Below, one piece after another: positions 1 to 64,000 of a DNA stretch of 64,000 bases. The notes beneath the pieces are model-generated. The model saw nothing but the letters and a program-made list of their open reading frames with translations, was not told where the DNA came from and did no database searches. Source of the DNA: Streptomyces huasconensis (GTDB lineage: Bacteria; Actinomycetota; Actinomycetes; Streptomycetales; Streptomycetaceae); assembly GCA_004010275.1 (NCBI GenBank), contig RBWT01000004.1, positions 1 to 64,000 of the forward strand, written 5' to 3'. Within the stretch, counting starts at the first letter, position 1; each line of letters opens with the position of its first letter. The position numbers and the translations under genes were made by a program.

Positions 1-693
1 AGCCCCAGCCCCAGCCCCAGCCCCAGCCAAGTCTCGACTTCCGTACCAACGCCCCCATCGGCGGCGCCACTGCCGCCCCCGAGCCCGCAGGGTCCTCACC
101 CGGCAGTCAGCCGGACGCAGGTCCCCACGCCACCCCCATGGCAGCCACCGCCGCCCGTCCTCCCAGAGCCCAGCCGAGAGCCTGCCTCCGCGCCCACCGC
201 CACACAGTCCCCGACGCTCACGCGACCTCCAGAATCCCCCACCGGCTCTGGCGACGCGGATACCGGCAGCTACCGCCTGCCCCCGCCACCATCACCTGCG
301 CGACCGCCCCATCGTCCACTCCCCCCACACCCGCGCCCCTGCCTACACCTACGCCCACGCCCCCGCGCGCCACCGCGCCCGTGACCTCCCCTCACCACAT
401 CGCGGCCCACGCCCCCGCGGTTCGCACCCCCGCCGCCCACACCCCCGCAGTCCACGCACCGACCCAGCCCATGGCGTCCACGGCGGCTCAGCCTCCCCCC
501 CACTCCTACTCATCCATACACCGCTCACGCCGCCCAGGTTCCCCACCCGAACCCGGCAGTTCCCCAGCCCCACGTACGCGCAGCCCCCGCCCCGCGACGG
601 CGGCCGGGTCCGCCCGCGAAGGTGGCGGTCCCGATGCTGCTCGTCGCGTTGGTCTGCCTCACGGTCGGCTTCTGGGCACTGACAAGGCTCTGA
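1..693 (+). pseudogene. 3' part of a proline-rich membrane protein gene, interrupted as read
   Basis: Reading from base 1, the frame opens with Ser-Pro repeats and runs through a long Pro/Ser/Thr-rich region. It hits a TGA at 382-384, then stays open in the same frame from 385 to the TGA at 691-693. The last 24 codons (from 622) encode a hydrophobic helix (VAVPMLLVALVCLTVGFWAL) followed by TRL, a typical C-terminal membrane anchor. All three forward frames are largely open here because of GC bias, so a pair of frameshifts around 300-600 cannot be excluded. The gene start lies outside the window. Family not recognised. The anchor is the only firm observation. Loss of bases elsewhere in this assembly makes an artificial stop plausible. 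Confidence 0.35.
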
Positions 694-897
694 CAACCAG
701 ACCCCGGAAGACGGCCACAACCCAGAGCCGACTCCCCTCCTCCCCACCACGCGGCCCCACTCACCAACGCCGAGGCGGCCCAGATTCGTACGGCGCGGAT
801 TCGTAGTGCGCGGATTCGTCCGGCCCGGGTTCATACGACCCGGAGGCCCTGGCGCCAAAAGCCCCCGCGTCCCGCCACCAGCCGCCCAGGCGGACGC

Positions 898-2358
898 CTA
901 AGCCACCCTCCGACGAGCGATCCAGACCCACCCACCGAGAATCACCAGCAGCACGACGCCACCCCCGATCCCGCCGACGGCAAGAACCACCATGCCCCGC
1001 CGGTCGTCCCCCCGGCCGGCACCGCTTCCGGCAACCGTCTCCCCTCGCCGCGCGGCCTCCCTATCCCGTTCCGTCACGCCGAACTCCTCGGCGGGCACGG
1101 GCGACCCCGCGTACTCCGGTCCGGGCCGCGCCGTCCCACCGACGTCAACTCGGAGCGTCAGGTCGAGCGGGTCGTCGCCGAACTTCTTCGCGACGTCCGC
1201 GCTGAGGTGGACCGCCAGGTAGTACCAGCCGGCGAACCGCATCGCGGCCACCTCGTCCGCGGGGGCGTAACGGTTCTCGTAGGCGACCGGTGGCAGCGGG
1301 TCCAGCTCCGTCGTCTTCTGCTTGCCGTCGTACGCCGTGTCCGCGTCGTCGACCCCCACACGCACCGGGTTCATCAGGGACATGACCAGCGCGGACGAGA
1401 CATACCCGGAACCGCGCCCCGCGCCACGGCCCACCCCACCCGCTCCACCACTCTCACCCGACGCACCACTGTCACCCAACGCACCGCTCTCGCCAGAACT
1501 GCCCAGCTCCGCGCCCACAGAGAGCTGCTGGCCCCAGTCGACCGGCACCCGGTAGAAGAGCGTCTCGCCAGGCTCGATGCTGCTGCCCCAGACACCTCGC
1601 CCCAGCGCGCGGGCGCCGTGAAAACTCGTGCCGCCCTCGCGCCGCTTCCGCTCACCGGTCGGCGGCGCGGGTGTCGCGGAGTTCCAGGACCGCGGAGGCT
1701 CCGTGGGCACCGATCCCGCCGATCGCAGCGCAGGCTCGGAGGCGACCCGCAGCTCCAGGTCCCACGCTCCCTGGGATGACTCCGGGGCGCTGGCCCGCTC
1801 GACGAGCACGTAATAAGTACCGGCCCCCTCACAGGTCTTCTCATCGGGGCCGACCCTGCGCACCGCCGTGGCCGTGATCGGATGCGGGCTCTCCGAAGCG
1901 CCGAAGCGCGCCTCCTGCGACTCCACGGGACTGCAGTTGTTGCCGTCGGCGTCCTGCACCGACACCTCGACCCCATCGGCGTAGGAAACCCTGCTGCCGA
2001 ACTCCGGCACCGCCGTGACCGCGACGTACGCACTCTCGTCAGCTGTGAGGTCCAAGCGGTAAAAACGTGCTCCCGCGCGCGGGAGGGCACTTCTGTAGGT
2101 CTTCCCGGAACGAAGGCGAGGCCCCTTGATATTGCTCACCGCGCCGTGGACCACCTCGGCACCCTCAACAAAACGGTACGGAGTCGGCGCTCCCGCAGCC
2201 GCTGCCCGCCCCGGCAGCGCCACCACCGTGCACATTCCCGCGCACAGCGCCACGCAGAGCCCCGTAACCATGACCCTCGCCGCTGGAGCCCGTCCGGAGC
2301 CCGGTTCTGCCGCGCCCCCACGCCGGCCACGCCACCGCCCCATCCCGCGCCACCCCAT
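898..2358 (-). CDS. Secreted, C-terminally membrane-anchored protein of unknown function
   Basis: 486 aa. I chose the ATG at 2358 because a GAGGGGG ribosome binding site lies about 5 bases upstream; an inner ATG at 2271 is possible. The N-terminus has a basic stretch, then a hydrophobic core (about residues 30-50) ending in GRAAAAG, a signal peptide. The extracellular part contains two regions with beta-rich segments such as FYRLDLTADESAYVAV, which resemble bacterial pre-peptidase C-terminal-like domains (inference). A Gly/Ser-rich low-complexity stretch lies near residues 300-330. The C-terminus is one membrane helix (VVLLVILGGWVWIA) and a short basic tail. It sits convergent to the proline-rich gene at the window edge. 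No catalytic motif seen. Confidence 0.75.
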   Translation of the reverse strand: MGWRGMGRWRGRRGGAAEPGSGRAPAARVMVTGLCVALCAGMCTVVALPGRAAAAGAPTPYRFVEGAEVVHGAVSNIKGPRLRSGKTYRSALPRAGARFYRLDLTADESAYVAVTAVPEFGSRVSYADGVEVSVQDADGNNCSPVESQEARFGASESPHPITATAVRRVGPDEKTCEGAGTYYVLVERASAPESSQGAWDLELRVASEPALRSAGSVPTEPPRSWNSATPAPPTGERKRREGGTSFHGARALGRGVWGSSIEPGETLFYRVPVDWGQQLSVGAELGSSGESGALGDSGASGESGGAGGVGRGAGRGSGYVSSALVMSLMNPVRVGVDDADTAYDGKQKTTELDPLPPVAYENRYAPADEVAAMRFAGWYYLAVHLSADVAKKFGDDPLDLTLRVDVGGTARPGPEYAGSPVPAEEFGVTERDREAARRGETVAGSGAGRGDDRRGMVVLAVGGIGGGVVLLVILGGWVWIARRRVA

Positions 2359-2551
2359 CACGCGCCCCCTCGTAGCGAACGCAGCCACCCCGACTGCCCT
2401 GCCCGTCCCAGCCGTCCCGACCGTCCCATGCCACGCGGACCCCACCACGAGTCCCCCATGAACGCAACCGCGCCAACCGGCCACTGTCCGGCTCAGCGCA
2501 ACCGGGCCCACGCCCAGCCGCAACCCCGCAACCCCGCAACCCCGCAACTAA

Positions 2552-2588
2552 ATTTGCTTACGCAAGTCACCCCTTAACGTAAGCAAAT
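2552..2588. promoter_or_regulatory. 11-bp perfect inverted repeat in the promoter region
   Basis: ATTTGCTTACG at 2552-2562 is repeated inverted as CGTAAGCAAAT at 2578-2588 with a 15-base spacer. It is AT-rich compared with its surroundings and lies about 200 bases upstream of the leftward gene starting at 2358. The left arm continues into TTGCTTACGCAA, itself partly symmetric. It is most likely an operator; the protein is unknown. Confidence 0.45.
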
Positions 2589-2614
2589 GCCGCACTAACG
2601 AAACAGGCAGCACA

Positions 2615-2644
2615 AAGCCCCGGCCGCAAGAGCGACCGGGGCTT
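2615..2644 (-). terminator. Hairpin terminator after the DLW-39 gene
   Basis: Perfect 9-bp stem AAGCCCCGG / CCGGGGCTT (2615-2623 with 2636-2644) around a 12-base loop, 23 bases past the stop codon of the leftward small gene. Streptomyces terminators often lack a U run, as here. Confidence 0.65.
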
Positions 2645-2667
2645 GTGAAGTGACTGGTGTCGATGAC

Positions 2668-2796
2668 TCAAGAACCCGTGGGCACAGAGTCAGTCGCCTC
2701 CGTCCACAGATCCTGCTCGGCGCGATCCGCCTGGATCTGGCGGTACACGAGGAGCCCGCCGATGGCGGCCAGTGCGACCAGGAGAAGCTTCTTCAC
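2668..2796 (-). CDS. DLW-39 family small membrane protein
   Basis: 42 aa, GTG start at 2796. The protein begins KKLLLVALAAIGGLLVYRQ, a single membrane helix with positive residues at both ends, then an acidic tail containing the Asp-Leu-Trp motif (QDLWTEATD) that names the actinobacterial DLW-39 family. This family is normally encoded near gyrA and tRNA-Ile in actinobacteria, matching its place here once the integrated element is removed. Function unknown. Transcription appears to start from a TATAGT -10 box at 2842-2847, with a long palindrome just upstream. Confidence 0.8.
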   Translation of the reverse strand: MKKLLLVALAAIGGLLVYRQIQADRAEQDLWTEATDSVPTGS

Positions 2797-2841
2797 CGCG
2801 CGACCTCGTCTTTCCTTGACGTAGGGGACTTCTGGCGCCCG

Positions 2842-2871
2842 ACTATACACACCGATCGATATCGATCGGTG
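2842..2871 (-). promoter_or_regulatory. Promoter with 22-bp perfect palindrome
   Basis: On the minus strand a TATAGT -10 hexamer (2842-2847) lies about 45 bases before the DLW-39 start. Directly upstream is a perfect 22-bp palindrome (2850-2871; half site CACCGATCGAT) occupying the -10/-35 spacer and the -35 region. A regulator binding it would block RNA polymerase. The cognate protein cannot be named from this window. Confidence 0.55.
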
Positions 2872-3110
2872 ACCTGGATGCGCCCCCAACTCCCGCCCCT
2901 CACACAGCGATCAAAACGGACCCCGACCGTCCGCTCACCGCCACCCCGCTGTGATTTTCGCCGCTCTTGCCCCTTTCCCGGGCCTCTTGAGGCCATCCGG
3001 GTGGTGTTGATCTGAACATCGGCGCCGCGCGAGCGTCGGTACTTCGTTCTCGACCCCGCATACACATCATGAGGAAAGTACGCAAATCGCCCAACCCGAA
3101 TTGAGGGGTC

Positions 3111-3440
3111 ATGACCGGCAACAAGGCCATGAAGCTGTGGACCACGATCGTCACCGCCTTCCTCGCGCTCTTCACCGCGCTGGGGCTCACCACGACGGCC
3201 ACCGCGGCCACGGCGGTACAGGAGACCACGAACGCACGCAACGCCACGGAGTGCGCGTCGGCGCCGTTCATGACCCTCTGGACGGCCGCGTACGAACGGT
3301 CCTTGCCCCCGACGATGAAGCAGCGCATCCGCGCCGAGGCCCACGGGTCCTCGCCCAGCTGCCGGCACCTGCCCCCCACGGACACGGAAGCCGAGGCCGC
3401 GAGCGCCGCCCCTGAGCCAGGACTCGCCGCAGAACCGTAA
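3111..3440 (+). CDS. Small exported protein, DUF6344-like
   Basis: 109 aa. ATG at 3111 follows TTGAGGGG; an inner ATG at 3129 is possible. The N-terminus (MKLWTTIVTAFLALFTALGL followed by TTTATAAT) is a signal peptide with a likely Ala-x-Ala cleavage near residue 33. The mature part is short, with two cysteines (TECASAP and SCRHLP) that could form a disulfide, and an acidic Ala/Pro-rich tail. I recognise the KLWT...FLAL start from small Streptomyces proteins called DUF6344, found next to the gyrA/tRNA-Ile region; this match is from memory. It is followed by a strong hairpin terminator. Function unknown. Confidence 0.65.
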   Translation: MTGNKAMKLWTTIVTAFLALFTALGLTTTATAATAVQETTNARNATECASAPFMTLWTAAYERSLPPTMKQRIRAEAHGSSPSCRHLPPTDTEAEAASAAPEPGLAAEP

Positions 3441-3481
3441 TCCGGTCGGCGACCGCCCCCAGGCCGCCACCCAGAAACTTC

Positions 3482-3515
3482 CGAAGGCCCCCAGCCAACC
3501 GGCTGGGGGCCTTCG
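3482..3515 (+). terminator. Strong hairpin terminator after the DUF6344-like gene
   Basis: Perfect 15-bp stem: CGAAGGCCCCCAGCC at 3482-3496 pairs with 3501-3515 around an AACC loop, 41 bases past the stop codon at 3440. Its outer arm GAAGGCCCCCAG is the same as in the next palindrome at 3564-3599. Confidence 0.8.
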
Positions 3516-3563
3516 CGCAGGCGCTCGGCAACCTCTCGTCACCGGATGACAGCGGTGGACGGC

Positions 3564-3599
3564 AGAAGGCCCCCAGTCGATATCGACTGGGGGCCTTCT
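3564..3599. terminator. 36-bp perfect palindrome, probable original tRNA-Ile terminator
   Basis: A perfect palindrome (half site AGAAGGCCCCCAGTCGAT) ends 3 bases before the att repeat at 3602. On the minus strand it stands where the terminator of tRNA-Ile would have been before the element inserted between them. The element carries a replacement hairpin at 28963-28999 on its other end. Confidence 0.7.
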
Positions 3600-3601
3600 C
3601 A

Positions 3602-3647
3602 AATGTGGGGCTAACAGGATTTGAACCTGTGGCCTCATCCTTATCAG
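3602..3647. repeat. Left attachment site (displaced 3' half of tRNA-Ile)
   Basis: 46 bases identical to 29002-29047. It matches tRNA-Ile from the anticodon loop to the 3' end plus four bases beyond. There is no 5' half here, so it is not a functional tRNA. It marks the left end of the integrated element. Confidence 0.95.
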
Positions 3648-4001
3648 AAACGGTCGAGCGCCAGGTTCCCCATCTATATCCGCAGGTCAGACGCATCCCC
3701 TTAGGTCTCAAGAGGATCGCTTGGGAGAAGTGTGGGAGAAAACAGCGCACAGGCTGCCGTCGTGTCCCTCCCTGCTCTGAGTGCCACCCGGCCCACACCG
3801 CGCCCCGTGATCAGCCCATGGACGTGTCTGCCGTACGAGGGAACCGAGCCGGGCACTGCCCTCTAGCGCACCTACCAGGACCGGTTTCCTCCTGACAATC
3901 ACGGTCATTAGAGCCGTCACTTGGCCTCAGCTACGTGATGATCGTTCGTGCGAACCTCGGGCCCGACCGTCGCCCGCCCCGGCGCGAGCCTGATGCGAGC
4001 C
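3648..4001. other. Element left flank, no gene seen
   Basis: 354 bases between the attachment repeat and the first gene. No open frame has convincing coding bias. GTGTGGGAGA-like strings near 3730 and CGTGTCCCTCCCTG near 3760 could be arm-type sites for the integrase, but this is only a guess. Confidence 0.3.
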
Positions 4002-4406
4002 TCAAAAGCGTCGGCGAAGCAGCCTGATCAGCACGACGTAGGCGACCGCGGCCACCATGAGCATCCAGTAGTAAGGATTGCCGGTGCGGCCGGAGGCGAG
4101 ATCGCCGATGAATGCGCACAGATTTCCTACCGTGAGGATCACACCCACACCGGCCCAGGCGTGCACGTTGATCAGGCGGGAGCGTTCATCCGGGTGCTCG
4201 ACAGCCTCGCGGTAACCCTGACTACGGCGTGCCAGCCCGAACATTGTCAGGCTGCATAGCGCCATGACTCCGAACACCACGAGCCCGATGCCAGCATGGC
4301 CACCGACGGCCGCGGTCACCAGGCAGATGAAACCGATGCCGAGGAAGAAGGCTGGCACGGACCACGTGGCCAAGCTCTCAGCCGTGCGTGGCTTCTCCGT
4401 CGGCAT
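4002..4406 (-). CDS. Small four-helix membrane protein
   Basis: 134 aa, ATG start at 4406. Four hydrophobic segments are visible: VPAFFLGIGFICLVTAAVGG, IGLVVFGVMALCSLTMFGLA, a third after HPDERSRLINVHAW (AGVGVILTVGNLCAFIG), and YWMLMVAAVAYVVLIRLL before a basic end. It overlaps the upstream HTH gene by 29 bases, so the two are co-transcribed and probably translationally coupled. A small Cro/CI-type regulator followed by a membrane protein of this size is a common bacterial pair; the membrane protein's role is unknown. The loop HPDERS is typical of the partner family. Confidence 0.75.
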   Translation of the reverse strand: MPTEKPRTAESLATWSVPAFFLGIGFICLVTAAVGGHAGIGLVVFGVMALCSLTMFGLARRSQGYREAVEHPDERSRLINVHAWAGVGVILTVGNLCAFIGDLASGRTGNPYYWMLMVAAVAYVVLIRLLRRRF

Positions 4407-4587
4407 GGAACATCTCCTCTACGTTGCGCTGAAAGAACCTGCCCAAGGACATGGCAAGGGGCAAGGACGGCGTGTACCGCTCGGCCTCGATGGAGTTGAT
4501 CGTCTGCCGCGAGACTCCGACGGCTGCCCCGAGCTGCGCTTGGGAGAGCCCGCGCGCCAGGCGCAGCTCCCTGACCTCATTCCTCAC
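4378..4587 (-). CDS. Small XRE/Cro-family transcriptional regulator
   Basis: 69 aa and almost entirely one helix-turn-helix: VRELRLARGLSQAQLGAAVG then VSRQTINSIEAERYTPSLPL, the classic Cro/YozG-type DNA-binding fold. The start is GTG at 4587 with no ribosome binding site. A -35 TTGACA (4617-4622 on the complement) and a CATGCT -10 (4594-4599) place the transcription start at or next to the GTG, so the mRNA is probably leaderless. An 18-bp palindrome covers the -10 region, suggesting autoregulation. It is co-transcribed with the membrane protein downstream. Confidence 0.8.
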   Translation of the reverse strand: MRNEVRELRLARGLSQAQLGAAVGVSRQTINSIEAERYTPSLPLAMSLGRFFQRNVEEMFHADGEATHG

Positions 4588-4588
4588 A

Positions 4589-4622
4589 TGGAAAGCATGC
4601 TTTCCAGTCCGTGAGATGTCAA
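4589..4622 (-). promoter_or_regulatory. Promoter and palindromic operator of the XRE gene
   Basis: TGGAAAGCATGCTTTCCA (4589-4606) is a perfect 18-bp palindrome overlapping the -10 hexamer and ending one base before the GTG start. The -35 box TTGACA is at 4617-4622 (complement), with 17 bases between the hexamers. A smaller palindrome AAGCTAGCTT lies at 4621-4630. Confidence 0.6.
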
Positions 4623-4862
4623 GCTAGCTTTCCATCCCGGTCTTGCGTACCGACGTGGAACGGTGAAAGGTCATGCGGGCCGCCTGCCGCGAGCTTTGGG
4701 CCGAGCTCGAACGCGAGCCGCACGAAAGCAGATCGCCCACGGTCGCCAACTCGGCGAAGCAACCCCGACCCAGTTCGAGTTGGGGCTATCCAGGACTTTC
4801 CGCCGACGCGGTCGCACCAACCATCCCAGGATCATTCATTCCGTGGCCAGACGTTACGGAAC

Positions 4863-5180
4863 AGCCTTTACGTGCCCACCGGCAGCGGCGGTAGAAGACG
4901 AGCATCGAACTACCTGACCGTGGGCGAGGGAATCATCAAGGACTTGCCCTGCCGCATTGAGTTCGCCGCGGAAAAGTGGGGCGCAGTCATCGACGAGGGC
5001 GTGCAGCTCACTCAGCAAGAGATCGAGAGCAACCCCATGCTGTCGATGTTCTTGCCCAACTGGAAAGCAGAGTCCCGCGCTGAGAAGCGCGCGCCTCGCG
5101 GCAGAGGCCGAAGCAGGCTGATCCCGCCAGGACCGGCGATCGGGGGCAGGATGCCGCGCCACCGTCCTCCTGCGCAAAAC
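4863..5180 (+). pseudogene. Possible gene remnant of unknown family
   Basis: Between about 4905 and 5095 one forward frame has strong coding character: high third-position GC, and a protein-like stretch including LTVGEGIIKDLPCRIEFAAE and then a run with NPMLSMFLPNWKAESR. No good start or stop is found. The frame runs on without a stop into the antisense of the integrase gene, and upstream the coding signal moves to other frames (an 84-aa frame from 4663 and a 73-aa frame from 4673). This looks like a decayed gene, or one broken by lost bases. Family not recognised. Confidence 0.3.
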
Positions 5181-5217
5181 AAGAAAGGGGGGCATCCAGT
5201 GGATGCACCCCTTTCTT
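5181..5217 (-). terminator. Hairpin terminator after the integrase gene
   Basis: AAGAAAGGGG followed by GCATCC pairs with GGATGC and CCCCTTTCTT (5181-5217) with a single mismatch and an AGT loop. It lies 15 bases past the integrase stop and, having A and T runs on its two sides, could act in both directions. Confidence 0.75.
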
Positions 5218-5231
5218 GCGTGTCGACTCCT

Positions 5232-6785
5232 TTATCGCGGTTCGCTCTGCCCGGCGAGCTCAGCCGGTCGGGCCTGCAGCAATCTGTCCAGCACGCCCAC
5301 CGACGAGCGCGGGCTCATGGCCAACCGGGCGTCCAGCGCCGCGTACCAGTTGCGGTCCAGTCCCTCCAGAAGACGGAGCCGCATCTCGTCCGAGACGTGG
5401 GAGTAACGCGCCGAGACGGAGCCGTCGATGTGGCCCATCCGCTCGTCCATGAGGACCTTGGGCGTGCCCATCTCCTCCATGTGCATCTTGTGGGAGTGCC
5501 GCTCACCGTGTGGCGTGAGCCCTGGGGCGATCGGCACCCAACAGGCCGTCGCCCGCGCCTCGGCCTTGCGTCCCTGAACCAAGGTGCCCGGCAACCACGG
5601 GTCAGCCTGGATCGGTACGAGCGACCCCAGCTTTCCCTCCTTACCTTCCTCGGGGCGATACCTACCGTTTGCGGCCGGGTAGAAGAGGCGGGAGCCGAAG
5701 GCGGAGCGGCGCCAGTGCGCTGCCGTCTCCTCTGCTGTGCGCCCCCTCATGTAATCGAGTTCGGCAATCACCTCGATCACGCGGAGGTGGGTCTCCGCCC
5801 GTACGAGTTCCGGGTGGTTAAGCACGTTCGACACCGTGCCGGTGCTGACACCCGCGGCCTTCGCCACGTCCTTGAGGGTGGGGCCACCGCTCCGCCCCCA
5901 GCGGCGGACCGTGCCGAAGCTGTCGAAGACGAACCTCCTGCCGTGGCAGGGGCAGGGCTGCGGTTGCTTCCGCGTTATGTGATCGCGGAGAAGAGCGATG
6001 AGCCATCGGTTCGCGTCGAGCGTCCGGTAGCTGTCGTCCTTCGGCGGGCACAGCTCGATCTCCCCAGAGTCCAGTTCGACGAGCTGCTGTTCCACGCGGA
6101 TCGCCTCGTCCCGTACGTACGGAGTCTCCAGGCCGACCAACTCCCCGAACCGCATGCCGGTGTAGCCGATGGTGACGTTGGCGACGAACTCGTCATCGCG
6201 GCCCGAGAGCACTGCCATCCGCTCGGCGATGAGCAGGATGCCCAGGGGTGTAGTGGTCACCTTTTCCGGGCCGCGATGACGGACGCGGCCGGCGCGGCGG
6301 CCGCGGCCGCGCCGACGGGTCGCCGGGTTGGCGTCGATCAGCCCTTCTTCCAGGGCATCCGCGAGGACGAGGTGGAGGCGGGAACGGTACGTCGACACGC
6401 TCTCGCTCGCGTATCCCGCTGCCTTGATCTTCTTCTCCCACGCACTGACGTCGCGCGCGGTGATCTCCTTGAGCGGCTTGTCCGCGAACTCTGGGAGGAC
6501 GTGCCCCTCGATGTCCCGCCGGTAGTTGTCCATCGTCGTTGACGCGAGGTCGAGGTCACCGAACCATCGTTCGGCGTACTCTCCGAAGGACTCCGAGCCC
6601 AGTTCCGGGTTCTTCCAGATCTTCGCCCGGATCTTGGCCTCTTCGGCATCCGCCGCCTTCTTCGCCGCGGGCTTGCTCTTGAACTTGATCACGCTGCCGT
6701 GTTCGTCCTTGAGCGTGCCGTACTTGCCCTGCGTGATCTTGTAGCGCCCTCGGAAGTAGTTGCCGCGCTTCTCTCCGTATCCCAT
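5232..6785 (-). CDS. int: Tyrosine site-specific integrase with inserted LacI-type HTH
   Basis: 517 aa; catalyses integration and excision at the tRNA-Ile att sites. Core-binding SAM-like domain about residues 66-160 (YAERWFGDLDLASTTMDNYR). Catalytic residues of the tyrosine recombinase family are visible: Arg212 (TGMRFGELVGL), His426-x-x-Arg429 (LTPHGERHSH), His452 (MGHIDGS) and nucleophile Tyr461 (ARYSHV). Unusually, residues about 301-345 (TLKDVAKAAGVSTGTVSNVL) form a LacI-family helix-turn-helix between the first Arg and the HxxR box. A CPCHGRR segment precedes it. The gene is the last of the leftward element operon, 19 bases after the excisionase, and lies next to the left att site as usual for AICEs. 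Confidence 0.93.
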   Translation of the reverse strand: MGYGEKRGNYFRGRYKITQGKYGTLKDEHGSVIKFKSKPAAKKAADAEEAKIRAKIWKNPELGSESFGEYAERWFGDLDLASTTMDNYRRDIEGHVLPEFADKPLKEITARDVSAWEKKIKAAGYASESVSTYRSRLHLVLADALEEGLIDANPATRRRGRGRRAGRVRHRGPEKVTTTPLGILLIAERMAVLSGRDDEFVANVTIGYTGMRFGELVGLETPYVRDEAIRVEQQLVELDSGEIELCPPKDDSYRTLDANRWLIALLRDHITRKQPQPCPCHGRRFVFDSFGTVRRWGRSGGPTLKDVAKAAGVSTGTVSNVLNHPELVRAETHLRVIEVIAELDYMRGRTAEETAAHWRRSAFGSRLFYPAANGRYRPEEGKEGKLGSLVPIQADPWLPGTLVQGRKAEARATACWVPIAPGLTPHGERHSHKMHMEEMGTPKVLMDERMGHIDGSVSARYSHVSDEMRLRLLEGLDRNWYAALDARLAMSPRSSVGVLDRLLQARPAELAGQSEPR

Positions 6786-6804
6786 CTCGGCAGTGCTCCT
6801 CTTC

Positions 6805-7176
6805 TTACGCGGCGGCAGCGATCTGCGCCAGGCGCATGCGGGGGGGAACCCGCGGCACGAGCCGGGCCGGTTTCGACTCCGCGGACTTACGCGGTTCGGT
6901 TCGGCGTGACCTCTGGCGTCCTACCTCCGGTTCGCGGACTCCTTTCGTGGGCCGCTCCTCGAAGAGGCGGATGATCTCCTGGAAGTGCTCTGCGGTGAAC
7001 CGGTACGTCCCGCCGGGGCGGGTGAAGGGGATGCGCTTCTGGCGTGCCTGCTCCTTCACCCACCACTCGGAGACTCCGAGAGCATCGGCGATCTCCGCCG
7101 GTCGGTAGAGGTAGGGCAGTGCCGGGCCGCCCGTGACAGTGACTGCGGTGACGCTGTGACTGGTGTGACTCGTCAA
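6805..7176 (-). CDS. xis: Excisionase / MerR-like helix-turn-helix protein
   Basis: 123 aa. Residues about 22-70 (LYRPAEIADALGVSEWWVKE, then a wing with GGTYRFTAEHFQEII) are a winged helix-turn-helix of the excisionase (HTH_17) type. The C-terminal half is basic and disordered (RQRSRRTEPRKSAESKPAR). Position directly upstream of the integrase, and ATGA overlap with the replication ATPase gene (7173-7176), support an excisionase that binds the att region and steers the integrase toward excision. It could also be a general element regulator. Confidence 0.8.
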   Translation of the reverse strand: MTSHTSHSVTAVTVTGGPALPYLYRPAEIADALGVSEWWVKEQARQKRIPFTRPGGTYRFTAEHFQEIIRLFEERPTKGVREPEVGRQRSRRTEPRKSAESKPARLVPRVPPRMRLAQIAAAA

Positions 7177-8204
7177 GCCTGTCCCCCGTTCGCGGCGGGG
7201 ACGACGTAGCCCCCGTCCTTGCGGATGAGCTGGACGTCCTTGGCCATGCGCGAGCAGGTCTGACGTACGAGGTCGGGAGCGAGCCCCGTTCCCTCGGCGA
7301 TCTGCTTCGGCGCGACTCCGGGGTTGTCGCGGACGTAGCGCAGGATCGTCGCGCGGCTGTCGCCGATCGTGTGATCGGCAGCCGGGCCTTCGAGGAGCTG
7401 CCAGGCGCCGGCCTCCGCGTAGAAACGGAGCGCGTACTCGGCCTCGTCGACGTCGCGGCCGGTGACGTGGAGGACGCCGTCGGCCTGACCGCGCGAGCGC
7501 TTGAGGACCAGCGTGGCGTCCGCCGCGCCCGCGAGGCCGTTGGTACCGGAGACCTCAGCGAGGAAGTCGTCCGAGCCGGCCTTTCGGACGTGGTGGACCA
7601 GGACCACGGCGATCCCGTAGTGGTCCGCGATCCGCTTCGCGTGGCCCACGGCCGCGTAGTCCGCGTCGTAGGCGGAAGAGCCCGGTGCCGACGTACCCCG
7701 CATCTTCGCGAACACGTCGATCACGATCATGCGGGCTTCCGGGTTGCGCTCGCACCACTGAGCGATGGCTTCGTTCCCGCCCTGGGGCAGCGGCGGGCAG
7801 GAGGTCGCCAGCGTCAGCGAGGCGGGCGCCGGACCTCCACCGAGGATCTTCCGCATGCGCGTCTGCAGACGGCGGGGCGTGTCCTCCAGGGCGAGGTACA
7901 GCACGGGGCCGCCGTCCACGGGAACGCTGTCCATCGCCGTACCCCCCGCCGCGACCGAGAGGGCCAGGCCGAGGGAGAGCCAGGACTTTCCGACCTTCGG
8001 CGGACCGGCGAGGAGATTCACGCCTTCGGAGATGATCCCCGGGACGGCCCACTTGGGCTCCGGGAACTCCGTATTCATCAGCTCGTCGGCGGTCCAGGCC
8101 GTACGGATGCGCTGTTGTGCGGGCTGTAGCGGCCGAGGCTCCGGAGCTGGGTGTGGAGAGTACAGGTGGGGCGGCATTTCGGCGTCGTACGGTTTGTCGT
8201 TCAC
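7173..8204 (-). CDS. RecA/DnaB-like AAA ATPase of the replication module
   Basis: 343 aa with GTG start at 8204, which overlaps the stop of the preceding gene (GTGA); an open extension to 8441 has no ribosome site. Walker A GPPKVGKS (residues 67-74), Walker B RMIVIDVFAKMRG (Asp163) and a RepA-type ATPase fold (VVLVHHVRKAG sensor). The C-terminal about 55 residues form a winged helix (TILRYVRDNPGVAPKQIAEG). Such RepA-like hexameric helicases sit beside primase-polymerases in plasmids and AICEs. It probably unwinds DNA during autonomous replication of the excised circle. Confidence 0.82.
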   Translation of the reverse strand: MNDKPYDAEMPPHLYSPHPAPEPRPLQPAQQRIRTAWTADELMNTEFPEPKWAVPGIISEGVNLLAGPPKVGKSWLSLGLALSVAAGGTAMDSVPVDGGPVLYLALEDTPRRLQTRMRKILGGGPAPASLTLATSCPPLPQGGNEAIAQWCERNPEARMIVIDVFAKMRGTSAPGSSAYDADYAAVGHAKRIADHYGIAVVLVHHVRKAGSDDFLAEVSGTNGLAGAADATLVLKRSRGQADGVLHVTGRDVDEAEYALRFYAEAGAWQLLEGPAADHTIGDSRATILRYVRDNPGVAPKQIAEGTGLAPDLVRQTCSRMAKDVQLIRKDGGYVVPAANGGQA

Positions 8205-8800
8205 TTGCTCTCCGCACCCTTGTCGTTCTGTTCGGCGATCCACTTCGCCGCTGCGGCGAGAGTCTTGAAGCCCTTCTCGGCGCAGGTCCAGCGGTACTTT
8301 CCGAAGCCGTACGGACCGTCGGGCGTCGGCAACGCCACGGCCGAGTACTGCTTCCCGTCGCGCGGCCCCCGGCCTTCGCTGATCTGCCCCATCAGGTCCG
8401 TCCGCTCGACCCGCTCGACGTCGCGGCCGGTCACGAGCCACTCGTGAGGCTCATCGTCGAACCAGATCTCTCCCGGCCACAGCAACAGACCCGCGACCTT
8501 GCGGGGCTCCTCGCCGAAGCCAACGGTCCTCGTGGAGGTCTGGAAATCGCTCCCTGCTTCGCCGCTGATGACACGCGCGGCGTGGCAGCATCGGCAGACG
8601 ACGCGCACCGTCTTGCGGGTGTAGCGGCTGCTGTGGTCACAGTCCTCATCGGCGCAGTCGTGCTTGCTGAGCGCTCCCCCGTACGACGGGCGGAAGCCCT
8701 CGTCCTCGCGGATGTCGACCGTCCACGCGGGGCGGCGGCAGTCGATACGGTGCGCCGGCTCACGCCAGCCGAAATACGTGTCCAGGACGTTGAGGTTCAT
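8201..8800 (-). CDS. Unrecognised element protein with cysteine pairs
   Basis: 199 aa, between the prim-pol and ATPase genes with four-base overlaps at both ends (8797-8800 ATGA, 8201-8204 GTGA), so translationally coupled to both. Cysteines occur in clusters (DCRRP, DCADEDCDHS, VVCRCCHAAR), suggesting one or two zinc-binding knuckles in residues 20-75. The C-terminal part is rich in Trp and Gly with a helix ending FKTLAAAAKWIAEQNDKG. Its position implies a role in replication of the element, for example a zinc-dependent DNA-binding accessory factor (inference). Confidence 0.72.
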   Translation of the reverse strand: MNLNVLDTYFGWREPAHRIDCRRPAWTVDIREDEGFRPSYGGALSKHDCADEDCDHSSRYTRKTVRVVCRCCHAARVISGEAGSDFQTSTRTVGFGEEPRKVAGLLLWPGEIWFDDEPHEWLVTGRDVERVERTDLMGQISEGRGPRDGKQYSAVALPTPDGPYGFGKYRWTCAEKGFKTLAAAAKWIAEQNDKGAESK

Positions 8801-9693
8801 GCCGCCCTCCCCTGGTCGAAGCGGCGGGGGCGACGGGCGCCGGCCCGGAAGCCGGAGGCGATCGTCCGGTTGATCTCCATCTCGCCGAGACCGACATGCA
8901 CCGCGGCTTCCGTAAGCCGCTCACTCACGTACGACGCGCTGAGCTCGCCTCCCGCGACGAGCTGCCCCAGCGCGATCGAGGCCTCGTAGAGGGCACTGTT
9001 GCGGCGGCCCATGGGGGCCCGAAGGACGCGCTCCCGCTCGGCATTGACCGCGAAGGTCAGGTAGGCGCCCCGACGTCCTGCCGCGACGAGCGGCACACGC
9101 ACGGGGCGCTGCTTGGGCAGCGGCGCCGGGGTGAGGAGCATCGTCAACCACGCGGGCAGCGGCAGAACTTCGGCGTGGGTCACGACGCTGTACTCCTCGC
9201 CGCCGACGTTGCTGCCCGCACCGACCACGTAGCCACCATGCGCCCGAGTGTCGACCTTCCAGCCAAGGGCACCGGCGGTGTTGCGCAACCGCACCTCCGC
9301 AGGCGCGGCGAAGTAGTGGTGCGTGCCACCGCTCGCCGTGCGGACCGTGTACGTGTCGACGGGCCACTCCTGGCCGGGCTGCTCAGCGAGCAGGGCCAGG
9401 GCGTCCGCGCCGTCGGTCACGCCCTCCGGGGTGCTGGCAGGCGGACGGTCCTCGTCGTTCTTGGGCACGTCCAGGTCGACGACCACGAGAGCGGATGGGC
9501 CCGTCGCAATGCCGATGTTGTACGAGCCGGACGCCCAGCAGTGCCGGACGCGGTCCGCGTCGACCGTGGCGCGGGTCTCCCACGCACGCACAGCCGGACG
9601 CTTCGCGTCAGGAACGAGCGGAAAAACGTGCCACCCACGCGTGATCGCGTCAAAAACGGCTCGGGGCAGCGGGCAAGGGTTGGTGTGGTGCAT
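8797..9693 (-). CDS. Bifunctional DNA primase/polymerase (RepPP-type initiator)
   Basis: 298 aa. ATG at 9693 is preceded by GGAGGTG ten bases upstream. The N-terminal prim-pol domain of the archaeo-eukaryotic primase superfamily shows the catalytic DxD (VVVDLDVP, Asp73/Asp75) and the SGGTHHYF motif (His125). The C-terminal segment (residues 215-290) is helical and ends in a basic stretch. Together with the ATPase it forms the replication module of this element; AICEs with this protein are called RepPP type. It would prime and copy the excised circular form. A structured leader that can mask its ribosome site lies upstream. Confidence 0.88.
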   Translation of the reverse strand: MHHTNPCPLPRAVFDAITRGWHVFPLVPDAKRPAVRAWETRATVDADRVRHCWASGSYNIGIATGPSALVVVDLDVPKNDEDRPPASTPEGVTDGADALALLAEQPGQEWPVDTYTVRTASGGTHHYFAAPAEVRLRNTAGALGWKVDTRAHGGYVVGAGSNVGGEEYSVVTHAEVLPLPAWLTMLLTPAPLPKQRPVRVPLVAAGRRGAYLTFAVNAERERVLRAPMGRRNSALYEASIALGQLVAGGELSASYVSERLTEAAVHVGLGEMEINRTIASGFRAGARRPRRFDQGRAA

Positions 9694-9700
9694 CCTGAAG

Positions 9701-9774
9701 GCACCTCCTGATTCCTGGTTGGGATGGGAGGACCGGAGCAGCGGGCTTCGTTGACCCGTCGGCCGCTGCTCCGG
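9701..9774 (-). promoter_or_regulatory. Structured leader RNA, copy A (upstream of prim-pol)
   Basis: On the minus strand a perfect 12-bp stem (CCGGAGCAGCGG with CCGCTGCTCCGG, 9763-9774 and 9733-9744) encloses an 18-base loop CCGACGGGTCAACGAAGC. It is followed by CCTCCCATCCCAACCAGG and then the ribosome site AGGAGG. CCTCC (9727-9731) can pair with GGAGG (9704-9708), masking the ribosome site. A second copy with a different stem but 15 of 18 identical loop bases lies at 15799-15873. It starts 8 bases after the stop codon of the preceding gene. Confidence 0.6.
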
Positions 9775-9781
9775 GTACATC

Positions 9782-10147
9782 TCAGGCAGCCTGTGCATCC
9801 CTCCAGGCCGCGTATTCGGTGCGGACGTAGTCCCGGTAGTCCTCGGCGAGGACCAGGTCCCGGCCCTTGCGGCTGAGACCGCCATGCGCCACGTCGTATT
9901 CGACGAGCCATTCCGCGGCGACGTTCGCCGCGTCCTCGGCGTCGGCCGCCGCGAGCGCACCGTTACGAGCCTGCTCCTGCAGAGCCAGGCGATCGAGGAG
10001 CGCGGCCTTGCGGAGGCGGAACTCGCGGTCGGTGCTGACATCGGTGGGATGGGAGTCGGACGCCTCAGCGATCAGGCAGATCTCCTGCGCGATCGTCGGA
10101 GCGCCGGCGTAGGCCGCGTTCGGTGCGGGGCGGTTCGGTTCGGTCAC
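9782..10147 (-). CDS. Small helical element protein, unknown
   Basis: 121 aa, mainly alpha-helical and acidic, with an ATGA overlap (10144-10147) to the upstream gene. The middle part (EFRLRKAALLDRLALQEQAR and the Ala-rich segment after it) looks like a coiled coil, and the C-terminus is DYVRTEYAAWRDAQAA. No membrane segment or known motif. It lies in the leftward operon between genes of unknown function and the replication module. The family is not recognised beyond being of the kind common in Streptomyces AICEs. Confidence 0.65.
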   Translation of the reverse strand: MTEPNRPAPNAAYAGAPTIAQEICLIAEASDSHPTDVSTDREFRLRKAALLDRLALQEQARNGALAAADAEDAANVAAEWLVEYDVAHGGLSRKGRDLVLAEDYRDYVRTEYAAWRDAQAA

Positions 10148-10806
10148 TTGCCCTCCTGGGTGACGTGGTTCTTCTGAAGGCCGAGGACGACGAAGTGCAA
10201 AGCGCGCTCAGCGACTTCGCCGTATGCATACGCGGCGTCGGCCAGGCCTGCGGCGAACTTCGAGGCCTCGGCCGACTCAGGGCTGTGACAGTCCGCGAAG
10301 TCCTCGTAGAAGGAGAAGTCCCGAGCCAGGTCACGGGCCCGGATGTGCTCGGTGAGGATCTCGCCGAGCGCGATGAGGTTCGGCCCGCCGGGCCACCGCG
10401 CAAGGGCAACTTCGAGGTTCGGCAGCGGCGCCGCGGGGATTCCGTAGAAGCCGTCCTGACGGGCGAATTCCAGATGCCGGGGGCGCTGCCCCCTCGCGAT
10501 GTCGGCCACCGCATGAGCCGCGCCGTACGCGTACGCCAGCGAGGTGTTCTCATACAGGGCTTTGATCCGCAGCTCCGTGGAGTCGTGGATCTCTTTGAGG
10601 TTCCTGAGCGTCTCGTGGTGGGGCTGAATGAAATATCGCCCCACCACGCTCACAGCCCCCTCCATGGAATCGAGGCGAGCGGGTTCGACATTCCAGGCGG
10701 CACTCTGCGCCGCCTGGTGAGCCATGCGGTACTCGCGAGCGGCAGCACCGACGGCGAAGACGCTCTCGGTCAGGTCGTGAAACCACGCGCGGGTGGTGTC
10801 GGACAT
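10144..10806 (-). CDS. Unrecognised helical element protein
   Basis: 220 aa. ATG at 10806 has GAGGGGAAC just upstream; the frame is open further but without a ribosome site. The protein is soluble, helix-rich and Ala-rich (AWFHDLTESVFAVGAAAREY; AYAYGAAHAVADIARGQRPR; AAGLADAAYAYGEVAERALH). The repeated AYAYG segments hint at an internal duplication. It is translationally coupled to the next gene. Function unknown. It sits upstream of the replication genes in the same transcription unit. Confidence 0.68.
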   Translation of the reverse strand: MSDTTRAWFHDLTESVFAVGAAAREYRMAHQAAQSAAWNVEPARLDSMEGAVSVVGRYFIQPHHETLRNLKEIHDSTELRIKALYENTSLAYAYGAAHAVADIARGQRPRHLEFARQDGFYGIPAAPLPNLEVALARWPGGPNLIALGEILTEHIRARDLARDFSFYEDFADCHSPESAEASKFAAGLADAAYAYGEVAERALHFVVLGLQKNHVTQEGK

Positions 10807-10894
10807 GAAGTTCCCCTCGGATGGACACGGGCCGGGCTGTCCGTCCCTCCGCGCGGCCTCAACCGGTGCTCGGATGAGACCGCACCGAGGTACG

Positions 10895-11137
10895 TCAGGC
10901 CGAGAACGGCTCGTCCGCGACGCGCTCGGCAACGGCGAGGAGCAGTTCCCGGAGGTCACTGCCGATGAGGGTGACCAAGCGGTGCTCGATCGCTCGCCAG
11001 GACTCTGCATCGATGGCCATCAGCGCGGCTATCGCCGTCGCGCCCTTGCCCTCCTCGATCGCGGTGAGGGCATCGCGGAGTTCGCCGGAGGCCATGAGGG
11101 AGATGTGCGGAGGAGCCGATGGGGTGTGGACGGTCAT
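10895..11137 (-). CDS. Small element protein, unknown
   Basis: 80 aa, ATG at 11137 with AAGGGA seven bases upstream. Two amphipathic helices (LRDALTAIEEGKGATAIAAL and LVTLIGSDLRELLLAVAERV) separated by a Trp-containing turn suggest a small helical bundle. Same direction as, and close to, its neighbours (21 bases to the membrane-protein gene upstream). No family recognised. Confidence 0.6.
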   Translation of the reverse strand: MTVHTPSAPPHISLMASGELRDALTAIEEGKGATAIAALMAIDAESWRAIEHRLVTLIGSDLRELLLAVAERVADEPFSA

Positions 11138-11158
11138 GAGGAATCCCTTCTGTGCGTG

Positions 11159-11350
11159 TCACATCTGCTGCTGGACGGTCTCGATGACGTCGGCGGTCAG
11201 GGAGTTGATGGGACCCGCGAGCCCGGTGGACGCGAGGAAGAAGCCGAACATCACGGCGATGAAGGCGGAGCCGTAGCCGAGCGAGCTGTTGCGGAGCAGG
11301 ACGGCCAGGAGGATGCCGAAGAAGAAGACGAGCGAGATGGTCACGGCCAT
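11159..11350 (-). CDS. Small membrane protein (Spd-like)
   Basis: 63 aa with two hydrophobic helices (VTISLVFFFGILLAVLLRNS and YGSAFIAVMFGFFLASTGLA) and a short C-terminal helix (SLTADVIETVQQQM). GGGAG lies seven bases before the ATG. Its start overlaps the end of the small lipoprotein-like frame upstream. Tiny membrane proteins in the transfer region of Streptomyces plasmids (Spd, KilB) act in spreading DNA along the mycelium; this assignment is by position and size only. Confidence 0.65.
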   Translation of the reverse strand: MAVTISLVFFFGILLAVLLRNSSLGYGSAFIAVMFGFFLASTGLAGPINSLTADVIETVQQQM

Positions 11351-11475
11351 GTCGTGGCTCCCTTGGGCGGAGTGGGTGAGGGACCAGTGGGCGCCGGCCC
11401 GGCGCCCGAGCAGGACGTGAGGAGAGTGGCGAGCAGGACTCCGAAGAGCTCCATGTAGAGGACGGAGCGCGTCAT
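11341..11475 (-). CDS. Tiny putative lipoprotein
   Basis: 44 aa, ATG at 11475 overlapping the stop of the upstream gene (ATGA), and its own end overlapping the next start by 10 bases. The N-terminus (YMELFGVLLATLLTSC) reads as a signal sequence with a lipobox-like LTSC at residues 18-21, followed by a Pro/Gly/Ser-rich tail. It is too short to be sure, but the tight chain of overlaps argues that it is translated. Confidence 0.5.
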   Translation of the reverse strand: MTRSVLYMELFGVLLATLLTSCSGAGPAPTGPSPTPPKGATTWP

Positions 11476-11723
11476 TGGCTCCCCTCGCGGTGGATGCGGT
11501 GGGCACGGTTGAAGAGCCAACGTCCGACTCGTATGCGCTTGCCGTGGCCGTGGCAGCGGCGGCACTGCTTGCCGCGCTTCAGGCGGCCCTTGCGGTTCTG
11601 CTGCATCAGAAAACCGAAGCCGCGGCACTTGCGGCAGTTGGTAAAGGGGCTGACCGCGCAGATCATCGCGTAACCGAGAGTGACCATGAGCAAGCAAGCC
11701 ATAGCAGGGAACGTGAGGGTCAT
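11472..11723 (-). CDS. Membrane protein with paired CxxC zinc motifs (Spd-like)
   Basis: 83 aa. An N-terminal membrane helix (FPAMACLLMVTLGYAMICAV) is followed by CRKCRGFGFLM, a basic linker and CRRCHGHGKRIR, two CxxC pairs that would bind one zinc as in DnaJ-type zinc ribbons. The C-terminus is strongly basic. AAGGG precedes the ATG at 11723. Such anchored zinc-knuckle proteins recur in the transfer operons of AICEs. A role in DNA transfer or spread next to the translocase is likely but unproven. Confidence 0.72.
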   Translation of the reverse strand: MTLTFPAMACLLMVTLGYAMICAVSPFTNCRKCRGFGFLMQQNRKGRLKRGKQCRRCHGHGKRIRVGRWLFNRAHRIHREGSQ

Positions 11724-11764
11724 GAGGGCCCTTCCAGTGGGCTTTCAGGGGTTTCCGCTGGTGG

Positions 11765-11856
11765 GGTGCTACGTGCTAGGAAGCTGGTGAGGGGCTGCTT
11801 TGGGTGCTAGCGGGGGTGCTACCGGTAGCAGGTCACCCCGCTACCGGTAGCACCCG
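11765..11856. promoter_or_regulatory. Cluster of GTGCTA repeats, candidate transfer (clt) locus
   Basis: In 92 bases just past the 3' end of the translocase gene, GTGCTA occurs at 11766, 11773, 11804 and 11816 on the plus strand and inverted at 11848. The last copies lie in a perfect 16-bp inverted repeat (GGGTGCTACCGGTAGC at 11814-11829, complement at 11840-11855, 10-base spacer), each arm holding the palindrome GCTACCGGTAGC. Streptomyces TraB-type translocases recognise short repeats in a clt locus, so this is a candidate. It could also be a terminator for the translocase gene. Confidence 0.5.
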
Positions 11857-11863
11857 TCCTCGG

Positions 11864-14095
11864 CTAAGCGGCACCCCTTGATCCGTCACGCTCCGCGATT
11901 GCCTTGCTGACGTCGGCACGGACGATGCCGCGCCGGGTGGTGCGCTCTCCCTCGTCGGTGACCCCGGCGACGCCAGTGGTCTTGATGCCGTGGGGTTTGA
12001 GCGCGAGAGTCACGTTCTCGCCCTTCCAACCGCCGTAGACCTCGGGCCGGAGTTCGGCGAGCCGAGCGGCGATCCGCTCGTTCCACACGCGCTCCTCGGA
12101 GACCGGAACGACGGCGGCGACGGCGGCGAGCAGGTCGTACGACGGTCCCGACGGCGTCTCGCTCTCCTCGCCGAGCGCGATGCCGGAGAGCCTGCGTTCG
12201 GCCTTGCGCAGTGCGAGCGCCCGCTGAGCGACGGCCTCCGTCGCCGGGTCATCCAGGTACGCGGTGCGTACGACGGTCGGCACTGACGTGGCACCGACGA
12301 GGTAGCCGTTGCCCGCGTCACCCTCGGGTCGGAACGCCGTGGCGCGGATGCCGTTCTTGTACGCGGACGTACCGAGGATCATGTCGTTCTCGATCTGGCC
12401 TGCCACGCGCAGACAGAACCGGATCGAGACGTTGCCGCTGACACCCGTCGGGAGCGAGTCCTTGTCGGGCCGCTGCGTGGCGAGAACCAGGATCACGCCG
12501 AGCGCGCGCCCCAGCTTGATGACGAACTCGGCGTCTTCTCCGGCCTGCTTGCCGTACTCGGGGTGAGCGAAGAGGTTCTGGCACTCGTCGAACACCGCGA
12601 GCAACGGCCACAGCTTCAGCGAGCGCTTATTGGCGATCTCGCGTGTGATCCGCTTGTCCGGGCACAGGTCGCGCGGCAGCTTCTTCATCGCCGCCGCTCG
12701 GCGCATGACCTCTTCCCGAAGCAGCTTCAGGGAGTCGGCCGCGTACCTGATCGACTCGTCGTCGATACCGGAGACGAACCGGTGCGAGACGCACTTGAGG
12801 GCGTCCAGGTCGCCGGTTGCCTTGTTCTCGTGGAGCCACAGTTCCACGGTCGGGTCGAGGGCGGCGCCGCACGCGATCACGCGGACGGACGCCGTCTTGC
12901 CCTGGCCGGGCAGGGAACCGATCAGCACGTTGTGCTGGATCAGCGGGACCACCTGGCCACGGCCCCGCGGGTCGATACCGAACGGGCTGCCCTTGAAGAT
13001 GTCGTGGCGCTTGGCGTTGGCGAGCTGCCACTTGACGAAACCGGTCTTCGAGAGATCCCTGTCACCGACCCACAGGACGAGCCGCCCTTCGTGGATCGAC
13101 GGATCGGCCTCGGGCCAGACACATCCCAGCGGGCGGCGCAGGCCTGAGGCGAGTCGGCTCCGGCGGTCGGCGACGTCGGCCACCGTCACGCCGAGCGGCA
13201 AGTCGATGTCCGCTCGCCAGCCGGGGCCTTCGCGAGTGATGGGGGCGACGAACGTAATGCCGTCCTCTCCCTTGGCCACCGCGCTCGTGATCTGGCTGAT
13301 GCCGATCGAGGCCATGGCCCTGACCACGATGTCGCTGGTCAGCTTCTGCACCTCGGCCTTGATGACCGCACGGGTTGCGAGCGGCGCATCCGCCGGCGCC
13401 CCCTTCCAGCCCAACCAGCACAGCGCAAGAACCCCCACGACCAGTCGGGTCGTGAATGACGCGCCGAAGATCAGGTACAGGACCGCCGCGACCGTGATCG
13501 GGAGCCCGAGAAGGACGAGAAGCGTCCGAAGCCGAACCCTGCGATCACGCTGACGTGAGAGCTTCAGGTACAGCTCGGTGTTCTCGCGGCGGGCCTCTGC
13601 CTGGCGGAGTGGGTCCCTCTCGGCGTCGCGCGCCCAACGTCCGAGCCGACCGAGGGTGTTGAGAAGCCCTCGGGGCGCCCGCCACACCAGCTTGGGTACA
13701 TAGAGGAACGGAACCCGTACCGCGTGGAAGGCCACGGTGTGCCCGGCATGACCGGCGAGCCACCCCATGGCCTCCTTGAACTCCCGGGCCGACCTCGCCC
13801 ACGCCGGGATGATGTCCAGGCGCTTGGAGTTCTTGATGCGGTCGATCAGGCCAGGGCCTGAGTCGACCGGCGCGGGATCATCGACGATCGTCGGCCTCGC
13901 ACCCGTTTCTCCGCCCCATGACGGATCATCGGCGGTGCCGTGCACGGCCCCTGTGTCGCGGGCGGCCCGCGCCTTGTCGAAGTTCAGCACCTCACCCTCC
14001 GCGCTGGTGTCGGAGGGTTTCTTCATCTCTGCTTCCAGACGTGCGAACAGCTCGTCCGTCTCGGGCTCTTCATCGCCCTCGTGCTTCACTGGCAT
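11864..14095 (-). CDS. tra: FtsK/SpoIIIE-type conjugative DNA translocase (Tra)
   Basis: 743 aa; single-protein, double-stranded DNA pump of AICE conjugation, acting at the hyphal membrane. Acidic N-terminus (1-80), amphipathic region 80-180, two membrane helices about 190-230 (TLLVLLGLPITVAAVLYLIF; LVVGVLALCWLGW), then the motor domain with Walker A GSLPGQGKT (393-401) and Walker B LLAVFDE (about 498-504). The sequence after 660 contains a probable winged-helix DNA-recognition end. AAGGAA precedes the ATG at 14095. Length fits pSAM2 TraSA/TraB proteins. A repeat cluster that may be its target lies past its stop. Confidence 0.92.
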   Translation of the reverse strand: MPVKHEGDEEPETDELFARLEAEMKKPSDTSAEGEVLNFDKARAARDTGAVHGTADDPSWGGETGARPTIVDDPAPVDSGPGLIDRIKNSKRLDIIPAWARSAREFKEAMGWLAGHAGHTVAFHAVRVPFLYVPKLVWRAPRGLLNTLGRLGRWARDAERDPLRQAEARRENTELYLKLSRQRDRRVRLRTLLVLLGLPITVAAVLYLIFGASFTTRLVVGVLALCWLGWKGAPADAPLATRAVIKAEVQKLTSDIVVRAMASIGISQITSAVAKGEDGITFVAPITREGPGWRADIDLPLGVTVADVADRRSRLASGLRRPLGCVWPEADPSIHEGRLVLWVGDRDLSKTGFVKWQLANAKRHDIFKGSPFGIDPRGRGQVVPLIQHNVLIGSLPGQGKTASVRVIACGAALDPTVELWLHENKATGDLDALKCVSHRFVSGIDDESIRYAADSLKLLREEVMRRAAAMKKLPRDLCPDKRITREIANKRSLKLWPLLAVFDECQNLFAHPEYGKQAGEDAEFVIKLGRALGVILVLATQRPDKDSLPTGVSGNVSIRFCLRVAGQIENDMILGTSAYKNGIRATAFRPEGDAGNGYLVGATSVPTVVRTAYLDDPATEAVAQRALALRKAERRLSGIALGEESETPSGPSYDLLAAVAAVVPVSEERVWNERIAARLAELRPEVYGGWKGENVTLALKPHGIKTTGVAGVTDEGERTTRRGIVRADVSKAIAERDGSRGAA

Positions 14096-14102
14096 TTCCT
14101 TC

Positions 14103-14163
14103 CTGCATGGGAGGGATCTGCCGACGCCCGGCCCTACCGGCCAAAGCAGCGGCCGGGCGTCGG
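14103..14163 (-). promoter_or_regulatory. Leader hairpin upstream of tra (variant of the shared leader)
   Basis: A perfect 13-bp stem (CCGACGCCCGGCC at 14121-14133 with its complement at 14151-14163) around a 17-base loop lies 26 bases before the tra start. Downstream on the minus strand follows CCCTCCCATGCAGG, similar to CTCCCATCCC-ACCAGG of the two leaders at 9701 and 15799. The loop sequence is different, so it may be a diverged relative or simply a terminator. Confidence 0.4.
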
Positions 14164-14191
14164 TGGTAGGAGCAAGGCTGAGACGCCGACG

Positions 14192-15451
14192 TCAGGTCGG
14201 CGACGGTTCATCGGCCCCGGGCTCGGAGGCGCCGTGACCGTTCACGACGACGAGTTCACCGCGCGAAGGGCGCGGGCCCCGTTCCTCGTCGAGCTTCACG
14301 AAGACGCTGTGTACGTAGCTGGGGGCCCGGGTCGCGAGGCGAGCCGTATCGCGAACGCTGAGGCCGTTGGTCCACCCGTCTTCGATCGCCGACCGGGCCT
14401 CGTCGGCACTGAGCTTTGAGGCCTCTTCGGCTTCTGCTGTGTCCACCTCGTCGGCGTCGGGGTGTTCAGGTGAACGCTCGCAGCTGTCCACCCCCTGAAC
14501 TGGGGTGACGTCAGCGAAGAGAAGCTGTGGGTTGGCCTGGCTGCGGATATTCGCACTGGCTCTGACCATCTGCTCTCGCGTCTGAGCAGCGAGCGCCGAT
14601 GCCGCGGGGTCGGGCTTGAGCCCTTCTCCCCACGGCGACGGGAGTTCGACGGTCGCGAGCCCGGCAGCATGGCGCCGCGCCGCGAGCTGGTCGAGGAGCT
14701 TCTGGCGCTGTTCACCGTTCGCACCCACGTCGGCGCGAGCAACGGCGGCGGAGAGGGCGCGGGTCAGATGCTGCCCCCACAGCCTGCCTCGTTGCTCTGG
14801 CGTCTTGGCGGCCAGTCGCTCGGCAAGCTTCACGGCCCGCTCAGTCGCTCGGTCCCGGGTGATCTTGGCCGCGTCCCGATCGCGCTCGGTGAGACCGAGT
14901 CGGGAGAGGAGACGCTCGCGTGCTTCACGACCGAGCATGGCGAGGAGCCCGTTGGACTCGGCGCCGGGCTTGCGGTGCCGGAGATCGATGCCCATGGCCA
15001 GGTGCCACAGGAGAGCGGCCATGACCGGACCGACGAAGGCACGGACCGTGCCGCCGATCGCTCCCGACTCGGCATACGCCGGGATGATCTGAACTCCGGT
15101 GATCACCCAGACGAGGACGCCAGGAGCGCCCGGCGTTCCATTCGGACCGTTCAGGTTCTGCCGCGCGAGGAGCGAGTTGGCGAACAGGGCCAGCTCAGCC
15201 GCTGCGAACATCGCGACGCGCTCGGCCGTACTGCCCATGTCCAGGTAGTGGGCTGCGAATCGCCACGACGTGTCCGAGGAATACGCGGTGCAACCGAGGG
15301 CGGCCAGCCCGGCAATCCAGATCGCCGGCGGTACCATACGGCGCATCCGCCGCGCTCCTAGCCACGTGAGCCAGGTGAGGAGGACGAGCGCGCCGAGGGC
15401 GAGGTACTGCGTCGTGGGGCTCAAAGAAGGAAGGTGCAGGCCGTACATCAC
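14192..15451 (-). CDS. Spd-type polytopic membrane protein with C-terminal HTH-like region
   Basis: 419 aa. The start is GTG at 15451 (overlapping the previous stop) or the ATG at 15448. Four N-terminal hydrophobic segments (LALGALVLLTWLTWLGA; PPAIWIAGLAALGCTAYSS; MFAAAELALFANSLLA; GGTVRAFVGPVMAALLWHLA) span about residues 15-160. A long charged helical region (LTERDRDAAKITRDRATERA) and a C-terminal segment resembling a helix-turn-helix (GWTNGLSVRDTARLATRAPS) follow. This layout matches AICE/plasmid transfer membrane proteins encoded just upstream of the FtsK-like Tra. Probable role in intra-mycelial spread. Exact family uncertain. Confidence 0.75.
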   Translation of the reverse strand: MMYGLHLPSLSPTTQYLALGALVLLTWLTWLGARRMRRMVPPAIWIAGLAALGCTAYSSDTSWRFAAHYLDMGSTAERVAMFAAAELALFANSLLARQNLNGPNGTPGAPGVLVWVITGVQIIPAYAESGAIGGTVRAFVGPVMAALLWHLAMGIDLRHRKPGAESNGLLAMLGREARERLLSRLGLTERDRDAAKITRDRATERAVKLAERLAAKTPEQRGRLWGQHLTRALSAAVARADVGANGEQRQKLLDQLAARRHAAGLATVELPSPWGEGLKPDPAASALAAQTREQMVRASANIRSQANPQLLFADVTPVQGVDSCERSPEHPDADEVDTAEAEEASKLSADEARSAIEDGWTNGLSVRDTARLATRAPSYVHSVFVKLDEERGPRPSRGELVVVNGHGASEPGADEPSPT

Positions 15452-15795
15452 GCCGCCTTCTGCATCTTCCGCAGCCGCGGGCTGTTGATCTGCTTCCGCA
15501 GGTTCGCGACGACGACGAGCTGAGCCGCGTACGCCGCGTTCATCCGCTGGATCTCGTCGTCCCGGCCCGCCTCCAGGAGCTCACCGAGCACTTCCTTGGC
15601 GACCAGCTCACGCGAACGGCGCTGCTCGTCCGTCTCGCCGCGCGATCCGAGGAACAGGTCGCGGAAGTCGTTCTCGACGCCCTCGCTGAAGAACAGCTCA
15701 TGCAGCTCGCGGGGGATGGCGATGTCGACCCCGCCGGCCAGCTCGATGAGCTCGACGACGGTAGCGGCCTCCTGGTCGCCGATGTACATACGCAT
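15448..15795 (-). CDS. Small element protein, unknown
   Basis: 115 aa, ATG at 15795 with GGAGAG four bases upstream inside a structured leader. Acidic first half with several helices (ATVVELIELAGGVDIAIPRE; LHELFFSEGVENDFRDLFLG) and a basic coiled-coil-like end (LVVVANLRKQINSPRLRKMQ). Overlaps the next gene by four bases, so translation is coupled to the Spd-type protein. No family recognised. Confidence 0.62.
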   Translation of the reverse strand: MRMYIGDQEAATVVELIELAGGVDIAIPRELHELFFSEGVENDFRDLFLGSRGETDEQRRSRELVAKEVLGELLEAGRDDEIQRMNAAYAAQLVVVANLRKQINSPRLRKMQKAA

Positions 15796-15798
15796 TGA

Positions 15799-15873
15799 TC
15801 TCTCCAGGTCCTGGTCGGGATGGGAGAGCCAGCGCGGTGGGCTGATTTGACCCGTCGGCCACCGTGGCTGGCT
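15799..15873 (-). promoter_or_regulatory. Structured leader RNA, copy B
   Basis: On the minus strand AGCCAGC (15867-15873) and CGGTGG (15859-15864) pair with CCACCG (15835-15840) and GCTGGCT (15827-15833) around the 18-base loop CCGACGGGTCAAATCAGC. CTCCCATCCCGACCAGG follows. GGAGAG, the ribosome site (15800-15805), is complementary to CTCTCC at 15823-15828. The latter overlaps the base of the first stem, so the two helices exclude each other. Loop, spacing and downstream segment match the leader at 9701-9774 while stem sequences differ. Confidence 0.6.
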
Positions 15874-15889
15874 GAAGTGTGGGAAGTGC

Positions 15890-16261
15890 TCAGATGCGGA
15901 AGCGGCGAGGTCCGGTCAACCGGCGATAGCACCGGAAGCCGGACTCGAAGAGCTCGTACGCGCCGACGGACGCCATGAGCGTCAGGAGCCAGCTGCCACC
16001 CAGCGACTGGACGGAGTGGCCCGCGATGTACGCGGCGAGCAGCGCGATGAGGAAGAAGGAGATCGCAACGACGTGAAACCGATTCGTTGCGGGCCGGGTG
16101 TGGCGGCTGACGATCTCCAGGTCATCAGCGGGGACCGGGCGGGAGAGCCCGCCCGAGATGTTCACGACCACGCGCCGGTCCGCGTTGATGTCGATCCGTG
16201 CGACGGTCCCGAGTGCCATGTCCGTGCGGTCCCGGACGACGTCACCGATAGCCAGCCGCAT
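15890..16261 (-). CDS. Small membrane protein with N-terminal beta domain
   Basis: 123 aa. I chose ATG at 16261 because AAGGAGG lies five bases upstream; the frame is open to 16363. Residues 1-45 (RLAIGDVVRDRTDMALGTVA, RVVVNISGG) look like a KOW/SH3-like beta barrel. Two hydrophobic helices follow (FHVVAISFFLIALLAAYIAG and SWLLTLMASVGAYELFESGF), then a basic tail. It is the first gene of the long leftward element operon, just after the regulated promoter region. Function unknown. Confidence 0.65.
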   Translation of the reverse strand: MRLAIGDVVRDRTDMALGTVARIDINADRRVVVNISGGLSRPVPADDLEIVSRHTRPATNRFHVVAISFFLIALLAAYIAGHSVQSLGGSWLLTLMASVGAYELFESGFRCYRRLTGPRRFRI

Positions 16262-16739
16262 CAAGGCCTCCTTGTAGGCGAAGGGGATGGTCCGGCTTCT
16301 CCGTTCCGCCGTTGCCACGGTGGAAGCGGCCCCGAGCCGGAGGTTCGGGCGCGTCATCGTCACTGCTCTGACGCCAGCAGGGCGGCGCGCATCGGGTGGC
16401 GCCCCACGGGCTGACCTCCAGAAATGAAGGGATGATCCCGAGGGGCGTTCTCCAGAGCCGATGCGCGGGGAAGTGGCCGCCGACGGCCCTCACCCCGGCC
16501 GCCTGGGGAGCGGGGACTCGCACCCCGCTGGCTTGTCACGCTGTTGAGTTCTGAAGGCTCGGACGCTCCCTCCGTACTCGCCCACGCGGGCTTTCCGTCG
16601 GCACGCAGCCCCTAAAGAGGTCTTGTCCTCAACACCTCTTTAGGAGTTGCCAAGACTATGGGGTAAGACACCACCGCTCGTCAAGACCTCTTTAGGAGTC
16701 GTATGCTGAAGATGTCGAACGACAGGACGGTGAGCTCAG
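16262..16739. promoter_or_regulatory. Divergent control region with three CCTCTTTAGG operators
   Basis: 478 bases between the leftward operon and the rightward GntR gene. ACCTCTTTAGG occurs at 16634-16644 and 16686-16696 and inverted (CCTAAAGAGGT) at 16611-16621. For the leftward operon a -35 TTGACG (16679-16684) and -10 CATAGT (16655-16660) have an 18-base spacer; for the GntR gene a TATGCT -10 lies at 16702-16707. The operators overlap or flank both promoters. By analogy with pSAM2 KorSA, the neighbouring GntR protein probably represses both units. Confidence 0.6.
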
Positions 16740-17528
16740 GTGGCAAAGGCCTACGAGAAGATCGCGGATGACCTCCGCGAGCAGATTCGCGCAGGTCGGT
16801 ACGCACCTGGCGATCGTCTGCCGTCCGAGGCCGACCTCATCAAGAGCAGCGGGCGGAGCGGGCCCACCGTCCAACAAGCCCTGCGTGTCCTCCAGGCCGA
16901 GGGCCTCATCGAGAAGCGACACGGCGTCGGCACGTTCGTGCGCCAGCCGCGCACTCGCGTACTCCGCCACAACGCGCGACATCAGTGGGAGAAGGACCGG
17001 GCCCGCGCCCCCAAGAAACAACGCCTCGAAACGGGCGCGACCGAGCACGACACCGGCCTGGAGATCAACGACCTCGTCTTCCACGCGTCATACCGGGAGA
17101 CCAAGGCCACCAGGGACATCGGCGAGGCGATGGGCGTCCCCGAGGGCACGCCGCTGGTGGAGCGCACCTACCGAACCCGGTACAGCGCTGAGCGCAACCC
17201 CTTCAACTTGGTGACGTCATACCTGATCAAAAGCCTTGTCGAGGCCAACCCGGACCTCTTGGACGAGACGAATGAGCCCTGGCCCGGCGGCACCATGAAC
17301 CAGCTCCACACGGTCGGCATCGAGATCGATCGCATCGAGGAGCGCATCACCGCCCGCCCGCCTTCTTCCGAGGAAGCCGAAGAACTCGGCCTGCCGCCTG
17401 GCACAGCAGTGCTCGTGCTCCGCAAGACGCAGTACGACACCGAGGACCGCGTCGTCGAGATGTCGGACATCACGATCCCCGGGGACCGCACGGAAATGCT
17501 CTTCACGACTCACTTGGAAAGGTGGTGA
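16740..17528 (+). CDS. GntR-family regulator with UTRA domain (KorSA-like)
   Basis: 262 aa, GTG start at 16740. N-terminal winged helix (residues 3-72: AYEKIADDLREQIRAGRYAP, then LPSEADL and HGVGTFVRQ) is the classic GntR DNA-binding domain; residues about 90-255 form a UTRA ligand-binding domain (GTPLVERTYRTRYS; RPPSSEEAEELGLPPGTAVL). In AICEs a GntR repressor of this size (KorSA in pSAM2) keeps the element silent. It is divergent from the transfer/replication operon and three repeat operators lie in between. The glycosyltransferase gene follows after 3 bases. Confidence 0.85.
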   Translation: MAKAYEKIADDLREQIRAGRYAPGDRLPSEADLIKSSGRSGPTVQQALRVLQAEGLIEKRHGVGTFVRQPRTRVLRHNARHQWEKDRARAPKKQRLETGATEHDTGLEINDLVFHASYRETKATRDIGEAMGVPEGTPLVERTYRTRYSAERNPFNLVTSYLIKSLVEANPDLLDETNEPWPGGTMNQLHTVGIEIDRIEERITARPPSSEEAEELGLPPGTAVLVLRKTQYDTEDRVVEMSDITIPGDRTEMLFTTHLERW

Positions 17529-17531
17529 GCC

Positions 17532-18290
17532 GTGAGCCGGCGCATCATCATCGTCACGGCCGTACACGCCCCGTCGGCACACTTCCTGCCTGACGCCTAC
17601 AAGTCGCTGTGTGAGCAGGAATTGCCGGACGGCTGGGACTGGCACTGGCTGATCCAGGAGGACGGCCAGACGGACGGGGTCAGGCCGTACGTGCCGGAGG
17701 ACGAGCGCATCACCTTCCGCCAAGGGCGCCCCGGCGGCCCCGGCGTCGCCCGCATGATGGCGCTCGCCAACGCCGACGGAGAGTACGTGAAGGTCCTGGA
17801 CGCGGACGACCAGCTCGCTCCTGGCGCTCTCGCGCGCGACTTGGCGGCGCTCGAAGCCGACCCAAGCCTTGGTTGGGCGACCTCCCGAGTCCTCGATCTC
17901 CTGCCGGACGGATCGACCGTGGGCTTCCCCGGTGATCCCGACCACGGGCCGATCGAGCGCCAGGCCGTCGTCGACTACTGGGCATCGCACAGCTATCGCG
18001 CCCAAGTCCACCCGGCGACTCTCTTCGTCCGGCGAGACCTGCTGCTCGCGGTCGGCGGATGGATGGCGCTGCCGGCCTCCGAGGACACCGGCCTCCTTCT
18101 GGCCCTCAACTCCGTTGCCCGCGGCTGGTTCTCGTCCGAGGTCGGACTCCTCTACCGCAAGTGGGAGGGGCAGGCGACCGGCCAGGCTGCCCACGTGGAC
18201 ACCACCGAACGCGATGCGCGCATGGCTGTAGTGGAGGCGCGGGCCCGCGCCCTCGACTACTTCCAGTGGCGCTACCCGGTCGGCGACTGA
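17532..18290 (+). CDS. Family 2 glycosyltransferase-like protein
   Basis: 252 aa, GTG start 3 bases after the GntR stop, so co-transcribed. N-terminal Rossmann-like GT-A fold (RRIIIVTAVHAPSAHFLPDA), a DxD-type metal motif in VLDADDQLAPGAL (about residues 91-95) and a GT2-like C-terminal part (HPATLFVRRDLLLAVGGW; SEDTGLLLALN). It would transfer a sugar from a nucleotide donor; acceptor unknown. GT2 genes directly behind the KorSA-type regulator recur in Streptomyces AICEs to my knowledge, which suggests a role tied to the element life cycle rather than random cargo (inference). Its end overlaps the convergent GntR gene by 19 bases. Confidence 0.78.
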   Translation: MSRRIIIVTAVHAPSAHFLPDAYKSLCEQELPDGWDWHWLIQEDGQTDGVRPYVPEDERITFRQGRPGGPGVARMMALANADGEYVKVLDADDQLAPGALARDLAALEADPSLGWATSRVLDLLPDGSTVGFPGDPDHGPIERQAVVDYWASHSYRAQVHPATLFVRRDLLLAVGGWMALPASEDTGLLLALNSVARGWFSSEVGLLYRKWEGQATGQAAHVDTTERDARMAVVEARARALDYFQWRYPVGD

Positions 18291-19042
18291 CCGACCGGCA
18301 ACTCGTACACGATCTCGCAGAGCGTGGACGGGACGACGATGTCCGCCGTCTCAACGGCCCGCCCATCGTCGCCGTAGAAGGTCCGCTCGATGCGGGTACA
18401 GAGAGTTCCGCGCTGAACGCCGAGGAGGTTCGCCTCCTCGGCGTTCGTCTGTCCGGGCTCGGACCGCTCCTGGACTCGGGTAACCGTGATGCCGATCTCG
18501 GCCATGCGGCGCACCACACCAGCCCCGGCCAGCGGGCCGCCATCGGGCAGCACGACGAGTGAGCCCTTCGTGACGTCGTACGGCTCCCAACTCGTGGTCA
18601 GGTAAACGGGCTTGTCGTCCATCAGATGCTCGTAGGCCGTGCGGACGCAGTAATCCCCCTCGGCGATACCGAGCCGCGCGGCGATCCCCGATGGGGCGGG
18701 CGTCATGACGTCACTCCGCCCCTCCCAGGTCTCACCCTCGCCGAGTGCTCCCAGGTCAGGACCCCTGAGTCTGAGATCGGACGCCCGTTCCGCCGCGTGG
18801 AAACGCACCATGCGTCGACGCTTCCGCTGCTCAGCGACATAAGTCCCTGATCCCGCGCGCCCCTCCAGCACACCATCGGTGATCAGCACTTCCTGCGCTC
18901 TCCGGATGATCGCGTCGCTGACGCCGTACTCCGCCGCGAGCGCCGCGCGAGACGGGAGTTGTTCGCCAGGTGCCCAGTCATGCCCAGCAACACGCTGCCG
19001 TAGCTCATCGGCGATCCGAAGGTAAGTCGGCTGCTCTCGCAT
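18272..19042 (-). CDS. GntR-family regulator with UTRA domain (second)
   Basis: 256 aa. Winged helix at residues 5-72 (TYLRIADELRQRVAGHDWAP; LPSRAALAAEYGVSDAIIRR; GSGTYVAEQ) and UTRA domain about 85-250 (GDYCVRTAYEHLMDDKPVYL; PLAGAGVVRRMAEIGITVTR). Convergent with the glycosyltransferase and divergent from the small gene at 19140. Two copies of the palindrome CTAGACGTCTAG lie in the divergent promoter region just upstream and are probably its operators. Confidence 0.85.
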   Translation of the reverse strand: MREQPTYLRIADELRQRVAGHDWAPGEQLPSRAALAAEYGVSDAIIRRAQEVLITDGVLEGRAGSGTYVAEQRKRRRMVRFHAAERASDLRLRGPDLGALGEGETWEGRSDVMTPAPSGIAARLGIAEGDYCVRTAYEHLMDDKPVYLTTSWEPYDVTKGSLVVLPDGGPLAGAGVVRRMAEIGITVTRVQERSEPGQTNAEEANLLGVQRGTLCTRIERTFYGDDGRAVETADIVVPSTLCEIVYELPVGQSPTG

Positions 19043-19070
19043 ATGGAAAATCTAGTCCACCACCTCTAAT

Positions 19071-19101
19071 CTAGACGTCTAGCTTTAACCTGGACGTCTA
19101 G
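19071..19101. promoter_or_regulatory. Tandem palindromic operators between divergent genes
   Basis: CTAGACGTCTAG (19071-19082, perfect palindrome) and CTGGACGTCTAG (19090-19101, one mismatch) are 19 bases apart in phase. The first is 29 bases before the GntR start and the second 39 bases before the rightward gene start, an arrangement expected for an autoregulated GntR protein. Confidence 0.6.
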
Positions 19102-19139
19102 ATGAGTCAGCGGGACCGCCTAGCACCGGAGGAACGTCC

Positions 19140-19433
19140 TTGTGCTCTGCAGATGTACGAGCAGACCAGCTCATGGCGGGCCTGACGGCCGCTGGGTTCA
19201 GCCCACGTCGGTGCGACCGCGGCGAGTACGTCGTCGTGGAGACGGAGGTGACCGGGCCCCTGCCTGCCGAGGACTGGGAGCAGCTGTACGAGCTGCTCGC
19301 GTCCGTCGCCAGCTGGGGCGGCAAGTGGGGGCTCGTCAGCACGAAGGGCAGTCGGATCGCCCACGCCTCCATCAGAAAGGTTCCCGCGGCATACGGGCGT
19401 CGGGGGCCGTGGCCTTCAGCTTTAGGGAGCTGA
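19140..19433 (+). CDS. Small element protein, unknown
   Basis: 97 aa. Start assigned to TTG at 19140 because CCGGAGGAA lies just upstream; an inner ATG at 19173 is the alternative. The core (QLMAGLTAAGFSPRRCDRGE; VVVETEVTGPLPAEDWEQLY; ELLASVASWGGKWGLVSTKG) looks like a small alpha/beta domain with a Trp-rich turn. No known motif. It is the first gene downstream of the tandem operators and so probably controlled by the divergent GntR regulator. Confidence 0.6.
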   Translation: MCSADVRADQLMAGLTAAGFSPRRCDRGEYVVVETEVTGPLPAEDWEQLYELLASVASWGGKWGLVSTKGSRIAHASIRKVPAAYGRRGPWPSALGS

Positions 19434-19524
19434 TCAGCGTGTTCAACGGAAAGCACCGGGCTGCACCACTGACCGGACAGCGAGGGGTACGCCCAACGTC
19501 GCGGCGCTCCTCGGGAGTCGCAGC

Positions 19525-19746
19525 ATGACGTACCCGAAGCATGTGGCACTCAGTCAGACCGTCGAAGTTACGGCCCGAACGATTCTGCCTGGCGACGTCC
19601 TGAACATCGGCGGCCAGGCCTTCGAGGTCCTGAATCTCATAGAGCTGCCCGCCCAGGGCAAAGCGTTGCGCTTCACCACGGGCGAGGTCCTGAACATGCA
19701 CTTCAAGACGCGGCTGACCGTCTTCCGGGCAGCCAGAAGGTGGTGA
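19525..19746 (+). CDS. Small beta-rich element protein, unknown
   Basis: 73 aa, ATG at 19525 with GGGAG nine bases upstream. The sequence is beta-rich (QTVEVTARTILPGDVLNIGG; FEVLNLIELPAQGKALRFTT) and ends in a basic tail (FRAARRW), like a small SH3-like or nucleic-acid-binding barrel. Its end overlaps the start region of the GntR gene that follows, so the two are co-transcribed. Family not recognised. Confidence 0.6.
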   Translation: MTYPKHVALSQTVEVTARTILPGDVLNIGGQAFEVLNLIELPAQGKALRFTTGEVLNMHFKTRLTVFRAARRW

Positions 19747-19751
19747 CCGCG

Positions 19752-20489
19752 GTGGCTCAGAACCGTCACGTCCATATCTCGAATGACCTGCGCCGACACA
19801 TCAAGCGCGGCACATACGCACCCGGTACTCCGATCCCCGCCGAGTCCGCGTTGATGGAACAGTACCGAGCCAGCCGGCCGACGGTTCGGATCGCTCTGGC
19901 GCAGATCGAGAACGAAGGTCTGCTGATCCGTATTCACGGGCGTGGCAACTTCGTGCGGCACCAGCCGGGAATCGTCACCTACGACACCGCAAGCCATGTG
20001 GCGGACGGCTGCGCGGCCATGGATACCGCGCTGCAGGTCAGCGTGAGCAAGCGGACCACCAAGGCCAAGGACGATGTGGCTGCGATTCTCGGCGTGCCGG
20101 TGGGCAGCGTCCTGACCGAATACCGCTACCAGGGGCATTACCTCACGGACCCGTACAGCTTGGCCCTGATCTACGTTCCCCACGCGGTTGCCGTACTCGA
20201 AGCACCGACCCATTGCGCCACGCCGACCGGTGAGGACATCAGAGAGGCTCTCTCGCGGGCCGGCGTCCACGTCGTCGAAACGCGAACGCGCGTGGTCTCT
20301 CGCCTCCCGAGCCAGGAGGAGACGAAGACCTTGGCCATCGGGGCCGGAGCTCCGCTCATGGAGATCCGGAGAGTCTCCGTGGACGCCGAGTCTCGCGTTG
20401 TCGAACTAGCCCGCATCGTCCTACCGGGCTTCAGCGCAGAGGCGGTCTTCACCGAGTCGACCCGGACACGGGAGTTGGAGGCGGCCTGA
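19752..20489 (+). CDS. GntR-family regulator with UTRA domain (third)
   Basis: 245 aa from GTG at 19752, chosen because GGTGG lies eight bases upstream; GTG codons at 19740 and 19743 are in frame too. Winged helix at residues 5-70 (NDLRRHIKRGTYAPGTPIPA; SRPTVRIALAQIENEGLLIR; GRGNFVRHQ), UTRA domain about 85-240 (VPVGSVLTEYRYQGHYLTD; LAIGAGAPLMEIRRVSVDAE). The third GntR regulator in 4 kb. The next gene starts inside its stop (TGATG). Confidence 0.82.
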   Translation: MAQNRHVHISNDLRRHIKRGTYAPGTPIPAESALMEQYRASRPTVRIALAQIENEGLLIRIHGRGNFVRHQPGIVTYDTASHVADGCAAMDTALQVSVSKRTTKAKDDVAAILGVPVGSVLTEYRYQGHYLTDPYSLALIYVPHAVAVLEAPTHCATPTGEDIREALSRAGVHVVETRTRVVSRLPSQEETKTLAIGAGAPLMEIRRVSVDAESRVVELARIVLPGFSAEAVFTESTRTRELEAA

Positions 20490-20887
20490 TGATCTATGAC
20501 AACGCGGGCACCCTGCAGGAAGAGCAGGAAGTCTCGATCCGCACAGGTCAGCTTCGTCTCCTGACATGGCACGGCCCCAACGGCAACCGCTGCTACCTCA
20601 GTACTGACAATGAGGCCAACAGCACGGTGGCACGTCTCGCGGACGACATCGAGAAAGCCCAGACTGACACCGCGGAGAAACTTCTGGAGGCCGCCAAGGA
20701 GGTCCTCAATGACCCCCGCGCCGACGCCCGAGCTCTGCGCTTCGCCCTGAATCGTGTGAGCGAGGCCCTGGCTGATGTCTTGCTCGTAGCTGAGAGCCGT
20801 GGTGAACGACTTCCTGGCCTTAGAGGCTGCAAGGAGCGCGACGAGCCAGAGGAGAAGGACCCGACGCTTCCCGTGGAATCGTTCTGA
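20489..20887 (+). CDS. Element protein, unknown, coupled to GntR gene
   Basis: 132 aa, ATG overlapping the GntR stop by one base and its own stop overlapping the next ATG the same way. N-terminal beta segment (SIRTGQLRLLTWHGPNGNRC), then amphipathic helices (VARLADDIEKAQTDTAEKLL; FALNRVSEALADVLLVAESR) and an acidic tail. No known motif. The coupling suggests it works with the GntR protein or the zinc-knuckle protein. Confidence 0.65.
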   Translation: MIYDNAGTLQEEQEVSIRTGQLRLLTWHGPNGNRCYLSTDNEANSTVARLADDIEKAQTDTAEKLLEAAKEVLNDPRADARALRFALNRVSEALADVLLVAESRGERLPGLRGCKERDEPEEKDPTLPVESF

Positions 20888-21075
20888 TGGCCACGTCAAC
20901 GAGCCCCAAGCGAGTCAATCAGGAATCTGTCTGGCAGTGCGGCCTCTGCGCCGGACATCGGGAGGTCTGGTGTCCGGAGTGCTTCGGCTTCAATGGGTGC
21001 GAGGTCTGCCAGCACAGCCGGCGTATCCAGTGCCCCGAATGCGCGGGTGGTCTGCCCTACCCGCTGCGCTGGTGA
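20887..21075 (+). CDS. Small zinc-ribbon protein with four CxxC motifs
   Basis: 62 aa. Four CxxC pairs (CGLC, CPEC, CEVC, CPEC) are spaced as in the DnaJ-type zinc-finger domain, which would bind two zinc ions; no other domain fits. Translationally coupled (TGATG) to the gene before. A DnaJ-like knuckle on its own suggests protein or nucleic-acid binding. Together with the CxxC membrane protein at 11472 it shows that zinc knuckles recur in this element. Confidence 0.65.
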   Translation: MATSTSPKRVNQESVWQCGLCAGHREVWCPECFGFNGCEVCQHSRRIQCPECAGGLPYPLRW

Positions 21076-21193
21076 ACCAGCTTGCAGCGCAGCTCAGAAG
21101 GTCTCACCGCGCAGGGGTTGGGTAGGTGGACATTGATGCCCCGCCCACCGCCCGACGACGGCAACGGCGCTGTTGAGGACGGTGACCGCTGAC

Positions 21194-21377
21194 ATGGCGG
21201 TCAGCGTCGCGTGGCCCGGTTCCTGGAAGGTCAGGGACCGGGTCATTGCACGTCTGGAGAAGTTCGGCTGTCGGGCCGCATGGAAGATTTCAGTAGACGG
21301 TGTTGTGCCCGAGCCCGATGCAGCCGATCTTCACCACTGTCTCCCTACGTCTGCTGCTGGTCCACCGACGAACCGGC
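21194..21377 (+). pseudogene. Possible remnant of an element gene
   Basis: Downstream of the zinc-ribbon gene a forward frame from ATG 21194 reads AVSVAWPGSWKVRDRVIARL and continues EKFGCRAAWKISVDGVVPEP before losing coding character and running into the antisense of the monooxygenase. It may be the start of a gene cut off when the cargo was acquired, or chance. Family not recognised. The rest of 21076-21377 shows nothing else. Confidence 0.22.
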
Positions 21378-22620
21378 CTACCGCTGCGCCGGCTCGCGAC
21401 CCGTGTCTCGCGCCGGCCGCGCGGAGGCCCCGGTCGCCGTTCCCGCAGCATACGAGGCCTGCGGAGGGCGCCAGTCGGCGATGGAGGCGAAGCCGCGCAG
21501 GATGAGGTCCGGGCCGAGCCGCGCGGCCGTCGAGATCAGGGCGTCGCGTACGGCGATGAGCGGGGCGCTCGTGAGGTGGGTGAGCCGGGAGGCGCGCGCG
21601 GCCCGGCCGGTGATCTCGGCGGTGCGGGGAAGCCGCGCCGCGCTGTAGGCGGCGAGCCCGGCCGCGAGGTCACCGCCGGGCGCCAGGTGGTGGGCGAGGA
21701 CGACTCCGTCCTCGATGGCCTGGTTGCCGCCCTGGCCGAGGCTCGGCGTCATGGCGTGCGCGGCGTCGCCGACGAGGACGACGCGGCCCCGGTGGTGGGT
21801 GGCGAGCGGCGTCCGCAGGTGGCGCACGTCGTTGCGCAGGATGTCCTTCGCCCCGGCGGCGTCGATGAGCGCGGGTATCGGGTCGTGCCAGTCGGCGAAG
21901 CGGCGCCGCAGCTCGGCCTTTTCCCCGTCGGGGGCCCTGCCGCCTTCGGGCAGCCGGGCGGTCGCGTACGCGTACACCCGGCCGTCCTTGAGCGGATGCG
22001 TGCCCCATACGCCACCGCGGCCCCAGGTCTCGTGCGGTACGAAGGGCCGGTCCGGGGCGGGGATGACGAACCGCCAGGCGGTGAATCCGGCGTACACGGG
22101 CCCGGGGTGAGCGGGGAAGAGGGCCGCGCGCACGGCGGAGTTGATGCCGTCGGCGCCGACGACGAGGTCCGCCTCGATGTCACCGTCATCGGTGGCGACG
22201 ACCGCCCGGCGCTCGGCGGTGCCGGGGTCGCGGAGCCGGGCCAGGTGCGGTGCGCAGCGCCTCGTCGGGGAGCGCGGAGACCAGCAGGTCGACGAGGGTC
22301 GCGCGGTGCAGCATGACGAGCGTTCCGCCGTACGTCCGCTCGGCCTCGGCCGCGCTCGTGCGCACCAGCCAGCGGCCGTTCTGTGCGCGCATGCCGCCCT
22401 GGCCCTGCCAGGAGGCCAGCGAGCGGACCCGGTCACCGAGGCCGAGGACGTCCAGGGCGCGCTGGGAGTTGGGGGCGAGTCCGATGCCGGCGCCGACGGG
22501 CTCCAGCGAGGCGGCGCGCTCCAGGACGGTGACGCGCCAGCCGGACTCGTGCAGGCCGACGGCCGCGGTGAGCCCGCCGACGCCACCGCCGATGACGACC
22601 GCGTGGGGCTGCTGCTTCAT
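21378..22620 (-). pseudogene. FAD-dependent monooxygenase, frameshifted
   Basis: Class A flavin monooxygenase (PheA/UbiH-like hydroxylase). ATG at 22620 follows GAGGAGG. The first frame gives the FAD-binding GGGVGGLTAAVGLHESGWRV, GAGIGLAPNS and an R-containing LHRATLVDLLVSALPDEALR, then the coding frame changes near 22240-22262 and continues as DLVVGADGINSAVRAALF and the second FAD motif VVLVGDAAHAMTPSLGQGG. The region is 1,243 bases, so two bases are missing (or one extra) for a single 414-aa (or 413-aa) protein. It is divergent from a TetR gene with palindromic operators in between, so it is probably the regulator's target. Real mutation or sequencing error cannot be told apart. Confidence 0.8.
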
Positions 22621-22672
22621 GGCTCCTCCTCTGCGGCGGCGCACACGGTGCCGCGTATGCGTCGCCCATCCC

Positions 22673-22721
22673 GCTCACTACAGCTGTAGTGAGCGATAAG
22701 AAAACGTACTACAGCCGTAGT
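22673..22721. promoter_or_regulatory. TetR-type operators between monooxygenase and regulator
   Basis: A perfect 22-bp palindrome (22673-22694; half site GCTCACTACAG) and a related imperfect one, ACTACAGCCGTAGT (22708-22721), share the core ACTACAGCnGTAGT. They fill the divergent promoter region, as expected for TetR control of both genes. Confidence 0.7.
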
Positions 22722-22742
22722 GGACGAGATAAGGTTTCCGCC

Positions 22743-23336
22743 ATGCCCGTACGCAGCGCGGGGGCGTCCCGCACCGAACTGATCGCCGACGCCACCTTGG
22801 CCCTGCTCGCCGAACGCGGCATGCGCGGCCTCACCCACCGGGCCGTCGACGAGGCGGCGGGGCTGCCGCAGGGGTCGACGTCCAACCACGCGCGGACCCG
22901 CCTCGCCCTCCTGGAGGCGGCGGTGCGACGGCAGGCCGAGCGGGAAGCGGAGGTCCTGGACCCCACCGCAATGCCGGACCCAGCGGCGGGCCGTGAGCAC
23001 CTGGCCGCAGGCCTGGCCCTGGCCCTGCACCGCTATCTGACGGGCGAGCACCGCCGGCTCCTCGTGTCCCGCTACGAGTTGGCCCTGGAGGCGACCCGCA
23101 GACCGGAGCTGCGCGCGTACTACGACGCGGCGGGCGCCCGGTTCAGACAGCCGCTGGAGGCCCTGCTCAGGGCGGCGGGCTCCCCCGCCCCGGAGCGCCA
23201 CACGCTCTCCCTGGTGGCCTGGTGCGACGGCCTGATGTTCTCCTGCGTGGCGGGTTCGTACCACGCCACGGTCCCGACACAGGAGGATCTGCGGGCGGGC
23301 ATCGGGGAACTACTGCGAGGCATGCTCCCTGACTGA
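22743..23336 (+). CDS. TetR-family transcriptional regulator
   Basis: 197 aa. ATG at 22743 with AAGG ten bases before; the frame is open to 22689 but that includes the operators. N-terminal helix-turn-helix (ELIADATLALLAERGMRGLT; HRAVDEAAGLPQGSTSNHAR, residues 10-57) typical of TetR; C-terminal ligand-binding domain all-helical. The GSTSNHARTRLALL version of the recognition helix is common in Streptomyces TetR proteins paired with oxygenases. It probably represses the divergent monooxygenase and itself until an aromatic or xenobiotic ligand binds. Confidence 0.85.
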   Translation: MPVRSAGASRTELIADATLALLAERGMRGLTHRAVDEAAGLPQGSTSNHARTRLALLEAAVRRQAEREAEVLDPTAMPDPAAGREHLAAGLALALHRYLTGEHRRLLVSRYELALEATRRPELRAYYDAAGARFRQPLEALLRAAGSPAPERHTLSLVAWCDGLMFSCVAGSYHATVPTQEDLRAGIGELLRGMLPD

Positions 23337-23444
23337 ACTGGATTCGGGCGGGGCCTTGACCCCTGCTGGGGGCTGCCATCCAAGGTCTCGTGCACCTGGG
23401 CCGCGAATACCATCCCTGCGGTCCGATGACAGGGACGAGGGCGG

Positions 23445-24365
23445 TCAGGACAGGGCTGCGGCGTCGATGCGGGAGAAGACCAGTTCCGTCTCCCCAGTGA
23501 TCGGCTCTCGCCAGCGGACGGGAGCCGCAGGCCGCCGAATCGCATGAGGGTAGGTACCCGCCGAGTAGTCGGTGGGTAGCCAGTACGTGTGGAACCCATG
23601 CTTGCGCATGATCTCCAACAATTCCTCCGCAGAATCGCCAAGCTGTTCCATGCGATCCGGGGTGATCTCCACAGCGATCTCGACATCCGGCCGCAACTCG
23701 TCCAGCAAGGGAGCTAGACCCCGGATGACGCCTCCTTCGGCACCCTCGACATCGATTTTGATCACCCGGGCTCTGGCCACCTCGTCCGGCTGCAGGACCT
23801 CCGCCAGGGGCACCGCTTCGATATCGAAGGTGGACTCCGCCGGCCCGTCATAAGGAACGATGGAGTTGGCTCCCATGTTGTTCGAGCTCGCGAGGATGAA
23901 CCTCAGCATCTTGCGCTCATCCGACACCGCGGCGTTCACGGCACGAATGTTCTTGCACCCGTTGAGTTCGGCGTGCTGCAGCACCCTGCGGTGGAACGTC
24001 GGCGACGCCTCGATGGCGATCACTCGTCCTGTGTCGCCGACAAGCCGGGAGCCGAGGACCGAGAACACCCCGATGTTCGCTCCGACATCCACGAACACGT
24101 CCCCGGGACACAGGCGTCGCTCCAGCCAGTGCGTCATGTCGGGTTCCCAGACACCGAAGAGGTAGAGGTAGCGCTGGATGAGGTCCTGCGTGTCCAGAGC
24201 GAACCGGGCACCGAACCGGGTCTGCGTGGCGCGGAGACGAGGATGGTCTCTCAGCCACGGGTTCAGATACCGCTCAGCAAGCGTGGCCTTTCCCCATGAG
24301 CCCGGGGCAGCGCGTACGTACCGACGGGCCAGGGTGACCAGGACCTCCGCCGCGGGGTTGCTCAT
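23445..24365 (-). CDS. FkbM-family methyltransferase
   Basis: 306 aa; ATG at 24365, with GAGAGGCG upstream. SAM-binding motif I is DVFVDVGANIGVFSVLGSRL (about residues 90-109), followed by GRVIAIEASPTFHRRVLQH, the acidic end of strand 2. The DVEGAEGGVIRGLAPLLDE segment is the FkbM signature. These enzymes O-methylate sugars, glycolipids or polyketides. It follows the amidohydrolase gene in the same direction after about 109 bases and may share its promoter. Substrate unknown; probable cargo of the element. Confidence 0.85.
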   Translation of the reverse strand: MSNPAAEVLVTLARRYVRAAPGSWGKATLAERYLNPWLRDHPRLRATQTRFGARFALDTQDLIQRYLYLFGVWEPDMTHWLERRLCPGDVFVDVGANIGVFSVLGSRLVGDTGRVIAIEASPTFHRRVLQHAELNGCKNIRAVNAAVSDERKMLRFILASSNNMGANSIVPYDGPAESTFDIEAVPLAEVLQPDEVARARVIKIDVEGAEGGVIRGLAPLLDELRPDVEIAVEITPDRMEQLGDSAEELLEIMRKHGFHTYWLPTDYSAGTYPHAIRRPAAPVRWREPITGETELVFSRIDAAALS

Positions 24366-24474
24366 CCGATCGCCTCTCGTCAGGGGACGGGCGAACGATA
24401 GCGCTGGGGCACCTGAGCCGTGCACCTGAACCCCAGCGCTGCGAACGAACGGATGGCGACCCGGTCTACTGGCG

Positions 24475-25698
24475 TCAGCGCCGGTCCCGGTCAAAGGAGA
24501 GATCCAGCATCCGAATCGCATTGCCCCGTAGCAGCTTGTACGCGACATCGTCTGGAAGATGCCCTACGTGATCGGCGGCGACTTCCTTCGTGTGTGGCCA
24601 GGTGGAGTCCACGTGCGGGTAGTCCGTCTCAAAGGTCGCGTTGTTCACGCCGACCGTCTCGATCGAGTCGATACCGTGCTTGTCGCGGAAGAAGCAGCAG
24701 AAGATCTGCCGGTAGTAGTACGTCGACGGCGGTTCGGGGATCAGGTCCTTGACCCCTCCCCAAGCTCGGTGTTCTTCCCATACGTCGTCGGCCCGCTCCA
24801 GGGCGTATGGAATCCACCCCATCTGTCCCTCGCTGTACGCGAGCTTGAGCCGCGGGAACTTCACGAGGACCCCGGAGAACAGGAAGTCCATCATCGAGGC
24901 CATCGCGTTGTTGAAGCTGAGTGAGGCCTGGACGGCAGGGGGCGCATCCGGCGACGCAGCCGGCATCTGCGACGACGACCCGATGTGCATGTTGACGACG
25001 GTCCCCGTCTCCTCGCAGGCCGCGAAGAACGGGTCCCAGTAACCCGAGTGGATCGAGGGCAGCCCGAGGTACGTCGGGATCTCGGAGAAGGTCACCGCGC
25101 GCACCCCACGAGCGGCGTTGCGCCGAATCTCGGCCACGGCCAGGTCGATGTCCCACAGCGGGATCAGACAGAGCGGGATCAGCCGCCCGCCGCTGTCTCC
25201 GCACCACTCCTCGACCATCCAGTCGTTGTACGCCCGCACACAGGCGAGTCCGACGTCCTTGTCCTTGGCTTCCGCAAAGGTCTGACCACAGAAGCGGGGG
25301 AAGGTCGGGAAGCAGAGCGAAGCCTCGACATGGTTGAGGTCCATGTCCTCCAGGCGCGCTTTCGGGTCCCAGCATCCCCGTCGCATCTGCTCCCGTGTGA
25401 TCCCGTCGAGCGTCATCTCGTCCCGCGAGAAACCCACAGCCGCGATGATGCGCTTGTACGGGAAGAGGTCGCCCTCGTACTCCCACCAGTCGGTGATCTG
25501 ACCGTTCGGGTCCGTCGTGAACTTGTACTTCCCGCCGACGTACGCGAGCTCGCCGATGCCAGCGGTGAAGGGCTTCGGGCCTCGATCGCGGTACTTGCTG
25601 GGGAGCCACCGTTCGAAGAGGTGTGCGGGCTCGATCACATGGTCATCAACGCTGATGACCCGAGGGAGTTCCTTGGTGCCGACTTCGGTGCTGACCAC
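24475..25698 (-). CDS. Amidohydrolase family protein (ACMSD-like metal-dependent hydrolase)
   Basis: 407 aa, GTG at 25698. The N-terminal VISVDDHVIEPAHLFERWLP and later NMHIGSSSQ and FETDYPHVDSTWPH fit the amidohydrolase-2 family (TIM barrel with one metal; the group includes ACMS decarboxylase and related hydrolases/decarboxylases). Asp18-His-Val replaces the first His-x-His seen in many members; His239, in the NMHIG segment, and the late DYPH are kept. Streptomyces carry many such enzymes acting on aromatic or amide substrates. With the methyltransferase downstream it forms a small cargo unit. Confidence 0.82.
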   Translation of the reverse strand: MVSTEVGTKELPRVISVDDHVIEPAHLFERWLPSKYRDRGPKPFTAGIGELAYVGGKYKFTTDPNGQITDWWEYEGDLFPYKRIIAAVGFSRDEMTLDGITREQMRRGCWDPKARLEDMDLNHVEASLCFPTFPRFCGQTFAEAKDKDVGLACVRAYNDWMVEEWCGDSGGRLIPLCLIPLWDIDLAVAEIRRNAARGVRAVTFSEIPTYLGLPSIHSGYWDPFFAACEETGTVVNMHIGSSSQMPAASPDAPPAVQASLSFNNAMASMMDFLFSGVLVKFPRLKLAYSEGQMGWIPYALERADDVWEEHRAWGGVKDLIPEPPSTYYYRQIFCCFFRDKHGIDSIETVGVNNATFETDYPHVDSTWPHTKEVAADHVGHLPDDVAYKLLRGNAIRMLDLSFDRDRR

Positions 25699-26151
25699 TC
25701 GCGTGCCCCCTACCTACCGGCTTGCTCGTCGACCACAAACCTGACGAGCCATCAGGTTTAGAGTAGGGCGGAGCCAACCCGACAGCAAGGTGCGCAGCCG
25801 ATCGCGCCCTCTCGCCCTGGTGCAACTGCCGATGTCCGCACAGCGCTTTGGTCCATAAAGCCAACGCGGCAGCGGCCCACGGGACAGGGCTATGTAGCCC
25901 AGACCCCAAAGTGAGTGATCAGTGTCCGTTGACAACGAACTTGGACTGATTGCCACCGAAGGTGGACCGCTCAGAAGTGGTCGGGAGCTGCTCCTCCTGA
26001 AGCGCGCTTGTAGGCGCGCGCTGAGGCTGTGTCGCTGAGGTCCACCTGATCGGATGATCTCAGCAGCACATCCCGCTGGGTAACCCTTTGCGTCCGTAGC
26101 GTGAGGACGTGGCAGGGGTCGCTGGGACCCCCGCTGGAAGGAGCCCCATCC
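25699..26151. other. Intergenic region between divergent cargo genes, no gene seen
   Basis: 453 bases. The leftward amidohydrolase and rightward PCu(A)C-like gene must both have promoters here. No strong palindrome stands out; GCGCGCTTGTAGGCGCGCGC near 26012 could form a hairpin. A long antisense frame is only the shadow of 26152-26553. Confidence 0.4.
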
Positions 26152-26553
26152 ATGGGAAAGTTGCCGGTCTCTACCGACATCACGCCCGCAGAGAAGAGCG
26201 TCTATGTGCGCTGGCTGCCGAACGGTCTGCCCGCCGCCGGATACATCGTCCTGCAGAACTCGGCCGACCGGGCGTTCGACGTCAACAAGATCGTCACCCC
26301 CAACTACCAGTCCGTCGCGATCTATCAGACCGTCACCGACGGCGAGAGCTCGAAGATGGTCAAGCACGACAAGTTCACAATTCCCGCCAAGGGCGAGTTC
26401 GCTTTCGTACCGGGCCAGTACCACCTCATGTTCACCAAGCCGACCCACGTCATCACCCCCGGTGACCACGTCCGCGTCATGTTCTACCTGGGCGACGGCA
26501 AGGTGGTCTTCAAAATCAAGATGCCCGTCCGCACCTCGCCCGAGCTGTACTGA
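26152..26553 (+). CDS. PCu(A)C-like protein without signal peptide
   Basis: 133 aa, ATG at 26152 with AAGGAG nine bases upstream. The order of segments GYIVLQNSADRAFDVNKIVT, SVAIYQTVTDGESSKM, IPAKGEFAFVPGQYHLMF and GDHVRVMFYLGDGKVVFKIK matches the copper chaperone PCu(A)C family. The usual first copper ligand His (as in VEIHET) is Tyr here; the KM and YHLMF ligands are kept. There is no signal peptide, although the family is normally exported. It may therefore bind another metal or act in the cytoplasm. A small unknown gene follows in the same direction. Confidence 0.6.
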   Translation: MGKLPVSTDITPAEKSVYVRWLPNGLPAAGYIVLQNSADRAFDVNKIVTPNYQSVAIYQTVTDGESSKMVKHDKFTIPAKGEFAFVPGQYHLMFTKPTHVITPGDHVRVMFYLGDGKVVFKIKMPVRTSPELY

Positions 26554-26581
26554 CCCGCCGACACCCCGGGAGATCACGGAC

Positions 26582-26959
26582 ATGACCACCTACCACCTGG
26601 ACCTGGGCGACGGCCGCACCGAAGCACTCGACGCCGTCACCAAGCTCACCATCATCAACAACGAGCTCGACATCAACGCCTTCCTCGACTCCAAGCCCAA
26701 CGCCCCCGTTCCCCTGTGGGGCAACGTGCTCCTCACCCGCGGCAGCAGCCGCCACGAGGCCACCACCGCCTGGGTCGACGAAGTGGAGAACACCGACACC
26801 CACCAGGACGTCGTCCTCATCGCCGGCGACCCCGCCCACCCCACCTCACGCCGCATCCGCCTCACCGACGCCTGGGCCAGCGCCAGCTACCACCTCGACG
26901 AGGATGACGACCCCGACGCCTTCCTCATCAGCTTCACCGACATCACAGTCGAGAAGTAG
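26582..26959 (+). CDS. Small acidic beta-rich protein, unknown
   Basis: 125 aa, ATG at 26582 with GGGAG nine bases upstream, 28 bases after the PCu(A)C-like gene. The protein is acidic and beta-rich (TYHLDLGDGRTEALDAVTKL; HQDVVLIAGDPAHPTSRRIR; SASYHLDEDDDPDAFLISFT) and ends DITVEK. The C-terminal pattern recalls tube-forming Hcp-like or phage tail proteins, but the resemblance is weak and I do not assign it. No signal peptide or membrane segment. A 12-bp-stem terminator follows. Confidence 0.6.
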   Translation: MTTYHLDLGDGRTEALDAVTKLTIINNELDINAFLDSKPNAPVPLWGNVLLTRGSSRHEATTAWVDEVENTDTHQDVVLIAGDPAHPTSRRIRLTDAWASASYHLDEDDDPDAFLISFTDITVEK

Positions 26960-27018
26960 CACCGCAGTCACCTAGTCAGTAAGCAGGGCCGATGCGGCCC
27001 ACGTACGCCGCAGACACG

Positions 27019-27046
27019 GATGGGGCGCGCAGACGCGCGCCCCATC
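27019..27046 (+). terminator. Hairpin terminator
   Basis: Perfect 12-bp stem GATGGGGCGCGC / GCGCGCCCCATC around AGAC, 59 bases after the stop at 26959. The remainder of 26960-27309 shows no gene. Confidence 0.7.
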
Positions 27047-27309
27047 TACCGTTTGCCGACCCGTGCGGCCAAATGAAGCCGTTGTCCAACTTCGCTGACA
27101 AGCAATCCATGTTCAGTGACGGAGGGCAATCAGGAAAAGACGCTGAAACAGGGGAGTGTCACACCGGTCACAGCGTCACGCCAATTGTGGGGCAGATGGC
27201 AGTAACCAGCCGTGACGCCCCACTGTTCCAGCGTTCTTCTTCCTCACCTCAACGCCCGCCCGTACGATCGTCCAGTCATCTTTAGGAGTGCTGCTGTCCT
27301 GGGGGATTG

Positions 27310-27864
27310 GTGGGTACGGGGGAACAGATCATCACAGTCGTCGCGGTGCTGCTGGGCGCGCTGACGACCCACCTGACGAACTACCTCACGGAGCGGAGCC
27401 GCAAGAAGCACGAGCGCTCTGTCCGCTGGGACGAGCGGAAGCTGACCGCATACGAGAACTACATCGACACCGTTCGCGCCTGCATCTTCCTCGCAGTCCA
27501 TCTCTACGAGGTCAAGGAGGGGCTCCGCGAGAGCGACCAGGACGAGCGCGAGATCCTCGCCGAGATCCGGGAATCCACTCACCGCCGAGGCCGCGCCTTC
27601 GAGCGCGTCTTGCTCCTCGCCGGTGACGACGTCGTTGAAGCCGCTCACAAGCTGAGCCAGGTAGCACTCGAAGTCGACTGGCAGGCGACGGGCAAAGTAA
27701 CCGGCAGCCTGGCAGAGTGGCGCGACCGGAACCGAGCAGTTTTCGGCGCCCTCACCGCGTTCTACGAGGCCGCACGCCAAGATCTCGGCGTCAGCGGCAG
27801 CGTCACGGGGGAGCGGCACCCACAACGTGACCTGCTGTTGCCGCCTTCCCAACGCAACTCGTAG
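27310..27864 (+). CDS. Single-pass membrane protein with helical cytoplasmic part
   Basis: 184 aa; GTG at 27310 follows GGGGG, and TTG at 27307 is also possible. One N-terminal membrane helix (IITVVAVLLGALTTHLTNYL) is followed by a basic turn (ERSRKKHERSVRWDERK) and a long helical region (YENYIDTVRACIFLAVHLYE; LRESDQDEREILAEIRESTH). This layout occurs in many small actinobacterial proteins of unknown function and in some SLATT-like effectors, but I see no diagnostic motif. Upstream, TCTTTAGGAGT at 27279-27289 repeats the operator core found near 16634 and 16686. Confidence 0.68.
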   Translation: MGTGEQIITVVAVLLGALTTHLTNYLTERSRKKHERSVRWDERKLTAYENYIDTVRACIFLAVHLYEVKEGLRESDQDEREILAEIRESTHRRGRAFERVLLLAGDDVVEAAHKLSQVALEVDWQATGKVTGSLAEWRDRNRAVFGALTAFYEAARQDLGVSGSVTGERHPQRDLLLPPSQRNS

Positions 27865-28278
27865 ATGTACGGAGCCGGTCTCAGCTTGTCTCTCAGCCTC
27901 TATCTGCGCCGTACGGAGCAAATAGAAACTCACTCGATGTCAGACCGGCTGACGTGTTGTCGAACTCGAGTCCCCCCCGCTCAGCACTCCCGCAATCACT
28001 CAGCTGTAGTTAGGCCCTGTCCGCTCGGCGTGCAGCCCCTTCCGCTGCCCCGACCCCTACAGCAGGCGCACCGCCCGTACGAGTCCGGATCACACCGCAG
28101 CCGGGAGAGCGGTCACCCACGCAGTGCGAGTTCGCCGAGTGACCGCTCTGCCTGTGGCCTGGTGAAGATCCACGTGCCACCCTGCCCTGCACACCCGCCG
28201 TCCACCGCTTGTGGACAACGTTGGTGACAGGGGACGGCTTACCACTTCCAGCCTGCTCTGGCAGATAAGGAGATGCCG
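27865..28278. other. Intergenic region, nothing recognised
   Basis: 414 bases between two rightward cargo genes. Open frames on both strands lack coding bias and ribosome sites. No clear terminator or operator. Confidence 0.35.
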
Positions 28279-28818
28279 GTGAAGGAGTACAGCAACCGTG
28301 AGGGACAGACGGACACAGCAGCCCTGAGGAAAAGCCACGCTGCCCGTGCCGAGAGCGCCGCAGCGCGAGCAGCGGCGCTAAGCCGCTACGTCGAGCAGCA
28401 CGGCTCAGACCAGCATGCCGATGCCAAGTTCAGGGCCGCCCACGCAGCCCGCATAGCGGCCCAGGCCTTCGCTGTCCTCGGTGAGGGCGCCCCCGCCACC
28501 GCTGCGGATTCACGGTGCGCCCGGAACGCGGCTGCATCCGCCGCGCAGGCCTCCCAGGCAGCCCAGCTCGTCCACGGCGACGCGGAACCTTCCTCTCGCG
28601 CCTTCCAGGCGGCTCTCAAGGCCTCACAGGCCGCCGCTACTGCTGCGAGCGCGCCGCACCTGGGCACAGATGTCGATCTGAACGCCGAAGCGGACACGGC
28701 AGAGAGGGCCGCTGTCTCAGCGGCCGAGAGCGCCGGCTGGGTCCAACCTGGCGAAAAGGTCCCTGCTGTGGAGATGGGCATACGAAGTACAGAGGTGCAC
28801 TCCATGATGCATTTCTGA
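28279..28818 (+). CDS. Alanine-rich helical protein, unknown
   Basis: 179 aa. GTG at 28279 has AAGGAG six bases upstream; the ATG at 28273 would leave no spacing. About a third of the residues are Ala, with regular helices (HAARAESAAARAAALSRYVE; FQAALKASQAAATAASAPHL) and a more ordinary C-terminus (WVQPGEKVPAVEMGIRSTEV). No membrane segment. It is the last gene before the right end of the element. Function unknown. Confidence 0.6.
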   Translation: MKEYSNREGQTDTAALRKSHAARAESAAARAAALSRYVEQHGSDQHADAKFRAAHAARIAAQAFAVLGEGAPATAADSRCARNAAASAAQASQAAQLVHGDAEPSSRAFQAALKASQAAATAASAPHLGTDVDLNAEADTAERAAVSAAESAGWVQPGEKVPAVEMGIRSTEVHSMMHF

Positions 28819-28962
28819 GGAGCAGGGCGAGCTGGGCTCTCCCCCGCCACTTCGCCCGGGGCAGCGCCGTGGGAGAAATTCGGGAGACGATCTTCTCCCG
28901 CCATTCCGCGGCTCACCACCGAGGACCAACGCAAACCAACACCGAGCCGGGCCCGAAAACGC

Positions 28963-28999
28963 CGAGAGGGCGCCTCCCACCAGGGGAGACGCCCTCTCG
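28963..28999 (-). terminator. Element-borne terminator behind tRNA-Ile
   Basis: CGAGAGGGCG (28963-28972) pairs perfectly with CGCCCTCTCG (28990-28999); an inner CTCCC/GGGAG helix extends it. On the minus strand it begins seven bases after the tRNA 3' end, replacing the 36-bp palindrome at 3564-3599 that was separated from the tRNA by integration. Confidence 0.7.
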
Positions 29000-29001
29000 T
29001 C

Positions 29002-29047
29002 AATGTGGGGCTAACAGGATTTGAACCTGTGGCCTCATCCTTATCAG
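29002..29047. repeat. Right attachment site, inside tRNA-Ile
   Basis: Identical for 46 bases to 3602-3647. It supplies the 3' half of tRNA-Ile from the anticodon loop onward, so integration leaves the tRNA intact. Confidence 0.95.
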
Positions 29048-29079
29048 GGATGCGCTCTAACCAACTGAGCTATAGCCCC
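29006..29079 (-). tRNA. tRNA-Ile (GAT anticodon)
   Basis: 74 nt cloverleaf on the minus strand: acceptor GGGGCTA / TAGCCCC with discriminator A, D arm GCTC-AGTTGGTTA-GAGC, anticodon stem CATCC / GGATG with loop CTGATAA (anticodon GAT at 29043-29045), variable AGGCC, T arm ACAGG-TTCAAAT-CCTGT. CCA is not encoded. It lies downstream of gyrA and DUF3566, as in most actinobacteria, and is the integration target of the element. Confidence 0.97.
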
Positions 29080-29410
29080 GCCGCGCTTCGGGGTGTCCCG
29101 CGCGCTGACCCCTGAAGATTAGCGCACCTGCGGGCCAGTCCCAAAATCGATACCGGGGCGGTCGGCGAACCAGGGGCGCATCAGCGTCCCACCAGCGGCA
29201 GACCAGGGGCTGACCAGCACGGTTCCGCCCCGGGCCTCCACAGCCACCCCCTCAGCCAACCCCCTCAGCCAATCCCCACCACCGGCCCCCCAGCCCCAGC
29301 CACAGACACAACCGACCCGCCACAAAAAAGCCGCCGACCAAGCCCCGGAAGTCCGAGACCCAGCCGACGGCAGAAAACCCACTCAGAGCGAGGCGAGGCC
29401 TCGACTCAAC
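29080..29410. other. Intergenic region upstream of tRNA-Ile
   Basis: 331 bases between the DUF3566 gene and tRNA-Ile. An open frame on the minus strand (29119-29382) has poor codon bias and no convincing start, so I do not call it. The tRNA promoter should be in the part near 29090-29130, but no strong hexamers are obvious. Confidence 0.4.
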
Positions 29411-30076
29411 TCACTCATCCTCCGCCAGCGTCAGCTCAACCCCGCCCACAAACCCCGCGGAGAGGTTGTAGATGAACGCGCCCAGCGTCGCCAGCGCCGT
29501 CGCCAGGACGACGTCGATGACCGCGATGATCGAGGTGAACGTCAGGACACGCGGCAGCGACAGGAAGGACTGCAGGTCGAAGCCGTTGGACTCGTTCGAG
29601 CCCGTCGCCTCGGAGATCGTGCCGCCCACCGTCGAGAAGACGCCCATCGCGTCCATGACCATCCACAGGACGGCGGCCGCGACGATCGTGCAGATGCCGA
29701 GCGCGATGGAGAGCAGGAAGCTGACCTTCATCACCGACCACGGGTCGACCTTGGCCACCCGCAGCCGTGCCTTCCGCGTGCGCGGAATCGTGCGGACCCC
29801 CGTCCGGGGCACACGCGCCGCGGCCGCCCCCGCCTTGGCGCCCTGCTCGTACGCCTGCGGCGGGTGGTACGGCTGCGACGTCTTGGGCTCGGGCTTCCGT
29901 TCCCCGGGCAGGGCCCCGCCCGCGGCGTCGGCGTCGGCGTCTCGGGTGTCCGTCACAGTTCCCCCCTGGGCTCCATGGGACTCCTCGGAGTCCTGTGCAT
30001 CAGTGGCGGAGCCACGGGCACCGTCCTTACCGGTAGTGCCGGCCTGCTTTGCCCCGGCACTCGTGGCTCCACTCAC
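29411..30076 (-). CDS. DUF3566 membrane protein
   Basis: 221 aa. The first about 110 residues are disordered (Gly/Ala/Asp-rich, then RTGVRTIPRTRKARLRVAKV). DPWSVMKVSFLLSIALGICT opens the DUF3566 domain with two membrane helices (to VAAAVLWMVMDAMGVF, and FTSIIAVIDVVLATALATLG). The family is encoded directly after gyrA across actinobacteria (for example Rv0007 in M. tuberculosis) and has been linked to cell-envelope and septum functions; its biochemical role is not known. 18 bases separate it from gyrA, so they are co-transcribed. Confidence 0.88.
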   Translation of the reverse strand: MSGATSAGAKQAGTTGKDGARGSATDAQDSEESHGAQGGTVTDTRDADADAAGGALPGERKPEPKTSQPYHPPQAYEQGAKAGAAAARVPRTGVRTIPRTRKARLRVAKVDPWSVMKVSFLLSIALGICTIVAAAVLWMVMDAMGVFSTVGGTISEATGSNESNGFDLQSFLSLPRVLTFTSIIAVIDVVLATALATLGAFIYNLSAGFVGGVELTLAEDE

Positions 30077-30094
30077 GATGACTCACTCCTCGCG

Positions 30095-32698
<2,604 letters not shown>

Positions 32699-32741
32699 TG
32701 CTGGTCAAAGTCCTTTCGAGGTGCGGCTTGTACGGGCCGAC

Positions 32742-34904
<2,163 letters not shown>

Positions 34905-35083
34905 TTAGCTTCCAGTCTACCGGTAGCACTGACATTGATGGGGGCTTGCCGGTACCTGAGTCCTCATGTGCCGCCCTGAACCGGACTCGGCCGACTCCCC
35001 ATATACGGAGCGGGGCTCCAGAGGGCTCACAGCGGCACTCAGCGCTTCGGGCCGTCAACCCCCAGCAACCGTCGCCGGCGGTC

Positions 35084-35647
35084 TCACCCGTAGGTGTCGC
35101 CGGGGCCCGTGCTGCCCGGTGCGCGCAAGGGGCCGAAGCGGCGCGGGGGGCCTCCGGGGCCGAGCACTTTGATGAGGCGTACGGTGCCGTGTCCCAGGTC
35201 CTCGTTCAGGCGTGCGACCAGCTGCGGCGCCATGAGGCGCAGCTGGGTCGCCCAGGCCGTCGAGTCGCACTGCACGGTGAGGACGCGCTCGTCCTCGTCA
35301 TACTTCTGCGGGACGCAGTGCTTGGCCAGGTCGTCGCCGACGATCTGCGGCCAGCGGCCCATCACGCCACCGACCGCGGCCGGCGTCTCCCAGCCGCGCT
35401 CGGTGATCAGCCTGTTGATGGCGGAGCCGAGCGGCAGCGGGTCACGGCCGTCGGCGCGCGCACCGGACCGCAGGCCGCCGCGGCGGGCCTGCTTCTTCTG
35501 CTGAGCGGCATCCCCACGCGCGCGTGCCTGCTCCTTCGCGGCACGCAGGGCGACACGGGCCAGATCGACACCGGAGGGCTCGGGCGTCTTCTGCGGCCCT
35601 GCGGCGCCCCCATTGGCAGGGCCCTTGGCGGGTTCATCGGTGCTCAT
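35084..35647 (-). CDS. dciA: DciA-like (DUF721) helicase-loading factor
   Basis: 187 aa. Disordered N-terminus (residues 1-70), then the DUF721/DciA KH-like domain ([70 protein letters not shown]). DciA loads the replicative helicase DnaB in bacteria that lack DnaC/DnaI, and in actinobacteria it lies between recF and gyrB, as here. Its start overlaps the recF stop by four bases (35644-35647), so the two are coupled. Confidence 0.88.
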
Positions 35648-36764
35648 ACGCGGTCCACCGCGCCTTCCGCCACCGCGTAGCGCGTACCGGAGAGCACCCC
35701 CGGGACGTCGTCGTCGACCGCGGCCGTCACCAGCACCTGCTCGCCCGGGGCCACCAGCTCCGCGAGCCGCTCCCTGCGGCGCGTGTCCAGCTCCGCGAAG
35801 ACGTCGTCGAGCACGAGCACCGGTTCATTGCCCTCGGCCCTGAGCAGGTCGTACGAGGCCAGGCGCAGCGCCAGGGCGTACGACCAGGACTCGCCGTGGC
35901 TCGCGTACCCCTTCGCGGGGAGCTGGCCGAGCTTGAACAGCAGGTCGTCGCGGTGCGGGCCCACCAGGGTCACGCCCCGCTCGATCTCCTGCTTGCGCGC
36001 CTCCTGGAGGGCGGCGGTCAGCTGCTCGTACAGCGCCTCACGCGTGTGGCCCTCGCCGGGCGCAGACGGTTTGTACTCCAGGGCGACCGGGCCGCCGCCG
36101 GGCGCCAGCTGTTCGTACGCCTTGTCCGTCAGCGGCTGGAGCGCCGAGATCAGGTCGAGCCGCTGCGCCAGCAGCTCCGCACCCGCGCGCGCGAGGTGCT
36201 GGTCCCAGACGTCGAGCGTGGACAGGTCCATGGCGCGCCCGCCGTGGCGGCGGGCGAGAGCGGCCGACTTCAGCAGGGTGTTGCGCTGTTTGAGCACGCG
36301 GTCGTAGTCGGACCGGACGCCGGCCATGCGCGGCGAACGCGCGGTGATCAGCTCGTCGAGGAAGCGCCGCCGCTCACCGGGGTCGCCCTTGATCAGCGCG
36401 AGGTCCTCGGGCGCGAACAGCACCGTACGGACGATTCCCAGCACGTCCCGCGGCCTGACCTGCGAGGAACGGTTGATGCGGGCGCGGTTGGCCTTGCCCG
36501 GGTTGAGTTCCAGCTCGATCAGCTGCTGGCGCTCGCCCTGGCGGACGTTGGCCCGGATGACGGCCCGCTCGGCGCCCATACGGACCAGGGGGGCGTCCGA
36601 GGAGACCCGGTGGCTGCCGAGCGTGGCGAGATAGCCGACGGCTTCGACGAGGTTGGTCTTGCCCTGGCCGTTGGGCCCCACGAAAGCGGTGACGCCCGGA
36701 TGAGAGGGACCTCGACCCGGGCGTACGAGCGGAAGTCGGCCAGCGAGAGATGCGTGACGTGCAT
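35644..36764 (-). CDS. recF: DNA repair protein RecF, frameshifted as read
   Basis: SMC-like ATPase that loads RecA at gaps. ATG at 36764 gives [20 protein letters not shown]; the frame then breaks near 36700-36703, and the next frame carries [19 protein letters not shown] (Walker A), the signature region and [16 protein letters not shown] (Walker B / D-loop). 1,121 bases is one short of a 373-aa reading frame; one base added between CTC and ATCCGGGCGTC restores the usual [14 protein letters not shown]. All downstream sequence is intact, so I suspect a missing base in the assembly. Confidence 0.9.
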
Positions 36765-36844
36765 GGTGTGCGCCGACCTCCCCCGGCCTACTTCACGTGC
36801 TTGAGGCCTGTGCGCGACCGCCGTGGTCATGCACAGGCTGTGGA

Positions 36845-37728
36845 TCAGTGCTCGCTCTTGGACTCGACCGCGTGGCCGCCGAACTGGTTGCGCAGCGCGG
36901 CGATCATCTTCATCTGCGGGGAGTCGTCCTGACGCGAGGCGAACCGCGCGAAGAGCGAGGCCGTGATCGCCGGGAGCGGCACGGCGTTGTCGATGGCCGC
37001 CTCGACGGTCCAGCGGCCCTCTCCGGAGTCCTGCGCGAAGCCGCGCAGCTTCTCCAGGTGCTCGTCGTCGTCCAGGGCGTTGACCGCGAGGTCGAGCAGC
37101 CAGGAACGGATGACCGTGCCCTCCTGCCAGGAGCGGAAGACCTCTCGGACGTCGGTGACCGAGTCGACCTTCTCCAGCAGCTCCCAGCCCTCGGCGTAGG
37201 CCTGCATCATGGCGTACTCGATGCCGTTGTGGACCATCTTCGCGAAGTGGCCGGCGCCGACCTTGCCCGCGTGCACGGAGCCGAAGTCACCCTCGGGCTT
37301 GAGGGCGTCGAAGATCGGCTGCACCTTGGCGACGTCGTCCTTGTCGCCGCCGTACATCAGGGCGTAGCCGTTCTGGAGGCCCCAGACGCCGCCGGAGACG
37401 CCGCAGTCGACGAAGCCGATGCCCTTGGCCTTCAGCTCCTCGGCGTGCTTCTCGTCGTCCGTCCAGCGAGAGTTGCCGCCGTCCACGACGACGTCGCCGG
37501 GCTGCAGCAGCTCGGACAGCTCGTCGATGGTGGACTGGGTCGCGGCCCGGCCGGGACCATCACCCAGACCACGCGCGGGCCCTTCAACTTGCCCACAAGC
37601 TCTTCGAGGCTGGGGACGTCCGCGAGATCCGGGTTGCGGTCGTATCCGATGACGGTGTGACCTGCGCGGCGGATGCGCTCGCGCATGTTGCCGCCCATCT
37701 TGCCGAGGCCGACGAGACCGAGCTCCAT
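36845..37728 (-). CDS. gnd: 6-phosphogluconate dehydrogenase (decarboxylating), frameshifted as read
   Basis: NADP(H)-linked pentose-phosphate enzyme of the short (about 300 aa) GndA/YqeC type. ATG at 37728 follows AAGGAACC. MELGLVGLGKMGGNMRERI is the dinucleotide-binding start; VVWVMVPAG is followed by a frame change near 37546-37553; the other frame continues DGGNSRWTDDEKHAEELKA, GFVDCGVSGGVWGL and HAGKVGAGHFAKMVHNGIEY (catalytic Lys and substrate residues). One added base in GGCCGGGCCG restores a 294-aa protein. Placed between recF and dnaN as in Streptomyces. Confidence 0.9.
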
Positions 37729-37817
37729 CAGAGGTTCCTTCACTAGCGAGGTGGCGTTACGGCACTTTCGTACCTGCGTCCGAGCCTACGCCCGGACGCA
37801 CGCACACACCTGTGGGC

Positions 37818-38946
37818 TCAGCCGCTCAGACGTACAGGCATGATCAGGTACTTGTAGGCCTCGTCCGCCTCGGCGTCCATGGCCGGCCTGCCGCTCAGCA
37901 GGGCGGGCTTCGTCGAGGTCGTGAAGGAGAGCTGGGCGACCGGCGAGTCGATCGCGCTCAGGCCGTCCAGCAGGAACGTCGGGTTGAAGGCGATGGAGAT
38001 GTCGTCGCCCTCCAGCTGGGCGTCGACCCTTTCCACAGCCTGTGCGTCGTCGCTGGAACCTGCCTCCAGGATGAGCACGCCCTGCTCGAAGCTGAGCCGC
38101 ACCGGGGTGTTCCGCTCGGCCACCAGGGCCACACGCTTGACGGCCTCCACGAAGGGGGCGGTCTCGATCACGGCGACGGAGTTGAACTCGGTCGGGAACA
38201 GCGTGCGGTACTTCGGCAGGTCGCCTTCGAGGAGACGCGTGGTCGTCCGCCGGCCCGCGCCCTCGAAGCCGATGAGGCCTTCGCCCGCACCCGAGCCGGA
38301 CAGGGCCAGGGTGACCGTGTCGCCGCTCGTGAGCGCCTTGGCGGTGTCCAGGAGCGTCTTGGCGGGCACCAGGCGACCGCGACGCGTCCGGGTTCTCCGG
38401 CTTCCACAGGAACTCGCGGACCGCGAAGCGGTAGCGGTCGGTCGAGGCCAGGGTGACCGTGTCGCCCTCGATCTCGATGCGTACGCCGGTCAGCACGGGC
38501 AGCGTGTCGTCGCGGCCCGCGGCGATGGCCACCTGGGAGGCGGCGGAGGCGAAGACCTCACCGGGGACGGTGCCCGTGGCGGTCGGCATCTGCGGCAGCG
38601 CGGGGTACTCCTCCACAGGAAGGGTGTGGAGTGTGAATCGCGAGGAGCCGCAGACCACCGTCGCCCGTACACCGTCTGTGGAAATCTCCACCGGGCGGTT
38701 GGGGAGCGCGCGGCAGATGTCCGCGAGCAGTCGGCCCGACACGAGAACCGTGCCTTCCTCGTCCACCTCCGCGTCCACCGAGACGCGCGCCGAGACCTCG
38801 TAGTCGAAGCTCGACAGGCTCAGTGCGCCTTCCTCGGCCTTCAGCAGCAGGCCCGCGAGGACGGGCGCAGGCGGCCGGGCCGGGAGGCTGCGCGCCGCCC
38901 AGGCCACCGCCTCCGCGAGTACGTCGCGTTCAACCCGGATCTTCAC
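37818..38946 (-). CDS. dnaN: DNA polymerase III sliding clamp (beta), frameshifted as read
   Basis: GTG at 38946 with AGGAGG eight bases upstream gives KIRVERDVLAEAVAWAARSL. The three-fold clamp repeats are readable up to FLWKPENPDAS, then the frame shifts near 38365-38385 and continues as PAKTLLDTAKALTSGDTVTL to the C-terminal KYLIMPVRLSG, the usual clamp end. 1,129 bases is two short of 376 aa plus stop. Two single-base losses in CGTCGCGGTCGCCTGG would restore ASAVALVPAK. Because dnaN is essential, an assembly error is more likely than a mutation. Confidence 0.92.
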
Positions 38947-39929
38947 CGTAAGCCGCCCTCCTGCTGTTGCTGGCTGCTCTCGCCCGCTGGGCCTGTGGCC
39001 CTCGTCGTCTGACTCGGTGTCTCTCAGCCATGCCGTGGGAAGGACACCGGGGTCCAGTCTGACGCACGGCACTGACAGTCGGTGCCCGTCGGGGTCAAGT
39101 CGTGGCGAGCGGCCCCGGAGCCTCGGAGCGCGAGTTGTGCACAGGCCCCACTTCGAAACGAATTCCCCGGACTCTCTAGTTGGGAGTAGTAGTAGGGGCT
39201 GTGGAAACCGTGGATAACCGCGAAAGCGCTGGTCAGCCCCGGTTTTTTATCCACTGCGCCTGTGGGCGGCACCCGTGGACAACCGGGGGTTTCTGTGGAC
39301 GGGGGAAAGTTCTGCACACCCGATGCACAGGCAGAGGCCACTTCTCCCCAGCGCTGTCCCCAGCTTTACCCACCTTCCCCACAGGCCAACCACGCACCTT
39401 GGTGTGACGCCTTTCACTCGACCCGGTGAGGGGGCGCGTCGCGTTGCCGAACAGTGGACGGCCGTGTGGAGAAGCCACGGAAAGCTGGGGACAACCGGCC
39501 CCAGCCTGTGGGCCGACGGTGGACAACGTCATGCACACCCTGTGGAAGAAAATTTCATCCACAGCCTGTGGAGAGTCTTCGTCCACGAATCCACAACCTG
39601 TTGACCTGGCCTGATGATCCCTCAGCAGCGTCCCCTGTGGACAGCGTCTGGACAACTTTCCAGTCCCCAGGGTGTGGAAGCGAAAAAGTTCGCACATCTG
39701 TGGAGAACCCCCGTCTGACCAGCGGAAATCGAACACCGAAGGCCGGTCGTACGAAGATCCCGTGCGGTCGCGACGGCCTCCACGCGTGCTCCGAGGGCGG
39801 AAAACGGGCTCCAGGGCCGCCCCGGAGACAGCGGCGAAGGCCTCGGAAACGGGCTCACGCGCGCGTGGCGACGAAAGGGCGCCCCGGGAGTCGTCCCGGG
39901 GCGCCCTCAGCGACGTGTCTGGGCAGCCG
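38947..39929. other. Chromosomal origin of replication (oriC)
   Basis: The dnaN-dnaA intergenic region, the known oriC location in Streptomyces. DnaA-box-like 9-mers (consensus TTGTCCACA) cluster between 39135 and 39707. Examples are TTGTGCACA (39135), CGTGGATAA (39209), TTATCCACT (39247), CGTGGACAA (39274), GGTGGACAA (39518), TCATCCACA (39555), TGTGGACAG (39636), TCTGGACAA (39647) and TGTGGAGAA (39699), in both orientations, as in the multi-box Streptomyces origin. The part 38950-39130 has none. A terminator for dnaA is at 39877-39906. Confidence 0.92.
39877..39906 (-). terminator. Terminator of dnaA
   Basis: Perfect 13-bp stem GGGCGCCCCGGGA with its complement (39877-39889, 39894-39906) and a four-base loop, 23 bases after the dnaA stop codon. 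Confidence 0.8.
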
Positions 39930-41852
39930 TCAGCCGTTCTTGATGCGGTTGGTGAGTTCGGTGACCTGGTTGTAGATGGAGCGCCGCTCGGCCATCAGCG
40001 CACGGATCTTGCGGTCCGCGTGCATGACGGTCGTGTGGTCGCGGCCGCCGAACTGGGCCCCGATCTTCGGCAAGGAGAGATCGGTCAGCTCGCGGCAGAG
40101 ATACATGGCGATCTGGCGGGCCGTCACCAGGACGCGGCTGCGCGACGATCCGCAGAGGTCGTCCACGGTCAGCCCGAAATAGTCGGCGGTCGCGGCCATG
40201 ATGGCCGGCGCCGTGATCTCCGGCGCCGCGTCCTCACCGCCCGGGATCAGGTCCTTGAGGACGATCTCGGTCAGCCCGAGGTCGACGGGCTGCCGGTTCA
40301 GCGACGCGAACGCCGTGACGCGGATCAGCGCGCCCTCCAGCTCACGGATGTTCCGCGAGATCCGCGACGCGATGAACTCGAGCACCTCCGGAGGAGCGTT
40401 GAGCTGCTCCTGCACCGCCTTCTTACGGAGGATCGCGATACGCGTCTCCAGCTCGGGCGGCTGGACGTCGGTGATCAGCCCCCACTCGAAGCGGTTGCGC
40501 AGCCGGTCTTCAAGGGTGACCAGCTGCTTGGGCGGCCGGTCGCTGGAGAGCACGATCTGCTTGTTCGCGTTGTGGAGCGTATTGAAGGTGTGGAAGAACT
40601 CCTCCTGCGTCGACTCCTTGTCCGCGAGGAACTGGATGTCGTCGACCAGCAGGATGTCCATCTCGCGGTACCGCTTGCGGAAGCTGTCGCCCTTGCCGTC
40701 GCGGATGGAGTTGATGAACTCGTTGGTGAACTCCTCGGAGCTCACATACCGCACGCGTGTGCCGGGATAGAGGCTGCGGGCGTAGTGCCCGATCGCGTGC
40801 AGAAGATGCGTTTTGCCAAGCCCCGACTCCCCATAGATGAACAGGGGGTTGTACGCCTTCGCCGGCGCCTCGGCGACGGCGACCGCGGCCGCGTGCGCGA
40901 ACCGGTTGGACGCGCCGATGACGAAGGTGTCGAAGAGGTACTTGGGGTTCAGCCGCGCGGTCGGCTCGCCGGGGCCCGTCGCGGGCGCCGGCTGCGCGGC
41001 CAGCGGTCCGGGAGCGCCGCTCGACGAGGTGGGGCCGACGGGCCCTCCCCGGTGCACGCCGTGGCCACCGTGACCGGCATTGCCGCGGTGATCACGGGGG
41101 TCTCGGGGGTCACGGTGATCACGAGGATCGCGGTGGTCGCGGTGATCACCGGACGAGTCCTGCATGTCATGACGCTCGCGCCGGTCCTGCGGCTCGGAAC
41201 GCTGCTGCTCGTACGGCGAGCGGTCCTGCGGCGGCTGCGAACGGTAGTCGTGCTGCGGCTGCTGGACCGGGCCGGCGTACGGATCACGGTCGGGGAAGCC
41301 GAGCCGCGGCTGCTGCCAGCCGTAGTCGTCCTGCGGCTGCGGCCAGGCGCCGGGGCCCGGCCGCTGGTAGTCCGGGTAGGCCGGGCGGGCGGTCGGCATC
41401 TGGTCGGACCGGGAGCCCGACTGGTGCTCGTCCGAGGGGCGGCGCCCGTAGTTCTCGTACGACTCGCGTCCCTGACCGGAGGCCGAGGGCAGCTCCGGTT
41501 CTTCGTAGCGCTGCTGGTGGGACTGCTGGTGCTGCTGGTGCTGGATCGGCGGTGCCGGCGGGCCCGCGGGCTCACCGACGGAGTCGTCGACGGTGATCGC
41601 GATGCGGATCGGACGGCCGCACTCACGGCTCAGGGTCTCGCTGACCACGGGGGCCAGGCGGCCTTCGAGTACGCCCTTCGCGAATTCGTTCGGCACGGCG
41701 AGGAGCGCGGTGTCGGCGACGAGCGCCAGGGGCTGGCAGCTCCGGAGCCACCGCTCGTCCTTCGCCTCGACGCCCTGCCCTCGCCCCTCGCCCAGCAGGT
41801 GCTCCAGAACGCGTGGCCACACTGCGGCAAGATCGGCAGGTACGTCAGCCAC
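39930..41852 (-). CDS. dnaA: Chromosomal replication initiator DnaA
   Basis: 640 aa from GTG at 41852, agreeing with Streptomyces DnaA ([20 protein letters not shown]). Domain I about 1-90; a very long Pro/Arg/Gln-rich domain II with DHRD/PRDHR repeats near residues 225-265; AAA+ domain III with Walker [11 protein letters not shown] (about 341) and Walker [10 protein letters not shown] (about 397); domain IV helix-turn-helix [15 protein letters not shown]. Binds DnaA boxes in oriC and opens the duplex. A consensus DnaA box at 41980-41988 upstream suggests autoregulation. Confidence 0.97.
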
Positions 41853-42219
41853 AGGGCACGCTTTCTCACGGGGTCCCACGAAGGTGTGGTTCTTGGGACG
41901 GAAATCGGGATGGGGAGGGGGAAGGGAACGAATCGGAGTTCAGCCAAGGTAGTCAGGGCGACGGCTGCGGTTCAAGTTGTTGTCCACAGGCTGTGCACAG
42001 TGTCCCCTCCCAACGGTCGGTTTGACCGGATGGCGTAGCCCCGCGTACCGTGACCAGGTCGAGTTGTCGATGGCTGCTGCCGCCTGCCTCCGATGGGCAA
42101 AGATCACGATCTGTGATTGTGAAGCGGTGCACTCGGTGCGTATTCGCGAGCTTCTCGTGGGCGCACGGTGACAGCCAGGCGATGTCCCGCCACCACACAA
42201 TCATTTCTGGAGCCCCCGA
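41853..42219. promoter_or_regulatory. dnaA-rpmH divergent promoter region with DnaA box
   Basis: 367 bases. TTGTCCACA, a perfect consensus DnaA box, lies at 41980-41988 about 128 bases before the dnaA start. Divergent promoters for dnaA and the rpmH unit must lie here; the AT-richer CGATCTGTGATTGTGAAGC near 42110 is a likely part of the rpmH promoter. Confidence 0.7.
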
Positions 42220-42357
42220 GTGAGCAAGCGCACCTTCCAGCCGAACAACCGTCGTCGCGCCAAGACCCACGGCTTCCGCCTGCGGATGCGCACCCGTGCC
42301 GGCCGCGCGATTCTCGCGAACCGTCGTGGCAAGGGTCGCGCCAGCCTGTCCGCCTGA
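42220..42357 (+). CDS. rpmH: 50S ribosomal protein L34
   Basis: 45 aa, GTG start: [20 protein letters not shown] followed by [24 protein letters not shown]. This is the full L34 signature (KRTFQPN, HGFRxRM, R-rich). It is the first gene of the rpmH-rnpA-yidD-yidC-khpB-rsmG unit divergent from dnaA. GGAG lies about nine bases before the GTG. Confidence 0.97.
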
Positions 42358-42378
42358 TCTCAGTCAGGTCATGACGTC

Positions 42379-42750
42379 GTGCTGCCTACCGAGCATCGGC
42401 TGAGGCGGCGCGAAGACTTCGCGACCGCGGTACGCCGAGGACGCCGGGCCGGACGCCCGCTCCTCGTCGTCCATCTACGTAGCGGTGCAACGGACCCGCA
42501 CGTGCCTGGGGAGAGCCTTCCCCCGACACGTGCGGGTTTCGTCGTCAGCAAGGCCGTGGGCGGAGCTGTCGTACGCAACGCGGTGAAGCGCAGACTCCGC
42601 CACCTCATGCGCGACCGGCTGGCCGCCGTGCCCCCCGGTAGCCTGGTAGTCGTACGAGCGCTGCCCGGTGCGGGTGACGCCGACCATGCACAGCTGGCCC
42701 GAGACCTGGACGCCGCCTTGCAGCGGTTGCTGGGAGGGGGCGCGCGATGA
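42379..42750 (+). CDS. rnpA: Ribonuclease P protein component
   Basis: 123 aa, GTG start 21 bases after rpmH. Typical start [20 protein letters not shown] and the RNR motif [15 protein letters not shown] that contacts the RNA subunit in tRNA 5' processing. There is an insertion ([15 protein letters not shown]) in the central loop, as in other Streptomyces. Overlaps yidD by four bases (ATGA). Confidence 0.96.
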
Positions 42751-43103
42751 AGTACCCGCTGCTGGCCCTGATCAAGCTGTACCAGTGGACGATCAGCCCA
42801 CTGCTGGGCCCGGTGTGCAAGTACTACCCGTCGTGTTCCCGCTACGGCTACCTGGCCATCGACCGCCACGGAGCGATCAAGGGAACGGCGCTCACTGCCT
42901 GGCGCGTCCTGCGGTGCAATCCGTGGTCGCCCGGTGGCGTCGACCATGTTCCGCCGCGCAAGCGACCGCGGTGGCACGAGATGCTGCGCGCTGCCTGGCG
43001 CGAACGCAAGGGCGGGCCCTCCGCCGCGGGCGGGCCGACCGGGGCTCTCCCCCCGAGCACGGCCGCCGAGACCGAGACCCCGTCCCATGCTCAAGGAGCT
43101 TGA
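42747..43103 (+). CDS. yidD: Membrane protein insertion efficiency factor YidD
   Basis: 118 aa. The family core is clear: [39 protein letters not shown] and [18 protein letters not shown], with the conserved cysteines. The C-terminal about 35 residues are a disordered extension. Helps YidC and Sec insert inner-membrane proteins. Coupled to rnpA upstream; yidC starts 3 bases downstream. Confidence 0.95.
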
Positions 43104-43106
43104 TTA

Positions 43107-44408
43107 GTGGACACGATTGCCAGTCTCTTCAGCTTTATCACGACACCAGTTTCGTGGGTCATCGTTCAGTTCCACTCGGTGTACGGGAAGCTCTTCGGCC
43201 CCGACACGGGCTGGGCCTGGGGCCTGTCCATCGTGTCCCTGGTGATCCTGATCCGTATCTGCCTGATCCCGCTCTTCGTGAAGCAGATCAAGGCCACTCG
43301 GGCCATGCAGACGCTGCAGCCCGAGATGAAGAAGATCCAGGAGCGCTACAAGAGCGACAAGCAGCGCCAGTCCGAAGAGATGATGAAGCTGTACAAGGAG
43401 TCGGGCACCAACCCGCTCTCCTCGTGCCTTCCCATCCTGGCGCAGTCGCCGTTCTTCTTCGCCCTGTACCACGTGCTCAACAGCATCGCGACGGGCAAGG
43501 AGATCGGGGTCATCGACGGCCCGCTCCTGGAGAGCGCGCGCAAGGCGCACATCTTCGGCGCCCCGCTGGCCGCGAAGTTCATGGACAGCGCCGACAAGGT
43601 CGCCTCGCTCGGTGCCACGCTGACCGACGTCCGCGTCATCACCGCCGTCATGATCATCCTGATGTCGGCCTCCCAGTTCTTCACCCAGCGCCAGCTGATG
43701 ACGAAGAACGTCGACACCACGGTGAAGACGCCGTTCATGCAGCAGCAGAAGATGCTGATGTACGTCTTCCCGATCATGTTCGCCATCTTCGGCATCAACT
43801 TCCCCGTCGGTGTCCTCGTCTACTGGCTGACCACCAACGTGTGGACCATGGGCCAGCAGATGTTCGTGATCCGCCGGAACCCGACGCCGGGCTCCAAGGC
43901 GCAGGCCGCCTTCCTGGAGCGCCTGCAGAAGCAGGTCACGCACCACAAGAAGGTGCGGGGACGTGGCAACGTGAACGTCATCAAGGCGATCGTCGCCAAG
44001 GGCCGGGACCGCAACGAGTTCGAGCGCAAGTTCATCAACGGTCTGACCAAGGCGGGCCTCGCGGCCCAGGCCGACGGCACCGTGGTGGAGAGCGAGTCCG
44101 CCGTCGCCGCGGAGACGGAGGACGGGGCCACGGCCGCCGGCGCCCCGCGGCGCCAGCAGCCCAAGCGTCAGAGCAAGGCCAAGCGCCAGTCCGCCACCGC
44201 GCAGGGCGCCGCCAAGCAGGACGGCGAAGAGGTCACCAAGACGTCGCTGGAGAAGGCTCAGGACCAGCCTGAGGACGCCGCCCCCAAGGCCAAGCCGGGC
44301 GGCAACACGACGGGCAACAAGCCCGGCTCCGGTACCCGCAGCAAAGCCAAGTCGGGACAGCAGCGCAAGGGCCAGCAGCGGCCCAAGCACCCGTCCTCCA
44401 AGAAGTAG
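43107..44408 (+). CDS. yidC: Membrane protein insertase YidC
   Basis: 433 aa, GTG start. Membrane segments include [20 protein letters not shown] (hydrophilic-groove Arg in LIRICLIPL), a cytoplasmic hairpin ([20 protein letters not shown]), [34 protein letters not shown] and [20 protein letters not shown]. The C-terminal about 130 residues are soluble, Ala/Lys-rich and end PKHPSSKK, a ribosome-contacting type of tail. Inserts membrane proteins with or without SecYEG. Confidence 0.96.
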
Positions 44409-44422
44409 AAGGAGTCCATCCC

Positions 44423-44938
44423 GTGACGGAAGGCACCACCACCTCCGCCGCAGTCGAGGCCGGCGACACCCTCACCCGCCTTGAGCAGGAGGGCGAGATC
44501 GCGGCGGACTACCTCGAGGGTCTGCTGGACATCGCCGACCTCGACGGCGACATCGACATGGACGTCGAGGCCGACCGCGCCGCTGTCTCGATCATCAGCG
44601 ACACGGCCAGCCGCGACCTCCAGAAGCTGGTAGGTCGTGACGGCGAGGTCCTGGAGGCGCTCCAGGAGCTCACGCGTCTCGCCGTGCACCGCGAGACCGG
44701 TGACCGCAGCCGCCTGATGCTGGACATCGCGGGCTACCGCGCCAAGAAGCGCGAGGAGCTCTCGGAGCTGGGCGCCCAGGCCGCGGCCGAGGTCAAGAGC
44801 TCCGGTGAGCCGACCAAGCTCCAGCCGATGACGCCGTTCGAGCGCAAGGTCGTGCATGATGCGATCAAGGCCGCCGGCCTGCGCAGTGAGTCCGAGGGCG
44901 AGGAGCCGCAGCGCTTCGTCGTCGTACTCCCCGCCTGA
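44423..44938 (+). CDS. khpB: RNA-binding protein KhpB (Jag), KH and R3H domains
   Basis: 171 aa, GTG start 14 bases after yidC. KH-type domain with SRDLQKLVGRDGEVLEALQE (the GRDG loop) and C-terminal R3H-like region MTPFERKVVHDAIKAAGLRS ... EPQRFVVVLP. The Jag N-terminal domain is replaced by a short acidic stretch, as usual for actinobacteria. Binds RNA, probably with KhpA. A terminator follows. Confidence 0.92.
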   Translation: MTEGTTTSAAVEAGDTLTRLEQEGEIAADYLEGLLDIADLDGDIDMDVEADRAAVSIISDTASRDLQKLVGRDGEVLEALQELTRLAVHRETGDRSRLMLDIAGYRAKKREELSELGAQAAAEVKSSGEPTKLQPMTPFERKVVHDAIKAAGLRSESEGEEPQRFVVVLPA

Positions 44939-44954
44939 GCGGTACCGCGTTTTC

Positions 44955-44984
44955 CCGGCCCCGTCTGTTCGCAGGCGGGGCCGG
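44955..44984 (+). terminator. Hairpin terminator between khpB and rsmG
   Basis: CCGGCCCCG pairs with CGGGGCCGG (44955-44963 and 44976-44984), with CTG/CAG extending the stem around TTCG. TCTTTG follows. Confidence 0.75.
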
Positions 44985-45037
44985 TCTTTGTCAGCCTGAT
45001 AGTCAGCCACCCAGTGCGGTACGGAAGGACGGTCCCC

Positions 45038-45757
45038 GTGACGGAGGCAGCGGAGCTTCCCCCGGCGCCTGAAGAGGCCCGGACGGTATTCGGCGAGCGC
45101 TTCACGGACGCGGTCCGGTACGCGGAGCTGCTCGCCGATGCGGGAGTGCAGCGAGGCCTGATCGGTCCCCGGGAGGTGCCCCGGCTCTGGGAACGGCACC
45201 TGCTGAACTGTGCGGTGCTGTCCGAGGTCGTGCCCGAGGGCGTCACGGTGTGCGACGTCGGTTCGGGTGCCGGACTGCCCGGCATCCCGCTGGCGCTCGT
45301 CCGCCCGGACCTGAAGATCACGCTCCTGGAGCCTCTGCTGCGGCGCACGAACTTCCTCACCGAGGTCGTCGAGCTGCTCGGCCTGGACCATGTGACGGTG
45401 GTGCGGGGACGCGCCGAGGAAGTCCTCGGCAAGCTGCCGCCGGTCCACGTGGTGACGGCGCGCGCCGTGGCGCCGCTGGACCGCTTGGCGGCCTGGGGAG
45501 TCCCTCTGCTGCGCCCCTACGGGGAGATGCTCCTCCTGAAGGGCGATACCGCCGAGGAAGAGGTCAAGGCCGCGGGGTCCGCTCTGAGCAAGCTCGGCGC
45601 GGTCGGCACCTCTGTGCTGCACGTCGGTGAAGGCGTCGTGGACCCGCTGTCCACGGTCGTCCGGGTCGAGGTGGGGGAGAGCCCGGGCGGTGTGCGCTTC
45701 GCGGCGAAGCGGGCCAAGGCCGCGCGCACTGGCCGTGCGCGACGCCGTCGCAGCTGA
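45038..45757 (+). CDS. rsmG: 16S rRNA (guanine-N7) methyltransferase RsmG (GidB)
   Basis: 239 aa from GTG at 45038, with GGAAGGAC upstream. SAM-binding motif VCDVGSGAGLPGIPLALV, then LEPLLRRTNFLTEVVELLGL and TARAVAPLDRLAAWGVPLL, all characteristic. Methylates G527 (E. coli numbering) in 16S rRNA; loss gives low-level streptomycin resistance and raises antibiotic production in Streptomyces. C-terminus is basic (RARRRRS). Confidence 0.95.
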   Translation: MTEAAELPPAPEEARTVFGERFTDAVRYAELLADAGVQRGLIGPREVPRLWERHLLNCAVLSEVVPEGVTVCDVGSGAGLPGIPLALVRPDLKITLLEPLLRRTNFLTEVVELLGLDHVTVVRGRAEEVLGKLPPVHVVTARAVAPLDRLAAWGVPLLRPYGEMLLLKGDTAEEEVKAAGSALSKLGAVGTSVLHVGEGVVDPLSTVVRVEVGESPGGVRFAAKRAKAARTGRARRRRS

Positions 45758-45843
45758 TTGACGGCGGGCAGTACTCCACAAAAGCTGCCAAACGTACGCA
45801 TACCGGGGTGTCGCACAAGCGGCACCCCGGTTGCCGTGCATCG

Positions 45844-45859
45844 TGTTTCACGTGAAACG
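45844..45859. other. parS site 1
   Basis: TGTTTCACGTGAAACG: the 14-base core GTTTCACGTGAAAC is a perfect palindrome and the actinobacterial parS consensus bound by ParB. Lies between rsmG and parA. Confidence 0.93.
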
Positions 45860-46013
45860 TCGCTCACTGCTGCATGGCATCATCAATCGCGGCCGCGCTG
45901 CGGAACCTCGCGACCGCCGCCCTCTCGGTTCCCTCAATAGGGGCACGGAGTTTTCCACAGAGGTGGATTCGTCCACAGAAGACCGGGCCTCGCTGGTTCA
46001 TGACCCTCAAAGC

Positions 46014-47090
46014 ATGGGAGGCTCTGTTCATTGCGAGCCTGATGTCGAGGAGAGTGAATCCTTGCGGTCCGACGCCAACATCGCGGGACCGATGACCGAT
46101 CCGGTCCCCGGCCCCCGTACCGAACCGGCGGGGGAGGATGTTTCACGTGAAACGCCGTCCCCCGTGGACGACACACCCATCGGTCGTGCTGCCCAACTGG
46201 CGGTGGAAGCACTCGGTCGTGCGGGCGAAGGCCTGCCGCGCCCCGAGGAGACCCGCATCATGGTGGTCGCCAACCAGAAGGGTGGGGTGGGCAAGACGAC
46301 GACGACCGTCAACCTCGCCGCCTCGCTCGCTCTGCACGGCGCCCGAGTCCTGGTGATCGACCTCGACCCGCAGGGCAACGCCTCCACTGCTCTTGGCATC
46401 GACCATCACGCCGAAGTGCCGTCCATCTACGACGTGCTGGTCGAGAGCAAGCCGCTCTCCGATGTCGTCCAGCCGGTGACGGACGTCGAAGGCCTCTTCT
46501 GTGCCCCGGCCACCATCGATCTCGCCGGTGCGGAGATCGAGCTGGTGTCGCTGGTGGCGCGCGAGAGCCGACTGCAGCGGGCCATCCAGGCGTACGAGCA
46601 GCCGCTGGACTACATCCTCATCGACTGCCCGCCGTCGCTCGGTCTGCTGACGGTCAACGCCTTGGTGGCCGGCGCGGAAGTGCTGATCCCCATCCAGTGC
46701 GAGTACTACGCGCTCGAAGGGCTCGGCCAACTCCTGCGGAACGTCGACCTCGTGCGGGGACACCTCAACCCGAGCCTGCACGTCTCGACGATCCTGCTCA
46801 CCATGTACGACGGCAGGACCCGGCTCGCCTCCCAGGTGGCCGACGAGGTGCGCAGCCACTTCGGCAGCGAGGTCCTGCGGACGAGCATCCCGCGATCGGT
46901 CCGTATCTCGGAGGCCCCGAGCTACGGCCAGACGGTGCTCACCTACGATCCCGGATCGAGTGGTGCCCTCTCGTACTTCGAAGCGGCGCGAGAGATCGCG
47001 CTGCGGGGAGTCGGAGTGCGCTACGACGTCCAGCACGCCCACACGGGCGCTCAGAACAAACAGCACAGCATGACGGAGGGGACGCAGTGA
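46014..47090 (+). CDS. parA: Chromosome partitioning ATPase ParA
   Basis: 358 aa from ATG 46014 ([20 protein letters not shown]), agreeing with Streptomyces ParA; the frame is open upstream to 45831 across parS site 1, so longer starts are unlikely. Deviant Walker [15 protein letters not shown] (Lys89 and Lys94), Walker A' [12 protein letters not shown] and Walker [19 protein letters not shown]. With ParB it positions chromosomes along sporulating hyphae. A parS copy lies inside the coding region (46139). Overlaps parB by GTGA. Confidence 0.96.
46139..46154. other. parS site 2 (inside parA)
   Basis: TGTTTCACGTGAAACG within the parA N-terminal coding region, read as DVSRETP. Full consensus core. 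Confidence 0.93.
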
Positions 47091-48202
47091 GCGAGCGACG
47101 GAGAGGACTGGGTCGAGGCCTAGGCGCCTTGATCCCTGCAGCCCCCACGGAGAAGCAGATCCCGCAGAGCGCGGCGGGAGCTTCGGCCTCCCCCACGGCC
47201 GTGCCGGTGCTCACCGCTGAGCGAGGGGTGGCCGCCGCGAAGGTCACCGCTCTCCCGCAGAGTTCTGTTTCACATGAAACGGTGGAGCCGCCTCAGCAGA
47301 CCGCGGCAGCACAGGAGTACGCGCCCGTGGCCGGTGCGCACTTCGCCGAACTGCCGCTGGACTTCATCTCGCCCAACCCGCGGCAGCCGCGTGAGGTGTT
47401 CGACGAAGACGCCCTCGCGGAGCTGGTGACCTCCATCAAGGAGGTCGGGCTTCTCCAGCCGGTCGTCGTCCGTCAGCTGGGTCCCGCCCGCTACGAACTC
47501 ATCATGGGCGAGCGGCGCTGGCGGGCCTGCCGTGAGGCCGGCCTGGAGCGCATCCCGGCGATCGTGCGTGCCACGGAGGACGAGAAGCTCCTCCTGGACG
47601 CGCTGCTGGAGAACTTGCACCGTGCTCAGCTGAACCCGTTGGAAGAGGCCGCCGCCTACGACCAGCTGCTCAAGGACTTCAACTGCACGCATGACCAGTT
47701 GGCGGACCGCATTGGCCGGTCCCGTCCGCAGGTCTCCAACACGCTGCGTCTGCTGAAGCTCTCGCCGGCCGTGCAGCGGAGGGTGGCCGCAGGGGTGCTC
47801 TCCGCGGGGCACGCCCGGGCGTTGCTCTCCGTGGACGATTCGGAGGAGCAGGACCGGCTCGCGCACCGGATCGTGGCAGAGGGTCTTTCGGTGCGTGCCG
47901 TCGAGGAGATCGTGACCCTCATGGGGTCCCGGCCGCAGAGCACTCCCAAGGCCAAGGGGCCGCGTGCCGGGGCCCGGCTCTCGCCGGCCCTGACCAGCCT
48001 GGCCACGCGGCTGTCCGACCGGTTCGAAACCCGGGTGCGGGTGGACCTGGGCCAGAAGAAGGGCAAGATCGTCGTCGACTTCGCCTCCCTGGAGGATCTG
48101 GAGCGCATCCTCAGCACGCTGGCTCCGGGCGAGGGCCCCGTCCTCCAGAACGGTCAGGCCGCGGACTCCGAGGAAGACACCTCCGAGGACGACAAGGGCT
48201 GA
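47087..48202 (+). CDS. parB: Chromosome partitioning protein ParB
   Basis: 371 aa, GTG at 47087 with GGAGGGG nine bases upstream. [19 protein letters not shown] is the ParA-stimulating N-terminus; [20 protein letters not shown] and [20 protein letters not shown] form the CTPase/ParB-N domain; the helix-turn-helix region is [20 protein letters not shown]; the C-terminal dimerisation domain ends with [15 protein letters not shown]. It loads at parS and slides as a CTP-gated clamp to organise the origin region. Confidence 0.97.
47266..47281. other. parS site 3 (inside parB, one mismatch)
   Basis: TGTTTCACATGAAACG: one change (G to A) from the palindromic core, inside parB (read as VSHETVE). Confidence 0.8.
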
Positions 48203-48225
48203 GCCATAACGGCTGGCACCGCGAG

Positions 48226-48263
48226 AGCGGGCCGTGTCCGGTCTGTGCCGGATACGGCCCGCT
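48226..48263 (+). terminator. Terminator of parAB
   Basis: 16-bp stem AGCGGGCCGTGTCCGG with CCGGATACGGCCCGCT (one wobble pair) around TCTGTG, followed by TTTTG; 23 bases after the parB stop. Confidence 0.85.
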
Positions 48264-48362
48264 TTTTGCTGTCTTGTGCTATCGATGGAATCACTTCGTG
48301 GATACGATGCGATCGGATAGGGCGCATCCATCTGACGGCACCTCATTGGGGAGGCGAGGGCC

Positions 48363-48620
48363 ATGCGGACGATGAGCCGCACCGGACTGATGACCGCGGG
48401 CCTGGGGCTGGGAGCGGTCGGCGGGTTCGTCGGCAGTCTGCTCCGGGAACGCGGTGCTCTGACGGCCGCCCGCAGTGCGGCGGGCGAAGAAAGGGAGGAA
48501 TCGCCTTCATGGGGCGTCGGCTCGTACCGCTCACGCTGGACAACCTCTCGGACCTTCCCAAGCGCTGCCGATCGTGCGTCTTCTGGGAGCTGGACCCGGT
48601 CAGCGGCCAGGCCGCGGTAA
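48363..48620 (+). CDS. Possible small membrane protein overlapping the GNAT gene
   Basis: ATG at 48363 with a good GAGGCGAGGG site. The first about 40 residues (RTMSRTGLMTAGLGLGAVGG, then FVGSLLRERGALTAARSA) look like a real one-helix protein, but the frame then runs 112 bases into the GNAT gene, where it is antagonistic to the clear coding frame. Either the real stop is lost through a missing base or the overlap is genuine. Confidence 0.35.
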   Translation: MRTMSRTGLMTAGLGLGAVGGFVGSLLRERGALTAARSAAGEEREESPSWGVGSYRSRWTTSRTFPSAADRASSGSWTRSAARPR

Positions 48621-49126
48621 AGGCCGGGACGCCAGATCTGGAGAAGGAGGCGTGGATCTCCGCGGTCCTGCTCGAGTGGGGGTCCTGCGGCCGGGTCGTC
48701 TATGTCGATGACGTGCCGGTGGGCTTCGTGCTGTACGCGCCACCTGCCTACGTGCCACGCTCCACCGCGTTCCCCACGAGCCCCGTGTCCCCGGATGCCG
48801 TGCAGCTGATGACCGCATGGATCATGCCGGGATACCAGGGTCAGGGGCTCGGCAGAGTGATCGTCCAGACGGTGGCCAAGGATCTGCTGCGGCGAGGCTT
48901 CAAGGCGATCGAGGCCTTCGGTGACGCGCGGTGGGAGAAGCCCGCGTGTGTGCTGCCTGCGGATCACCTGCTGGCGGTGGGCTTCAAGACGGTCCGCCCG
49001 CACCCCGCCTACCCACGGCTGAGGCTGGAGCTGCGGACGACGCTCTCCTGGAAGGAAGACGTGGAGATGGCACTCGATCGGCTGCTGGGGGCGGTGCAGA
49101 AGGAACCGGCGCTTCGACCGCTCTGA
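48509..49126 (+). CDS. GNAT-family N-acetyltransferase
   Basis: 205 aa; ATG at 48509 with AAGGGAGGAA eight bases before, so the long upstream extension is not used. Acetyl-CoA binding motif A is WIMPGYQGQGLGRVIVQTVA (Q-x-x-G-x-G/A type). N-terminus GRRLVPLTLDNLSDLPKRCR with CRSCVFW. Orthologues lie next to parB in Streptomyces (SCO3888 position). Substrate unknown. Convergent with trxA across a shared terminator. Confidence 0.88.
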   Translation: MGRRLVPLTLDNLSDLPKRCRSCVFWELDPVSGQAAVKAGTPDLEKEAWISAVLLEWGSCGRVVYVDDVPVGFVLYAPPAYVPRSTAFPTSPVSPDAVQLMTAWIMPGYQGQGLGRVIVQTVAKDLLRRGFKAIEAFGDARWEKPACVLPADHLLAVGFKTVRPHPAYPRLRLELRTTLSWKEDVEMALDRLLGAVQKEPALRPL

Positions 49127-49160
49127 CTGCTCTGATGTTCCGCCGCTCCGACGAACAGCA

Positions 49161-49194
49161 GAATGGCCCGGTCCCTTTCGGGGCCGGGCCATTC
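49161..49194. terminator. Bidirectional terminator between GNAT gene and trxA
   Basis: GAATGGCCCGG pairs with CCGGGCCATTC (49161-49171, 49184-49194), with inner CCC/GGG. It directly abuts a parS site at 49196. Confidence 0.8.
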
Positions 49195-49195
49195 C

Positions 49196-49211
49196 TGTTT
49201 CACGTGAAACA
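49196..49211. other. parS site 4
   Basis: TGTTTCACGTGAAACA, perfect 16-bp parS palindrome, between GNAT and trxA. Confidence 0.95.
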
Positions 49212-49221
49212 ACGCCGCTGA

Positions 49222-49554
49222 CTACTCGGCAATGAAGTCCGCGAGGTCCCGCTCGAGCGCAGCCTTCGGCTTGGCACCGACGATGGTCTTGGCGACCTCG
49301 CCACCCTGGTACAAGTTCAGGGTGGGGATGGACATGACGCCGTACTTGGCAGCCGTGCCCGGGTTCTCGTCGATGTTCAGCTTGACGACCTGAATCTTGT
49401 CGCCGTGCTCGGCCGCGATCGCCTCCAGGGACGGAGCGATCTGGCGGCACGGGCCGCACCAGGCGGCCCAGAAGTCCACCAGTACGGGCTTGTCGCTCTT
49501 GAGGACGTCCTCTTCGAAGGAGGCATCGGTCACGTTCTTGAGGGTGCCGGCCAC
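49222..49554 (-). CDS. trxA: Thioredoxin
   Basis: 110 aa. Active site WCGPCR (Cys33, Cys36), cis-Pro loop [12 protein letters not shown]. Reduces protein disulfides, itself reduced by TrxB encoded 39 bases upstream. The sigM-anti-sigma-trxB-trxA order resembles the mycobacterial sigM-trxB-trxC locus. Confidence 0.97.
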
Positions 49555-49593
49555 GGCAGTCTCCTTAGCTTGGTGCGGTGAGGGAAGTCGGGA

Positions 49594-50556
49594 TCAGACG
49601 GTGGCAGTCGCGGCGTTCTCGCTGTCGGCGAGGGCGGCGAGGAAACGCTCGGCGTCGAGGGCGGCGGAGCAGCCGGTGCCGGCCGCCGTGATCGCCTGGC
49701 GGTAGGTGTGGTCGACGACGTCGCCGGCGCCGAAGACACCGGTCAGGTTCGTCCGGGTCGAGGGCGCCTCGACCTTCAGGTAGCCCTCGTCGTCCAGCTC
49801 CAGCTGCCCCTTGAAGAGCTCCGTGCGCGGGTCGTGGCCGATCGCGATGAACAGGCCGGTGACCGGCAGCTCGGACGTCTCACCCGTCTTGAGGTTGCGC
49901 AGCGTCAGACCGGAGAGCTTCTGGTCGCCCTTGATCTCGGCGACCTCGCTGTCCCAGATGAACTTGATCTTCGGGTCGGCGAAGGCACGCTCCTGCATCG
50001 CCTTGGAGGCGCGCAGGCTGTCGCGGCGGTGCACGATCGTCACGGACTTGGCGAACCGCGAGAGGAAGGTGGCCTCCTCCATCGCGGTGTCACCGCCGCC
50101 GATCACGGCGATGTCCTGGTCCTTGAAGAAGAAGCCGTCGCAGGTGGCGCACCAGGAGACACCGCGTCCGGAGAGCGCGTCCTCGTTCGGCAGGCCGAGC
50201 TTGCGGTGCTGCGAGCCGGTCGTGACGATGACGGCCTTCGCGCGGTGCACGGTGCCCGCGGTGTCCGTCACGGTCTTGATCTCGCCGCTGAGGTCGACGG
50301 CGACGACGTCGTCCGGCACGAGCTCGGCACCGAAGCGCTCGGCCTGGGCGCGCATGTTGTCCATGAGCTCGGGGCCCATGACACCGTCCTGGAAGCCGGG
50401 GAAGTTCTCCACCTCGGTGGTGTTCATCAGCGCACCACCGGCGGTGACGGCGCCCTCGAACACCAGCGGCTTCAGCGACGCGCGCGCGGTGTAGAGCGCC
50501 GCCGTGTAGCCGGCGGGCCCGGAGCCGATGATGATCACGTTACGGACGTCGGTCAC
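49594..50556 (-). CDS. trxB: Thioredoxin-disulfide reductase
   Basis: 320 aa. FAD motif [20 protein letters not shown], redox CATC (Cys136, Cys139), NADPH motif [16 protein letters not shown], and [20 protein letters not shown]. Low-molecular-weight type; NADPH-dependent reduction of thioredoxin. Start ATG/GTG at 50556. Co-transcribed with trxA. Confidence 0.97.
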
Positions 50557-50683
50557 GGCTTGATTCCTCGTCTCTGGGGACTGCTGCGTACTGCTGGTGG
50601 GGTGCCTGTCTCAGGTACTCATCCCACCCAACGGATAGTACGGGGCATGCATTCCCCGTCGTGTCCGCGTGTACGGCAGCGTG

Positions 50684-51691
50684 TCAGCCCTGAGGGTAGG
50701 AATGCGTCAGCAGCACCTTGCCCGCGCTGGACGAGGACTTGCCCACACAGGTGGCGTCGACGATGTAAGCGGACACCTGGCCCGCGTCGGAGTCATGGGG
50801 CACCACGACGAGGTACGCGCGCTTCCCCTCGTAGGAGCCCTCCTCGGCCGCGAGGGGAGTTCTGGCGCCGATGCCGCGCTGGATGCACTCGGGCACCTGG
50901 ACCATCGCCTCGCGCAGAGGGGCGTTCGTCGGCGGGGACTGAGGGGTGGAGCGCGTGTCGAAGGACGGCTTGGACCCCTCCGACTTGCCGCCGGGTGACT
51001 CCTTGACGGGTCTCTGTGCGAGAAGGTCGGCCACCTTTCCCTTGAGCTTCGCCCCGGAGAAGGAGTCGGCGCTGTCCCGGTGGCCGACGGGCGGGCTGTC
51101 CGGATCTCCGCCCAGCGTCTGCATCAGCAGTGTGCCGAGACCAAGGGCGGCCGCGGTGAAGACGGCGCCGAGTACGGCGGTACGGCGCCGTGTGCGCCGC
51201 AGAGAGCTGCCACGCCCCGGGCCGGTGGTCGCACGCGGGCGCCCGGCAGGCCGGTCACCGGCCTGGCCCGGGAGAGCCGCAGGCGCGGCGGGCGATGTTT
51301 CACGTGAAACACGCGGGGCCGAGGAGGGTGCGGGAGCGGAGGAGGCGGACTCGGGCTCGGGCGTGGGCGTCACGTCCGGCAGGGGCTCGGGTTTGAGCTT
51401 GGGTGCCACGTCCGAGGGGGGCCCGTCGGGAGCGGTGGCGTCCAGCAGTGCTTCGGCGGCCAGCGCCGCGTCGATGCGCCCCGCGACCTCGGCGGGCATC
51501 CGCGGTGGGCCGGGCAGCGTACCGAGTATGCCGCGGATCTCCTCCAGCGAGGCATAGACGTCGGCGCAGAGCTCGCAGCCGTCCAGATGCCGTCGCACGT
51601 CGCTCGTGCGCGACGGGGAGAGCAGACCCTCGGTCAGGTCGGAGATCTCGGTGACCTCCGGATGCCCGGCCGAGTCGGTCGTGGCTGTCAC
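50684..51691 (-). CDS. Zinc-containing anti-sigma factor of SigM
   Basis: 335 aa, GTG at 51691 overlapping the sigM stop (GTGA). N-terminal anti-sigma domain with H-x3-C-x2-C (HLDGCELC, His35, Cys39, Cys42). Pro-rich linker, one membrane helix (TAVLGAVFTAAALGLGTLLM, about residue 170-190) and an extracytoplasmic part with two cysteines (PECIQRGIG; DATCVGKS). Probably holds SigM at the membrane and releases it on oxidative or envelope stress. A parS site lies within its linker coding region. Confidence 0.85.
   Translation of the reverse strand: MTATTDSAGHPEVTEISDLTEGLLSPSRTSDVRRHLDGCELCADVYASLEEIRGILGTLPGPPRMPAEVAGRIDAALAAEALLDATAPDGPPSDVAPKLKPEPLPDVTPTPEPESASSAPAPSSAPRVSRETSPAAPAALPGQAGDRPAGRPRATTGPGRGSSLRRTRRRTAVLGAVFTAAALGLGTLLMQTLGGDPDSPPVGHRDSADSFSGAKLKGKVADLLAQRPVKESPGGKSEGSKPSFDTRSTPQSPPTNAPLREAMVQVPECIQRGIGARTPLAAEEGSYEGKRAYLVVVPHDSDAGQVSAYIVDATCVGKSSSSAGKVLLTHSYPQG
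51296..51311. other. parS site 5 (inside anti-sigma gene)
   Basis: TGTTTCACGTGAAACA, perfect, within the linker region of the anti-sigma gene (read as RVSRETS on the minus strand). Confidence 0.95.
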
Positions 51692-52422
51692 GCTCGCCCA
51701 CCTCCGCCCTTCACAGCAGCTGAATCGCTTGGTCCCGCATCCCGTGGCCCTGCTGCCGGTGGGACGGATGCCCCCTGCGTCCGGTTCCTTCCCGGGCCGG
51801 GGTTCCTGCCGTCGTCGTCCTCGCCGCTGTCCCGGCCCCGCGTCCGTGATTCCGTACGCAGATGAGTGAGCAGCGGCAACAGTCTGGCTCTTCCGCGGGA
51901 GCAGCGGCTCTTGACGGTGCCGGTGGGGACGTCGAGGACGCGGGCTGCCTCAGCCACTGGGTAGCCCTGCATGTCGACGAGGACGAGAGCGGCTCGCTGG
52001 TCCGACGGGAGCGTGTCCAGCGCCTCCAAGAGCTCTCGGTGCAGGTCGTCCCGCTCGACCGGGGCGGCCGCGGACTCCTCCGGCTCCAAGAGCTGCTCAA
52101 GACGCTCGGTGTCGTCGATGGGGGAGGTCTTGCGCGAGGCCGCCTTGCGGGCCCGGTCGAGGCAGGCGTTCACGGTGATCCGGTGCAGCCAGGTCGTCAC
52201 GGCGGACTGACCACGGAAGCCGTGCGCCGCCCGGTAGGCGGAGACGAGAGCGTCCTGTACCGCGTCGGCCGCCTCCTCGCGGTCGCCGAGGGTCCGCAGC
52301 GCCACCGCCCACAGCCGGTCCCGGTGTCGGCGGACAAGCTCACCGAAGGCGTCCTTGTCCCCCGCGACATGGGAGGCGAGAAGGTCCTGGTCGCTCATCT
52401 CACCCAGCGCGGTGCTGTCCAC
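51688..52422 (-). CDS. sigM: ECF RNA polymerase sigma factor SigM
   Basis: 244 aa. Region 2: DAFGELVRRHRDRLWAVALR, ADAVQDALVSAYRAAHGFRG, SAVTTWLHRITVNACLDRAR. Region 4: LPSDQRAALVLVDMQGYPVA, then EAARVLDVPTGTVKSRCSRG. The C-terminal about 50 residues are disordered. Position next to trxBA and a zinc anti-sigma factor matches SigM in actinobacteria. ATG at 52422; an inner ATG (MSDQDLL) is possible. Confidence 0.92.
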   Translation of the reverse strand: MDSTALGEMSDQDLLASHVAGDKDAFGELVRRHRDRLWAVALRTLGDREEAADAVQDALVSAYRAAHGFRGQSAVTTWLHRITVNACLDRARKAASRKTSPIDDTERLEQLLEPEESAAAPVERDDLHRELLEALDTLPSDQRAALVLVDMQGYPVAEAARVLDVPTGTVKSRCSRGRARLLPLLTHLRTESRTRGRDSGEDDDGRNPGPGRNRTQGASVPPAAGPRDAGPSDSAAVKGGGGRA

Positions 52423-52462
52423 CGTCAGGCCCCTCCCCCCAGTGCGTTTCGCCGAGCCGGTC

Positions 52463-54175
52463 TCAGCCCTTCAGCTTCACGTCCGTGATGGCCTGCTTGT
52501 ATCCGGCCGTGTAATACCCGTCGGGGCCGGACTCCGGCACCGCGGTCATCCACAGGAGCACGTACTGCGACTTCACGGGCTTCTTGGCCTCGATCTTCGC
52601 GGTGGTGCCCGAGGTGGTGGTGGTGCCGATCTTCTTCATGGATTCGATCGGTGTCGTCGGCGAGAGGGAATCCACGGCGTACAACGAGATCGTGGTGTGC
52701 GGCCCGCCGTACCGAAGGGCTATCGACGCCGCCGAGACATCCTGGTTCGAGCCGAGGTCGTAGACGATACCGACACCGGGCTTGTAGGGCGCGAGCCCCG
52801 GACCGTCGTTGAACGTCTTGGTCCGCCAGAGCGAGGTTGGGTCCTTGTCGTAGGTGTTGCCGGTGTCGCCCGGGTCCTGGGGCGATCCCTTCAGCACGTA
52901 CTCCTGGCCGCCCTGGATGCTGATCGGCTTCTTGGGCTTCGGCCGGTCCTTGTCGTCGCCCTTGGTGGTCTGCGTCTCGGTGGCGTCGCCGGAGTTGTCG
53001 CGCTCCATGAGCGCGTCGGCGAGCTGCCAGCTGCCCAGACCCAGCGCGGCGATGAGCAGCGCGGACACGGCCCACTTGAGGGCCCTGCCGGTGCGGCTCT
53101 GCAGCGGGGGCGGCGGCGTGATCACGGTCTGGGTGAGGCCGGGATGAGCCGCGGGGCGGCCGTAGCTGCCCTGCTGGTACGTGGTGCGCTGGTACTCCGG
53201 GGGCGCCGTGAAGGCCGGCTCCGGCGGCCGGATGCGCGGCATCTCGCCAATGGCCTTGACCAGCTCGTCCGGCGTCGTACACGGCGGTTCCTGGCGGGAC
53301 GCGGTCGCGCCGTCGTTGACGAGCGCCCGCATGGCGAGTTCGGAGAGGCCGCGGTGGACGCCCGCGCGCACCTGGTCGGGTGCGATGAGGCCGATGTCCT
53401 TGGGCAGCCCGGAGAGGCCGTAGGCGTCGTCCTCGTACGGCCAGCGCTGGGTCAGTGAGGCGTACAGGAGCGCGCCGATCGCCTCGGTGTCCGTGCGCTG
53501 CGGGGTGTCGGAGCTGATGCCGCGCAGGGCCGCGTTCACCGCGAGGCCTCGGATGCGGTACTGGCCGGACGAGGTGCGCAGTACGGCGCTCGGGGTCAGC
53601 CGCAGGTGGGCCAGCCCCTCGCGGTGGGCGGCCGCCATGGCCTGGGAGATCTGGCTGACGAGCTGGTACGCGTCGTGCGCTTCCAGGGGGCCCGCCGCGA
53701 GGACGGCGGTCAGCTCCGTGGCGTCCGGGAGCCACTCGTGGACGACGTAGACGAGGTCGTTCTCCTCGACGGCGTCCAGGACCTGCACGAACCGCGGGTC
53801 GCCGAGGAGGGCAGAGGAACGGGCCGCCGCGAGGACCGAGCGTGCGCGCGGGTGGTCCGCGGGCAGCAGGTGGACGCCGACGGCGCGGCGGAGCTTCTCG
53901 TCCACCGCGCGCCAGCTGCTGAAACCGTCCAGACGGGTGACGCACTCTTCGAGTCGGTAGCGCCTGGCGAGCTTGTGGCCACTGTGTAGTTCGGGAGGTG
54001 AGGAGGCCCCACGGCTCATGGGCTTCTCTGTATCCGCCGTGTCATCGTCTGCTGCCGTGTCCCGCTCCCGGGTCTGGGCCACCCCGTCGGCCGTGGGCTG
54101 CTCCGCCTTGGCGGTCAGCGGCTCGTCGCCGCTGTTGTCTGCCACGTCGACGGCAGCCGTGCTCCGTTCCGCCAC
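52463..54175 (-). CDS. Pseudokinase with membrane helix and discoidin-like exodomain, MurJ partner
   Basis: 570 aa. Acidic disordered N-terminus; residues about 65-320 follow a Ser/Thr kinase fold (LARRYRLEECVTRLDGFSSW; VYVVHEWLPDATELTAVLAA) but HLRLTPSAVLR replaces HRD and there is no DFG, so it is a pseudokinase. One membrane helix near 375-390 (WAVSALLIAALGLGSWQLAD), then an extracellular beta domain (SLWRTKTFNDGPGLAPYKPG; VGIVYDLGSNQDVSAASIAL) like discoidin. In mycobacteria the same modules are fused to MurJ (MviN), where the pseudokinase binds FhaA; here they form a separate protein next to murJ. Confidence 0.87.
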   Translation of the reverse strand: MAERSTAAVDVADNSGDEPLTAKAEQPTADGVAQTRERDTAADDDTADTEKPMSRGASSPPELHSGHKLARRYRLEECVTRLDGFSSWRAVDEKLRRAVGVHLLPADHPRARSVLAAARSSALLGDPRFVQVLDAVEENDLVYVVHEWLPDATELTAVLAAGPLEAHDAYQLVSQISQAMAAAHREGLAHLRLTPSAVLRTSSGQYRIRGLAVNAALRGISSDTPQRTDTEAIGALLYASLTQRWPYEDDAYGLSGLPKDIGLIAPDQVRAGVHRGLSELAMRALVNDGATASRQEPPCTTPDELVKAIGEMPRIRPPEPAFTAPPEYQRTTYQQGSYGRPAAHPGLTQTVITPPPPLQSRTGRALKWAVSALLIAALGLGSWQLADALMERDNSGDATETQTTKGDDKDRPKPKKPISIQGGQEYVLKGSPQDPGDTGNTYDKDPTSLWRTKTFNDGPGLAPYKPGVGIVYDLGSNQDVSAASIALRYGGPHTTISLYAVDSLSPTTPIESMKKIGTTTTSGTTAKIEAKKPVKSQYVLLWMTAVPESGPDGYYTAGYKQAITDVKLKG

Positions 54176-54293
54176 CGTCGCTCCTGCCTCCCCATCCGTT
54201 GCGCTTCGTCAGACGCCAAAGCCAATTGTGCCCACAGTCCGGTGCTAAGCACGACACGCGGTGGCCGGCGATGGTTGTGCGGTGCTCCTCATC

Positions 54294-56689
54294 TCAGCGA
54301 CCGAGACGGCCGCGGACCATGCCGACCATGGAGTTGAGCTCCTCGATGCGCATGCGCTTCGCGGCGATGAAGAAGACTCCCAGTAGTACGGCACCGCCCG
54401 CGACCAGGGCCGCCAGCGAGCCGAGGACACCCTGTCCCAGGCTCTTGGTGATCGCGTACGCGGCGCCGCCCGCGAGAAGTGCCGCGGGCAGTGCGGCGAT
54501 GCCGAGCCTGGCATACGTACGCAGTACACGGGAACCGTCCAGGTCACCGCCGAGCCGCTTGCGCAGCCGCTGCCATGCGATGCCGACGCCGATGGCGTAG
54601 GAGAGGCCGTAGGCGGCGGCCATGCCGGTGACCGCCCAGCGGGTGGGCAGCACGAAGTAGCAGGCCGCGGAGGCGGCGGCGTTCATCGCGGCCACGATGA
54701 CCGTGTTGTAGAAGGGGGTCCGCGTGTCCTCGTAGGCGTAGAAGGCCCGCAGCACGACGTACTGCACGGAGTACGGGATCAGGCCGAGGCCGAAGGCCAT
54801 CAGCATGTAGCCCATGTTCGTCGCCTGGGCGCTGCCCGAGGACCCGAAGATCAGCGTGCACATCGGGATGCCGAGCGCGACGAACCCGAAGGAGATCGGC
54901 ACGATCGCGACCGCGGTCGTGCGCAGGCCCTGGGAGATGTCGTCGCGGACGGAGCCGGAGTCCCCGTCCTGGGCCGAGCGGGCGAGCCGGGGCAGCAGCG
55001 CCGCCATCAGGGAGACCGTGATGATCGCCTGCGGGAGCCCCCAGATGAGCTGGGCGTTCGCGTAGGCGGAGAAGCCGATGCCGCTCGTCGAGGGCAGGTC
55101 GACGGTGGCGCCGGTGGCCAGCTGGGTCACGACGAGGGCGCCCGCCTGGTTGGCCAGCACGAACAGGATCGTCCACTTGGCGAGCTTGGCGGCCTTGCCC
55201 AGGCCGTGGCCCTTCCAGTCGAAGCGCGGACGCAGCGTGAACCCGGTCTCGCGCAGGTACGGGATCATCGCCAGGGCCTGCACGACGAGACCGAGCAGGA
55301 CACCGAAACCGAGGAGGCGCTCGGCCTCCGGCGGGATGTTCCCGACGGTCATGTCGGACGACGCCGAGGTGCCGTAGACCCAGATGAACATGCCGAGCGT
55401 GGCGATGATGACGATGTTGTTGAGGACCGGGGTCCACATCATCGCGCCGAACTTTCCACGGGCGTTGAGGATCTGGCCCATCACGACGTGGACGCCCATG
55501 AAGAAGATCGAGGGCAGGAAGTAACGCAGCAGGGTGGTGCCGACCTCGGTCGCCGCCGGGTCGTTGGCGACCGGGACGGACATCACCCGCACCAGCTGGG
55601 GGGCGAGGAGGATGCCCAGGACGGTGAGCAGGCCGAGGGCCACCATGACGAGGGTCAGCAGGCGGTTGGCGTACGCCTCGCCGCCGTCGTCGTCCTCCTT
55701 CATGGAGCGCACCAGTTGCGGCACGAACACGGAGTTGAGGCCGCCGCCGACGGTGAGGATGTAGATCATCGTCGGGATCTGGTAGACGACCTGGAAGGTG
55801 TCGCCGAGCAGACCGACGCCGAGTGCCGAGACGATCAGTGCGGAGCGGATGAAGCCGGTGAGGCGCGAGACGAGCGTGCCGGCCGCCATGACGGCGCTGG
55901 ACTTCAGCAGGCTCGACGCGCGGCCCCCCGACTTGGGGGCGGCCGGTGCCGGTGCGGGGGTGGGAGCCGGGGCCGGCGCGGTGGCAGGGACGATCGGCTG
56001 GTCGGCGGGTGCGAAGCCACCGTTGAGCGGCTGCTGGTAGCCGGCGCTCTGGGGGTGGCTGTTCTCCTGGAGGTAGCCACCGCTGTGCGGGTAGCCACCG
56101 TGCTGCTGGTGACCGTCGCCCTGCTGGTAGCCGCCGCCCTGGGGGTAGCCGTTGTCCTGCTGGTAGCCGTTGTCCTGGGGGTAGCCGTTGCCCTGCTGGT
56201 AGCCGCCCTGGTGGTACCCGACCTGCTGGTCGCGGTAGAGGTGCGCGAAGGCGTCCGGCTCGTGACGCTCCTCGCCCGCCTGGGTCACCAGATCGTCGAC
56301 GCCCACGAACTGCGTCGTGCGCGCGTCATCGCCGTACGGCAGGTGCCGGGTCGGGCCCTCCGGCTCCGGGGGCGGCGTCTGGGCCCACACGCGGGGGTCC
56401 GGGGCGTGCTCGGGGGTGGGCGGCTGCCCGTAGAGCGGCTGCTGAGGGTAGGTGCCGGGCGGCGGCGGGGGGTGCGCCGCGCGGTCGTAGAGCACTCGGT
56501 CACCGGGTCCTGTGCGGAGAGGTCCTGCGCCCGGTAGGGGTCCTCCTCGTAGGCGTCCTGGAGGTACGCGTCGGGCGCGGGCTGCGGCGGAACCTGCTGC
56601 CCGTAGTCGGCAGAGCCCTGCGGCGGGCCCTCGGGCGAGGCAGGGCCGCCCGAGCCCTGGCCACGGTCACCGTCGTACGGCGCGTTCAT
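54294..56689 (-). CDS. murJ: Lipid II flippase MurJ (MviN), frameshifted as read
   Basis: ATG at 56689: NAPYDGDRGQGSGGPASPEG; the frame breaks at 56495/56496 (PVTE then CST instead of VLYDRAA) and continues. One base added in GAGTGCTC restores 798 aa. N-terminal about 200 residues are Gln/Gly/Tyr-rich tandem repeats (GYQQGNGYPQDNGYQQDN). The MATE-like core starts LLKSSAVMAAGTLVSRLTGF and carries about 14 helices. It flips the peptidoglycan precursor lipid II across the membrane. The last residues are GMVRGRLGR. Lies between the DUF6049 and pseudokinase genes. Confidence 0.93.
55990..56230 (-). repeat. Imperfect tandem repeats in murJ 5' region
   Basis: Copies of a roughly 24-30 base unit containing CTGCTGGTAGCC and GGGGTAGCCGTTG encode GY-P/Q-Q-G/D-N-G repeats. 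Such stretches vary between strains and are prone to alignment slippage. Confidence 0.7.
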
Positions 56690-56736
56690 GGTTTACCCCA
56701 CCTCATCGTCCCCGGGCCCACCGGCCACGACTTCGC

Positions 56737-59085
56737 TCAACGGTCCACTCTCTCACTCGTGTCCGATGGCTCGGTGCTTTCCGGGGCGGTGTCCGGTGTC
56801 GGGTCACTCGGCTGCTCGGGGTCGCCTTCGCCGGACGTGGCGCCGGATTCGCCGTCGGGACCCTCGTGCGGGCCCCCCTCGGCGGCCAGCTTCCGCGCCG
56901 CGCGCTTGCGCTGGGTGTACATCCGGAAACCGGCCAGGACGAGCAGCAGGAGGCCGCCGGCGATGACGAGCATCACCGCGGGGGTGACCTCGGTGACGTT
57001 GACGTCGAAGTGCACGGCCTTCCCGTACGGCTCGCCGTCTTCAGTGAAGAGCTGAGCCGAGACCGGGACCGGACCGTTGGCGTTGGCCGTGGTGGTGAAC
57101 TTCACCGACTGGGAGTGGCCGCCCGCGATCTCGACGTCGATCTCCTCGTACAGGCCGTCGCCGATCTTCAGGCGTGTGGGGTTCTGCGAGGACAACCGCA
57201 GCTTCAGGTGGCGGACACCCTGCACCAGGTTGTTCTGCACCGATACGGGGATGGTCGCGCTGCGCCCGGAGAGCTTCGCGTCCGACCTGTCGATCAGAGC
57301 CACCTGTTCGGTGAGCTCCCGCAGATAGTTCTTGACGCCGGTCTGGTAGGCGGTCGCCTCCGACGGGTGGCCGCGCCAGGACGTCGACATCTCGCGGTCT
57401 ATGGCCCTTCCGAAGGGCGTGACCACGCGGTCCTTCTCGACGAGGATCACCTGGAAGCGCTCGAGCATGCCCTGGGTGTCGCGGATCGACTCGAACGCCG
57501 GCTGGGGAAGCTCCTGCTTGCGCAGCGCGGCCGGGTAGGCCCCGGTCGACGGAACCCGGGTGGTGGCCCGCGGGTCCGGCTTCGCCTTCGCCGCGGCGGT
57601 CAGGTCCTCGAACTGCGACCACTGCCCGTCCTGGAGCGTCGACAGCGCCTTCGCCATGGCCTGGGCCTGGCTGGCCGTCGGCATGCGCTGCGGCGCGATC
57701 ACAATGCTGCGCTGCTTGCCGGGGTCCTGGAGGTTGATCATCAGGCTCTGGGCGACGAACTGCTGGACGGCGAGCGTGGAGTTCTCCGCTTCCGTCATGT
57801 CGCCCTGGAAGGCGGTGGACAGGCGCGCGTCGGCCACCACGGCGGTCGTACCGCCGCCGATGGGCCGGGCCGCGGTCGGCGAGTACGTCAGACCGTCGGT
57901 CTCGCGGAAGCTGTCGCTGCGGGCGATCACCGTGTGGGCGCCCGCGGAGGTCGCCACATCGACGACGGACGGGTCGACCGCTCCCTCGGCGGGCCACGCG
58001 AAGTCGGTGCTCGGCTGCACGTGGAGGATCGTCTCCACCGCGCTGACCCCCGCGTCGGTGGCGTCCTTGAGGTGGCTGAGGGAGCCGGTCACGGCCCTGC
58101 CGTTGTGCGCGAGGGACGCGAGGTCGGGGTCGGCGAAGGGCAGGGCGACGACCTTCTTGCCTTTGACCGCGGCTTCCAGGTCGTTGAGCCAGGCGGTGGC
58201 CACCGCCTGGTGCTTGCCCACCCTGCTGGACCGGCCGTCGGGGTTCTGGACCCGGTAGCCCTTCGTCATCGCCTCGACGGAGGCGAGCAGGTCCGGATCG
58301 ATGACCCATGTGACGTCGAGGTCGCTGCCGAGGGCCAGGAGCTGCTGGAGACGGCCGCCCGGGGCGAGATCGTCGGCGAGGTCGTCGTTCCGGAAAACAG
58401 GCGTCTGCTGCTCGTCGGACTCGGTCTTCGCCGTGAGGTGCGTGTCGGCGATGAGCGGCCAGAGGTAGGTCGTCTTCGTCTTCGTGTCGGGGGCGGCGGT
58501 CTGCCACGGCAGGAAGGTGCGCTCGATGCCGAGCACCTGCTGATAGCCCTGCGCGGCGCTCCGTCCGGTGAGGGCGACGCTCAGCTGATAGACGCCGTCG
58601 GCTCCGAGGTGCAGCGCCTTGACGGGCACGGAGATGCTGAAGTCCTGCCGGACACCGGGCACGAGCCTGTCGAACTTGTCGACGTACTTGCCGCCGACCT
58701 CCGTGCCGTCGAGCCCCGGCTGGTAGCTCGTGCGCTTCGCGGCGCTGTCGATCTCACTCCGGCCGCCGAGGGGCGCCGATCCCACCCGCAGCCCGACCTG
58801 GGCCCCGGTCACCGTCTGCTTGCCGTGGTTGGTGACCGTGCCGGAGACGGTGAGCTTGTCGTCTTCGTCGGGAGCGGTCGGGGTCAGGGCGTCCAGCGAG
58901 ACGTCCACGCTGCCGGAACCGACGGCAGGAGGCGCGCTCGGCGCGGGCGCGTGCGCCACGGGGCCTGCCGGGGCCTGCAGGAGGCCGGCCAGCAAGGGGG
59001 TGCCCACCAGCAGTGCTGCGGTGCGCCGCAGCCACCGGCGGGCAGGTGAGGGGCTTGTCCCCGGGAAGTCTGCCGCCTCGGCCAC
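56737..59085 (-). CDS. DUF6049 family secreted membrane-anchored protein
   Basis: 782 aa. Signal peptide (RRWLRRTAALLVGTPLLAGL), a long extracellular part with CARDB-like beta domain (KLTVSGTVTNHGKQTVTGAQ) and an alpha/beta domain (LDVTWVIDPDLLASVEAMTK; VVALPFADPDLASLAHNGRA), one C-terminal membrane helix (VMLVIAGGLLLLVLAGFRMY) and a Pro/Glu/Ser tail. It corresponds to the protein encoded beside murJ in actinobacteria (Rv3909/SCO3895 position). Probably an envelope factor acting with MurJ (inference from conserved neighbourhood). Confidence 0.88.
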   Translation of the reverse strand: MAEAADFPGTSPSPARRWLRRTAALLVGTPLLAGLLQAPAGPVAHAPAPSAPPAVGSGSVDVSLDALTPTAPDEDDKLTVSGTVTNHGKQTVTGAQVGLRVGSAPLGGRSEIDSAAKRTSYQPGLDGTEVGGKYVDKFDRLVPGVRQDFSISVPVKALHLGADGVYQLSVALTGRSAAQGYQQVLGIERTFLPWQTAAPDTKTKTTYLWPLIADTHLTAKTESDEQQTPVFRNDDLADDLAPGGRLQQLLALGSDLDVTWVIDPDLLASVEAMTKGYRVQNPDGRSSRVGKHQAVATAWLNDLEAAVKGKKVVALPFADPDLASLAHNGRAVTGSLSHLKDATDAGVSAVETILHVQPSTDFAWPAEGAVDPSVVDVATSAGAHTVIARSDSFRETDGLTYSPTAARPIGGGTTAVVADARLSTAFQGDMTEAENSTLAVQQFVAQSLMINLQDPGKQRSIVIAPQRMPTASQAQAMAKALSTLQDGQWSQFEDLTAAAKAKPDPRATTRVPSTGAYPAALRKQELPQPAFESIRDTQGMLERFQVILVEKDRVVTPFGRAIDREMSTSWRGHPSEATAYQTGVKNYLRELTEQVALIDRSDAKLSGRSATIPVSVQNNLVQGVRHLKLRLSSQNPTRLKIGDGLYEEIDVEIAGGHSQSVKFTTTANANGPVPVSAQLFTEDGEPYGKAVHFDVNVTEVTPAVMLVIAGGLLLLVLAGFRMYTQRKRAARKLAAEGGPHEGPDGESGATSGEGDPEQPSDPTPDTAPESTEPSDTSERVDR

Positions 59086-59264
59086 GCGTTCGCCCGTCCC
59101 TCGTCGTCAGTGGTCGTCGGTTGTGCGTCCACGCATGGTAACGATGCGCGCTGTGGCGAAGTGCCGCGGTCTGCTCCACATGATCGCAACAGTTGGCCGG
59201 GGCGGTGGCATGGGCCCCGGGCTGCCCGGCGGGAATCGGGTCGGCTGCGGGCGGCCGGGGCACG

Positions 59265-59281
59265 TACCCTTTTCTGTTGTG
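59265..59281 (+). promoter_or_regulatory. Probable leaderless promoter of cca
   Basis: TACCCT (59265-59270) ends eight bases before the GTG start at 59279 and no ribosome binding site is present, so the transcript probably begins at the start codon. No clear -35 box. Confidence 0.4.
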
Positions 59282-60721
59282 CCGAACGCCAACGAAGACA
59301 ATCCCAGCGCCCTGAGCCAGGTGCAGCGCCGCGCGGTCAGCGAATTGCTGCGTGTGTCCCCTGTCGCGGACGATCTCGCCCGCCGTTTCCAGGAGGCCGG
59401 GTTCTCTCTCGCCCTGGTCGGTGGCTCGGTCAGGGACGCTCTCCTGGGCCGGCTCGGCAACGACCTGGACTTCACGACCGACGCCCGCCCCGAGGACGTA
59501 CTGAAGATCGTCCGGCCGTGGGCCGACGCGGTGTGGGAGGTCGGGATCGCCTTCGGGACGGTCGGTTGCCAGAAGGAGGGCTACCAGATCGAGGTCACGA
59601 CGTACCGGTCCGAGGCGTACGACAGGACCTCGCGCAAGCCAGAGGTGTCCTACGGCGACTCCATCGAGGAAGACCTCGTACGCCGTGACTTCACCGTGAA
59701 CGCGATGGCCGTGGCGCTCCCCGAGAAGGAGTTCATCGACCCGCACGGAGGCCTCGAGGACCTGTCCGGGCGTGTCCTGCGCACCCCGGGCACCCCCGAG
59801 GAGTCCTTCTCGGACGATCCGCTGCGGATGATGCGGGCCGCGCGGTTCGCCGCGCAGCTGGACTTCGAGGTGGCGCCCGAAGTCGTCGCCGCGATGACGG
59901 CCATGGCCGAGCGCATCGACATCGTCTCCGGGGAGCGGGTGCGGGACGAGCTGAACAAGCTGATCCTCTCCGCCCACCCGCGCCAGGGCCTCGCCCTCCT
60001 CGTCGACACGGGACTCGCCGCGCGCGTCCTGCCGGAGCTGCCCGCGCTGCGTCTGGAGCGCGACGAGCACCACCGCCACAAGGACGTCTACGACCACTCG
60101 CTGATCGTCCTGGAGCAGGCGATGGCGCTGGAGAAGGAAGGGCCGGACCTGACGCTGCGGCTCGCCGCGCTGCTGCACGACATCGGCAAGCCGAAGACCC
60201 GTCGCTTCGAGAGCGACGGTCGGGTCTCCTTCCACCACCACGAGGTGGTCGGGGCGAAGATGGTCAAGAAGCGCATGACGGCGCTGAAGTACTCCAACGA
60301 CCTGGTGAAGGACGTCTCGCGCCTCGTCGAACTCCACCTGCGCTTCCACGGCTACGGCACGGGAGAGTGGACGGACTCGGCCGTACGTCGCTATGTACGC
60401 GACGCCGGTCCGCTCCTGGAGCGCCTGCACAAGCTGACCCGCTCCGACTGCACGACGCGCAACAAGCGCAAGGCGAACGCCCTGTCGCGCGCGTACGACG
60501 GACTGGAGGAGCGCATCGCCCGCCTCCAGGAGCAGGAGGAGCTGGACTCGATCCGTCCTGACCTGGACGGCAACGACATCATGCAGGTCCTGGACGTGGG
60601 CCCGGGCCCGGTGATCGGCAAGGCGTACAAGTTCCTGCTGGAGCTGCGCCTGGAGAACGGGCCGATGGAGCGCGACGCGGCGGTGACCGCGCTCAAGGAG
60701 TGGTGGGCGGCGCAGGACTGA
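59279..60721 (+). CDS. cca: CCA tRNA nucleotidyltransferase
   Basis: 480 aa, GTG start. Class II nucleotidyltransferase: LALVGGSVRDALLGR, metal-binding GNDLDFTTDARP, RRDFTVNAMAV, DPLRMMRAARFAAQLDF; C-terminal HD domain with LLHDIGKPKTR and HHHEVVGAKM. Adds or repairs the tRNA 3' CCA, needed here because the tRNA-Ile gene lacks it. In Streptomyces it is often annotated pcnA. Divergent from DUF6049 and convergent with the LppU-like gene. Confidence 0.95.
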   Translation: MPNANEDNPSALSQVQRRAVSELLRVSPVADDLARRFQEAGFSLALVGGSVRDALLGRLGNDLDFTTDARPEDVLKIVRPWADAVWEVGIAFGTVGCQKEGYQIEVTTYRSEAYDRTSRKPEVSYGDSIEEDLVRRDFTVNAMAVALPEKEFIDPHGGLEDLSGRVLRTPGTPEESFSDDPLRMMRAARFAAQLDFEVAPEVVAAMTAMAERIDIVSGERVRDELNKLILSAHPRQGLALLVDTGLAARVLPELPALRLERDEHHRHKDVYDHSLIVLEQAMALEKEGPDLTLRLAALLHDIGKPKTRRFESDGRVSFHHHEVVGAKMVKKRMTALKYSNDLVKDVSRLVELHLRFHGYGTGEWTDSAVRRYVRDAGPLLERLHKLTRSDCTTRNKRKANALSRAYDGLEERIARLQEQEELDSIRPDLDGNDIMQVLDVGPGPVIGKAYKFLLELRLENGPMERDAAVTALKEWWAAQD

Positions 60722-60730
60722 CGCTGCGGT

Positions 60731-60755
60731 GTGGGTGTTCACGTGAAACACCCAC
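60731..60755. terminator. Terminator hairpin containing parS-like site 6
   Basis: GTGGGTGTT (60731-60739) pairs with AACACCCAC (60747-60755). The loop and stem include TGTTCACGTGAAACA (60736-60750), a parS palindrome lacking one T. With the T restored the element would be a perfect palindrome of 26 bases. Confidence 0.7.
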
Positions 60756-60769
60756 TCACCCCAAACGTG

Positions 60770-60816
60770 CCGAGGGGCGCTGTTTCACGTGAAACCGTGA
60801 AAACAGCGTCCCTCGG
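60770..60816. terminator. Terminator hairpin containing parS site 7
   Basis: CCGAGGG and CGCTGTTTCACG pair with CGTGAAAACAGCG and CCCTCGG (60770-60789, 60796-60816) with small bulges. The left arm and loop hold TGTTTCACGTGAAACC (60781-60796), a parS site with the full 14-base core. It separates the convergent cca and LppU-like genes. Confidence 0.75.
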
Positions 60817-60851
60817 CGTATGTCCGGCGAGCCGGATCAGGGCTTCACCGA

Positions 60852-61379
60852 TCAGGGCTTCTTCGTGCAGAAGAGGAAGTCGCTGCCCTTGCCGGTCTCC
60901 GCGTAGAAACCGGTCGCGCCCTCGACCTTGCGGCACTCGGCTTCCGCGGTGAACTGGGTGTAGTGCCCGTCGATCTTCTTGATGACCTTGGCCTCGGCCT
61001 CGGAGGAGGAGCAGTCCACGACCTCCATGCGGTCCGAGGACGAGGAGGCGGGCTTCAAGCAGTCGCCCACCGCGGCCGACTCGGCCTCGCTCTTGCCGAG
61101 GTACCACTTGCCGACGGCAATGATGATGGCGACGAGGAGGAACCCGCCGATACGCAGAAAAAACTTCTTGCCGAACCTGCTCGGAGCGGCCGGCGGCGGC
61201 ACGGGCCCGCCCTGATGCGGCGGGTACGGCGCACCCTGCTGAGGGGGGTACGGCGCGCCCTGCTGCGGAGGGTAGGGAGCACCCTGCTGCGGATACGGCG
61301 CGCCCGGGGCCTGCTGTCCGTACGGGTTCTGACCTTGGGGCGGGTACGGAGCTTGGCCCTGGGGCGGCGGAGTGGTCAC
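60852..61379 (-). CDS. LppU/SCO3897-like membrane-anchored protein
   Basis: 175 aa from GTG at 61379. Pro/Gln/Tyr-rich N-terminus with four GAPYPPQ-type repeats, one membrane helix (FFLRIGGFLLVAIIIAVGKW, about 85-105) and an exported domain with cysteines (VGDCLKP; EVVDCSSSEAEAKVIKK; AECRKVEG; FLFCTKKP). I recognise it as the LppU/SCO3897 family, at the expected chromosomal position. Function unknown. Start could be further upstream (61454) but the GTG has GAGGGGG before it. Confidence 0.85.
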   Translation of the reverse strand: MTTPPPQGQAPYPPQGQNPYGQQAPGAPYPQQGAPYPPQQGAPYPPQQGAPYPPHQGGPVPPPAAPSRFGKKFFLRIGGFLLVAIIIAVGKWYLGKSEAESAAVGDCLKPASSSSDRMEVVDCSSSEAEAKVIKKIDGHYTQFTAEAECRKVEGATGFYAETGKGSDFLFCTKKP

Positions 61380-61494
61380 TTTTGGGGGTCCCCCTCGAAC
61401 GAAAGCGCGATGGCGCGGATAAGACGTCCGTAAGTTATCGGGGTGCGGTGACATCTCTGAAGCTCAGAGGGGGTCTGTGGCACTGATGTGACAC

Positions 61495-62751
61495 TTACTG
61501 CATGCCAAAACGGGCCATACTTGCCGCAACTGCTCCGTACAGCAGAGCCACCATGACGACAAGCGGAACCGACTGGCCAGCACCCGGCAGCATCAGCGCC
61601 GCCACGGCCGCCGCTCCCACGAACGCGACGTTGAAGAGGACGTCGTAGAGCGAGAAGATCCGGCCACGGAAGCCGTCGTCCACCGAGGCCTGCACCACCG
61701 TGTCGGTGGCGATCTTCGCGCCCTGTGTCGTCAGGCCGAGGACGAAGGCGGCGATGAGCAGGGGCACGGGGGCGAAGGTGAGGCCGAGGGCCGGTTCCAG
61801 GACCGCAGCCACGGCCGCACACGCGGCGATCCAGCCGCCGGGGCCCAGTCGGCCCGCCGCCGACGGGGTCACCAGCGCCGCCACGAAGAAGCCCGCCCCG
61901 GAGATGCCGACGGCGAGACCGAGCAGCGCCAGCCCGTCGGACTCCGAGGACGACCAGGCGTACCGGCAGAGCATCAGGACCATGACCGTCAGCGCGCCGT
62001 AGCAGAAGCGCAGCACTGTCATCGCGGCCAGCGCACGGGCGGCCGCGGGGCGCCGGGCCAGGTGCCGGACTCCCGCTGCCAGGCCACGCGCCGTGCCGGC
62101 CAGCGCTTCCCCGAGGTGGGGGCGCACCAGGTCGGGGTCCGGACCGAGCAGGTCACGCGCCATGCGGAGTGAGGCGAGCGCCGCACCGAGGTAGAGGGCG
62201 GCCCCGAGGAGGACCACCGCCGCGTCCGAATCCGAGCCCGCCAGCCGGACGACGAAGGCGAGGCCGCCGCCCACCGTCGCGGCGAGCGTCCCCGCGGTCG
62301 GCGAGAGGGAGTTGGCGATGACCAGGCGGTCCGCGTCCACCACCCGCGGCAGCGCGGCGGAGAGTCCGGCGAGCACGAACCGGTTGACGGCGGTGACACA
62401 CAGCGCGGAGGCGTAGAAGAGCTGGTCCGGGACGTCGCTGAGCATCAGCACGGCGGTCAGCGCCGCCAGCACCGCCCGCAGGAGGTTGCCGTAGAGGAAG
62501 ACCTGTCGGCGCCGCCAGCGGTCCAGGAGGACGCCCGCGAAGGGGCCGACCAGCGAATACGGAAGGAGCAGCACCGCCATCGCGGAGGCGATCGCTCCGG
62601 CCGAGGCCTGCTTCTCCGGTGAGAAGACCACGTACGTGGCGAGCGCGACCTGGTAGACGCCGTCCGCGCTCTGGGAGATCAGCCGTACGGCGAGAAGGCG
62701 CCGGAAGTCCCGCAGACGCAGCAGGACACGCAGGTCACCGACGACAGCCAT
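61495..62751 (-). CDS. Major facilitator superfamily transporter
   Basis: 418 aa, ATG at 62751 with GAGGGTG six bases upstream. Twelve hydrophobic segments; the MFS loop 2-3 motif appears as GVLLDRWRRRQVFLYGNLLR; SLVGPFAGVLLDRWR precedes it. Second-half counterpart FRGRIFSLYDVLFNVAFVG. Resembles drug/metabolite exporters (MFS_3 type). Lies between the LppU-like gene and ino1 in the same order as in S. coelicolor. Substrate unknown. Confidence 0.88.
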   Translation of the reverse strand: MAVVGDLRVLLRLRDFRRLLAVRLISQSADGVYQVALATYVVFSPEKQASAGAIASAMAVLLLPYSLVGPFAGVLLDRWRRRQVFLYGNLLRAVLAALTAVLMLSDVPDQLFYASALCVTAVNRFVLAGLSAALPRVVDADRLVIANSLSPTAGTLAATVGGGLAFVVRLAGSDSDAAVVLLGAALYLGAALASLRMARDLLGPDPDLVRPHLGEALAGTARGLAAGVRHLARRPAAARALAAMTVLRFCYGALTVMVLMLCRYAWSSSESDGLALLGLAVGISGAGFFVAALVTPSAAGRLGPGGWIAACAAVAAVLEPALGLTFAPVPLLIAAFVLGLTTQGAKIATDTVVQASVDDGFRGRIFSLYDVLFNVAFVGAAAVAALMLPGAGQSVPLVVMVALLYGAVAASMARFGMQ

Positions 62752-62811
62752 GGGGAACACCCTCACATACGAGGGAGGCCACATACGCGGAAGGCCCCCG
62801 GCACATACGAG

Positions 62812-62846
62812 GAGGGTCCCTCGGGCGCATTGCCCGGGGGACCCTC
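62812..62846 (-). terminator. Terminator of ino1
   Basis: GAGGGTCCC and CGGGC pair with GCCCG and GGGACCCTC (62812-62826, 62832-62846) with one bulge, 25 bases after the ino1 stop. Confidence 0.8.
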
Positions 62847-62870
62847 GACGAGCGGCAAGGAGAGAGCTGC

Positions 62871-63953
62871 TTAGCGCTCGACCTCGCCCTTGATGAACTT
62901 CTCGACGTTCTCGTAGGCCTCGTCGTCGAAGTACTGGACCGGCGGGGACTTCATGAAGTACGAGGACGCGGAGAGGATCGGGCCGCCGATGCCGCGGTCC
63001 TTGGCGATCTTCGCGGCGCGCAGGGCGTCGATGATGACACCCGCGGAGTTCGGGGAGTCCCAGACCTCGAGCTTGTACTCCAGGTTCAGCGGGACGTCGC
63101 CGAAGGCGCGGCCCTCAAGGCGGACGTACGCCCACTTGCGGTCGTCGAGCCACGCGACGTAGTCCGACGGGCCGATGTGGACGTTCTTCTCGCCCATCTC
63201 GCGGTCGGGGATCTGCGAGGTGACGGCCTGCGTCTTCGAGATCTTCTTCGACTCGAGGCGGTCGCGCTCCAGCATGTTCTTGAAGTCCATGTTGCCGCCG
63301 ACGTTGAGCTGCATCGTGCGCTCAAGGCGGACACCGCGGTCCTCGAACAGCTTTGCCATGACGCGGTGCGTGATGGTGGCGCCGACCTGCGACTTGATGT
63401 CGTCACCGACGATCGGCACGCCGGCCTCGGTGAACTTGTCCGCCCACTCCTTGGTACCGGCGATGAAGACCGGCAGCGCGTTGACGAACGCGACCTTGGC
63501 GTCGATGGCGCACTGCGCGTAGAACTTCGCGGCGTCCTCGGAACCGACGGGCAGGTAGCAGACGAGGACGTCGACCTTGCGGTCCTTGAGGACCTGGACG
63601 ACGTCGACCGGGGCCTCGGCGGACTCCTCGATGGTCTGGCGGTAGTACAGGCCCAGGCCGTCGAGGGTGTGGCCACGCTGGACCTGCACGCCGGTGTTCG
63701 GCACGTCGCAGATCTTGATGGTGTTGTTCTCGCTGGCGCCGATCGCGTCCGCGAGGTCGAGGCCGACCTTCTTCGCGTCCACGTCGAAGGCGGCGACGAA
63801 CTCCACGTCACCGACGTGGTACTCGCCGAACTGGACGTGCATCAGGCCCGGGACCTTGGCGTCCGGGTCGGCGTCCTTGTAGTACTCGACGCCCTGGACC
63901 AGCGAGGCGGCGCAGTTGCCCACGCCGACGATGGCTACGCGAACCGAACCCAT
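62871..63953 (-). CDS. ino1: Inositol-3-phosphate synthase
   Basis: 360 aa. NAD-binding start [20 protein letters not shown], then [60 protein letters not shown] and [20 protein letters not shown], all typical of the short actinobacterial Ino1. Converts glucose-6-phosphate to inositol-1-phosphate for mycothiol and phosphatidylinositol. GGGAG lies about ten bases upstream of the ATG at 63953. The promoter continues beyond the window end. Confidence 0.95.
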
Positions 63954-64000
63954 TCCGGTTGCTCCCTGTGTGATCTCGGTATTCCGGATGAAACCCTGCG

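Follow-up and report, generated by a model that had tools for sequence, protein, structure and literature searches.

Hairpin leader RNAs before genes of integrative elements in Streptomyces, with a loop that is usually shared within one element

The question raised by this locus is why two genes in a 64,000-nucleotide stretch of Streptomyces huasconensis DNA (the window) are preceded by hairpins with nearly the same loop on entirely different stems. Copy A occupies the leader on the minus strand (9694–9781) between the stop codon of a 121-aa gene (9782–9784) and the ATG of a prim-pol gene (9693). It consists of a hairpin (9733–9774) with a perfect 12-bp stem (arms 9733–9744 and 9763–9774, 100% complementary), an 18-nt loop (CCGACGGGTCAACGAAGC, 9745–9762), which loop comparisons described below mark as an element-specific tag, and a C-rich stretch (CCTCCCATCCC, 9721–9731) that, from its sequence and pairing energies, can pair with the prim-pol ribosome site AGGAGG (9704–9709). 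The first-pass annotation of this DNA had reported this stem and loop, as well as CCTCC at 9727–9731 and GGAGG at 9704–9708, and all are present where it placed them. Its description of copy B, also on the minus strand, was accurate in that 15 of the 18 loop bases (CCGACGGGTCAAATCAGC, 15841–15858) are those of copy A and that GGAGAG (15800–15805) has a matching CTCTCC (15823–15828). The stem is indeed an entirely different one that still pairs, but it is not perfect, as the hairpin (15828–15872) is made up of 6 bp, an internal loop (CA/C) and another 6 bp; CTCTCCCATCCC, from 15828, leads on to the ribosome site (15800–15828).

Taken alone, the two window copies make a weak statistical case for the loop. 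When up to 3 mismatches are allowed, the loop pattern matches only copies A and B in the window, against a chance mean of 0.56, and two or more matches occurred in 8 of 100 shuffles; the C-rich pattern matches both copies and one further place with 3 mismatches (chance mean 0.36), and no shuffle reached three. Neither a blastn search of copy A against plasmids nor one of copy B against phages gave a match. It is the homologues that settle the matter.

The genes concerned belong to a run on the minus strand, read leftward. At its head is a gntR-DTE RNA (RF02989, 16346–16496, 112 bits in Rfam), which is a separate, known family. There follow a 123-aa gene, copy B, a 115-aa gene (15448–15795) that clustering assigns to a conserved family of proteins of about 100 aa (fam7), and a 419-aa protein (14192–15451) with no family above cut-off, in what we take to be the position of spd genes. 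Next is a traB/FtsK-like transfer gene (11864–14089), whose EccC and FtsK matches are weak and far below cut-off and whose best plasmid match is annotated FtsK. After traB the run continues with small genes, copy A, the prim-pol replication gene (8797–9693; Prim-Pol PF09250, E=7e-42), an AAA protein, an excisionase and an integrase. The integrase ORF (5232–6785, minus strand) includes a strong match to a LacI-type HTH at residues 303–346 (E=2e-16), inside the tyrosine recombinase. Directly after traB the palindrome GCTACCGGTAGC occurs twice (11814–11855), possibly as a transfer or regulator site, and repeats of CTCCTAAAGAGGT, direct and inverted, lie at 16600–16700 before a divergent gntR-like gene, of which they are perhaps the operator; a stretch related to the latter repeats adjoins copy B in the element L016.

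An exact two-part pattern (loop plus C-rich stretch), searched over genome contigs, gave 14 loci. Thirteen are leaders of this kind, 12 from Streptomyces and one from Kitasatospora, and the other (L009) is a chance match, excluded from alignments and leader counts. Leaders found in this way precede either prim-pol-type genes or a gene starting MRTYVG or similar, and both kinds are present within one element in L008, L014 and L017. Because exact matches to the loop and the C-rich stretch defined the 13 loci, the invariant columns of the first alignment are partly a matter of construction. A covariance model (R1) was built from 19 copies. Of 392 Streptomyces genomes, two of which (the window's own and G105) had supplied training copies, it matched 101 at E<1e-3 (about 0.4 expected, the E-values being rough) and 156 at E<=0.1 (about 39 expected by chance). 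Copies A and B, both in the training set, match R1 at 9694–9783 (103.2 bits) and 15791–15879 (71.3 bits). With a second model built from 77 copies (R2), matches at E<=1e-3 were obtained in 32 of 394 genomes of the class and 8 of 137 genera, those outside Streptomyces being weaker (1.3e-6 to 7.9e-4). The covariance-model search of actinobacterial genomes proposed in the first-pass annotation has therefore brought to light further copies before element genes. Not counting traB leaders, there are up to four copies in an element. As that annotation had also supposed, there is no named RNA family with this loop in Rfam 15: no family reaches its gathering score at the leaders, and what permissive searches return stays far below cut-off. 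Among the IMG/VR pattern matches listed, the loci inspected (L021–L097) showed no such leader, nor were any found in a literature search that most subscription papers lay outside. That these leaders are a new family of RNAs, absent from Rfam, is well supported.

The stem proposed from two copies covaries significantly among homologues. In the alignment of 77 copies fitted to R2, both sides change in all 12 pairs, 96.1% of cells are paired, and covariation is 0.383 compared with 0.116 after shuffling, a value reached in none of 500 shuffles; 103 cells have changed on both sides vs 18.1 in the shuffled data, and slid versions of the stem are at most 68% paired. Such an alignment leans towards its model, whereas a MAFFT alignment does not; the latter has both-side changes in 6 of the 12 pairs and a covariation of 0.294 vs 0.132 shuffled. 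A chance origin of the hairpins, against which the pattern tests in the window are weak by themselves, is excluded by genome spread, covariation and the permutation of loops described below.

In the strong copies the position of the hairpin is fixed, on the coding strand and immediately upstream of the ribosome site, and the genes concerned are functionally linked. They encode prim-pol proteins, DnaB/DUF3987 helicases, tyrosine integrases, excisionase-like HTH proteins and fam7 proteins, and also a DUF4097 protein and a DUF3307-like protein (the latter just below cut-off). Some leaders are followed by genes that, judging by their motifs, resemble C5 methyltransferases but have no Pfam match. 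On plasmid NZ_CP107792 the tagged gene is annotated as a bifunctional DNA primase/polymerase. The association with replication and transfer genes of integrative elements, first proposed for the window, is thus seen across homologues.

The conserved, covarying leader RNA of the first-pass annotation therefore stands, and the one loop that it gave is real, but a fixed loop is not what is conserved. It is loop identity within an element that is conserved, so that the loop is an element-specific tag common to several genes. The simpler reading of two copies with one loop was rejected, the family having many loop types. Among the best 84 matches (the strand-reversed match in the window removed, traB copies retained where they passed the score cut), loops have a mean similarity of 0.67 within an element (50 pairs), 0.12 between elements for different genes (2944 pairs) and 0.40 between elements for the same gene (492 pairs), while the corresponding values for stem arms are 0.57, 0.39 and 0.58. 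Stems therefore go with the gene and loops go with the element. Permutation gave the same result for 11 elements, one per loop-type group, some of which are close variants (0.686 vs 0.161, 0 of 20000), and for the 28 elements with at least two non-traB copies, the first and last of these being used (0.756 vs 0.292, 0 of 10000); the underlying loop table was typed by hand after the loops had been seen and excludes traB leaders, elements with a single copy and, in L195, L197 and L203, a few additional same-type copies. Even small changes are shared, as both copies of L192, 4.5 kb apart, carry a one-base change relative to other type I loops (GGGTC to GGGCC), and the two loops of L199, like the two of L209, end in GGACAAC.

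The sharing of loops also held prospectively. When 20 regions were extended past the DNA already read, R2 found 18 further leaders, 17 of them non-traB, and all 17, situated in 13 of the 20 regions (seven gave none), match the loop type of their own element, two of the 17 places having been listed previously with their loops then unread. The loops are the same or have few changes, mostly in the 3' half, and the successes include the rarer ending GGACAAC (L241, L251) and CGTCTCACCACA (L257); each single success is weaker because 9 of the 13 regions have the common type III, two of these nine with the GGACAAC ending. A test by structure only was applied to 20 of the 87 fam7 genes that lack an R1 match within 20 kb. 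It detected a hairpin upstream of 17 of the 20 (L264, L265 and L280 not having the expected one), and in the three fam7 genes scored as without hairpin the loop motif is visible by eye; for 17 elements, the best loop similarity to another hairpin is 0.746 in the own element vs 0.233 in foreign ones. There are exceptions. L191 and L224 have two unlike loops each, in L176 and L178 the loop of a second and weaker hairpin does not resemble the first, the traB copy is unlike the other copies in L184, L189 and L203, an unrelated hairpin precedes fam7 in the plasmid L211, and L280 is without the standard tag before fam7 in the structure-only test. With these exceptions, loop sharing within elements is well supported. 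A transcription terminator or mRNA-stability hairpin would account for a strong GC-rich stem between genes and would leave the conservation and sharing of loops unexplained; as no T-run follows the hairpin in the copies inspected, it is extremely improbable that the leaders are of this kind.

The identity of loops within elements and their divergence between elements imply a trans-acting, element-specific reader, and such a putative reader is the best inference from the data. We favour a process, which we consider probable, where the hairpins are cis-acting tags in the mRNA just before the ribosome site and an element-specific diffusible factor would recognise the loop and shift the translation of all tagged genes together. 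The tagged genes of an element, traB apart, usually having the same loop, would form a post-transcriptional regulon for replication, integration/excision and fam7, and the different loop of another element would keep the control of the two elements apart. Three things are inferred here: that there is a reader, in which direction it acts (repressor or activator), and that translation is what it changes.

Loops could also be shared without any meaning for a reader, if template switching or gene conversion copied them, and sometimes flipped them, between GC-rich inverted repeats. Inversions do occur, and the relevant cases mostly involve a third leader which the first-pass annotation, right about its two copies, had missed. 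This is a related hairpin before traB (14121–14163, minus strand) with a perfect 13-bp stem and the loop GCTGCTTTGGCCGGTAG. The traB leaders are a sister class and have their own loops, which the rest of the element mostly does not share. Compared with the traB leaders in L185 and L189, the traB loop of the window is inverted, and this reverse complement of the L185/L189 kind is found on similar stems in seven elements (the window, L012, L016, L017, L020, L192 and L193), all of them type I. In L279 both leaders found, that of fam7 and a second one (near 1395 and 8299), carry an inverted loop. These cases indicate that loop flips between inverted arms happen, in L279 in concert. Such a change would be more readily understood with a pairing RNA as reader, or as the outcome of copying, than with a protein that recognises a single orientation, a thin argument from one case, and the relatives of L279 are not decisive against a protein reader because the best of them are only about 80–92% identical in the genes with good matches, with one gene at 54%. 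Neutral copying does not readily explain why many diverged loop types retain a core close to CCAARGA, why the traB leaders of the same elements are mostly not homogenised, and why stems stay gene-specific and covary, and it appears quite unlikely to us as the source of the shared loops.

Inverted loops might equally be expected of a site acting at the DNA level, where repeat and core would be recognised in the DNA itself or in a hairpin formed by a single strand (in replication start, transfer recognition or recombination) and stand before genes incidentally; that the genes concerned are replication and transfer genes would suit such a site. The strong copies, however, lie directly before the ribosome site on the coding strand, and the arms differ between copies of one element, unlike what is known of the arms of recombinase sites or operators. 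Loop type moreover follows TraB identity weakly (r=0.34, 276 pairs, in a correlation of protein identity with loop similarity that was aimed at the reader and is confounded by linkage). A DNA-level site is therefore very improbable as the explanation of the hairpins.

The first-pass annotation had interpreted the leader as a translational switch in which the C-rich stretch hides the ribosome site. In the 76 of 77 copies with a recognisable ribosome site, 73 of them unique, pairing of the C-rich stretch with its own site is stronger than with swapped sites (-7.46 vs -6.76 kcal/mol, 0 of 5000 permutations, relatedness ignored), the own pairing being the better one in 46 of 73 copies. The two sequences appear to be coupled as supposed, but occlusion is not special to these leaders, as the predicted accessibility of the ribosome site is equal for leader genes (64) and other genes of the same loci (266; p=0.66). 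Of the proposed switch, the covarying leader RNA before the ribosome site stands and switching by site hiding is not established. We keep translation control as the likely output of the hairpin because of its position, not because of sequestration. The preference for the own site would also fit a cis-only attenuator, in which the hairpin and a CTCCC:GGAG helix would cause a fixed low translation or coupling to the upstream gene without any trans factor, as would the stop triplet (in any frame) that is found within the first 11 columns of 32 of the 77 aligned copies. But the coupling test takes no account of relatedness, accessibility does not set the leader genes apart, and an attenuator leaves the identity of loops across the genes of one element unexplained, so that we regard it as unlikely.

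Three guesses may be offered as to the reader that we favour. The fam7 protein, itself tagged and so possibly auto-regulated, is a possible though doubtful candidate. We are rather more doubtful about an antisense RNA transcribed across a copy in the reverse direction and acting by loop-to-loop pairing, and another protein of the element is a somewhat unlikely candidate. Stretches complementary to the loops elsewhere in the element do not exceed chance in 31 elements (longest 8.45 vs 8.29 nt), and an antisense promoter signal seen in a redundant set (p=0.0005) lost significance once redundancy was removed (p=0.07, against p=0.01 for the sense control). No small protein common to every locus was found, the loci ending at 10–20 kb.

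A fam7 gene lies within 20 kb of 22 of the 23 multi-copy leader clusters, where its own leader is often among the copies counted; for all 114 leader clusters the figure is only 56. Conversely, an R1 leader is that near to only 57 of 144 fam7 genes, a gap that is partly due to R1, as the 20 genes checked by structure mostly have the tag. Across 392 genomes, relatedness being ignored, 61 have both leader and fam7, 40 the leader only, 54 fam7 only and 237 neither; fam7 is present in 13 of the 20 extended regions. L195 and L204 have near-identical loops and visibly diverged fam7 proteins. The fam7 protein of the window has no Pfam family above cut-off, only one PDB match (E=0.81) and no match among plasmids at E<=1e-3, and its predicted structure (from a 6-sequence alignment, mean pLDDT 65) gave no PDB match at E<=0.001. 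The plasmid NZ_CP107792 is matched by the relatives from L198 and L253. In pSAM2, korSA lies close to pra, and in the window a GntR-like gene, identified by clustering, is close to fam7. Pra activates rep, xis and int in pSAM2 according to the available text of two papers (PMC3218068, PMC8584621). That fam7 might be Pra is no more than a lead, drawn from gene order.

Several known systems resemble parts of this picture. Antisense copy control by loop-loop contact is exemplified by CopA/CopT of R1 and by repZ of IncI/IncB plasmids, and is represented in Rfam by PK-repBA (RF01089). As in CopA/CopT-type systems, a hairpin stands upstream of a replication gene; its loop, element-specific here, may likewise set specificity, and changes of the loop would then create new compatibility groups. 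On the other strand, the conserved CCAA core becomes UUGG, in keeping with the YUNR turn known from loop-loop antisense systems. Unlike in those systems, several genes share one loop here, and neither of the components looked for in the elements, a separate complementary RNA and an antisense promoter, was found. The traB leaders resemble the PK-repBA type in that their loop contains UUUGGC (UUUGGCG is present in the traB leaders of L016 and L017), but the traB leader of the window matches PK-repBA with 28.2 bits only, below the cut-off of 45. The gntR-DTE RNA is likewise a structured RNA of the same element and gene run in the window; it differs in fold and sequence, and a scan of 17 other element loci found none at gathering score. 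Phage coat repressors act with one protein on several mRNA hairpins. One reader for several hairpins is also the principle of the ANTAR-target RNAs, as far as described in the accessible part of PMC8164766. In both of these regulons the situation is unlike the present one, where the loop differs from element to element.

The likeness to pSAM2 lies in the genes, as the Pra targets named in the available text (PMC3218068, PMC8584621) are of the kinds tagged here. Control of pSAM2 by KorSA and Pra is described as transcriptional in that part of PMC8584621 which was accessible, and an element-specific RNA tag, if real, would add a post-transcriptional layer over replication, integration and transfer-region genes and would make the way in which Pra-like activators act directly testable. 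A shared tag would also offer a molecular basis for compatibility between elements, which carry out, together with plasmids, the conjugation that makes up a large part of gene transfer in Streptomyces (available text of PMC9513070). In a more tentative extension, one to which we give rather less than even weight, the leaders would be an RNA regulon coded by address, with one private loop and one specific factor per element; loop types would then correspond to compatibility groups among integrative elements that share a cell, and new groups would arise by concerted loop change, including inversion as in L279.

Some minor observations concern individual loci. The window's own genome has two further loci (L176, L177) with leader-like hairpins, each with a different loop. 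An element at L171 encodes a stand-alone RapZ C-terminal domain protein (6156–6554; PF22740, E=8e-24), and there is a RapZ-related ORF in L176 and a weak one in L260. In other genomes, L223 has four hairpins with a loop beginning CAGGTCGCC within about 1.5 kb, and L231, which is outside Streptomyces, has two copies with identical loops within 0.9 kb.
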